Position numbers and translations under genes: made by a program | In this document: positions 1-31,451 of the stretch, piece after piece | Position numbering within the stretch: position 1 is the first letter of the stretch | Layout: the number at the start of each line of letters is the position of its first letter | The notes under the pieces: model-generated | The model's database searches: none | Seen by the model: only the letters and a program-made list of their open reading frames with translations | What the model was told of the DNA's origin: nothing | DNA from: a virus | Length of the DNA: 31,451 nt | Reading direction: 5' to 3' (one strand) | IMG/VR virus record: IMGVR_UViG_3300035698_002359 | Span: 1 to 31,451 of that record

Positions 1-78
1 AATGTTACCTATAGAAGTTTCGGACTTCTTACCTTCTCGCCTTGCTATTTCTTCGACTAATTCTTTTCTACTATTCAT
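1..78 (-). CDS. Hypothetical protein, N-terminal 26 codons only (cut by left edge)
   Basis: A minus-strand gene starts with ATG at 78-76 and stays open to the window edge, giving 26 charged residues (MNSRKELVEEIARREGKKSE, then TSIGNI). Its ATG lies inside the end of the preceding gene (ATGAATAG, 8-bp overlap), the spacing typical of translational coupling in this operon. The visible piece is helical and rich in Lys, Arg and Glu. No domain can be recognised, and the rest of the gene lies outside the window. Confidence 0.6.
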   Translation of the reverse strand, partial: MNSRKELVEEIARREGKKSETSIGNI

Positions 79-436
79 ACTGCTCCCAGTTTGTTACGGT
101 GATTTTCCTGTAACCTAATACGTTTTCTTTACTAAAAGTAAATTTATAATCCCTAAAGATAGCCCATTGGTGTGATAAATCTTTTTCTTCGTACTGACCT
201 AAGTCAGACCAACCTTCTTTTTTAAAAGCTTTATTAAAGTGACTAACGTCATGCCAACCGAAACAAACTACAGTCGAAGGATTTTCGCTTTCATCTTCGG
301 TATGCGAGAGTGTTATAGTCGCAAGGCCATAAAGTTGATCTTCATTAAAAGTACGGGGTTTCTCTTCTATCTCTTTTATTTCTTCCACTACGTCACCGTC
401 TGATAACGATTTATTTTCTAATTTCATATCTTCCAT
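71..436 (-). CDS. Hypothetical protein, 121 aa, early leftward operon
   Basis: Not recognised. The start ATG at 436-434 has an AAAGGA-type ribosome site eight bases upstream. A second in-frame ATG (codon 4) is less well placed. The first ~30 residues are acidic (runs of Glu and Asp) and look disordered. The remainder contains alternating hydrophobic and aromatic residues (YGLATITLSH, WAIFRDYKFTF) suggesting a small beta-rich domain. There is no signal peptide or membrane segment. It overlaps the 43-aa membrane protein upstream by 26 bp and the next gene downstream by 8 bp, so it is cotranscribed with the helicase operon. No function can be assigned. Confidence 0.75.
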   Translation of the reverse strand: MEDMKLENKSLSDGDVVEEIKEIEEKPRTFNEDQLYGLATITLSHTEDESENPSTVVCFGWHDVSHFNKAFKKEGWSDLGQYEEKDLSHQWAIFRDYKFTFSKENVLGYRKITVTNWEQYE

Positions 437-542
437 TAAAATATCCTTTCGTTTTTAAAATGTAATAATATCGAGTGACCCTATCAAAGAACCACCATAA
501 GTAACCAACTAAAGTTAAATAAAAATACCAATCGGGGATCAT
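411..542 (-). CDS. Small single-span membrane protein, 43 aa
   Basis: A short minus-strand gene starts with ATG at 542-540, overlapping the stop of the Fis-type gene as ATGA (4 bp), and ends with TAA at 413-411 inside the following gene, read in a different frame there. Residues ~5-19 (WYFYLTLVGYLWWFF) form one very aromatic hydrophobic helix. The tail is basic and tyrosine-rich (RVTRYYYILKTKGY). The start-stop overlap and the otherwise unexplained ~100-bp gap support it. Role unknown; a single-span peptide in an early operon could act on a host membrane protein. That is a guess. Confidence 0.6.
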   Translation of the reverse strand: MIPDWYFYLTLVGYLWWFFDRVTRYYYILKTKGYFNGRYEIRK

Positions 543-979
543 TTTTCTACTTCCTTTATTTCGGCATTGTTATGTATGAAACCGCTAACCTGCATGGCGG
601 TAGTTCGACGGGTAACACCTAATAAGGTCCCGGTAAGTGTTCTATTCATTCCATTGAATTTACACGACTCAAAAAAGTAAGCTTGTTTAATCTCTTCAAA
701 GTTATGATTCAAGGGAAGAGTAATAGATTTACCTACTATCTCAAAGCCCGAAGTTAAGTGCGTAATGTCTTCATTCTTTTTACGGTTTAAAAATATTAAG
801 TCATTATCTTGGTAAGTTATCTTACGAAGTTTATTAATAAGCTTTTCACTTCTAAAAGTTAACTCGTTAATCTCTTCGGCGGCACTACAAGATAAGCCGC
901 TTTTTAGCTCCCTAGTTATCAAAGCCGATAGGCCTTTTATTTGAGATTTCATAGATCCTAAATCATTAATGTAGTTCAT
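539..979 (-). CDS. Putative DNA-binding protein with C-terminal Fis-type HTH
   Basis: A 146-aa protein. Residues ~1-60 are helical, possibly a dimerisation region. Residues ~95-130 match the Fis/HTH_8 pattern: a helix (FEEIKQAYFFESC), then the turn NGMNRTLTGTLLGVTRRTTA, comparable to the family motif 'GNRxxAAxLLGIxRxTL'. Such domains bind DNA as dimers in Fis and in NtrC-type activators. Here it has no AAA+ domain, so it would be a stand-alone regulator or nucleoid-like protein. The ATG at 979-977 shares one base with the preceding TAA (TAATG), implying coupled translation with the P-loop gene. Targets are unknown. Confidence in the HTH is moderate because it rests on motif reading. Confidence 0.65.
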   Translation of the reverse strand: MNYINDLGSMKSQIKGLSALITRELKSGLSCSAAEEINELTFRSEKLINKLRKITYQDNDLIFLNRKKNEDITHLTSGFEIVGKSITLPLNHNFEEIKQAYFFESCKFNGMNRTLTGTLLGVTRRTTAMQVSGFIHNNAEIKEVEK

Positions 980-1254
980 TAGTTAAACACCAGTATTGGT
1001 ATCATAGCGTCCTCTAAATCTGTTATGTCATAAGCACTAACATGGTGTCTTAATAAAAAAGGTATCTTCGGTTTTTCTTGAACGATAAAAACCCATCGTC
1101 TTGCAGAGTACCTCGCTTTTATAAAATTAAGTATATCCTCTAGTGCCGCGCCCGAATCGTCCACGGCACTAGCATGAAAATACCTAGCTATATCTTTAGC
1201 ATGAAAAGACTTACCTGTACCTTGTCGCCCATAAACTATATTGTATTGTTTCAC
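979..1254 (-). CDS. Mini P-loop NTPase-like protein, 91 aa
   Basis: The N-terminus carries a clear Walker A motif after one beta strand (YNIVYGRQGTGKS, residues 4-16), so the protein probably binds a nucleotide. A later strand, WVFIVQE (about residues 54-60), sits where a Walker B would be, but the usual Asp is replaced by Gln. At 91 aa it is about half the size of a minimal P-loop ATPase and lacks visible sensor or arginine-finger motifs. It overlaps the helicase stop by 4 bp (ATGA) and abuts the Fis-type gene, so it is tightly coupled to replication genes. It could be a trimmed helicase-loader-like or DnaA/AAA-like fragment, or a nucleotide-binding accessory subunit. Function is not established. 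Confidence 0.65.
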   Translation of the reverse strand: MKQYNIVYGRQGTGKSFHAKDIARYFHASAVDDSGAALEDILNFIKARYSARRWVFIVQEKPKIPFLLRHHVSAYDITDLEDAMIPILVFN

Positions 1255-2810
1255 TGTATCACCTCATCTATTCTTTTTGTTTTTTCTAATACTCTAGAAA
1301 GTACGTACTCTTCAAATGAATCTTTTAATACTAAATGATCTAAATAAAACTCTCCTCTTTTTAAGAAGGATAATAAACGGGAAGACGCTTGATTAATCGC
1401 ACGTGGGGACCAAGGCGATTCTATAAAGATGCCGTACATACCTTTATAAAGGTCAATGCCTACCATTGTTTCAACTTGCGCGACTATGATTTTTGTCTTC
1501 CCGTCTTGGAAATTTTGTTTTATTAATTGACGTTTATCTTTTTTCACCGACCCGTCGATAAAGCCGACATAGTTTTTAGACTTATTCATTTCGGCTATTG
1601 CGTAGTACACTTGGTGAAGTAACTCGGTATGAACACCGAAGATAAGTGTGGCCCTATCGGGGTCTTCCTTAACTTTACTTTTGATGTATTCGATAACAGG
1701 TTTAGCTTTTTCTAATGATAAATCTTTTCTATAAGTAGCTACGTCACCTAAAGCATTATCACCGCTAAAGTAATCTTCAAAGTTTTTACGTTCTAAGTTT
1801 TCTAAAGCTAATGCTTTTATCTTCGACGCTTTCTTACCGACAGAAATTTTAACTAACCTATGAACGGGTATTACGTCGGCATGACTTGAAAGCTTTTCAA
1901 CTATCATAAACGGCTCAATCTTTTTACGTAGTAACTCTTCATTACTTGAACCGCTAAAATCTAAAACCGATTTACCACCGTAAACCTGTACCATTCGACC
2001 ATTACAATATTTCATCGCGTATTCATCAAACGTCATATAGTCTATGAGATTCCAAGCCAATGCACGTAAGCAAGGGTATAACTCCGCAGGGCGATTACTT
2101 AATGGTGTACCTGATAAAAGAACTACATGTCGGCATCTTTTCGTATAACCGTCTTCACCGTAGAGTGCTGTAGTCCTATTAGTACCAACGTTAGAAAAGC
2201 GATGCGCTTCGTCTACTATTAATAGCTTATAATACCCACGTTTTACAAAAGCACTTATATTGGGCTCTGTTAACATTGTATCACTCATTAATATATAGTC
2301 ATAATCTTGGGGATTTTCAAAACCCATTAACTCTTTAGAGTCACCAATGGTTAAAATGTATGTGGGGTCTTTAACGTCCCATCGGTTTAAATCGTCATAC
2401 CAATCTAATATTTTAAAAGGTGGTACGATAACTAATGTAGGTAGAGAGTTTTCAATCGAGTTACTAATGGTGATACTTGTCGGTGTTTTACCAAGACGTT
2501 GCTCGAATGCTAAATAAGAATGATTATTTTGAAGACAAAACTTCGCGCCTTTTTCTTGCCAAGGTCGAAGCTTCTCTTTACTAGGTACGGATAAGTGATT
2601 AGACCAAGGTGTTTTTGCAAAGGTGCAAGTCAGTAATGAGTCTTTAGCTGCATCGTCAAAATGTTCACGTAGTCTAATCGCTATCCGTGGTTTCGACGTT
2701 ACCCACTTACTTATAATGGGGTCAAATATAAAACCCGCTTTTTCTGGTATGCCGCGTTCTTTGAAAGTACATCGACATATATATCGACCTTTGTCATAAC
2801 TTACCAGCAT
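1251..2810 (-). CDS. SNF2-family (SF2) DNA helicase/translocase
   Basis: A 519-aa protein with SNF2-type motifs in order: a Q-motif region (LRPWQ, 81-85), motif I as EQRLGKT (103-109), motif II as VDEAHRFSN (199-207) and motif III as LSGTP (232-236), followed by the second RecA lobe with FIDGSVKKDKR and a motif VI-like QASSRLLSF. Motif VI departs from the usual QxxxRxxRxGQ form. The N-terminal ~60 residues (GFIFDPIISKWVTSK) resemble the small domain seen before phage and SMARCAL1-like SNF2 helicases. Expected role: ATP-driven remodelling or annealing of DNA in phage replication or recombination. It is the first gene of the leftward operon and faces the Cro-like gene across a 125-bp control region. 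The start ATG at 2810-2808 has a G-rich upstream stretch (TTGGGGGA). Confidence 0.9.
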   Translation of the reverse strand: MLVSYDKGRYICRCTFKERGIPEKAGFIFDPIISKWVTSKPRIAIRLREHFDDAAKDSLLTCTFAKTPWSNHLSVPSKEKLRPWQEKGAKFCLQNNHSYLAFEQRLGKTPTSITISNSIENSLPTLVIVPPFKILDWYDDLNRWDVKDPTYILTIGDSKELMGFENPQDYDYILMSDTMLTEPNISAFVKRGYYKLLIVDEAHRFSNVGTNRTTALYGEDGYTKRCRHVVLLSGTPLSNRPAELYPCLRALAWNLIDYMTFDEYAMKYCNGRMVQVYGGKSVLDFSGSSNEELLRKKIEPFMIVEKLSSHADVIPVHRLVKISVGKKASKIKALALENLERKNFEDYFSGDNALGDVATYRKDLSLEKAKPVIEYIKSKVKEDPDRATLIFGVHTELLHQVYYAIAEMNKSKNYVGFIDGSVKKDKRQLIKQNFQDGKTKIIVAQVETMVGIDLYKGMYGIFIESPWSPRAINQASSRLLSFLKRGEFYLDHLVLKDSFEEYVLSRVLEKTKRIDEVIQ

Positions 2811-2871
2811 TGTTGATTAGTCCCCCAAGACCAGAAGTATCATTTTTATTATGGACTTGTTTCTAGGATTG

Positions 2872-2905
2872 AATTTAATTAATGTAAAGAGCAATTTTAT
2901 TAATG
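2872..2905. promoter_or_regulatory. Candidate operator: paired 13-bp direct repeats in the divergent control region
   Basis: Between the leftward helicase operon and the rightward Cro-like gene, AATTTAATTAATG (2872-2884) and AATTTTATTAATG (2893-2905) match at 12 of 13 positions. Their starts are 21 bp apart, two turns of B-DNA, so two protein dimers could bind the same face. A looser third version, ATTTTTATTATG, is at 2842-2853. On the minus strand TTTACA lies within this block and could be a -35 element, but no good -10 was found for either direction. The Cro-like product of the adjacent gene is the natural candidate ligand (inference). The rest of 2811-2935 is AT-rich, with G-rich ribosome sites at both ends. 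Confidence 0.45.
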
Positions 2906-2935
2906 CTGCATGACATTCTTACGGGGACCAATTAA

Positions 2936-3148
2936 ATGAACATAAACGAATACATACAACAACGTGGTATTTCTCACGTCGCTAATCTCGCTAAAGTTAA
3001 ACCATCTACCGTTTCACATTGGAAGATATATAGAGCCTGTCCACGTCCCGAACATATGCAAAAACTTGTCAAAGATTCAGGCGGGTTTTTAACTTATGAA
3101 GCTATCATTACAGGCTATCTAAAACATAATAAGAAAACTAGAGGTTAG
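2936..3148 (+). CDS. Cro-like / YdaS-like HTH regulator
   Basis: A 70-aa protein consisting of one helix-turn-helix. HVANLAKVKPSTVSHW has the recognition-helix pattern of lambda Cro and YdaS (helix, AxxxGVxxxTVSxW), followed by RPEHMQKLVKDSGG and a C-terminal helix, as in small phage repressors. Such proteins bind operators as dimers and switch between early transcription programmes. The gene is divergent from the helicase operon and is separated by 4 bp from the primase-helicase gene, so it probably autoregulates and controls both operons. The ATG at 2936 follows ACGGGGACC, an unusual G-rich ribosome site resembling the one before the helicase gene. Confidence 0.85.
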   Translation: MNINEYIQQRGISHVANLAKVKPSTVSHWKIYRACPRPEHMQKLVKDSGGFLTYEAIITGYLKHNKKTRG

Positions 3149-3152
3149 TATA

Positions 3153-5456
3153 ATGAATCAAATGACAGTTATTAAAGACCTTTATGACCAAGGCTTCGCT
3201 ATTCATTGGATTAAACCACGTTCAAAAGCACCCGTACATTCTAAATGGACGACAGGACCTAGGGCAACGTGGCCCGAATTAAAGAAACAATTTAAGAAAG
3301 GGTACAACGTAGGTGTAAGGCTTGGTGAAGTATCAAGTATCGACTCTTTATATTATCTCGCTGTAGTGGACTGCGATATAAAATCAAAAGATAAAAAACA
3401 CTTAAAACAAATGCACGATAAATTAGAAGAGTTAAGACTAGACCATACCGCGCCTATCGTAGCGTCTGGACGTGGTAACGGGTCTAAACATATATACGTA
3501 CTAACGGAAGAACCACAAAAGCCTTTTCGATTTTCTCAAAGTAAAGAAAAAGTAAAGGTACATATGCCTTCGAGTAAACCAAGCAGGTATGAAAAACATA
3601 ATCTAAAACCCGAAGAGTTAAAGAAAGGTATTCGCTTACGTGCCGCTTGGGAAATTTCTGTCATGGGTAAAGGTCAACAAGTTGTACTCCCGCCTTCTAT
3701 TCATCCCGATAGTGGTAAGCGGTATAAGTGGCAAGTCCCTATTGGTGACATTATAGAAATAAAAAGTTTTAGCGAGTTTGAGGGTGCTAAAACTAATGAA
3801 GAGTTTACCGAGTATGAAGGGGATTTATCAGATTTTATAGACGTTGATATTTCGGTATCTAACCTTAAAAAAGAAGATAAAGACTTAATTATCGAAGGTA
3901 CTGGAAGTTCGGATAGAAGTGCAGAAATGCTTATGATATGTAATAAGATGCTAAGGCATGGTTTTACTAATAAGGAAATTCTAAGTGTTCTTACTAATAA
4001 AGATTACTACCTTGGTGGTGTGGGATACGAACATAAGAAAACACGTAATAGAAAGTTAGCCGCCGAATGGGTTTATAAATACACCTTAGCAAAATCAGAG
4101 CGTGGGGTAGTAGAGGTAATTAACTGTTTTACCGACGAAGTTGTTAATAAAAAACTTTCACCGGAAGCTAAAGAAGAACAATTAAAAGAACTTCGTGAAG
4201 GTATGGACTGGAGAGACGAACTTACACGTATTGGTAATGGTAAAGATGCACCACCTAGAGCCACCATGAAGAACATGATTTTAATACTTGAAAATACTTT
4301 AATGCGTGATGATTTTATAGGGCGTAATCGTTTCACTCTAGAGGACGTGTGGACTGTTAATACTCCATGGGGTAACGCTAAAGGGCAGTCAGTCAGTGAC
4401 AGTGACGTTATTCGTTTAAAACAATGGTTTAGTGAACACTTTAGAGTCGAGCCCGCTAGAGATAAAATAGACGAGATTCTTATATACTTTGCAGAAAAGT
4501 CGGGCTTTCATCCCGTAAAGGCATATCTCGATAAATTAGAATGGGACGGGTTAGAACGTCTTGACGATTGGCTTATCGATTATTTAGGTGCCGAAGGCCC
4601 GCTACCATACTTACAAGCTGTAGGGTCTAAAACCCTTATCGCTATGGTAGCACGAATCTATAGGCCCGGTACGAAGTTCGATCAAGTATTGATCTTAGAG
4701 GGTAAGCAAGGGGTAGGTAAGTCCACTACGGCCCGTATATTAGCGGGTGACGACTGGTTTAGCGATAGTGACTTAATGGTAGGTGACAAAGATAGCGTTG
4801 TTAATATGCAGGGCGTTTGGGTTTATGAGATAGGCGAGTTATCAGCTATGAATCGTTTTCATGTAAACCAATTAAAAGAGTTTATTAGTAGGTCAACGGA
4901 TAAGATACGCCCGCCCTACGGTAAACGCTTGGTGAGTTATCCACGACAGTCAATCTTTATAGGGACTACTAACAATTCAGAGTATCTAAAAGATAAAACA
5001 GGTAACCGTCGTTTCTGGCCTGTAAAGGTAGGGAAGGTCGATTTAGAGTGGCTCGCAGAAGATAGGGACCAATTACTTGCGGAAGCTGTAACACGTTTTC
5101 GTGCGGGTGAAGCCTTATATATAGAAGACTTAACGACTAGAAAATTAGCCGAAACAGAGCAAGGTACACGTGTTGAATATGACGAGTTAGAAAGCATTTT
5201 AGATCACTTTTTTAAAGGCCTAAAACCTGTTACTAATATCTACGATAACAGGTTACAAAGTGTGAACATAAGTAGTAACGGTCCCTTCCGTATCGTAGAT
5301 TTAATAGAAAGTGCTACTGTTTTACAAGGTTTTAAAAATGATAAATCGACTCAAATTCGTATATCAAACGCCCTAAAGACACTAGGTTTTGAACGTAAAA
5401 CACGTCGTTTAGGACCTATTTTAGCTAAAATGTGGTGTAAAAATGAAGAAAACTAG
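3153..5456 (+). CDS. Primase-polymerase fused to VapE-type SF3-like helicase
   Basis: A 767-aa multidomain replication protein. Residues ~10-210 form an archaeo-eukaryotic primase (prim-pol) domain: the metal-binding DxD is VVDCDIK (D73, D75) and the SxH-like motif is SKHIYV (S111, H113), followed by the family signature LPPSIHPDSGKRYKW. Residues ~330-720 are a virulence-associated-protein-E domain: a P-loop EGKQGVGKST near residues 516-525, a Walker B region GVWVYEIGEL near 555-564, and the conserved GTTNNSEYLKDKTGNRRFWP near 604-623. Expected action: primer synthesis and unwinding at the phage origin. The candidate origin lies immediately downstream. The start at 3153 is chosen because AGAGG lies eight bases upstream; a second ATG at codon 4 is possible. 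Confidence 0.92.
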   Translation: MNQMTVIKDLYDQGFAIHWIKPRSKAPVHSKWTTGPRATWPELKKQFKKGYNVGVRLGEVSSIDSLYYLAVVDCDIKSKDKKHLKQMHDKLEELRLDHTAPIVASGRGNGSKHIYVLTEEPQKPFRFSQSKEKVKVHMPSSKPSRYEKHNLKPEELKKGIRLRAAWEISVMGKGQQVVLPPSIHPDSGKRYKWQVPIGDIIEIKSFSEFEGAKTNEEFTEYEGDLSDFIDVDISVSNLKKEDKDLIIEGTGSSDRSAEMLMICNKMLRHGFTNKEILSVLTNKDYYLGGVGYEHKKTRNRKLAAEWVYKYTLAKSERGVVEVINCFTDEVVNKKLSPEAKEEQLKELREGMDWRDELTRIGNGKDAPPRATMKNMILILENTLMRDDFIGRNRFTLEDVWTVNTPWGNAKGQSVSDSDVIRLKQWFSEHFRVEPARDKIDEILIYFAEKSGFHPVKAYLDKLEWDGLERLDDWLIDYLGAEGPLPYLQAVGSKTLIAMVARIYRPGTKFDQVLILEGKQGVGKSTTARILAGDDWFSDSDLMVGDKDSVVNMQGVWVYEIGELSAMNRFHVNQLKEFISRSTDKIRPPYGKRLVSYPRQSIFIGTTNNSEYLKDKTGNRRFWPVKVGKVDLEWLAEDRDQLLAEAVTRFRAGEALYIEDLTTRKLAETEQGTRVEYDELESILDHFFKGLKPVTNIYDNRLQSVNISSNGPFRIVDLIESATVLQGFKNDKSTQIRISNALKTLGFERKTRRLGPILAKMWCKNEEN

Positions 5457-5461
5457 TAAAG

Positions 5462-5695
5462 GTTACCACTTTGTACCACTTTGTTATCACTTTTTACTAC
5501 TAGTGGTAACACCATTTTTGGTAGGTATTACGGTAACTTACTCTATATGTTACCACTGTTACTACTTCTATCTATATATTATTAATTATATTATATTAGT
5601 ATATAGTAGCTATATAGCGTCTGCGCAGACTGTAGAATCCTGCGCGTATATACGGTCCTAGAGTTTTGTTTGGTATAAATGGTAACAGTGGTAAC
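5462..5695. repeat. Candidate replication origin: 9-bp iterons around an AT-rich, palindrome-bearing core
   Basis: The 9-mer GTTACCACT (inverse AGTGGTAAC) recurs. Forward copies are 5462-5470, 5473-5480 (GTACCACT), 5483-5491 (GTTATCACT), 5549-5557 and 5558-5566 (GTTACTACT). Inverted copies are 5502-5510, 5678-5686 (AATGGTAAC) and 5687-5695. The first three are on a 10-11 bp period. GTTACCACTGTTAC (5549-5562) has a perfect inverted copy at 5682-5695, enclosing an AT-rich stretch (about 5567-5618). Three perfect palindromes lie between them: GCTATATAGC (5609-5618), GTCTGCGCAGAC (5619-5630) and CGTATATACG (5645-5654). Iterons plus an AT-rich unwinding region beside a primase-helicase gene are the hallmark of a theta-type origin. 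A multi-site operator is the alternative. Confidence 0.6.
5672..5679 (+). promoter_or_regulatory. Possible extended -10 promoter overlapping iterons
   Basis: TGGTATAAA fits an extended -10 (TGn followed by TATAAA), without a convincing -35 (TACGGT at the right distance is poor). Transcription would begin near 5686, inside the paired inverted iterons, and would serve the 36-aa membrane peptide and the RuvC-like gene. If real, the iteron-binding protein would shut it off by occupying the start site. The assignment is weak. Confidence 0.3.
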
Positions 5696-5715
5696 ATTTT
5701 TAAAGTGGGGATTTT

Positions 5716-5826
5716 ATGAGTTTATTTAAGAAAATTGTTTTAATTATTTTAGACTTACTATTGGTGTTAATTATCTTGGGTGTATCTGTAACGCTCGTGG
5801 GGTTTATGGTAATGGGTTTATGGTAA
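5716..5826 (+). CDS. Small single-span membrane peptide, 36 aa
   Basis: ATG at 5716 is preceded by AAAGTGGGG with suitable spacing, and the frame closes with TAA at 5824-5826. The peptide is MSLFKK followed by an almost uninterrupted hydrophobic helix (IVLIILDLLLVLIILGVSV) ending MVMGLW. The positive N-terminus suggests N-in topology. A 14-bp tandem duplication near its end shifts the frame: reading without the second copy would give 43 residues stopping at 5859, just over the start of the RuvC-like gene. The peptide may therefore be a shortened form. No family was recognised. The ribosome site and position in a 400-bp gap support it as real. Confidence 0.55.
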   Translation: MSLFKKIVLIILDLLLVLIILGVSVTLVGFMVMGLW

Positions 5827-5828
5827 TG
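5801..5828. repeat. 14-bp perfect tandem duplication
   Basis: GGTTTATGGTAATG occurs twice head to tail (5801-5814 and 5815-5828), followed by a partial third copy (GGTTTTG). Because 14 is not a multiple of 3, the duplication changes the reading frame of the small membrane peptide and creates its present stop codon. Such perfect short tandems can expand or contract by replication slippage. Confidence 0.85.
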
Positions 5829-5853
5829 GGTTTTGTAGCTATGTGGGGTCAAG

Positions 5854-6348
5854 GTGTCTAAAGAATTAATTGAAGTCATCGGCGTAGACCCCGGTAACAC
5901 GGGCGCATTAGTTTACTTCAATGGTGATACTATAGATGCTTTAAAGATGCCTTTAAACGAAAAGAAGTTTACTTGCTATGAATCTGTATGGGAGTTTCTT
6001 TTGAAGTATCCTAACGCCCATGTTTTCTTAGAACGTGCCGCAGGCTATGGTCAAGGCGCGTCGGCGGCGTTTACATATGGTAGAGGCTTCTCGGCTTTAG
6101 AGATAGCTATTAGCTTGAGTGACTTATCAGTGACTTACATAGAACCTAGGAAGTGGACGAAGGTTATTCACCAAGGCATTAATAAAGATTTAAAGCCGAA
6201 GGCAAAAAGTGTCATCGCTATAAACCGTCTTTATCCTAAATTGATACAGTTCATTCCTAAAGGCCCTAGAAGCGGTAAACTCGACGAGGGCGTAGTAGAT
6301 GCGCTTCTTATCGCAGGATACGGCTACAACGCATTTAAAGGAATGTAA
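5854..6348 (+). CDS. RuvC-like Holliday junction endonuclease
   Basis: A 164-aa protein starting at GTG. The RNase H-like fold of RuvC is visible: first strand IGVDPGNTGALVYF with catalytic D12, a second acidic position in HVFLERA (E60), and a final helix KLDEGVVDALLIA with D149 (and D144/E145 nearby). Length matches bacterial RuvC and phage homologues. Expected role: cutting four-way junctions and branched replication intermediates before packaging, working with the primase-helicase upstream and the SNF2 helicase on the other strand. The GTG start is preceded by TGGGGTCAAG; no better ATG exists in frame. Confidence 0.85.
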   Translation: MSKELIEVIGVDPGNTGALVYFNGDTIDALKMPLNEKKFTCYESVWEFLLKYPNAHVFLERAAGYGQGASAAFTYGRGFSALEIAISLSDLSVTYIEPRKWTKVIHQGINKDLKPKAKSVIAINRLYPKLIQFIPKGPRSGKLDEGVVDALLIAGYGYNAFKGM

Positions 6349-6357
6349 AAATAACAC

Positions 6358-6386
6358 TTGCTAACGTGTTACAAACGTGTTACACT
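6358..6386 (+). promoter_or_regulatory. Sigma70-like promoter built on an 11-bp tandem repeat
   Basis: TTGCTA (-35, 6358-6363) and TACACT (-10, 6381-6386) are 17 bp apart. The spacer and -10 are made of two perfect head-to-tail copies of AACGTGTTACA (6363-6373, 6374-6384). An upstream TAACAC (6352-6357) forms an inverted match to GTGTTA. It lies in the only non-coding gap before the seven-gene accessory operon. The repeats look like an operator covering the promoter. The nearby RHH and LuxR-type proteins are possible ligands (inference). Confidence 0.6.
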
Positions 6387-6426
6387 AAATAGGTAGAGAA
6401 GTTAATAACTAATAAAGGTGCAAAAA

Positions 6427-6600
6427 ATGAAATACCCTTTCTATAAGAAACATAAAACGCAAAACAGATTTTGGGATTATAAAAGTAAAACGTGGTTAAA
6501 AGTTTTACCTACTAGAAACTGTATCCTTATAAATTATCAGGGTTATAACATTCACCCAAGTCAACAATGTGATACATGGTATGAAAGTAAGGCGGTATAG
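6427..6600 (+). CDS. Hypothetical protein, 57 aa
   Basis: First gene after the tandem-repeat promoter. ATG at 6427 is preferred because AAAGGTG lies seven bases upstream; an in-frame GTG at 6418 overlaps that ribosome site. The small protein is rich in Lys, Tyr and Trp (YPFYKKHK, FWDYKSKTWLKV) with two Cys (Cys at 'RNCIL' and 'QQCDTW') and no membrane segment. Its stop TAG is one base before the ATG of the lipoprotein gene. Not recognised. Confidence 0.65.
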   Translation: MKYPFYKKHKTQNRFWDYKSKTWLKVLPTRNCILINYQGYNIHPSQQCDTWYESKAV

Positions 6601-6601
6601 G

Positions 6602-7105
6602 ATGAATAAACTAATTTTAATACTACTAACCCCACTACTAATTTTTAACATCGCTTGCAGCGATGGTGACGGTCAAGCTTACGCGAGTAGAGAGTCATTA
6701 GAAAGAGTAGACGAAGAGCTACTACCTTACGTCCAAGAAATACTTTTAGATTCTATAACTTATGCGAGTGAACGTCTTAACGTAACTCAATGGGTGGTTT
6801 TAGATAATCTTCGTGATGAGAAAGTACATTCTAAATGTGATAGCGAAACGATTCGTATAGACTATTCAACTTTTATCGACTTTACGACTAACGGTAATGG
6901 TGATAGAGTCGTCGCACTTCTAATGCGTGAGATAGGTCAATGCGTTTCAATGCGCGAAAGGTTTTCTTCGGGTTATAAACCTGATAGCGACCCTAACGAT
7001 GATTTACCGGGTTCAATTATGGACGTGCAAGACCATAGAATAGTTAATGCGATAGAAAGTGATAACAAAGAATACTACTACCGGGAGTTATTTAGAAATG
7101 AGTAG
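6602..7105 (+). CDS. Putative lipoprotein, degenerate metallopeptidase-like fold
   Basis: A 167-aa protein from ATG 6602. The N-terminus (MNKLILILLTPLLIFNIAC) is a hydrophobic signal with Cys19, followed by Ser at +2, which would direct an outer-membrane lipoprotein. The lipobox is slightly atypical (Asn at -3). The body resembles small secreted proteins whose core is HELGHCxxxRxH, then a S-[IM]-M turn and a C-terminal 'YY..ELF'. Here LLMREIGQCVSMRER replaces the zinc-binding and catalytic residues (H to R, H to Q, final H to R), while SIMDV and YYYRELF remain. It is therefore probably an inactive homologue with a binding role at the cell surface. Superinfection exclusion is one guess. The homology rests on pattern recall and needs profile confirmation. 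Confidence 0.6.
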   Translation: MNKLILILLTPLLIFNIACSDGDGQAYASRESLERVDEELLPYVQEILLDSITYASERLNVTQWVVLDNLRDEKVHSKCDSETIRIDYSTFIDFTTNGNGDRVVALLMREIGQCVSMRERFSSGYKPDSDPNDDLPGSIMDVQDHRIVNAIESDNKEYYYRELFRNE

Positions 7106-7337
7106 TATTAAATTAGTCTATACCGGGTTACGATTATCCGCAGATAAAGATATAATACATAGATTCGTATGTTTAAAAACTAATGACGTTAGGTACTTTA
7201 AAAAAGTTAAATCAGTCTTCGTAGGTGATGTATATGAAGCGACGAAAAAAGGAAGTAAAGTTCTAATAGCTGAATACCCTAAAGAAGTAGGCAGAGAGAG
7301 TAAAAAGTTTTATTCTATATGGGGATTCTTAAAATGA
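7098..7337 (+). CDS. Hypothetical protein, 79 aa
   Basis: ATG 7098 overlaps the lipoprotein stop by 8 bp (ATGAGTAG), with GGGAG upstream, so translation is probably coupled. An earlier in-frame ATG at 7059 lies deep in the preceding gene and lacks a good ribosome site. The sequence is basic and beta-rich (SIKLVYTGLRLS, VKSVFVGDVYEATKKGSKVLIAEY, KKFYSIWGFLK), a pattern seen in small SH3-like barrels. No Cys pair, signal or membrane helix. No family recognised. Confidence 0.65.
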   Translation: MSSIKLVYTGLRLSADKDIIHRFVCLKTNDVRYFKKVKSVFVGDVYEATKKGSKVLIAEYPKEVGRESKKFYSIWGFLK

Positions 7338-7498
7338 ATAATTTAGACACGACCCATACAACGAGAGTTAATGAAAAGAAAATAACTCAAGCAAAGAAGA
7401 AAGGTATTAACGTAAGTAAAGTATTTCGTGAAGCTTTAGATGAAGCATTAAAAATAAAAACATGTTCTAAATGTGGACAGGTCATTAAGAATGTATAG
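7334..7498 (+). CDS. Small RHH (CcdA-like) protein with a zinc-knuckle tail, 54 aa
   Basis: ATG 7334 overlaps the previous stop as ATGA and has GGGGAT eight bases upstream. Residues ~10-40 follow the ribbon-helix-helix pattern of CcdA and related antitoxin or repressor families: a short strand (TTRVNEKK), a helix (ITQAKKKGI), a turn (NVSK) and a second helix (VFREALDEALK). The tail ends CSKCGQ, one CxxC pair, which could share a metal between the two chains of an RHH dimer. Such proteins bind operators as dimers. No toxin-like partner was recognised next to it, so regulator is a safer reading than antitoxin. Confidence 0.6.
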   Translation: MNNLDTTHTTRVNEKKITQAKKKGINVSKVFREALDEALKIKTCSKCGQVIKNV

Positions 7499-7772
7499 TA
7501 AAAGAATCTTCACTAAAAAAGAATGGGAAGTTTATACTTATATCCTCTGGGATTTATCACGAGAAGAAATATCTAAGAAGATGGGTGTTACGGAAAGGGC
7601 AGTACAGAGCCACGTCTCTAATATATTAAAGAAAACTAATTCGTGTAGTAAAGTGGTACTAAAGAAAAAAGTTCGCGCCTATAGAACAGAGCAAAGGGAA
7701 AAGGAAGTACGCGATAGATCTATACCCGATGCCTATAATACTCCGCTACTACCCCCTGGTCTACGATGGTGA
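7491..7772 (+). CDS. LuxR-type (GerE) HTH regulator, 93 aa
   Basis: Starts at ATG 7491, overlapping the RHH gene by 8 bp; an in-frame GTG at 7473 is an alternative. Residues 5-60 match the LuxR/GerE DNA-binding domain: FTKKEWEVYTYILWDLSREE, then ISKKMGVTERAVQSHVSNIL, comparable to the family motif 'IAxxLxxSxxTVxxHxxxIxxK'. There is no receiver or ligand domain, so it is a stand-alone HTH. After the domain come basic residues and a proline-rich end (TPLLPPGLRW). It may regulate this accessory operon or late genes (promoter at 8212-8241 lies downstream). That role is inferred from position. Confidence 0.7.
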   Translation: MYSKRIFTKKEWEVYTYILWDLSREEISKKMGVTERAVQSHVSNILKKTNSCSKVVLKKKVRAYRTEQREKEVRDRSIPDAYNTPLLPPGLRW

Positions 7773-7897
7773 TTAGGCGCTTGACAAAATTTAATCAGAT
7801 AGTCTTAATGCTATTAATTGGATTAGCTATTTACTCGGTTTTTCACTACTTAGCATATAAAGGTTTTATTAATCTTGAAAGTTCGACACTTCTATAA
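7769..7897 (+). CDS. Small single-span membrane protein, 42 aa
   Basis: A GTG start overlaps the LuxR-type stop as GTGA; the frame ends TAA at 7895-7897, 23 bp into the next gene. A basic head (MIRRLTKF) precedes one hydrophobic helix (IVLMLLIGLAIYSVF), then a short polar tail. Topology and size resemble small phage inner-membrane peptides, possibly holin-like, but no family was recognised. No strong ribosome site is visible, so it would depend on coupling to the upstream gene. Confidence 0.45.
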   Translation: MIRRLTKFNQIVLMLLIGLAIYSVFHYLAYKGFINLESSTLL

Positions 7898-8165
7898 TTC
7901 TTTTATTCCTAAAACTCTCGGCATTGTAGCTATTACGTTATACCCTTTTATTTTCTATCGCGACCCCGAAGCCGAAGCTAAGATTACGGGTATCTATGAC
8001 CATCAGTTAGTACACGTACATCAAATTAAAGACATTGATGTACTTAGGTTTTACTCTTCTTATTTATTATTCTACATTGCGTTTCGATTATCAGGTAAGA
8101 ATGACGAAGACGCTTATATGTCGATACCTTGGGAAGTCGAAGCTTATAACGAAGGGCTTGATTAG
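7875..8165 (+). CDS. Metallopeptidase-like protein with HQxxH in place of HExxH, 96 aa
   Basis: TTG at 7875 is the best start in frame, with AAAGG 12 bases upstream. The layout matches small phage and bacterial proteins whose core is 'HELVHVxQ ... YL..Y ... IPxExEAY'. Here it is DHQLVHVHQ, then FYSSYLLFYIAF and IPWEVEAYNEG. The catalytic Glu of HExxH is replaced by Gln, while both His and the distal Glu of EVEAY remain, so metal could bind but hydrolysis should be lost or weak. Two hydrophobic stretches (near residues 14-27 and 58-70) suggest membrane association. It is the last gene of the accessory operon and the second one there with a damaged peptidase motif. Confidence 0.6.
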   Translation: MKVRHFYNSFIPKTLGIVAITLYPFIFYRDPEAEAKITGIYDHQLVHVHQIKDIDVLRFYSSYLLFYIAFRLSGKNDEDAYMSIPWEVEAYNEGLD

Positions 8166-8211
8166 TCGGTTTGAGGTTCTTCACGCCTAAAAGATAGACC
8201 CCTACCCCCTA

Positions 8212-8241
8212 TTGACATCGTTTATCTAAGTACGCAATAAT
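8212..8241 (+). promoter_or_regulatory. Strong sigma70-like promoter for packaging/head genes
   Basis: A consensus TTGACA (8212-8217) and AATAAT (8236-8241) are 18 bp apart in the 84-bp gap before the terminase genes. Transcription should start near 8248-8250, at or two bases before the ATG at 8250, so the message would have essentially no leader and no Shine-Dalgarno for that start. A C-rich run (CCCCTACCCCC, 8199-8209) precedes the -35. Confidence 0.65.
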
Positions 8242-8249
8242 GCGAACAT

Positions 8250-8849
8250 ATGCCGCGTACTAAAGGTTCTACAGATAAAACGAAAAGAAAAGTTACTAAG
8301 TCCCATAGTGGACATTTCAAAAAAGGTAACAAGATGCAATCGAAGGGTACGCGTAAAACGCAGACTTCGCCTTCCACACTGAATAAAGTCTCAAACATAA
8401 AAATAGATAAAGCATTAGTAGACCGATACTTAACGGCTAACTCACATATGAGTGTCGAAGGACTTATCGAAAGGTTACAACTTGGTGGTGTCTCGATACT
8501 TGAAGGAATGTTAATCAAGGGAATGTTAAAGGCCTATCGAACAGGCGACCCGCATAACCTCAGCTTCTTTTTAGACCGTCTCATAGGTAAGGTCCCCACT
8601 CGTATAGCTCATAGTCTTGAAAACGAGTTAGCAGGTATGGACGATGAACAGTTAATGCGTGAAAAAGAAAAGTACGCTTTAGCATTACGTAGCGAAATAA
8701 AAGATTGCGAAGTAAAAGTAAAAGACCAATTAGATAAGTTTGAAAAGACAGAGTTCATAGACAATGACGGCGAGATAAGAACAGCAAAGGACATTGTTGA
8801 CACCTCAAGACAGAAACAAACTCATTCAGCTAATAAAGATAAATCGTGA
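8250..8849 (+). CDS. Terminase small subunit (putative)
   Basis: A 199-aa protein directly before the large terminase. The first ~35 residues are very basic with a PRTKGSTDKTKR and GHFKKGNK layout typical of the DNA-binding head of TerS/DUF5681-type phage proteins. The middle contains 'GD.....FLDRLIGKVP', also characteristic of that group. The C-terminal half is a charged helix, probably coiled coil. TerS assembles as a ring that recognises the packaging site and stimulates TerL. The start is uncertain: ATG 8250 would be leaderless, whereas ATG 8334 (codon 29) has AAAGG seven bases upstream and would give 171 aa without the basic head. The end overlaps TerL by ~53 bp. Confidence 0.7.
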   Translation: MPRTKGSTDKTKRKVTKSHSGHFKKGNKMQSKGTRKTQTSPSTLNKVSNIKIDKALVDRYLTANSHMSVEGLIERLQLGGVSILEGMLIKGMLKAYRTGDPHNLSFFLDRLIGKVPTRIAHSLENELAGMDDEQLMREKEKYALALRSEIKDCEVKVKDQLDKFEKTEFIDNDGEIRTAKDIVDTSRQKQTHSANKDKS

Positions 8850-10281
8850 AATACTAAGAAGAAAATCTAAGACTTCTTTATTTCATTTTATGCTTTATAT
8901 GTGGCGCGTACTTGAACCTGAAACGGAATACGTTGACGGTTGGCATATACGTACTATCGCAGACCATTTAGAAGCTGTAACAACTTTCGACATTGATAAA
9001 CTTATAATCAATGAACCCCCTAGACATATGAAGAGTATTGAAGCCTGCGTAATGTGGCCCGCATGGGTATGGGGTACGCAACCGAATAAGTCTTTTATCT
9101 TTGGTTCACATTCCCTTTCATTAGCGCAACGTGATTCTATTAAAACCCGTCAATTGATCGAAAGCCCTGAATACATGGAAGTCTTCAATCAGACATGGAC
9201 ACTTAACGAAGATCAAAACACAACGAGTAAGTTTACTAACACTAAGGGCGGCACTAGACGTTGTGTCGGCGTAGGTTCGTCTGTAACGGGCGAAGGTGGT
9301 GACTACCTAGTAGTCGATGACCCTCATAACGTGGGCGAGATATACAGCGAGCTATCGCGTGAGAAGGTAAAGTTTTGGCACGATAAAGTTCTTAGCACCC
9401 GTATTAATAACCCGAAACGTCACGCCCGCGTTATAATAATGCAGCGTTTACACGAAGACGACTTAACAGGTCATACATTAAAAAGGAATGACAAATACTG
9501 TCGTCTTATATTACCGGGCGAGTTCAATCCCGATGCCGAACTAAAGTCTAAAACTAAGCTAAACTTCCTAGATCCACGTACAGAAAAGGGCGAGTTACTT
9601 TGGCCTGAACAATGGGACCAAGAAAGTCTTGATAACCTTAAGGAAGAACTAGAAGACGAAGCCGAAGCGCAGATTAATCAAGACCCTAAACCGAGTAAAG
9701 GCGGTTTATTTCCTAGGGATAATTGGAAGTATTACGAAGCTTCACCTTCACCCGTTTTAGAAACGGTACTCTTCATAGATGCCGCGCAAAAGCCGGGCAT
9801 AACTAACGATTACAGCGTATTCGCAACGTGGGCACGAACTATGAATGGGTTTTATTTATTAGACTTAATAGTAATGAAAACCGATGCGCCACTACTTCAA
9901 TCTTTAACAATTCAATCGTTTAATAAGTGGCGACATAATGCTGTAGTCATCGAAGATAAGTCGGCGGGTTCTTCACTCATTCAACACTTACGAAGTGATA
10001 CAACGATACCAGTAATTGCGTTCGACCCATTACAACGTGATAAAGTAGTTAGGGCTACTGCGGCAACGCCTACAGTTCGTGCCGGGAAATGTCATTTACC
10101 AAGACACTTAAAAGGTACATATGAAAAGAAGGAAGTTAATTTAATTAAAACGTTTATAAATCAGCATGAATCATTCCCGCGTGCGAAGCATGACGACATC
10201 GTTGACACTACCTCAATGATGACCGAGTATTTCAACAAACGCGGTAAAGCACGACCCGGCATTAGATCACTCAACGACTAA
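8797..10281 (+). CDS. terL: Terminase large subunit
   Basis: The ATP-driven DNA packaging motor and nuclease (494 aa). The ATPase half shows the Walker A-like motif INEPPRHMKS (about residues 71-80) and Walker B YLVVDDPHN (about 170-178). The C-terminal RNase H-like nuclease shows acidic motifs LFIDAAQKPG, AVVIEDKSAG and KHDDIVDTTSMM, whose aspartates bind the catalytic metals. TTG at 8797 is chosen because AAAGGA ends five bases upstream; TTG at 8794 would be too close to it and no ATG exists near the conserved N-terminus. The gene overlaps TerS in another frame, the usual coupling. It is followed after 14 bp by the portal gene. Confidence 0.95.
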   Translation: MTPQDRNKLIQLIKINREILRRKSKTSLFHFMLYMWRVLEPETEYVDGWHIRTIADHLEAVTTFDIDKLIINEPPRHMKSIEACVMWPAWVWGTQPNKSFIFGSHSLSLAQRDSIKTRQLIESPEYMEVFNQTWTLNEDQNTTSKFTNTKGGTRRCVGVGSSVTGEGGDYLVVDDPHNVGEIYSELSREKVKFWHDKVLSTRINNPKRHARVIIMQRLHEDDLTGHTLKRNDKYCRLILPGEFNPDAELKSKTKLNFLDPRTEKGELLWPEQWDQESLDNLKEELEDEAEAQINQDPKPSKGGLFPRDNWKYYEASPSPVLETVLFIDAAQKPGITNDYSVFATWARTMNGFYLLDLIVMKTDAPLLQSLTIQSFNKWRHNAVVIEDKSAGSSLIQHLRSDTTIPVIAFDPLQRDKVVRATAATPTVRAGKCHLPRHLKGTYEKKEVNLIKTFINQHESFPRAKHDDIVDTTSMMTEYFNKRGKARPGIRSLND

Positions 10282-10295
10282 AAGAAAAGGCACCA

Positions 10296-12446
10296 ATGAA
10301 TTTCTATCAGCGTCTTAAATTCGCTTTCGCTTCCAAAGAATCTCAAGCCCGAATCGTTACGAACGTTCATAACGTCGGTAAACCAGTAATGAGTCCTGCT
10401 AATTACGAAATGTTTGCGAGACAAGGTTTTAATAAAAACGCGATTGTTTATACTTCAATTTCTAAAATAACAACGGCTTGCAAAAGTATTAATTGGATTT
10501 TGTACAAAAAGAATAAAGGACGAAGGGCTAACTGGACAGAGTTTGAGTCGCACCCGTTACTAGATTTATGGGATAAACCAAACCCACTAATGACTAGGTC
10601 AAGTTTCATTGAAGCTGTAATCGGTTACTATAAGATAGCAGGTAACAGTTACATCGAAGCGAACGTTATTAAGAAAGGAAGCGTTCAAGAACTTTGGCCC
10701 GTCCGTCCCGATAAGATGAAAGTCATTCCCGGTGCTAAAGGTTACCCGGCTAGATATGAGTTTTCGCATGGTGGTACTTCTAGAGGTTGGGACGTTGACC
10801 AAGTTAATCTTCGTGCTGATTTATTACATAGAAAGACTTTTAACCCTACCGATGACTGGTATGGTATGTCGCCCTTAGAAGCGGCGTTAATTTCTGTCGA
10901 TAGTTACAATGCAGGTCAAAAATGGAATCTTGCTTTACTACAACAATCGGCACGTCCTTCCGGTGTTTTACAAATGAAACAAACGGACGCTAACCCGCAA
11001 GGTATGATTACCGATGAACAACATAAAAGACTAAAAAAGAATTGGAAGGAAACATACGGCGGTTATAAAAATGCAGGTAACCCCGCAATACTTGAAGGTG
11101 GTTTAACTTGGCAAAGCATCGCAATGTCACCAAAGGAAATGGACTTTCTAAAAAGCAAGGACGTGAGTGCGCAGGACGTGGCCCTAATCTACGGCGTACC
11201 CCCCGAAATAATCGGACTAGGGACGAAAACGTTTCAGAATTACAAAGAAGCGAAGGAAGCGTTTTACGAAGAGACGATAATTCCCGACATGGACAGTCTA
11301 AGAAACGACATCAACGAGTGGCTTGCGCCGATCTATGGGGACGACTTATTACTCGATTACGACAAAGATAGTATTGAAGCATTAGTAGAAAAACGCGAAC
11401 GTAAGTACACTTCTCTACAGTCATCTACATTTTTAAACTATAATGAAAAAAGAAGTGCCGCAGGATATGAAGAGATTGACGGTATGGACCTTTGGGAATT
11501 AGGCGGTGTTCTTTACTCTAAAGAAGAGTTTGCAAACATAGGAAGTGTTGACGATGATTCTACTAATGATGATAGCGACGACGATTCTAAATCTACTTTC
11601 TTGGATACTGAATATAAGTCATTCAACTTGGTTAACGCTAACGAAAAACGTAAAGCATGGAAGGCGCAAAATAAACTCCGATTATCCCTTACCAAGAAAT
11701 ACAACAAAGAAGTAAGTAGCGATTTTAAAGAACTAACTAAGAAGCTTTCTAAAACAGGTAAAGACTTAGAACGTGCCGACGAAAAGGTTATCGAGTACGC
11801 ACTAATAAAAGACATTACCGAGTGGTTACCTAAACTTGATAATACTTTAAGTAGTAATACTCGAAACGTTTTAACAGAGTTTGGTAATCGCATACTGACA
11901 GAAGGTAAAGAGCTAGGTATTGGTATCGAGAAGAAATCTAATCTTCGTTTTGATAGTTTCGTCGATCAATATATACAAGCTAATACCGCCGATAAGATAA
12001 GCACCATATCTAATACACTTTCTAAAACTTCTCGTCGCATTGTTAAAGAATGGATTAGTGAAACGATTACTGCTGGTGATACATTGCCCGACCTTTCTAA
12101 AATGTTACAGTCTGAATTTGAAGGGCTTTCTAAAACGAACGCTATGCGAATCGCACGTACCGAAGTTAGTGTCGCTTCTAACAATGGTGCGTTAGAAGCC
12201 GTTAAAGCTTTGAAAGTACCCGAAATGTATAAACAATGGATAAGTGCCCAAGACGATAGGGTACGTGATGATTCAGGTAATGCAGACCATAAACACGTTG
12301 ACGAAAATAACGGCGAGATACCTATAGACGATTCGTTTAAAGTTGACCCCGACATTCTAATGACAGGACCGGGCGATAGTTCGGCACCCGCTAAACAAGT
12401 TATTAATTGTAGATGCGTATTAGTCTTTAAGAACAAAGGAAAATAA
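10296..12446 (+). CDS. Portal protein fused to a MuF-like head morphogenesis domain
   Basis: A 716-aa protein in two parts. Residues ~1-385 are an HK97-type portal: NKNAIVYTSISKI, WDKPNPLMTRSSF, a GMSPLEAAL turn, and GVPPEIIGLG with the following helix. Portals form the dodecameric DNA channel that docks TerL. After a charged linker (Asp/Ser-rich around residues 410-435) and helical region, residues ~590-712 are a phage Mu gpF-like domain: MRIARTEVSVASNNGALEA, WISAQDDRVRD and the closing INCRCVL. MuF proteins are normally separate minor head proteins next to the portal; here they are one chain. AAAAGGCACC precedes the ATG. The fusion is in frame and looks intact. Confidence 0.93.
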   Translation: MNFYQRLKFAFASKESQARIVTNVHNVGKPVMSPANYEMFARQGFNKNAIVYTSISKITTACKSINWILYKKNKGRRANWTEFESHPLLDLWDKPNPLMTRSSFIEAVIGYYKIAGNSYIEANVIKKGSVQELWPVRPDKMKVIPGAKGYPARYEFSHGGTSRGWDVDQVNLRADLLHRKTFNPTDDWYGMSPLEAALISVDSYNAGQKWNLALLQQSARPSGVLQMKQTDANPQGMITDEQHKRLKKNWKETYGGYKNAGNPAILEGGLTWQSIAMSPKEMDFLKSKDVSAQDVALIYGVPPEIIGLGTKTFQNYKEAKEAFYEETIIPDMDSLRNDINEWLAPIYGDDLLLDYDKDSIEALVEKRERKYTSLQSSTFLNYNEKRSAAGYEEIDGMDLWELGGVLYSKEEFANIGSVDDDSTNDDSDDDSKSTFLDTEYKSFNLVNANEKRKAWKAQNKLRLSLTKKYNKEVSSDFKELTKKLSKTGKDLERADEKVIEYALIKDITEWLPKLDNTLSSNTRNVLTEFGNRILTEGKELGIGIEKKSNLRFDSFVDQYIQANTADKISTISNTLSKTSRRIVKEWISETITAGDTLPDLSKMLQSEFEGLSKTNAMRIARTEVSVASNNGALEAVKALKVPEMYKQWISAQDDRVRDDSGNADHKHVDENNGEIPIDDSFKVDPDILMTGPGDSSAPAKQVINCRCVLVFKNKGK

Positions 12447-12602
12447 ATGTACTATTTACAGGTCTTTTGTAGTGAATGTAAAAAGTTAGTCTCAAAGTGT
12501 AGATCACTTAGAGAAGATTCAACAGTATGTAAAGAATGTGGGTGTACCACGTGTAAAGAAAAGGAAAGTAACAATGTCAAAAACCAAGAAGCCCGAACCT
12601 AA
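12447..12602 (+). CDS. Zinc-ribbon-like protein, 51 aa
   Basis: ATG follows the portal stop directly (TAAATG) with AAAGGA well placed upstream. The short protein has seven cysteines: FCSEC and SKCRS in the first half, VCKECGCTTC in the second. Two CxxC pairs about 20 residues apart fit a zinc ribbon or rubredoxin-like knuckle. Its last 29 bases overlap the start of the prohead protease gene in another frame. Similar small Com/zinc-finger proteins in Mu-like phages act in translation control, but that comparison is only suggestive. It sits between portal-MuF and protease, where no separate gene is expected in HK97-like phages. Confidence 0.65.
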   Translation: MYYLQVFCSECKKLVSKCRSLREDSTVCKECGCTTCKEKESNNVKNQEART

Positions 12603-13257
12603 AGTAATTCAGTATAAAACTTTCGAGTTTGATCTATCAGAAGTAAAAGAAAGTGAAGATAAAACGACCGGACGTATTGAAGGATACGCTTCGACCTTTG
12701 GTAACATTGATCTAGGTTTTGACATTGTTGATAAAGGCGCATTTAAGAAAACAATTAAAGACTTTAAAAAGTGGCCTATCTTAGCAGACCATGACCCCTA
12801 CTCTCCTATTGGTATAAACTTAGAAGCAAGTGAAGATTCTAAAGGTCTAGATGTAGTCGGCGAATTAGAATTAGGTATCGCTAAGGCCCAAGAAAAATAC
12901 TTACTCGCAAAACAAGCGCAAAAACACGGCGGTCGTGCTGGAATTTCGATAGGGTACATGACCATTAAAGCTGAACCCGATACAGATAACCCGCGAGTAA
13001 GAAGACTTAAAGAATTGAAGTTATTCGAGTACTCACTTGTCACTTTTCCGATGAATACCGAGGCTTTAGTCACCGCAGCTAAAAATATAGGTAGTGTTGA
13101 CAAGGCGAAATTTTTAATACAGGATTTAATTAATCAAGGAATCTCGTTAAAAGATTTAGAGATAGCACTTCGCAATGAAGCCGCGCAAGTAGACTACGAC
13201 CCGACTAAGATTAGTCAGTCGATAGATAACTTAATCACTAAGTTTCGTAACGGTTAA
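12574..13257 (+). CDS. HK97-type prohead protease
   Basis: A 227-aa serine protease of the herpesvirus-assemblin fold that matures the capsid by removing the scaffold segment of the major capsid protein. Visible family features are GRIEGYASTFGNIDLGFDIV (residues 33-52), the catalytic His in LADHDPYSPIG (H73) and catalytic Ser in GISIGY (S125), then EYSLVTFPMN. ATG 12574 is chosen because AAAGGAAAGT lies just upstream; longer readings to 12538 run into the zinc-ribbon gene without a ribosome site. The C-terminal ~60 residues are helical and may serve as a targeting tail. Confidence 0.93.
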   Translation: MSKTKKPEPKVIQYKTFEFDLSEVKESEDKTTGRIEGYASTFGNIDLGFDIVDKGAFKKTIKDFKKWPILADHDPYSPIGINLEASEDSKGLDVVGELELGIAKAQEKYLLAKQAQKHGGRAGISIGYMTIKAEPDTDNPRVRRLKELKLFEYSLVTFPMNTEALVTAAKNIGSVDKAKFLIQDLINQGISLKDLEIALRNEAAQVDYDPTKISQSIDNLITKFRNG

Positions 13258-13301
13258 TCTACAACTATATAAAATAAATAACTTTCACCATGAGGTAAGA
13301 A

Positions 13302-14510
13302 ATGGAATTAGAAAAGAAATTCGATGAAATGGGTCAAGCTTTTGACGCTTTTAAAAAGACAAATGACGAACGTCTAGCCGAAATTGAAAAGTTTGGTAAA
13401 GCGAGTGCAGCTACTACTGAAAAACTCGAAAAGAATCAGACTCATATGGACACTCTCGATGAGAAGATTGAAGAGTTAAAAACTGCTATCAATCGCGGCG
13501 GTCAAGGTGTAGACCAATCGGGCAAAAAAGAAAATGAAGCTAAAATCGGCGAGTATAAAGAAGCCGTCCAACGTTTCATGTCTAAAGGTGTCGAAGTACC
13601 TAAAGAACTTCGCGACTTCGCGGTTAAGTCCATGAGTGTCGATAGCGACGAAGACGGCGGGTTCTTTGTAAGTCCTGATATGTCTAGTGAGATTTCTAAA
13701 GTAGTTTACGAATCTTCACCCGTCCGTCAACTTGCTTCTGTTCAAACTATCTCAAGTGACGGCATGGAAATGCTTTACGATGGTGGTGAAGCGGGCAGCG
13801 GTTGGGTAGGTGAAACGGAATCACGTACCGAAACTACTACCCCTCAAATGAAAAAAATCATCATTCCTGCGCACGAACTTTACGCAGAGCCGAGAGCCAC
13901 GCAAAAGCTTCTCGACGATTCGGGTGTAAACCTAGAAGCATGGTTAGCTTCTAAAGTAAGTGAGAAGTTCCAACGTGACGAAGCTACGGCTTTTGTTAGC
14001 GGTAACGGCGTAGGAAAACCGAAAGGTATCTTAGCTTATGCCGCGCTTACTAATGCGTTTAACCAAGTTGAGGCTGTTAAAACGGCATCGGCCACGGCTA
14101 TCCGTGGTGACGATTTACTCGACGCCCAAGGCGCATTAAAAGAAGCGTATCAAATGAACGCCCATTGGTTAATTAACAGACTTAACGTGAAAGCGATTCG
14201 TAAGTTAAAAGATACTAATGACGGTCAATATTTGTGGCAACCGGGACTGACTGCGGGTCAACCTAACCAGCTTCTAGGTAAGCCTGTTATGTTCGCTAGT
14301 GACCTTGATAGCACTTTAGCTATCGATAAGTTCACGGCTATCTATGGGGACTTTAGAGCGGGCTATCAAATTGTTGATAGAATTGGTATTCGTGTTCTTC
14401 GCGACGCTTATACCGCTAAACCTTACGTTAAGTTCTATACGACTAAACGTGTAGGCGGCGGGGTTAAACTTTTTGAAGCATTGAAAATCTTGCAACAAAA
14501 AGCATCGTAA
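13302..14510 (+). CDS. Major capsid protein, HK97 fold
   Basis: A 402-aa protein. Residues ~1-108 are a helical scaffold (delta) domain, with a coiled coil (LDEKIEELKTAIN) and Gly/Gln-rich linker, expected to be cut off by the upstream protease before the mature part beginning near MSVDSDEDGG. The mature region has typical HK97 capsid features: GGFFVSPDMSSEI, SSPVRQLASV, the E-loop region around EAGSGWVGETE, and DEATAFVSGNGVGKPKGIL. GAGG lies upstream of ATG 13302. It is followed by a stem-loop at 14520-14543, which may set the abundance of this message relative to downstream genes. No covalent-crosslink residues were assessed. Confidence 0.95.
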   Translation: MELEKKFDEMGQAFDAFKKTNDERLAEIEKFGKASAATTEKLEKNQTHMDTLDEKIEELKTAINRGGQGVDQSGKKENEAKIGEYKEAVQRFMSKGVEVPKELRDFAVKSMSVDSDEDGGFFVSPDMSSEISKVVYESSPVRQLASVQTISSDGMEMLYDGGEAGSGWVGETESRTETTTPQMKKIIIPAHELYAEPRATQKLLDDSGVNLEAWLASKVSEKFQRDEATAFVSGNGVGKPKGILAYAALTNAFNQVEAVKTASATAIRGDDLLDAQGALKEAYQMNAHWLINRLNVKAIRKLKDTNDGQYLWQPGLTAGQPNQLLGKPVMFASDLDSTLAIDKFTAIYGDFRAGYQIVDRIGIRVLRDAYTAKPYVKFYTTKRVGGGVKLFEALKILQQKAS

Positions 14511-14519
14511 TTACCCAAT

Positions 14520-14543
14520 GCCCGGTTCTACTAAGAATCGGGC
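14520..14543 (+). terminator. Stem-loop after the major capsid gene (weak terminator or processing site)
   Basis: GCCCGGTTC (14520-14528) pairs with GAATCGGGC (14535-14543), nine pairs with one G-U, around the loop TACTAA. The following bases (TTCATAGTTTAATT) hold only short T runs, so termination would be partial. The same stem-loop, with the shared string GCCCGGTTCTACT and a similar downstream tail, occurs in the opposite orientation at 29534-29558. Confidence 0.55.
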
Positions 14544-14594
14544 TTCATAGTTTAATTGAGTTATTTATAAACATTCCTATAGGAGAAATTCAAA

Positions 14595-15020
14595 ATGTTA
14601 AGATCAATGAAGGATACAATTAAAGTCACTAACATTCTACCGGGTGCCGCTTTAACAGCTACGGACGCTACTACGAGCGTTGATAATGAACTAGGCGGGT
14701 CGCTTATGTTCTTAGTAAACGCGGGCGCTTTTACGTTTACATCGACTAATAAACTATCACTCACGGTTCAAGATTCGGACGTTGACATAGATGGTTCTTA
14801 CGCTGACTGCGTAGATGCCGATTTATTCGACGCCGAAGATGGTGCTAACGGAATCGCTAAGATCCTAGATTCTACCGACGATCAAGATACGACTCATATC
14901 ATTCATTACCGAGGTAATAAAAGATATGCACGCCTTAACATTGTAGAGGGCGGTACGGTTTCGGCTGTTGTTTCGGCTGTCGCAATTCAAGGTCACTTAA
15001 AAGCTAACCCGGCATCTTAA
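14595..15020 (+). CDS. Putative head (decoration-type) protein
   Basis: A 141-aa protein with a strong ribosome site (AGGAG) before ATG 14595. It is beta-rich and small: MKDTIKVTNILPG, GSLMFLVNAGAFTFTSTNKL, LTVQDSD, then HYRGNKRYARLNIVEGG and a final strand ending GHLKANP. This arrangement is recognisable in proteins encoded just after the major capsid gene of many siphoviruses, usually annotated as head or decoration proteins without a confirmed function. The strong translation signal fits a structural component. An alternative is a neck or minor head protein. Confidence 0.6.
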   Translation: MLRSMKDTIKVTNILPGAALTATDATTSVDNELGGSLMFLVNAGAFTFTSTNKLSLTVQDSDVDIDGSYADCVDADLFDAEDGANGIAKILDSTDDQDTTHIIHYRGNKRYARLNIVEGGTVSAVVSAVAIQGHLKANPAS

Positions 15021-15031
15021 TTGAAGTCGGC

Positions 15032-15066
15032 TTTACCCCGACGCCTTGAGACGGGCTAGGGGTAAA
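15032..15066 (+). terminator. Inverted repeat between head genes
   Basis: TTTACCCC (15032-15039) and GGGGTAAA (15059-15066) form a perfect 8-bp stem. The 19-base interior can add GCC/GGC pairs. There is no T tract after it, so it may be an mRNA stabiliser or processing site rather than an intrinsic terminator. It lies in the short gap between the head protein gene and the next gene. Confidence 0.4.
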
Positions 15067-15084
15067 CTCATTTAAAGGTTTAGT

Positions 15085-15375
15085 ATGCTAACAGAAGTAT
15101 ATTTTCTAACTGAAAAACTTTTAAACATAGAAGGAAGAGACGTATTAGCATATAGGGGTCAAACTCTAGAAATAGAAAAAGAAGACGCGGTAATGTTAGA
15201 AATGGAAGGGACTGTCACTATTACAGACCTTAACCCAAGTTATGAAAGTCCGAAACGTAAGGTTAAGGATAAAAAGAAAAAGGCGAAAAAACGTGATACC
15301 AAAGTCAAAAAGAAGCGTAGCACCCACAACCGTACCCGTAAGTCTAGCAAGGCTAAAAAACTTTCTAAGACTTGA
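15085..15375 (+). CDS. Small head/neck-region protein with Lys-rich tail, 96 aa
   Basis: TTAAAGG lies upstream of ATG 15085. Residues ~1-52 (LLNIEGRDVLAYRGQTLEIE, then KEDAVMLEMEGTVTITDL) resemble short proteins found between capsid and connector genes in siphoviruses, with a strand, 'G..l.l....A..l...G.v.i' pattern. The remaining ~40 residues are almost entirely Lys, Arg, Ser and Thr, in a stretch that overlaps the start of the connector gene in the +1 frame. The basic tail could bind DNA or RNA, or simply reflect dual coding constraint. Function not established. Confidence 0.55.
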   Translation: MLTEVYFLTEKLLNIEGRDVLAYRGQTLEIEKEDAVMLEMEGTVTITDLNPSYESPKRKVKDKKKKAKKRDTKVKKKRSTHNRTRKSSKAKKLSKT

Positions 15376-15961
15376 TACGACCGACGATGATACGCTTGTT
15401 ACTATTCAACTTAGGGCGGCTACCGAACGCTTAGAAAAGTATTGCGATACGAAGTTTTGTACCCAAACATGGGAAATTTATTTCGATGGTTTCGGGTGCA
15501 AAAGAACAGACGATTGGTGGGATGGTAGTAGAGACGCACCTATCACCATGTTAAATGATTACTCTACAGGTAAATTAGAAATGCCTTTCGGTCCTATGTC
15601 TTCTGTTACAAGTATTAAAACATTCGACGAATCAGATACAGAAGCTATATTCGCAAGTTCAAACTATACACCCGATATGATAGGTCCTAGGGGTTCGATA
15701 CATTTAAAGAGTGGTTCGACGTGGCCTAGTACAGTTCTTAGACCCGTCAATGGTATTCAAGTTACTGCGGTCTTTGGCTTCGGTGCGGGTTACGCGATAG
15801 CCGATGCAGCTACTACAGATAATACAGTTATACCGGACGCAATACAGGAATCAGTAAAACAGTTTGCCGCTTTACTCTTTGAACATAGAGGCGATGAACT
15901 TCCAAAGATTCCCGCAAGTGTAATGATGTTACTCGAGCCATATAGGATGATAAAAGTTTAA
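15293..15961 (+). CDS. Head-tail connector protein (gp6-like)
   Basis: The recognisable domain begins VSLARLKNFLRLDTTDDDTL and continues LRAATERLEKYCDTKF, the helical signature of HK97 gp6-like connectors, with the long beta-rich extension seen in related ~200-aa versions. The C-terminal part (QESVKQFAALLFEHRGDE) returns to helices. Connectors bind under the portal as a ring. The start is uncertain: GTG 15293 has AAAAGG upstream and gives 222 aa; ATG 15242 would give 239 aa but has no ribosome site. Both place the start inside the Lys-rich end of the previous gene. A +1 frameshift fusion is an alternative. Ends TAATG with the next gene. Confidence 0.75.
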   Translation: MIPKSKRSVAPTTVPVSLARLKNFLRLDTTDDDTLVTIQLRAATERLEKYCDTKFCTQTWEIYFDGFGCKRTDDWWDGSRDAPITMLNDYSTGKLEMPFGPMSSVTSIKTFDESDTEAIFASSNYTPDMIGPRGSIHLKSGSTWPSTVLRPVNGIQVTAVFGFGAGYAIADAATTDNTVIPDAIQESVKQFAALLFEHRGDELPKIPASVMMLLEPYRMIKV

Positions 15962-16302
15962 TGAGCAAAATCACGCAAGTTAACATTTCAGAATTAAGAC
16001 ATAGGATAACTTTTAAACAGTTAACCGAAGACAGTGACGGTCAAGGCGGTAAGACGACTTCTTTACAGGACGTTGCGACGGTGTGGGCAAAAATCGAACC
16101 CGTGTCGGCACGTGAAAGACAGTTTTCACAACAAATAGAATACCATAGATCACACAAGGTAACCATTAGATATAGAACTGATATAACAAACGATATGCGT
16201 TTCGTTTATGACGGTAGAACCTTTCAAGTTAAAGGCGTAAGAATACCCGACGAACGTAAAGCATACTTAACAATCGACGCAGAGGAAAATACAGCGACAT
16301 GA
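15961..16302 (+). CDS. Head-closure / head-tail joining protein
   Basis: A 113-aa protein of the phage head-tail adaptor family (SPP1 gp16-like fold). Hallmarks are the early strand ELRHRITFKQ, a loop GQGGKTTSLQDVATVWAKIE, then RQFSQQIEYHRSHKVTIRYR and the closing strand pair FVYDGRTFQVKGVRIPDERK. The family joins connector to tail and closes the DNA exit channel. Position between connector and HK97 gp10-like gene is the canonical one. Its ATG shares a base with the preceding stop, and its end overlaps the next start by 4 bp (ATGA). Confidence 0.88.
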   Translation: MSKITQVNISELRHRITFKQLTEDSDGQGGKTTSLQDVATVWAKIEPVSARERQFSQQIEYHRSHKVTIRYRTDITNDMRFVYDGRTFQVKGVRIPDERKAYLTIDAEENTAT

Positions 16303-16748
16303 GTTTTAGTGCAAGTATCGACGGGCGAAAGCTTTTAGATAAAAAGATAGATAAAATACTTATTAATGCTGAAACGGCTATGATTAAAGCCGTTCGCGAT
16401 TCGGTATTCGCTATTCACGAAAATGCTGTAAAACTTATTCAAGCTAATTCAAGCGGTACTCGAATGTTTCGTTATAGTCCTAAAAGAAAAGTTAAAGTCT
16501 CCGCGCCGGGCAAGGCACCTAACACCGATACAGGTCGGTTAGTTCAATCTATAAAGTTTGACTTTAGTGATAGTGGTTTAAAAGGTGAAGTCGGTACTAA
16601 CTTAAAATATGGTAAGGCTTTAGAGTTTGGGACTAAGAAAATGGAAGCCCGACCTTGGCTTTCTACTGCCGTTAATAAATCTAAAAAAGAAATACCTAAA
16701 GAGTTTAGAAAAGAGTTACTCGCTTCTATTAAAAAGGCGGTTAAGTAA
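16299..16748 (+). CDS. HK97 gp10-like neck / tail-completion protein
   Basis: A 149-aa protein with the HK97 gp10 pattern: a helical N-terminus (KIDKILINAETAMIKAVRD), the loop VSAPGKAPNTDTGRLVQSIK, then VGTNLKYGKALEFGTKKMEA and RPWLSTAVNKSKKEI. The conserved 'APG..P..dTG.L..SI' and 'YA..lEfGT....ARP' motifs make the call firm. It acts at the head-tail interface. Translation is coupled by 4-bp and 1-bp overlaps to its neighbours. GAGG is present ~12 bases before the ATG. Confidence 0.9.
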   Translation: MSFSASIDGRKLLDKKIDKILINAETAMIKAVRDSVFAIHENAVKLIQANSSGTRMFRYSPKRKVKVSAPGKAPNTDTGRLVQSIKFDFSDSGLKGEVGTNLKYGKALEFGTKKMEARPWLSTAVNKSKKEIPKEFRKELLASIKKAVK

Positions 16749-18088
16749 TGCCGCAGATTCGCCACTACATTAATGGGACTAAATTAGATGCGATAGTCTA
16801 CGCCGATGGTGTAAACAAAACACCCGGCAAGGTCGGCGGTACAGGTGCGACAGTATCTACCGATAAACCCGGTTATAACGGTACTACTTCTTTAGACCTT
16901 GCGGGCGGTGGTGCGGGCGCTAATGGGTTAGTATATAATGGTGGTTCTAACATAACTACTACTAGTAAGGACCTAAGCGGTTGGGTTAAAATAAACTTCG
17001 AAAGTTTCTTCGGTACGCAAGTTATACAAAGTATTGGAAGTTTAGGACCTGCACCATTATTTGAAGTATATACAGACAGTACTGCAGCTATTAAAGTTTT
17101 TATGTATAATGACGGCGGTAGTAGAGGTATCAATGGTTATAACTTCGGCGGTAGCCTATTAATAGATACTGACTATTATATCGCATGGACTTGGAATAAT
17201 ACCACTAGGGGTTTTAAAGTTTATCTCAATGGGACACTACTCGGTACTAGCACGTCTACCCGTTTTCTATCTGCTAACTTCACGGGCGACCAGATACAAC
17301 AAATAGGCTACGGGTGTGGTGACGTTTCTCAAAACTCACATTTCTATATCGACGAAGGCGCGATAGCCGATTACATAATAGACCCCACTTCGGGCGGTCT
17401 AAACTTAGACGCTACCGACAGAGTAGACTATGTTACCGTGACACCAACAACGGTAGGCGCTAACGTACCCGACCCTACAGAAGTCTTAGACGGCGTTATA
17501 TACGATAATGGTGTCGATAGCTTTGAGGGTAATGTTACTCTACCGGGTGTGGGTAGTGTCGCGGTAAGTACGGTCTTCGGACCTAATGATTCCCTAACGG
17601 GTACTCTTTTCGTACCGGGCGCTATCATTGGTAACGGCGACTGGGCACCACTAGAAGTACAAAAAGAAATATATTTATTACTTTCAAATGACGACGCACT
17701 TATAGATTTCCTAGGTGGTGACTCTACAGTCGATACCACTACCGATAGGGTTTATGATTACGTACCTGATAACTCTGACTACCCTTATATCACTATGCAG
17801 GTTCTACCTTGGGTAGATAGAAGTAATATAACTTTTCAAGGTATGGAATGTGAATTTCAATTAAATGTTTTCTATAAACCAGACGATACGGTTAACCTTC
17901 AAAGGGGTAATAAGCCCGTACAATTAATACAACAACGCATTGACCAATTATTAAATAACACTGACTTATGTATAGATGGGTGGAACTCTTTGCAGTTACG
18001 TCGTACTTACATTGATATCGAAACGGATACAGATAACGTTACTAAACATGGAATACAGAGATTTAACTTAAAAATAGGAGAAAAGTAA
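16748..18088 (+). CDS. Tail terminator (DUF3168-like) with N-terminal lectin-like domain
   Basis: A 446-aa fusion. Residues ~30-215 look like a concanavalin A/LamG-type jelly roll: SLDLAGGGAGANG, LSGWVKINFESFFG, YYIAWTWNNTTRGFKVYLNG and the strand HFYIDEGAIADYI. A linker with PDPTEVLDGVIYDNGVDSF follows. Residues ~298-446 match the small tail-terminator family (DUF3168): PLEVQKEIYLLLSNDDALI, YPYITMQVLP, CEFQLNVFY and IQRFNLKIGEK. The family normally has ~120-150 aa and lies exactly here, between gp10-like and tail-tube genes. So a sugar-binding-type domain appears to decorate the neck. The reading frame is unbroken; AAGGCGG precedes the ATG. Confidence 0.75.
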   Translation: MPQIRHYINGTKLDAIVYADGVNKTPGKVGGTGATVSTDKPGYNGTTSLDLAGGGAGANGLVYNGGSNITTTSKDLSGWVKINFESFFGTQVIQSIGSLGPAPLFEVYTDSTAAIKVFMYNDGGSRGINGYNFGGSLLIDTDYYIAWTWNNTTRGFKVYLNGTLLGTSTSTRFLSANFTGDQIQQIGYGCGDVSQNSHFYIDEGAIADYIIDPTSGGLNLDATDRVDYVTVTPTTVGANVPDPTEVLDGVIYDNGVDSFEGNVTLPGVGSVAVSTVFGPNDSLTGTLFVPGAIIGNGDWAPLEVQKEIYLLLSNDDALIDFLGGDSTVDTTTDRVYDYVPDNSDYPYITMQVLPWVDRSNITFQGMECEFQLNVFYKPDDTVNLQRGNKPVQLIQQRIDQLLNNTDLCIDGWNSLQLRRTYIDIETDTDNVTKHGIQRFNLKIGEK

Positions 18089-18089
18089 A

Positions 18090-18758
18090 ATGGGTTCTTG
18101 TAATACAGAAACAAACGAGAGAAGCGGTAAGGATTTACTATTAAAAATATGCGAAGTTGACGACGTAACAATCGTAAACGCGACAAACGCTAATAACATG
18201 GTAGCGGCAGCCCACGGGTTACAGGTCAATGATATGGTACGTATCAACGCTACCGAACTCGGCACTATGGACGACCTTGTAGTCGATCAACTTTATTTTG
18301 TTAAAACAGTAGTCAATGCTGATACGTTCACCATTTCAGCAACACCGGGCGGGACGGCTATTAGTTTTGACGAAGACTTAACCGATGCGGAGTTTGAATA
18401 CTTCAAAGGCATTGGTGGTTTAAGATCACACGGATTAGCTTTTGCGAGTGAATCTATTGAAACTACGAACTACGGCTCTAATCAATGGAAGACTTTAAAA
18501 GATGGTGCAGGTCTTAAAAGTGCATCGGTATCGGGTGACGGGGTTTATAATAACTCTACTAACTTCCAAGCAATGGAAGCGAGTGCTTTCGCTAACTCGA
18601 TGGTATGCTTGGCTTTTGTTGACGCTAATGCAGGACGTGTTTATCACGGTTGTTTTAAAATCGCTTCTCTAGAATCGAGTGCGGAACATAATGGTGAAGC
18701 TACGTTCACGGCTTCATTCGAGTCAAGTGGTGCTATCACTATCTATCAGGCGGCGTAA
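18090..18758 (+). CDS. Major tail tube protein with inserted domain
   Basis: The tail-tube family pattern is clear: GKDLLLKI at residues 13-20, then GIGGLRSHGLAFASESIETT, NQWKTLKDGAGLKSASVSG, and the last strands FKIASLESSAEHNGEATFT. In ordinary TP901-1/HK97-like tube proteins GKDLLLKI is followed within ~15 residues by GLRS. Here ~85 residues intervene, with AAHGLQVNDMVRI, LYFVKTVVNADTFTISATPG and GTAISF, a small beta module known from other phage tail proteins. It would project from the tube. AGGAG precedes ATG 18090. The protein stacks as hexameric rings around the tape measure. Confidence 0.88.
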   Translation: MGSCNTETNERSGKDLLLKICEVDDVTIVNATNANNMVAAAHGLQVNDMVRINATELGTMDDLVVDQLYFVKTVVNADTFTISATPGGTAISFDEDLTDAEFEYFKGIGGLRSHGLAFASESIETTNYGSNQWKTLKDGAGLKSASVSGDGVYNNSTNFQAMEASAFANSMVCLAFVDANAGRVYHGCFKIASLESSAEHNGEATFTASFESSGAITIYQAA

Positions 18759-19195
18759 TGGAAAATAAGTTTCGTAATGAAATCGAAGTTAGTCTTGGGG
18801 ACGTAAAAATCTTATTACGTCCTACATTTGAAAATATTGCGATGACTGAAACCCACGTAGGGTCAATTAGTTATCTTGCGTGGAAGTTTTCTAGGGGTGC
18901 AAAAGTAGGTCCCGACGGTAAAGTAGATATGAAGTGGATGTTAACAGACGAGAGTATGCGCTCTCTTCCTTCGTTAACAGAGATATGTCAAATAATCTAC
19001 TTTAACCAAGCCGACCATAACCCCGAAAACCCGAATGAAAAGAAGTTTTCAAAAGAAGAGATATGGTCAATGATTATCGGGTGTAACGCTACTAAAGAAA
19101 TAATGATGAAAGTCACTATTTTCATTGGTAGAATGTTAGCAGGCGGTAACTTTGATGAAAATAAAAAGTTAAGTAACGAAGAAAAAAAAAGTTAA
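18758..19195 (+). CDS. Tail assembly chaperone, short form (G-like)
   Basis: A 145-aa soluble protein in the invariant chaperone position between tail tube and tape measure. The N-terminal half (EVSLGDVKILLRPTFENIAM) is the compact domain seen in gene-transfer-agent and siphovirus chaperones; the remainder is helical and ends NKKLSNEEKKS. It would coat the tape measure protein during tail assembly and is not expected in the virion. Its final codons run through nine consecutive A residues, where part of the ribosomes should slip back into the extension described separately. The ATG shares one base with the tube gene stop. Confidence 0.85.
   Translation: MENKFRNEIEVSLGDVKILLRPTFENIAMTETHVGSISYLAWKFSRGAKVGPDGKVDMKWMLTDESMRSLPSLTEICQIIYFNQADHNPENPNEKKFSKEEIWSMIIGCNATKEIMMKVTIFIGRMLAGGNFDENKKLSNEEKKS
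19182..19190 (+). promoter_or_regulatory. A9 slippery run: programmed -1 frameshift signal
   Basis: Nine A residues read as GAA AAA AAA AGT in the zero frame. The zero frame stops at TAA 19193-19195 and the -1 frame is closed upstream by TAA 19174-19176, so a switch is possible only in this 19-base window, which the A9 run fills. Slipping on AAAAAAA gives AAG TTA ATT onward. Polymerase slippage on the same run could produce the same fusion. Confidence 0.8.
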
Positions 19196-19467
19196 TTAGC
19201 TTTAAAGAACCTAAAAAAGATGACTGTCTAAATTGGCGTGGATTATTAGCTGTATCAAAACTAAGGCTAAACATTGAACCCAACCGATTTTGGCAGTTAA
19301 CCTTTGCCGAGTATTGGCCCTTACACGAAGCCGTTTTCGGTGAAGAAAAAGAAAATAACAAGATGACAGGTGAAGACGTTAAAGGTCTAGAAGGTAGGTG
19401 GTTAAGTGGCAAAATTGGAAGAGTTAGTCGTCAGTCTGATAGCCGAAACCCAAGGTCTACGAAGTGA
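19189..19467 (+). CDS. Tail assembly chaperone, -1 frameshift extension (T-like)
   Basis: A 92-codon open frame in the -1 frame, with no ATG, GTG or TTG before its conserved part, so it should be made only as a fusion to the upstream chaperone (about 236 aa in all). It contains CLNWRGLLAVSKLRLNIEPN and RFWQLTFAEYWPLHEAVFGE, the 'W..L.......lG..P..FW.LT..E' pattern of GTA-type tail chaperone proteins that bind tube subunits. It ends TGA at 19465-19467, overlapping the tape measure start by 62 bp. In lambda the equivalent product, gpGT, is needed in a fixed ratio to gpG. Confidence 0.82.
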   Translation, partial: KLISFKEPKKDDCLNWRGLLAVSKLRLNIEPNRFWQLTFAEYWPLHEAVFGEEKENNKMTGEDVKGLEGRWLSGKIGRVSRQSDSRNPRSTK

Positions 19468-21475
19468 ACTAGACAAAGCAAGTAAAGCAACGAAACAAGC
19501 TACCGATAAAATGGAGAAAGCTACCGATGACTTTTCTAAAGAAGGGTCAAAGGATATGCTCGACTTTTCTAATGCTATGGGTACTATGGTCGGCTTCGTT
19601 GGTGGTACTGCCGTCATTGGTGCCTTCAATGCTTTAAAAGACGTAGCCGGGGCTTTGTTTCAAACGTTTGTCGTTGACGGCGTAGCTGCGGCGCAAGTTC
19701 AAGAAGACGCTATTAACAATCTAAATAAACAATTAGCATTGAACGGTCAATACTCTAAAGCGGCGTCTTTAGATATGCAGGCCTTTGCTAGTGAAATGCA
19801 AAGAACCACCAAGATAGGTGACGAATCAACTTTACAAATGCTAGCACTTGCTTCGACGTTTGGTAAATCAAATGAAGAAACTAAGAAGTTAACTAAGGCG
19901 GCTATCGAATTAAGTGCAGCGACAGGTCTTACCTTAGAAGGTTCTATTAAGAATCTTGGTAAGACTTACGCAGGTATGACGGGTGAACTCGGTGAATCGC
20001 TTCCTATCATTAGAGAGTTAACAGTCGAACAATTAAAAGCAGGTGCCGCACTTGATTTAATTATAAATCGTTTCGGTGGTACTGCCGCTTCTCAGGTAGA
20101 AACCTTTAGCGGTCTTAACCAACAACTTGCGAATACCTTCGGCGACATTCAAGAAAAGATAGGCGGCGTAGTTACAAAGAACCAATCTTTAATTAATGTT
20201 ATGCAAGTGCTAGGCGGTGTACTTGCCGACGTCGATAAAAATTTATTAGATAATAATCAGTCTTACCAGTTACTAGTAAGTGAAGGTTTAATAATGTTAA
20301 TCGATGCGACTAGATACGTCGTTAACACTTTAGACTTTCTTAGTAGGTCTTTAGAGTTTACTGCGGGTGTTGTAAACGCATTACTTACCCCTATTGGTTT
20401 ATTAATAGCCGGAATAAGAATACTAGGTGGTGACGCCGATCAAGCTTCTAAAGATTTCATGCAATCTTTTGAGTTAATGAAAAAACAATTAACTATATTC
20501 AGTGATGACTCGGAAACAAAGCTAGGTTCGGTATCTGAAAAGTTAGCCGAAATGTCAGTCGTTGCTAGAATGGGAATGCAGGAAATAAAAGACGGCGTTA
20601 ACTCTACTATTGAACCAATGAACCAACAAAAGAAAAAAGTTGTTGAGTTAACCCAAGCCGAAAAAGACAGACTAGCTGCTTTAAAAGATTTCGGTTTAGC
20701 CTTAGCTAATACGCAAAACGTACTCGCAGAAAACTATAGTTTTGAATTAGAAGCATTAAAAATGAATCTAAGTAATAAGCTTATAGAAGAAGAAGCTTAT
20801 CTTACGGCACGTCAAGAAATGCTAGATACAAAACAAGAAGAAGAAAGGGCTAGACTACAAGAAGCGAAATCAAAGAACTTATTAACCGAAACGCAATACA
20901 GAAATGCAGTTAGTAAATTAGATAAACTTCAAGACCTAGGACAACGCAAGTTAATGAATGAGCGTCTAAAGCATGAAGAGAAGACACAGCAAACTAGAGA
21001 GCAAAACTTTAAAGCTACTGTAGGTACGATAACTACACTAAGTAATAACTCTAATAAAGAACTAGCTGCCGCTGGTCGCCTATTCGCTATCTACCAAGCT
21101 ACGCAAGATGGGTACGTAGCGGTACAAAAAGCGTTAGCTTCGGCACCGCCACCTTTTAACTTTGTATTAGCGGGACTTGTAGGCGCGGCTACCCTTCAAA
21201 ATATATCAAAGATTAAAGTGGTAAGACTTAATAGAGGTGTTGAAGTACCCGTCGCTAGAGGCGCTAATAGGGATAGTGTACCCATGTTAGCGACACCGGG
21301 CGAAACCGTCATAGATAGAAGTACCACCGATAAATTAAAAGAGTTTCTAAATAATGGTGGTGGTAGAATGACAGTCGAGTTAACCCTACGTGACGGGTTA
21401 ATAGATTTAATAGAAGAGAAGATTATCGAGCGTCAAAGTTTAGGTACTTCTTTATTCCAAACGAGGCTTACATAA
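19406..21475 (+). CDS. Tape measure protein
   Basis: A 689-aa protein starting with GTG 19406 behind AGGTGG. The first ~50 residues are coiled (LRSELDKASKATKQATDKME), followed by hydrophobic segments (MVGFVGGTAVIGAFNAL near 60; VNALLTPIGLLIAGIRIL near 320), long helical repeats rich in Ala, Gln and Lys, and a typical end with GGVVTK-like motifs, ARGANRDSVPMLATPGETVI and a helical tail. Tape measures occupy the tube and set tail length. At roughly 1.5 angstrom per residue this predicts a ~100-nm tail. The last gene region overlaps the distal tail start (TAATG). No lytic domain was seen. Confidence 0.92.
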   Translation: MAKLEELVVSLIAETQGLRSELDKASKATKQATDKMEKATDDFSKEGSKDMLDFSNAMGTMVGFVGGTAVIGAFNALKDVAGALFQTFVVDGVAAAQVQEDAINNLNKQLALNGQYSKAASLDMQAFASEMQRTTKIGDESTLQMLALASTFGKSNEETKKLTKAAIELSAATGLTLEGSIKNLGKTYAGMTGELGESLPIIRELTVEQLKAGAALDLIINRFGGTAASQVETFSGLNQQLANTFGDIQEKIGGVVTKNQSLINVMQVLGGVLADVDKNLLDNNQSYQLLVSEGLIMLIDATRYVVNTLDFLSRSLEFTAGVVNALLTPIGLLIAGIRILGGDADQASKDFMQSFELMKKQLTIFSDDSETKLGSVSEKLAEMSVVARMGMQEIKDGVNSTIEPMNQQKKKVVELTQAEKDRLAALKDFGLALANTQNVLAENYSFELEALKMNLSNKLIEEEAYLTARQEMLDTKQEEERARLQEAKSKNLLTETQYRNAVSKLDKLQDLGQRKLMNERLKHEEKTQQTREQNFKATVGTITTLSNNSNKELAAAGRLFAIYQATQDGYVAVQKALASAPPPFNFVLAGLVGAATLQNISKIKVVRLNRGVEVPVARGANRDSVPMLATPGETVIDRSTTDKLKEFLNNGGGRMTVELTLRDGLIDLIEEKIIERQSLGTSLFQTRLT

Positions 21476-22278
21476 TGGGTATAAAGTTCTATAAGAAAAG
21501 CGTTTACGATCTATCAAACGCATTACCTACGACTACTGTTACCGACGCCGTTGCATCTAATACAGGTCAATCGTTTTCTGACTTTATGAGAAATAGAAGT
21601 AACTCTTCCGGTTGGGCGACGACAGATTCTACAGACGCAGCTAACACCACTATAGAAATAGACTTTAATGACTTAAAAGAGTTTTCGAGACTTATGCTTA
21701 TAGGGCATAACTTAAAAGCCTACACTATTAAATATTGGAATGGTTCGACGTGGACTGATTTCTCGACTCCTATTAGTGAAACTACAAGTACAGATACGTC
21801 TAAGTATTATGACTTTACTATAGTTGAATCTCAAAAATTACAAATAATAGTAACTGCCGCGCAAACATTAAATGCTGATAAGGTTATAAAACAATTACTA
21901 GTATGTGAATACTTGGGCGAGTTTTCTTTTCAACCTATGATTAAGGCGCAGTTTTCTAAACAACGAAAAACTAGTAACTACCTTTCGGGCAAGAACTTTA
22001 TATCTAGTCAAGTCGGCGGTTTTAGTTGTGAACTAACACACCCAAGTGTATCGAGCGACACCGACTTTAATCTAATTGAAACACTCTTTGAGACTTACGA
22101 GGGCTTCCATGTCTCATTAAGTGGTGGCGACTTAACAGACTTTGAGATAATAAGACCGGGGTATAGATTAGAAGATATATTTTTTATGAACATTGCGAGC
22201 GAATACGAACCAAGTTATGTAGAGGGTCGTTATAAGAACGGAATACCTATAAAGCTAATGTTAGTTGAGGTTAATTAA
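21475..22278 (+). CDS. Distal tail-type protein with discoidin-like domain
   Basis: A 267-aa protein immediately after the tape measure, the usual place of the distal tail (Dit) protein. Residues ~30-150 look like a galactose-binding/F5-8C-type jelly roll (SGWATTDSTDAANTTIEIDF, LMLIGHNLKAYTIKYWNGS, YYDFTIVESQKLQIIVTAA), the fold used for carbohydrate or surface contacts. The C-terminal part (GGFSCELTHPSVSSDTDF, FETYEGFHVSL) is beta-rich and less recognisable. Dit forms the hexameric hub joining tube and tip. GAGG precedes ATG. Identification rests mainly on gene order and fold impression. Confidence 0.6.
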   Translation: MGIKFYKKSVYDLSNALPTTTVTDAVASNTGQSFSDFMRNRSNSSGWATTDSTDAANTTIEIDFNDLKEFSRLMLIGHNLKAYTIKYWNGSTWTDFSTPISETTSTDTSKYYDFTIVESQKLQIIVTAAQTLNADKVIKQLLVCEYLGEFSFQPMIKAQFSKQRKTSNYLSGKNFISSQVGGFSCELTHPSVSSDTDFNLIETLFETYEGFHVSLSGGDLTDFEIIRPGYRLEDIFFMNIASEYEPSYVEGRYKNGIPIKLMLVEVN

Positions 22279-22279
22279 C

Positions 22280-23506
22280 TTGGGTAAGTATAGAGCATAT
22301 GTAAAACCATTCGATGCCGACGGTAACTACGTATCGGATTTTATAGAAATTTCAGAAGACCTACTAAAAGTCGGCGACGTTTCTATGTCTATTGATAATA
22401 CCGATTTCGACGTAGGGATTATTAAAAACTCAAATGTTAAAGTAACACTACGTAACGACCATGGTAGGTATTCAGACGCTAATAGCGTGCAGAGTATTTT
22501 TACTTTTAAAAGAAAAAATGCGATTATTAAAATAACATGGGATAGAAGAACCGAACCTTTAATATGTGGGTTCTTCTATCCCGGTAAAGAGTCACTAGGT
22601 GGTGAAGAAACTATCTTCGAGGGCGTACTTACCGAAGTCAATTCACTATCAAATGTATTAGAACAATTCGCCGAATTCTCTGTATTGGGTTATGAATCAA
22701 TATTAAATGAATTAGAAGTACCTTATGATGATATAGACGCAACGGGTGACTATGTAGATGCGGTCTATACCTGTTTAGATCAAGTACCTTTTAATAGTTT
22801 AGTAACGGTAAGTATTTCTAATATAACAACGAACTATGACCCGGCTTTAGATAATAAAGACGAGCTACAAAACAAAACAGTCGGCGAAGTTTTAAAGAAA
22901 CTATTACAAGACATGGGTGCGGTTCTTTATATTAAAAACAATACTGTATATGTTACACCGAGAGAAGCGACGGCTACTTCTCAAAGAACTTTCTACGGTC
23001 AAGGTTCTACTAATGGTATTGAAGATATAATCGACTTATCTAGATACAGAGACGGGATAAATAGAGTTTTTAATTTCTGGACTTGGGCGAATACAACTTT
23101 TAAGTCCTTATCGATTTCGAGTGTTGAACTCTACGGGGTAAAGAAAAAAGAACTAAGTTCGTTAACTATAGCCGACGGTTCGAGTACAAAAATTAATAAT
23201 ATATTAGATGATTATAAAGACGAGTTTTCTAGTCCTAAAATTGAATTTGATTTAGAAACCCCGATAGAATACGCTTCCCTTGGTCTCTCTATACTTGACC
23301 GGGTACAAGTTGACTATCCTACTGTTTATACGAGTGCTGATAATAACATTATACCACGTTACGGACTTTCGGCCTATGGTGCTTCTAGGTATCCCTACGG
23401 ACGTTGGGACGTAACGCTCGACCCCGATGCTTATTCGTTTAAGATTCTAGGTATTAAGTATTCACCGAATAAGAATACGATAATTTTTAAACTTAGGGAA
23501 ATATAA
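22280..23506 (+). CDS. Tail hub / tail-tip protein
   Basis: A 408-aa beta-rich protein following the Dit-type gene. TTG 22280 is chosen as start because GAGG lies nine bases upstream and it begins one base after the previous stop; TTG 22265 is an alternative without a ribosome site. Features: YRAYVKPFDADGNYVSDFIE, strands around VKVTLRNDHGRYSD, a helix in TVGEVLKKLLQDMGAVLYI and TVYVTPREA, then DRVQVDYPTVYTS and FKILGIKYSP. The 'LLqdmgavlyi.nntvyV.pR' section recalls gp27/Tal-like baseplate hub proteins. It probably forms the trimeric tip that opens on DNA release. No peptidase domain was seen. Confidence 0.6.
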   Translation: MGKYRAYVKPFDADGNYVSDFIEISEDLLKVGDVSMSIDNTDFDVGIIKNSNVKVTLRNDHGRYSDANSVQSIFTFKRKNAIIKITWDRRTEPLICGFFYPGKESLGGEETIFEGVLTEVNSLSNVLEQFAEFSVLGYESILNELEVPYDDIDATGDYVDAVYTCLDQVPFNSLVTVSISNITTNYDPALDNKDELQNKTVGEVLKKLLQDMGAVLYIKNNTVYVTPREATATSQRTFYGQGSTNGIEDIIDLSRYRDGINRVFNFWTWANTTFKSLSISSVELYGVKKKELSSLTIADGSSTKINNILDDYKDEFSSPKIEFDLETPIEYASLGLSILDRVQVDYPTVYTSADNNIIPRYGLSAYGASRYPYGRWDVTLDPDAYSFKILGIKYSPNKNTIIFKLREI

Positions 23507-23509
23507 TAG

Positions 23510-24187
23510 ATGGGTGACGATACTCTACTTACTAAAGCTGATAGAGATATAGTAAGTTCTAACGACTTTAATCAGTATAAACGCGCCTTAGTAGGGGACC
23601 AAGTACCGCGTAACTCTAGTGGTATCGCTACGGCTAACGCTGCCGAGTTTGGTACAGAAACTAAACCTTTTAAAAAAGTAAAAGTTACTGTAGGTCATCT
23701 ATTCGTAGGAATGATTATGCATTACCATTCCTATAACGTGGGTCTAGATAACCCCGGTCAAGGTTGGTTTCAATGTAGTGGAAGTATCATAAACGAAGCT
23801 AACTACAATGGTACGCATGGTGCAGGTTCTTGGGATACATACATAGGTTCTTCACCTTTAGACGGTTTATACGCACCATCTGTTTTAAGTAATACTTATC
23901 TTCAAAGTTTAATAGCCGCGCAAACTTTACCCGACGGTTCGGGTTTAATAGGTACTTCCGGTAGTAATACCTTAACACCACCTAATCATAACCATGTCGG
24001 CGGTTCACATACTCATACAGTTTCTAATACTCCCGGTACTTACGGTTTTGCTGCATCTACTATTATTAGTACGCTAAATTCTAGTACCGAAGCGGGCGGC
24101 GTAACTACTACAGGTTTCGGCGCGAGTACCGCCGTTGATGGTAAACCCGAATCAATAGAGGTACAGTATTGGATTAGGGTTATATAA
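23510..24187 (+). CDS. Tail collar-domain fibre protein, copy 1 of 3
   Basis: A 225-aa protein. Residues ~1-65 are a shared N-terminal module (NDFNQYKRALVGDQVPRNSS, PFKKVKVTVGHLFVG), residues ~80-125 a tail-collar core (GWFQCSGSIINEANY, HGAGSWDTYI, LDGLYAP), then a HNHVGGSHTH histidine cluster near residue 163 and a closing strand PESIEVQYWIRVI. Collar domains occur at the ends of short tail fibres such as T4 gp12 and bind receptors as trimers. AGGGAAA lies upstream. Two paralogues follow with one-base overlaps. Copy 1 has the most divergent middle (YLQSLIAAQTLPDGSGLIGT). Confidence 0.8.
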   Translation: MGDDTLLTKADRDIVSSNDFNQYKRALVGDQVPRNSSGIATANAAEFGTETKPFKKVKVTVGHLFVGMIMHYHSYNVGLDNPGQGWFQCSGSIINEANYNGTHGAGSWDTYIGSSPLDGLYAPSVLSNTYLQSLIAAQTLPDGSGLIGTSGSNTLTPPNHNHVGGSHTHTVSNTPGTYGFAASTIISTLNSSTEAGGVTTTGFGASTAVDGKPESIEVQYWIRVI

Positions 24188-24858
24188 TGGGCAGTAACGA
24201 TATAGCGACGGCAAAAGACGGCGAGAAAATAAAACATACCGACCCTAATCAGTATAATGAGGCTTTAAGTGGGGACATAGTACCACGTAACACCGGGGGA
24301 AATCCGAGTGCTAACGCGGGAAGTATCGGCACGTCTACACTTCCTTTTAAAAAAGCTAACATAACCGTAGGGTACTTAAAAGTTAAAACGATTATGCCTT
24401 TTCACGATTATAACGGCTTACTAACTCCAGGCCAAGGTTGGTTTAAATGTGATGGAAGTATAATAAACGAAACAAATTATGATTCTTTACATGGCGCAGG
24501 TTCTTGGGACGAGTACATAGTTAGTTCGGATTTAGACGGTTTATATTCACCTAACTTTGTAGATAAAATACCATCGGGTGTTTCATCTACTACAGAAGAT
24601 GGTACTACGGCTATTAGTCCCGTAGGTAATGCTAACCACGAAGTAACTATAGATAACCATACCCATACAGGACCTAACCACACCCACGTCCTTAATGGGA
24701 CTTTTAACGACGAAGTATTAGGCGGTGGTACGGCGGGTTTACAAAGTATAAGTTCTATAGGTGCAACGGGTACGGGTAATACTTCGGCGAGTGGGTCCCA
24801 TACTGTAAACGTAAAACCACAATCTATAGAGTTTCAGTTTTGGATTAGGATTATATAA
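24187..24858 (+). CDS. Tail collar-domain fibre protein, copy 2 of 3
   Basis: A 223-aa paralogue of the flanking genes. The N-terminal module is DPNQYNEALSGDIVPRNTGG and PFKKANITVGYLKV. The collar core is GQGWFKCDGSIINETNYD with HGAGSWDEYI and LDGLYSPNFV. The metal-type cluster is DNHTHTGPNHTH near residue 158-169, and the end is PQSIEFQFWIRII. The spacing of HxH pairs recalls the iron-binding HxH motifs in the T4 gp37 tip, where each pair in a trimer supplies six ligands. Its ATG shares one base with the previous stop; AGGG is upstream. It may form a homotrimer or combine with its paralogues. Confidence 0.8.
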   Translation: MGSNDIATAKDGEKIKHTDPNQYNEALSGDIVPRNTGGNPSANAGSIGTSTLPFKKANITVGYLKVKTIMPFHDYNGLLTPGQGWFKCDGSIINETNYDSLHGAGSWDEYIVSSDLDGLYSPNFVDKIPSGVSSTTEDGTTAISPVGNANHEVTIDNHTHTGPNHTHVLNGTFNDEVLGGGTAGLQSISSIGATGTGNTSASGSHTVNVKPQSIEFQFWIRII

Positions 24859-25550
24859 TGAGTGATAACACTTTAGTCGATAAAGCAGACACGAATATAA
24901 TTGAAGAGTCCGACCCTAATCAATACAAAACCGCTTTAAGTGAAGGTCAAGTACCGCGTAACTCTAGTGGTGTTGCTACGACCGATGGTGCCGACGCCGG
25001 AACTGACTTAGTACCCTTTAAAAAAATGCATATAACTAATGGTCACCTTTTTACCGGGATGGTAACACCTGCATTTATCTATAATGGTGTTATAGACGTA
25101 GCCCAAGGTTGGTTTAAATGTAACGGTACTATAATTAATAAAGCTAATTATGACGACCAACACGGCGTAGGTTCTTGGGACGAATATATAGTTACATCAC
25201 CATTAGAAGGAAGGTACGCGCCTACTATGGGTCAAGTCGGCGCTTCGGGCGTCGGTAAAATGTTAGCGGGCGCGAGTGACACGACCCAAGACGGTACTAC
25301 TGAAATGACGACAGTCGGTAATAGTAATAACCTATATTCTTTACCTTCCCATACCCATACAGGACCTAACCATAGTCACTCAATTAGCAAGACCCAAGCT
25401 TCAATCTATGGTGGTGGTGCACTAATTAGAATACAAAACGTAGCAACGTCAACGGGAAGTGCGAACCCTACCACTAGTTCAAGCGGCGGTGGTAACCTAA
25501 GTATAGCGCCTAAAACTATGGACGTTTTATTTTACATAAGGATAGTATAA
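24858..25550 (+). CDS. Tail collar-domain fibre protein, copy 3 of 3
   Basis: A 230-aa paralogue: DPNQYKTALSEGQVPRNSSG and PFKKMHITNGHLFTG in the N-terminal module, AQGWFKCNGTIINKANYD with HGVGSWDEYI and LEGRYAPTM in the core, LPSHTHTGPNHSHSI as the histidine cluster near residue 170, and a final strand MDVLFYIRIV. Its C-terminal segment between cluster and end (Gly/Ser/Thr-rich, IQNVATSTGSANPTTSSSGG) differs most from the others, which would alter the exposed tip. Starts by a one-base overlap with copy 2, with AGGA upstream. Confidence 0.8.
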   Translation: MSDNTLVDKADTNIIEESDPNQYKTALSEGQVPRNSSGVATTDGADAGTDLVPFKKMHITNGHLFTGMVTPAFIYNGVIDVAQGWFKCNGTIINKANYDDQHGVGSWDEYIVTSPLEGRYAPTMGQVGASGVGKMLAGASDTTQDGTTEMTTVGNSNNLYSLPSHTHTGPNHSHSISKTQASIYGGGALIRIQNVATSTGSANPTTSSSGGGNLSIAPKTMDVLFYIRIV

Positions 25551-26041
25551 TGACAAGTATATGGGATTTATTAATACCAACACGAAGTAATGCCGATGTA
25601 ATAGCAGTAGACGCCAGTTGGTTTAATGTTTTTAAAACTGCGCTGAAAACTGCTTTTCCTAATCTGGTAATCTCAACGGCTACGATTACACTAACTAATA
25701 ACCAATCGACGTACGAAGACATTACAGACCTTTTGCTTGATAAAGATACCTATACTTATTACGTTATTCGGTATCGAGCGCAACGGTCCGATGATACCCC
25801 AGACGTAAGGGACGAGGTAGGGACTATAATAGCACGTTACATTAGCGGTGCTTGGACTTATGACAGGTCTATAGAGTATGGTAACGCCTTAGGCGATGGT
25901 GCCGAAGGTGGTGACTACGGGACTAACTACCTGCACGTAGATTCGTCAAGCGGTCAAGGTCAATATAAAACGAGTAATATGACGGGCGGCACTTATGCTA
26001 GTTCTTTTGAATATAAAATAATTGAGGTATGGAATGCGTAA
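25550..26041 (+). CDS. Small tail protein sharing the collar N-terminal module
   Basis: A 163-aa protein. Its first ~40 residues (SNADVIAVDASWFNVFKTAL) line up in spacing with the N-terminal module of the three collar proteins ('aD..II...d.NqYkTAL'), suggesting the same attachment site on the tail. The remainder is a beta domain: LVISTATITLTNNQ, YTYYVIRYRAQRSDD, VGTIIARYISGAWTYDRSI and FEYKIIEVWNA. It could cap or replace a collar protein in the tip, or be a minor receptor-binding subunit. AAGGATAG precedes ATG. Its end overlaps the large fibre gene by 8 bp. Confidence 0.6.
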   Translation: MTSIWDLLIPTRSNADVIAVDASWFNVFKTALKTAFPNLVISTATITLTNNQSTYEDITDLLLDKDTYTYYVIRYRAQRSDDTPDVRDEVGTIIARYISGAWTYDRSIEYGNALGDGAEGGDYGTNYLHVDSSSGQGQYKTSNMTGGTYASSFEYKIIEVWNA

Positions 26042-28091
26042 CTTTTTAAAAATATTTACAGCACTACTAATTAGTTCAGTCGTTGTCGTTGCCTGCGCAC
26101 GTACCGAACTTAAAGACTTTTTTGTTAAAGGAATAGTCGGGGTACTTAATGGTAACCCTTTAAGATTCTATGAAACTACAGCTAACGGTACAAACTATAC
26201 AGGTTTCAAGGCACCAAATTCTTTGACAGGAAATACTACTTTTACTTTACCAGACGGCGACGGTAATACGGGTCAAACTGTTATAACCGACGGAAGCGGT
26301 AACCTTGCGTGGGGTGCAAGTGCGGGCGGCGGTTCTAAAACTTATTTTGATAGTGAATCGGCTAACGTCGAAGCAAGTGTCGGGTCTTGGTTAACCGACG
26401 ATGGTGCGGGCGGTACGGCTTCTTATTTAACTTTATCAGTAGAAGCTTCGGCGCATCTTGCCAGTGAAGGTTCTTTACAAGTTGATAAATCAGCTAATGA
26501 CGCTTCGAGTGAATTTATAAAACTTAACACTCAAACCATCGACTTAACTGACAGGGGTAAAGCCTTATATGGTTCTTTTTCTTATGAAGCATTAACGGGT
26601 TATGACTCAAGTGATTTAGTTATAGAACTTTATGACGTTACAAACGCTGCCGTATTATATTCAGGTCCTACAGAAGATTTAGAGTTACTAGATTCTAAAG
26701 GTCAATTTAATTTTGTTGTTTATACAGAAGACGACACCGAGGTAGTTCAATTACGATTAAAAATTAATAGTACAAACGCAACGGCATGGTCTTTATATTT
26801 TGATGAGTTTAAATTAGGCCCAAGTACCACTATACAGTCTACTATTACTACAGGTTGGCAAGACTATACACCTAATTTCCTTACATCGGGCGGCGGTAGT
26901 GTTACCTTGGACGGTACTTCGTCCGTACCTCTATATGGTAAGTGGCGACGTACAGGTGACACCATAGAGATACATTACGGATTTAGAAACGGTACAGGTG
27001 GTGGTGCATCGGGTAATGCGGGTAGCATAAAAATAAGCTTCCCTACAGGTGTCGAGTTTGAGAGTAGTGGGTCTTCTGAATCCGATTTAATCTTAGGACC
27101 CTATCTAGGTCCTGCACGTTCTTCGACAAGTGCTACTAAACTAGGTTCATATCAAGTCTACAGTGGTTTTATTACACCCGGCGATACCGGAGCAATTACG
27201 GTAGCGAGTTTAGCCGCAGGTTTCTCTTTACATGGCGAGGCTACTTTTAAAGTTACAGGTTGGGACGTAGGAGCGCAAGTAAATAGTAATGAACTAAGTT
27301 TACAGACTATAACAGTTATGGGAAGGTCTAACGGCGGTCAAGTTTTAACAGGTAATACTACCCCCATTAGTTACGTTGAAGAACTCGACACCCATAACGC
27401 TTGGGACGGTGACGAATTTGTAGCACCTAAAACAGGAATCTATGAACTAAAAGGCAGTGTTAAAACCACGACAAGTGTTAAACCTATTTACTATTCATAT
27501 ATAAACAATAGTATTGATAAGATGGTCGGGTATAACCCTAGCAATGGTACATTGATGAGTATTACGTGGACAGGTAAACTAAATAAAGGTGACGAACTAG
27601 AAATAAGAAGCGATACGGGGTCTACACTTTCCGCATCTAATACACTACATTGGTTAACTATTTCTAATCGCCCAGACTACGCGGTTCTTGGTGTTGTTAA
27701 TAACAACGAATACTTAGAAGAAAAAATAACGACTCTTTACACCCACCCCCATGCCGCAGATACATGGGGAGATTTAGACACCATTGATTTAACTCCGGGT
27801 GAGTGGGATATTTATTTAACAGTTGCTTATTATTCAAATGGGGCTACGACTTCTACAGGTGTTTACATGGGAATAAGTACCGCATCGGGGTCTTCTTTTC
27901 CTAGCACGGCTAATCCCGATAACGTAGTTTCAACAGTTAAGTCCAATACTACCGGGACCTACTCTACACTTAATTTAATGTATAGGGTTAACGTATCAGC
28001 GGAAGACACTTACTATCTAAAAAGTTATAGCGCGGGTTCAATTTCTAATTTACAAGTAGCACATACAATAAAAGCACGAAGAGTTAAGTAA
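26034..28091 (+). CDS. Large fibre/adhesin-like protein with lipoprotein signal
   Basis: A 685-aa protein from ATG 26034 (GAGG six bases upstream; overlapping the previous stop by 8 bp). The first 21 residues (MRNFLKIFTALLISSVVVVA then Cys21) form a good lipoprotein signal with Ala at +2. Next comes a repeat-like fibre module, PLRFYETTANGTNYTGFKAP to GSGNLAWGASAGGG (~43-105), common in phage fibres. Residues ~110-265 resemble a carbohydrate-binding jelly roll, followed by GWQDYTPNFLTSGGG and a beta section. Two C-terminal C1q/TNF-like jelly rolls follow (PISYVEELDTHNAWDGDEF; LTPGEWDIYLTVAYYSNG). It is last in the tail module, as a receptor-binding fibre would be, but the signal suggests export and lipidation. 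Confidence 0.7.
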   Translation: MRNFLKIFTALLISSVVVVACARTELKDFFVKGIVGVLNGNPLRFYETTANGTNYTGFKAPNSLTGNTTFTLPDGDGNTGQTVITDGSGNLAWGASAGGGSKTYFDSESANVEASVGSWLTDDGAGGTASYLTLSVEASAHLASEGSLQVDKSANDASSEFIKLNTQTIDLTDRGKALYGSFSYEALTGYDSSDLVIELYDVTNAAVLYSGPTEDLELLDSKGQFNFVVYTEDDTEVVQLRLKINSTNATAWSLYFDEFKLGPSTTIQSTITTGWQDYTPNFLTSGGGSVTLDGTSSVPLYGKWRRTGDTIEIHYGFRNGTGGGASGNAGSIKISFPTGVEFESSGSSESDLILGPYLGPARSSTSATKLGSYQVYSGFITPGDTGAITVASLAAGFSLHGEATFKVTGWDVGAQVNSNELSLQTITVMGRSNGGQVLTGNTTPISYVEELDTHNAWDGDEFVAPKTGIYELKGSVKTTTSVKPIYYSYINNSIDKMVGYNPSNGTLMSITWTGKLNKGDELEIRSDTGSTLSASNTLHWLTISNRPDYAVLGVVNNNEYLEEKITTLYTHPHAADTWGDLDTIDLTPGEWDIYLTVAYYSNGATTSTGVYMGISTASGSSFPSTANPDNVVSTVKSNTTGTYSTLNLMYRVNVSAEDTYYLKSYSAGSISNLQVAHTIKARRVK

Positions 28092-28107
28092 TTAAGAAGG
28101 GGATAAA

Positions 28108-28566
28108 GTGAGCGAAGAAAAGAAGATGGACCCCGCACTAAAAACGACAGGCACCGTGCTAGCCAGTGGTGGTGCGGGAGCTATTATATTTAAACTATTC
28201 ATGGCTCTACAAGCCCAAGGTGTTGACTCAATTAACAGTAACCAACAAATTCAAACTGCGGCTATAATTCAAAGGATAGATCAAAACGAAAAGCTTGACG
28301 AGCGTAGAGATAGGGAAGTGCGCGAATTTAAAAAAGAAGTAGCCCAAGATCGTAAAGACCAGACTAACGCCTATAAAGATATGAAAAGAGAAATGTCTGT
28401 AGAACTTGGCAAGATTTTTAACATTTTAAACGATACTACAAAAGATAGATTCACTAAGACTGAGAGTGTCGCTAACAACAATATACTTTTAAAAATGATA
28501 GAACAAAATAATCAAATGATAAAACTAAACGTCGAAGAGATTAAACTAATAAGAAGACATAGATAA
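28108..28566 (+). CDS. Membrane-anchored coiled-coil protein (lysis-region candidate)
   Basis: A 152-aa protein from GTG 28108 behind AAGGGGAT. Residues ~12-40 hold one hydrophobic segment rich in Gly and Ala (TVLASGGAGAIIFKLFMALQ). The remainder is a highly charged helix, predicted coiled coil (EKLDERRDREVREFKKEVAQ and onward) with Lys-rich end. One N-terminal anchor followed by a long coil fits an inner-membrane spanin subunit or a haemolysin XhlA-like lysis accessory protein. Its position after the fibre gene suits either. No decisive motif. Confidence 0.6.
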   Translation: MSEEKKMDPALKTTGTVLASGGAGAIIFKLFMALQAQGVDSINSNQQIQTAAIIQRIDQNEKLDERRDREVREFKKEVAQDRKDQTNAYKDMKREMSVELGKIFNILNDTTKDRFTKTESVANNNILLKMIEQNNQMIKLNVEEIKLIRRHR

Positions 28567-28588
28567 TATAACCATAGAGGAGTGGTAA

Positions 28589-28852
28589 ATGGAAAACAAG
28601 AAATTAGTAGTAGGTAAGATAGGGACGGTTGGCGAGTATAACGTAAACCTTGAAAACAATGATGTTCTAGACGCAAAAGCAGGCGTAGAGATTGAAGGTT
28701 TCAAGTTTGGTGTTTATGCAGGTGGAAGCTTAAAGCGTTTAGTGATGAATGGTTTAAGGTCTGTCGCTAAGAAAACAGACAACACTTGGGACGACGTTCT
28801 AGTCGATAAGATTGAAAAAATGCTTTTCCCGGAACCTAAAGTCGAAGGTTAG
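28589..28852 (+). CDS. Hypothetical protein, 87 aa
   Basis: A strong ribosome site (AGAGGAG) precedes ATG 28589. The first half is beta-like (KKLVVGKIGTVGEYNVNL, KAGVEIEGFKFGVYAGGS) and the second an amphipathic helix (LKRLVMNGLRSVAKKTDNTW, DDVLVDKIEKML). The 'KKTDNTWDDVLVDKIEKML' stretch recalls the C-terminal helix of phage LLH-type holin-family proteins, but no membrane segment is evident. Strong translation and the lysis-region context suggest a needed late protein. Unassigned. Confidence 0.6.
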   Translation: MENKKLVVGKIGTVGEYNVNLENNDVLDAKAGVEIEGFKFGVYAGGSLKRLVMNGLRSVAKKTDNTWDDVLVDKIEKMLFPEPKVEG

Positions 28853-28853
28853 T

Positions 28854-29222
28854 ATGGGTGAAAGGGGTATAGCTTTATTTTTCGCACGATTAGTAACAAA
28901 TAAACATAAAGATACATTTGTAGCGCATCTAGGTGTTACCCTTTTATTAGCAGAGTTAGGTATCGTCGGGAAATGGGTTAAACCCCTTGATTTTATATTA
29001 CGTTCTTTTCTAGGTTTCTTTATGGAAGGCACCGTCTTCTTTATAGATTTAAAGATAGATGCGTATAAAGAAGGAATGAAGTTAAAAGAATTTGAAGAGC
29101 TAGCAACAAAAGCATATATAAAAGCAACGGCAAAGGTTTATAATGAGGATGAAAAGAATAAAATACGTAGGCACTACCTTGAGATTATTTCTAAAATTGG
29201 TAACGTTGGTAACCCTAAGTAG
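28854..29222 (+). CDS. Two-span membrane protein, possible holin or inner-membrane spanin
   Basis: A 122-aa protein from ATG 28854, chosen because GAAGG lies five bases upstream; an earlier in-frame start overlaps the preceding gene. Two hydrophobic segments (AHLGVTLLLAELGIVGKW near residues 24-41 and ILRSFLGFFMEGTVFFIDL near 48-66) are followed by a charged helical tail. The C-terminal 80 bp overlap, in another frame, the start of a lipoprotein gene. That nested layout is typical of Rz/Rz1-type spanin pairs, though inner-membrane spanins usually have one span, so a holin reading is equally possible. Confidence 0.6.
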   Translation: MGERGIALFFARLVTNKHKDTFVAHLGVTLLLAELGIVGKWVKPLDFILRSFLGFFMEGTVFFIDLKIDAYKEGMKLKEFEELATKAYIKATAKVYNEDEKNKIRRHYLEIISKIGNVGNPK

Positions 29223-29532
29223 CTGCGCAAGTGGACCCGTTACAGAAGTTGACCCTTGTATAGAAATACCTTTCTTAGATGGTGCCGAAGGCGCTTGTAC
29301 TAATACAGTCACCCATAAAGCTTACATAGTTTATAATGCAAAATGGGTAGAGCAAAGGCCCAAGATGATTATGCTTCGTGCAAGTGACTGGACTAAAATA
29401 AAAATAGATTGGTTAAAAGCTTGTCGAATGATGATACGCGACGGAAAGAAATGTAATGTCGCCGTAGAATCTGTAGATAAGGCTATCATGCAATTAGATA
29501 AAATAGTTAAAAGCATTACCTCTAAACTATAG
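29143..29532 (+). CDS. Lipoprotein, outer-membrane spanin candidate
   Basis: A 129-aa protein from ATG 29143 with AAAGG upstream. A basic start (MRMKRIKYVGTTLRLF) is followed by LKLVTLVTLSSC, a canonical lipobox with Ala at +2, so it should be an outer-membrane lipoprotein. The mature part has Cys pairs (VDPCIEIPF, EGACTNT, KACRM, KKCNV) and two helices. It starts inside the membrane protein gene before it, the nested Rz1 arrangement, and ends just before a hairpin. At ~100 mature residues it is longer than most Rz1 proteins, and it is not proline-rich, so the spanin call is tentative. Confidence 0.6.
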   Translation: MRMKRIKYVGTTLRLFLKLVTLVTLSSCASGPVTEVDPCIEIPFLDGAEGACTNTVTHKAYIVYNAKWVEQRPKMIMLRASDWTKIKIDWLKACRMMIRDGKKCNVAVESVDKAIMQLDKIVKSITSKL

Positions 29533-29533
29533 A

Positions 29534-29558
29534 AGCCCGGTCCGAGTAGAACCGGGCT
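29534..29558. terminator. Stem-loop between convergent operons
   Basis: AGCCCGGT (29534-29541) and ACCGGGCT (29551-29558) form a perfect 8-bp stem with a 9-base loop between the rightward late genes and the leftward block. Read on the minus strand it begins GCCCGGTTCTACT and continues GGGCTTC.ATAGTTTA, nearly the same as the element after the capsid gene. No long T tract exists on either strand, so bidirectional termination is likely but not strong. Confidence 0.6.
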
Positions 29559-29563
29559 AGTAC

Positions 29564-29716
29564 TTAATACCTTTTCCTTTTCATTAATCTAGTTAGTAAG
29601 GTTATAATACTAATAATTGCATAACTTACTGTAGAAAAGAATAAAGTCGAAGTAATCAATACACCATAGTATGCGCCTTGAACCGCGCCCGCGTTAACCG
29701 CTTCATAGAACGTCAT
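29564..29716 (-). CDS. Small membrane protein, holin-like, 50 aa
   Basis: A minus-strand gene starts with ATG immediately after the endolysin stop (TAA then ATG) and ends just before the hairpin. It has a short polar head (MTFYEAVNAGAVQGAYY), one hydrophobic helix (VLITSTLFFSTVSYAIISII) and a strongly basic tail (RLMKRKRY). One span, small size, basic C-terminus and adjacency to endolysin fit a class III-type holin or a holin regulator. An AAGG lies ~11 bases upstream inside the endolysin gene. No family was recognised. Confidence 0.55.
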   Translation of the reverse strand: MTFYEAVNAGAVQGAYYGVLITSTLFFSTVSYAIISIITLLTRLMKRKRY

Positions 29717-30589
29717 TTATAACGCTGCCTTTAGTTGTTTTCTAAATTCTTCCATGGTGACAGATAGGCAAGCGCCGGGGTCTGCTTTTCTACCTCTAGG
29801 CCAGGCCATACCGTCGTGACCGTCAACAAAAGAAACGTCCTTTAATTGACCATTACGAATATATTTTAAACAGATTGAAAATAAACCGTTTTCTTGTTCG
29901 GGCGTGAATGGGTCCCATGCACCTACAAGATGGTTACCTTTTTTCTTCGTAATGATTCTAGGATTGGGGTGTGGTTTACGTCCCGGTCTTATAGCTATGT
30001 ACTTACCGCCTTTACGGATTAAATCGAACCACGCGTAATACTTGCCGTTAAACTTAACAAGCTTACCTGAATTAATCGTTTCAATACCGAGTGCTCTATT
30101 TGATACGGAAGTTGTACCCTTCCAATTAGATTTACCAATATTAGAACCCCATTGCGTTTCTAGATTCATATTCGCAGGTTCATAGAAAGTACCGTCATGA
30201 TCTAAAGCGATACAACCTAAACCATTCTTGCCAAGATAGGCGAGCATACTATCGGCATCTTTTCTAGAGTTTTCGTCTTCACTACCTGCGTGATAGTGAA
30301 TACAAATAGAATCAAACTTCCCTGTAGGTGTTTTAAACCTACCTTGTATCTTAACTTTAGAAGGCGACTTCTTTACTACGACGGGCACTTCCCAAAGTGT
30401 ACCGATTACTTGGTCTACCGGACGTTCGACTATTGGTTCAATGTCTTGAACGTCTCCAGTAATATGCAAAGCTTTTGCTTCTGTTATTTTATCATGGGCG
30501 TAGTCTAATAACTCGTCATAAGACTTACGTTCGATTGAAGCTTTAATACCCCAGCTTGCCTGCCACAATAGACTATCAATTTTATTCAT
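29717..30589 (-). CDS. Endolysin, N-acetylmuramoyl-L-alanine amidase (amidase_2)
   Basis: A 290-aa peptidoglycan amidase that cuts the bond between glycan and peptide stem. Zinc ligands are placed as in AmpD/T7 lysozyme: H98 in SICIHYHAG, H258 in VDGHDG and D270 in GRKADPG. The conserved NRALGIETINSGKL region is near 164-176. The first ~75 residues do not match the catalytic domain and may be a wall-binding or regulatory part. No signal peptide is present, so release would need a holin. The gene lies on the minus strand overlapping polymerase A by 4 bp, so it is expressed with the leftward operon, unusual for a lysis gene. Confidence 0.9.
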   Translation of the reverse strand: MNKIDSLLWQASWGIKASIERKSYDELLDYAHDKITEAKALHITGDVQDIEPIVERPVDQVIGTLWEVPVVVKKSPSKVKIQGRFKTPTGKFDSICIHYHAGSEDENSRKDADSMLAYLGKNGLGCIALDHDGTFYEPANMNLETQWGSNIGKSNWKGTTSVSNRALGIETINSGKLVKFNGKYYAWFDLIRKGGKYIAIRPGRKPHPNPRIITKKKGNHLVGAWDPFTPEQENGLFSICLKYIRNGQLKDVSFVDGHDGMAWPRGRKADPGACLSVTMEEFRKQLKAAL

Positions 30590-31451
30590 TTCCTATACCT
30601 CTCGCTTATATACCCTTCGGCTTTAACTGGTAAATCAGAAAACCAAGGCGCACATGTTGTTAATATTTTAATGTACTCTTCTATATTAGGTTTTTTACTT
30701 TCGCATATAACTTCGTCATGGACTTGAAATAGATAACGGTACCCGGCTTTAGTTAAGTTGTACGTCCCATACATGGTGATGTCGCGTGCTATACCTTGGC
30801 ATACCGACTCTACTAAAGAACCACCATAAGTGGCCTTGTTGACCCATTTAGAAGTCTTAGGGTGCTTTCTATGGTAGTAGACTTTAGGGCGGTACTCGCC
30901 CCAAGGTGTTGCTTCATTGCGAAGACTTGCGTAAGGGAATTTAATTTTTCTTTTACTAGGAAGCTGTACCCATAAATGCCCACGACTAAAGCCCCAAACG
31001 ACACGACCTACTCTTTGCGCAGTCCCCGTTTTAATCGCTTTAACTGCGGCGTCTTCTGTATCACTCCAAAGAGAAACGACTCTAGGGTGTGATGACCTAT
31101 AAATGTCTACGGCTTTATTAGCTATCTTTTGCGTAACATTCGGTACACCCCATTCTATACAAGTGTCATAGAAGCGGGTCTTACCCATTTGATAACCACA
31201 CCCAAGTTCGGCGGTTTTACCTAAGAATCTTTTTTCGTCGTCTATTTCTTTTTCAGGTATTCCAAAGATTCTAGAACTCATTTTTATATAAGGGTCCTTA
31301 CCTTCCCTAAAGTCATTAATAACTTCGTCATTACCTGCTATCCAATTTAAAACCCTACACTCGATAGCGTTTAAATCGGCTACGGCTAACTTCATTCCGT
31401 AACCGGAAGTAAACATAGAACGTAAACAACTTGCGTAGACTTCGGGTGTAC
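30586..31451 (-). CDS. polA: Family A DNA polymerase, C-terminal part (cut by right edge)
   Basis: The polymerase catalytic region is clear: motif A LAVADLNAIECRVL (Asp binds metal), motif B region KRFLGKTAELGCGYQMG, and motif C FQVHDEV. The frame stays open from the ATG at 31416 to the window edge with residues TPEVYASCLRSMFTSGYGMK, which match the family upstream of motif A, so that ATG is internal and the gene continues beyond 31451. The 5'-to-3' and 3'-to-5' exonuclease parts, if any, are outside. Motif B has ELGCGYQ rather than FG.xYG, as in several phage polymerases. The end overlaps the endolysin start by 4 bp. It would synthesise phage DNA with the primase-helicase of the other operon. 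Confidence 0.92.
   Translation of the reverse strand, partial: TPEVYASCLRSMFTSGYGMKLAVADLNAIECRVLNWIAGNDEVINDFREGKDPYIKMSSRIFGIPEKEIDDEKRFLGKTAELGCGYQMGKTRFYDTCIEWGVPNVTQKIANKAVDIYRSSHPRVVSLWSDTEDAAVKAIKTGTAQRVGRVVWGFSRGHLWVQLPSKRKIKFPYASLRNEATPWGEYRPKVYYHRKHPKTSKWVNKATYGGSLVESVCQGIARDITMYGTYNLTKAGYRYLFQVHDEVICESKKPNIEEYIKILTTCAPWFSDLPVKAEGYISERYRK

Follow-up and report, generated by a model that had tools for sequence, protein, structure and literature searches.

Neck decoration with carbohydrate-binding modules (CBMs) is already known, in the form of separate neck passage proteins. In the 936 group of lactococcal phages, a neck passage structure (NPS) is present in 73 of 113, and one neck CBM bound its host (PMC6669499). 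The NPS protein is a separate polypeptide of 500-900 aa: about 180 conserved residues at its N-terminus make up the collar, a helical fibre comes next, and the CBM is at the C-terminus (PMC6669499). The tail terminators that occupy the same region of the virion have been described structurally. The RcGTA terminator is a hexamer between the stopper and the tail tube, and its N-terminal helix contacts the insertion loop of the stopper (PMC7296036); the R4C terminator is also a hexamer, with its main helices at the periphery (PMC10276861). A preliminary description of the locus reported here had regarded the neck as a place not normally used for host contact, which was too strong a statement, considering that neck modules of the 936 phages bind hosts (PMC6669499).

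The window analysed here, 31,451 bases from an uncultured phage, spans an entire IMG/VR virus record. It contains a siphophage structural operon encoding terminase, portal, protease, major capsid protein, adaptor, stopper, a gp10-like protein, the fusion gene under study, tail tube and tape measure. The features of the neck region are as follows.

15961..16302, + strand: head closure / stopper protein (Phage_HCP; phrog_25, 3e-30; PF05521, 5e-27)
16299..16748, + strand: upstream neighbour, HK97-gp10-like tail completion / Neck1 protein (phrog_5, 3.4e-19; PF04883, 1.4e-5)
16748..18088, + strand: fusion gene, 446 aa, with a LamG-like domain, a repeat linker and a tail terminator (ORF, codon usage)
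16976..17365, + strand: Laminin_G_3 / ConA-like jelly-roll domain, residues 77-206, the start of which may be earlier (PF13385, low-confidence model)
17471..17614, + strand: linker with two degenerate GVxY...TGT repeats, residues about 242-289 (alignment with contigs L085 and L087)
17636..18088, + strand: tail terminator domain, residues 297-446, PF11367 / phrog_176 (profile, alignment and fold)
18090..18758, + strand: downstream neighbour, major tail (tube) protein (PF06199, 1.7e-21)

The ATG of the fusion gene, which is placed between the HK97-gp10-like gene and the tail-tube gene, overlaps the stop codon of the former (TAATG). The order stopper, gp10-like protein, terminator, tail tube and tape measure is found in the window, and a matching order occurs in contigs L003, L084, L085 and L099. 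The coordinates, length and domain order of this 446-aa open reading frame agree with the preliminary description, which had proposed a DUF3168-type tail terminator preceded by about 300 extra residues; we counted 296. Its central claim, that a ConA/LamG-like domain and a linker are fused to the terminator, is backed by profile, synteny, fold and independent relatives.

Several other features of these records were observed. In the window, the portal protein (10296-12446) is continuous with a head-morphogenesis domain (phrog_2468) at its C-terminal end, and the product of 14595-15020 belongs to the phrog_5707 family. The same family matches the C-terminal part of a 423-aa protein in L003, the nearest capsid relative (5337-6608), which has about 290 extra N-terminal residues, including a stretch that resembles the major-tail-protein family phrog_10909. 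In L095 (1090-1755), the stopper and the gp10-like protein are joined in one 221-aa frame when compared with the near-identical L093, by either a deletion or an assembly join. Farther downstream in the window, three tandem paralogous genes (23510-25550; 223-230 aa, 41-46% identical pairwise) with weak tail-collar/fibre matches are likely a triplicated tail-fibre-like gene. A 689-aa fibre-like protein (26022-28091), for which no Pfam or PHROG match was found, may start at an ATG farther downstream and then opens with an apparent lipoprotein-type signal (ALLISSVVVVACA), which is odd for a virion protein.

Residues 297-446 of the fusion protein are an ordinary tail terminator by profile, gene position and fold. 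First, PF11367 (Tail_completion_gp17) matched residues 317-440 (E 1.3e-10, 41.9 bits, above the curated cut-off of 24.5; 45.2 bits in the whole-record scan), and phrog_176 ('tail terminator') matched residues 303-443 (E 3.3e-13). Second, residue 297 is aligned to Met1 of free-standing syntenic homologues, with 53% identity to that of L003 and 46% to that of L006. Third, in an AlphaFold2 model of this part, block pLDDT values were mostly 85-97, and Foldseek matched the model to the RcGTA terminator (6tba_4A; TM 0.86 over the target, E 9.5e-6), and further to the monocin cap, T5 p142 and lambda gpU chains, that is, to terminators and related neck proteins. The fusion protein, at 446 aa, departs from the single-domain size of ~120-150 residues that characterizes terminators, and this length is due to an added domain and not to the loss of a core terminator feature. 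A profile scan of the whole record found no second PF11367 gene and thus no second terminator.

A jelly-roll domain had been expected between residues 30 and 215. When residues 73-209 were scanned alone against all of Pfam-A, PF13385 (Laminin_G_3) matched residues 77-206 (E 1.1e-5), with a score of 26.0-26.1 bits that is significant and slightly below the curated cut-off of 27.6; in a PF13385 scan of the whole record, this was the sole match (E 2.7e-7). The match was not listed in the Pfam hmmscan of the whole fusion protein, probably because of the HMMER prefilters. Whole-protein searches of PDB sequences, plasmids and annotated phages returned no match to the N-terminal part, an exact-peptide search of viral and genome collections found nothing for it, and no significant match emerged when the three fused N-termini described below were compared, profile against profile, with two LamG protein sets. 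Separate structure prediction, which the preliminary description had suggested, recovered the terminator with confidence, whereas the lectin-like part was modelled as nearly all antiparallel beta at low confidence (mean pLDDT 39, pTM 0.40), from a thin alignment that contained LamG-like rows from other phages. The 23 PDB matches to this low-confidence model at E<=0.001 were ConA-like folds or multidomain proteins with one; pentraxins, neurexin LNS domains, CBM40 and CBM66 are among the matches listed, and the named viral structure matches were mostly 'Concanavalin A-like' or 'LamG' proteins. Considering their low TM-scores (0.2-0.4), these matches support a ConA-like fold class without proving it.

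The GVxY...TGT repeats of the linker number two in the window, two in L087 and more in L085. A strict scan for this motif turned up 37 further viral contigs, where it lies mostly towards the C-terminus of virion-like proteins, and several of the phage proteins with the motif carry an F5/8 type C domain, which is of a sugar-binding type.

Could the terminator also be produced without its extension? The 296 residues precede the terminator domain in one reading frame of 447 open codons, and the codon-usage score of the N-terminal part is positive in this frame only. There is no in-frame start near the seam at residue 297, methionine occurring only at positions 1, 119, 350 and 366, and the GTG codons at 231 and 268 have no evident Shine-Dalgarno sequence. 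Internal initiation giving a free terminator was ruled out, because no start lies around residue 297. Since the record also lacks a second PF11367 gene, all six subunits of the ring should carry the extension.

When relatives of the terminator domain were sought, two further IMG/VR contigs were found to encode a LamG-like stretch, repeats and a terminator in one protein, in each case directly before the tail-tube gene: L085 (1368-2897, 509 aa) and L087 (1-1104, 367 aa, cut at the contig start). The N-terminus of L085 matched PF13385 weakly (18.7 bits in one scan and 20.5 bits in another), and PF13385 gave no match to L087, so that the LamG assignment of L087 derives from its similarity to L085 (E 6e-14). 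The N-terminal part of the window is more distant (E 1e-5 to L085); its identity to L085 is 25% over 180 aligned N-terminal residues and 54% in the terminator domain. At 2895-2897 of L085, an in-frame TAA lies inside an otherwise conserved terminator C-terminus, which reflects either a sequencing error or a true truncation.

Within the close terminator group, three of some 15 distinct members are fused, and close relatives with 53-55% identical terminators are without the lectin-like extension. PF11367 lies in an open frame of 123-183 aa in 30 records whose terminators or capsids are related, with one exception, a weak second match of 207. The terminator ORFs of L004, L016, L017, L039 and L081 are longer, but were rejected as mechanical extensions, which for the most part run into the gp10-like gene in a different frame. 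A tree built from 19 terminator domains shows the three fused members scattered rather than in one group: the window pairs with the unfused L084 (87/91) and L087 pairs with the unfused L099 (95/98), and the well-supported branches force at least two changes of fusion state. This scatter suggests that the module has been gained or lost repeatedly, as would be expected for an optional decoration rather than a core part. A plausible source of the fused module is provided by the free LamG genes in the capsid-to-neck interval of relatives (L004:6618-7310 and L026:7874-8602). Another site of lectin-like domains in these phages is a repetitive fibre-like protein encoded just upstream of the protease and capsid genes (L015 5859-7625 and L017 5913-7676), with a LamG/SO2946-like domain at its C-terminus.

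How might such a protein function? We consider it fairly probable that the fusion caps the tail normally and, in addition, serves as an auxiliary adhesin by surrounding the neck with up to six ConA/LamG-like domains. The C-terminal domain would form the usual hexameric ring between the stopper and the tail tube, and assembly would thereby place six such domains outside the neck, each tethered by roughly 65-90 linker residues. By binding weakly and multivalently to polymers such as surface glycans and exopolysaccharide, they would lengthen the residence time near the host, in addition to the action of the tail-tip receptor-binding proteins. The number of up to six derives from the known hexameric terminator ring together with the lack of a free terminator gene in the record. 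We infer the hexamer and the outward N-terminus of the fusion by analogy with known terminator structures, in that the contact of the RcGTA N-terminal helix with the stopper and the peripheral main helices of R4C would allow the extension to exit outward; because the RcGTA N-terminus is near the stopper, the extension might instead pack on the neck and not project. We likewise infer sugar binding and a benefit for adsorption from the domain type only. LamG and CBM folds bind many polysaccharides, and LamG folds can also bind proteins or play structural roles.

A broader and more tentative reading, to which we give slightly less than an even chance, is that the tail terminator is an undescribed dock on which lectin domains that bind the host or a matrix have been placed repeatedly. 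If this is true, LamG modules would come and go on the terminator ring in lineages of these uncultured siphophages, as other lineages gain and lose decorations on Dit or the tail tube, and the neck would have an adhesion ring of its own although no separate neck protein is involved.

The main rival to the adhesin reading is a structural role, which we judge rather unlikely, in which the domain would stabilize the neck without binding sugar, either by packing on the stopper, the adaptor or the capsid vertex or by anchoring side fibres or whiskers. ConA-like and Ig-like domains do serve structurally in phages; moreover, the Ig-like attachment domain of the R4C adaptor contacts the capsid (PMC10276861), and the N-terminal helix of the RcGTA terminator adjoins the stopper (PMC7296036). 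However, because the close relatives with 53-55% identical terminators are without the domain, it is not needed for assembly, and the divergence between the window and L085, which is far greater in the N-terminal part than in the terminator, agrees better with a surface under external selection than with an interface for packing.

Still less probable, in our view, is that the domain acts not on the host cell but on phage-encoded or host-released polymers at release or dispersal, or on environmental polysaccharide; it might, for example, help to avoid re-adsorption to debris, or bind mucus or algal exudate. The range of polysaccharides bound by LamG and CBM folds would accommodate such a role. 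Two reports in which Ig-like domains on phage surfaces bind mucin (PMC6867891, PMC6848219) point in the same direction, but nothing in this evidence is specific to the present phage. Finally, an artefact or incidental read-through, whether a chimeric assembly or a separate and functionless upstream gene that has lost its stop codon, is very improbable: the window is a metagenomic record and the frame of the fused L085 meets a TAA 17 codons ahead of the following stop, but this reading appears largely refuted by the relatives, since three independently diverged contigs share the order LamG, GVxY/TGT repeats and terminator at the same gene position, which rules out a chimera or other assembly error, and the N-terminal codon usage is coding throughout.

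Under the adhesin reading, this fusion allows the idea of modular adhesins on the proximal tail ring to be tested, and the locus also calls for caution in annotation, because surface domains may be hidden in long terminator proteins. The open-access literature yielded no account of a terminator that itself bears a lectin domain. The NPS of the lactococcal 936 and P335 phages resembles the arrangement in its up to six neck-borne modules of a sugar-binding type, which are reported for the NPS and proposed here. In contrast to the separate NPS protein, the module here precedes the terminator in one polypeptide, in the order LamG, linker, terminator, and the fusion protein matched no NPS family in Pfam, PHROGs or NCBIfam. 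Single-domain terminators of the gp17/DUF3168 kind (PF11367, phrog_176; SPP1 gp17, RcGTA g8 and, by fold, lambda gpU) match residues 297-446 in family, fold and gene position, but a 296-residue N-terminal LamG domain and linker have been added here. The free LamG proteins of L004 and L026 noted above have Laminin_G_3 in the same stretch of the structural operon, but as separate, unfused genes. Evolved Dit and CBM-extended major tail proteins (TpeX) are likewise core tail-ring proteins that bear a carbohydrate-binding domain in some relatives only, but in those cases the distal ring or the tube is decorated, whereas here it is the proximal terminator ring. The unusual feature appears to be the use of the terminator itself as the anchor for the module, which in at least three divergent and scattered phages sits on a core assembly protein that is usually regarded as one small domain.
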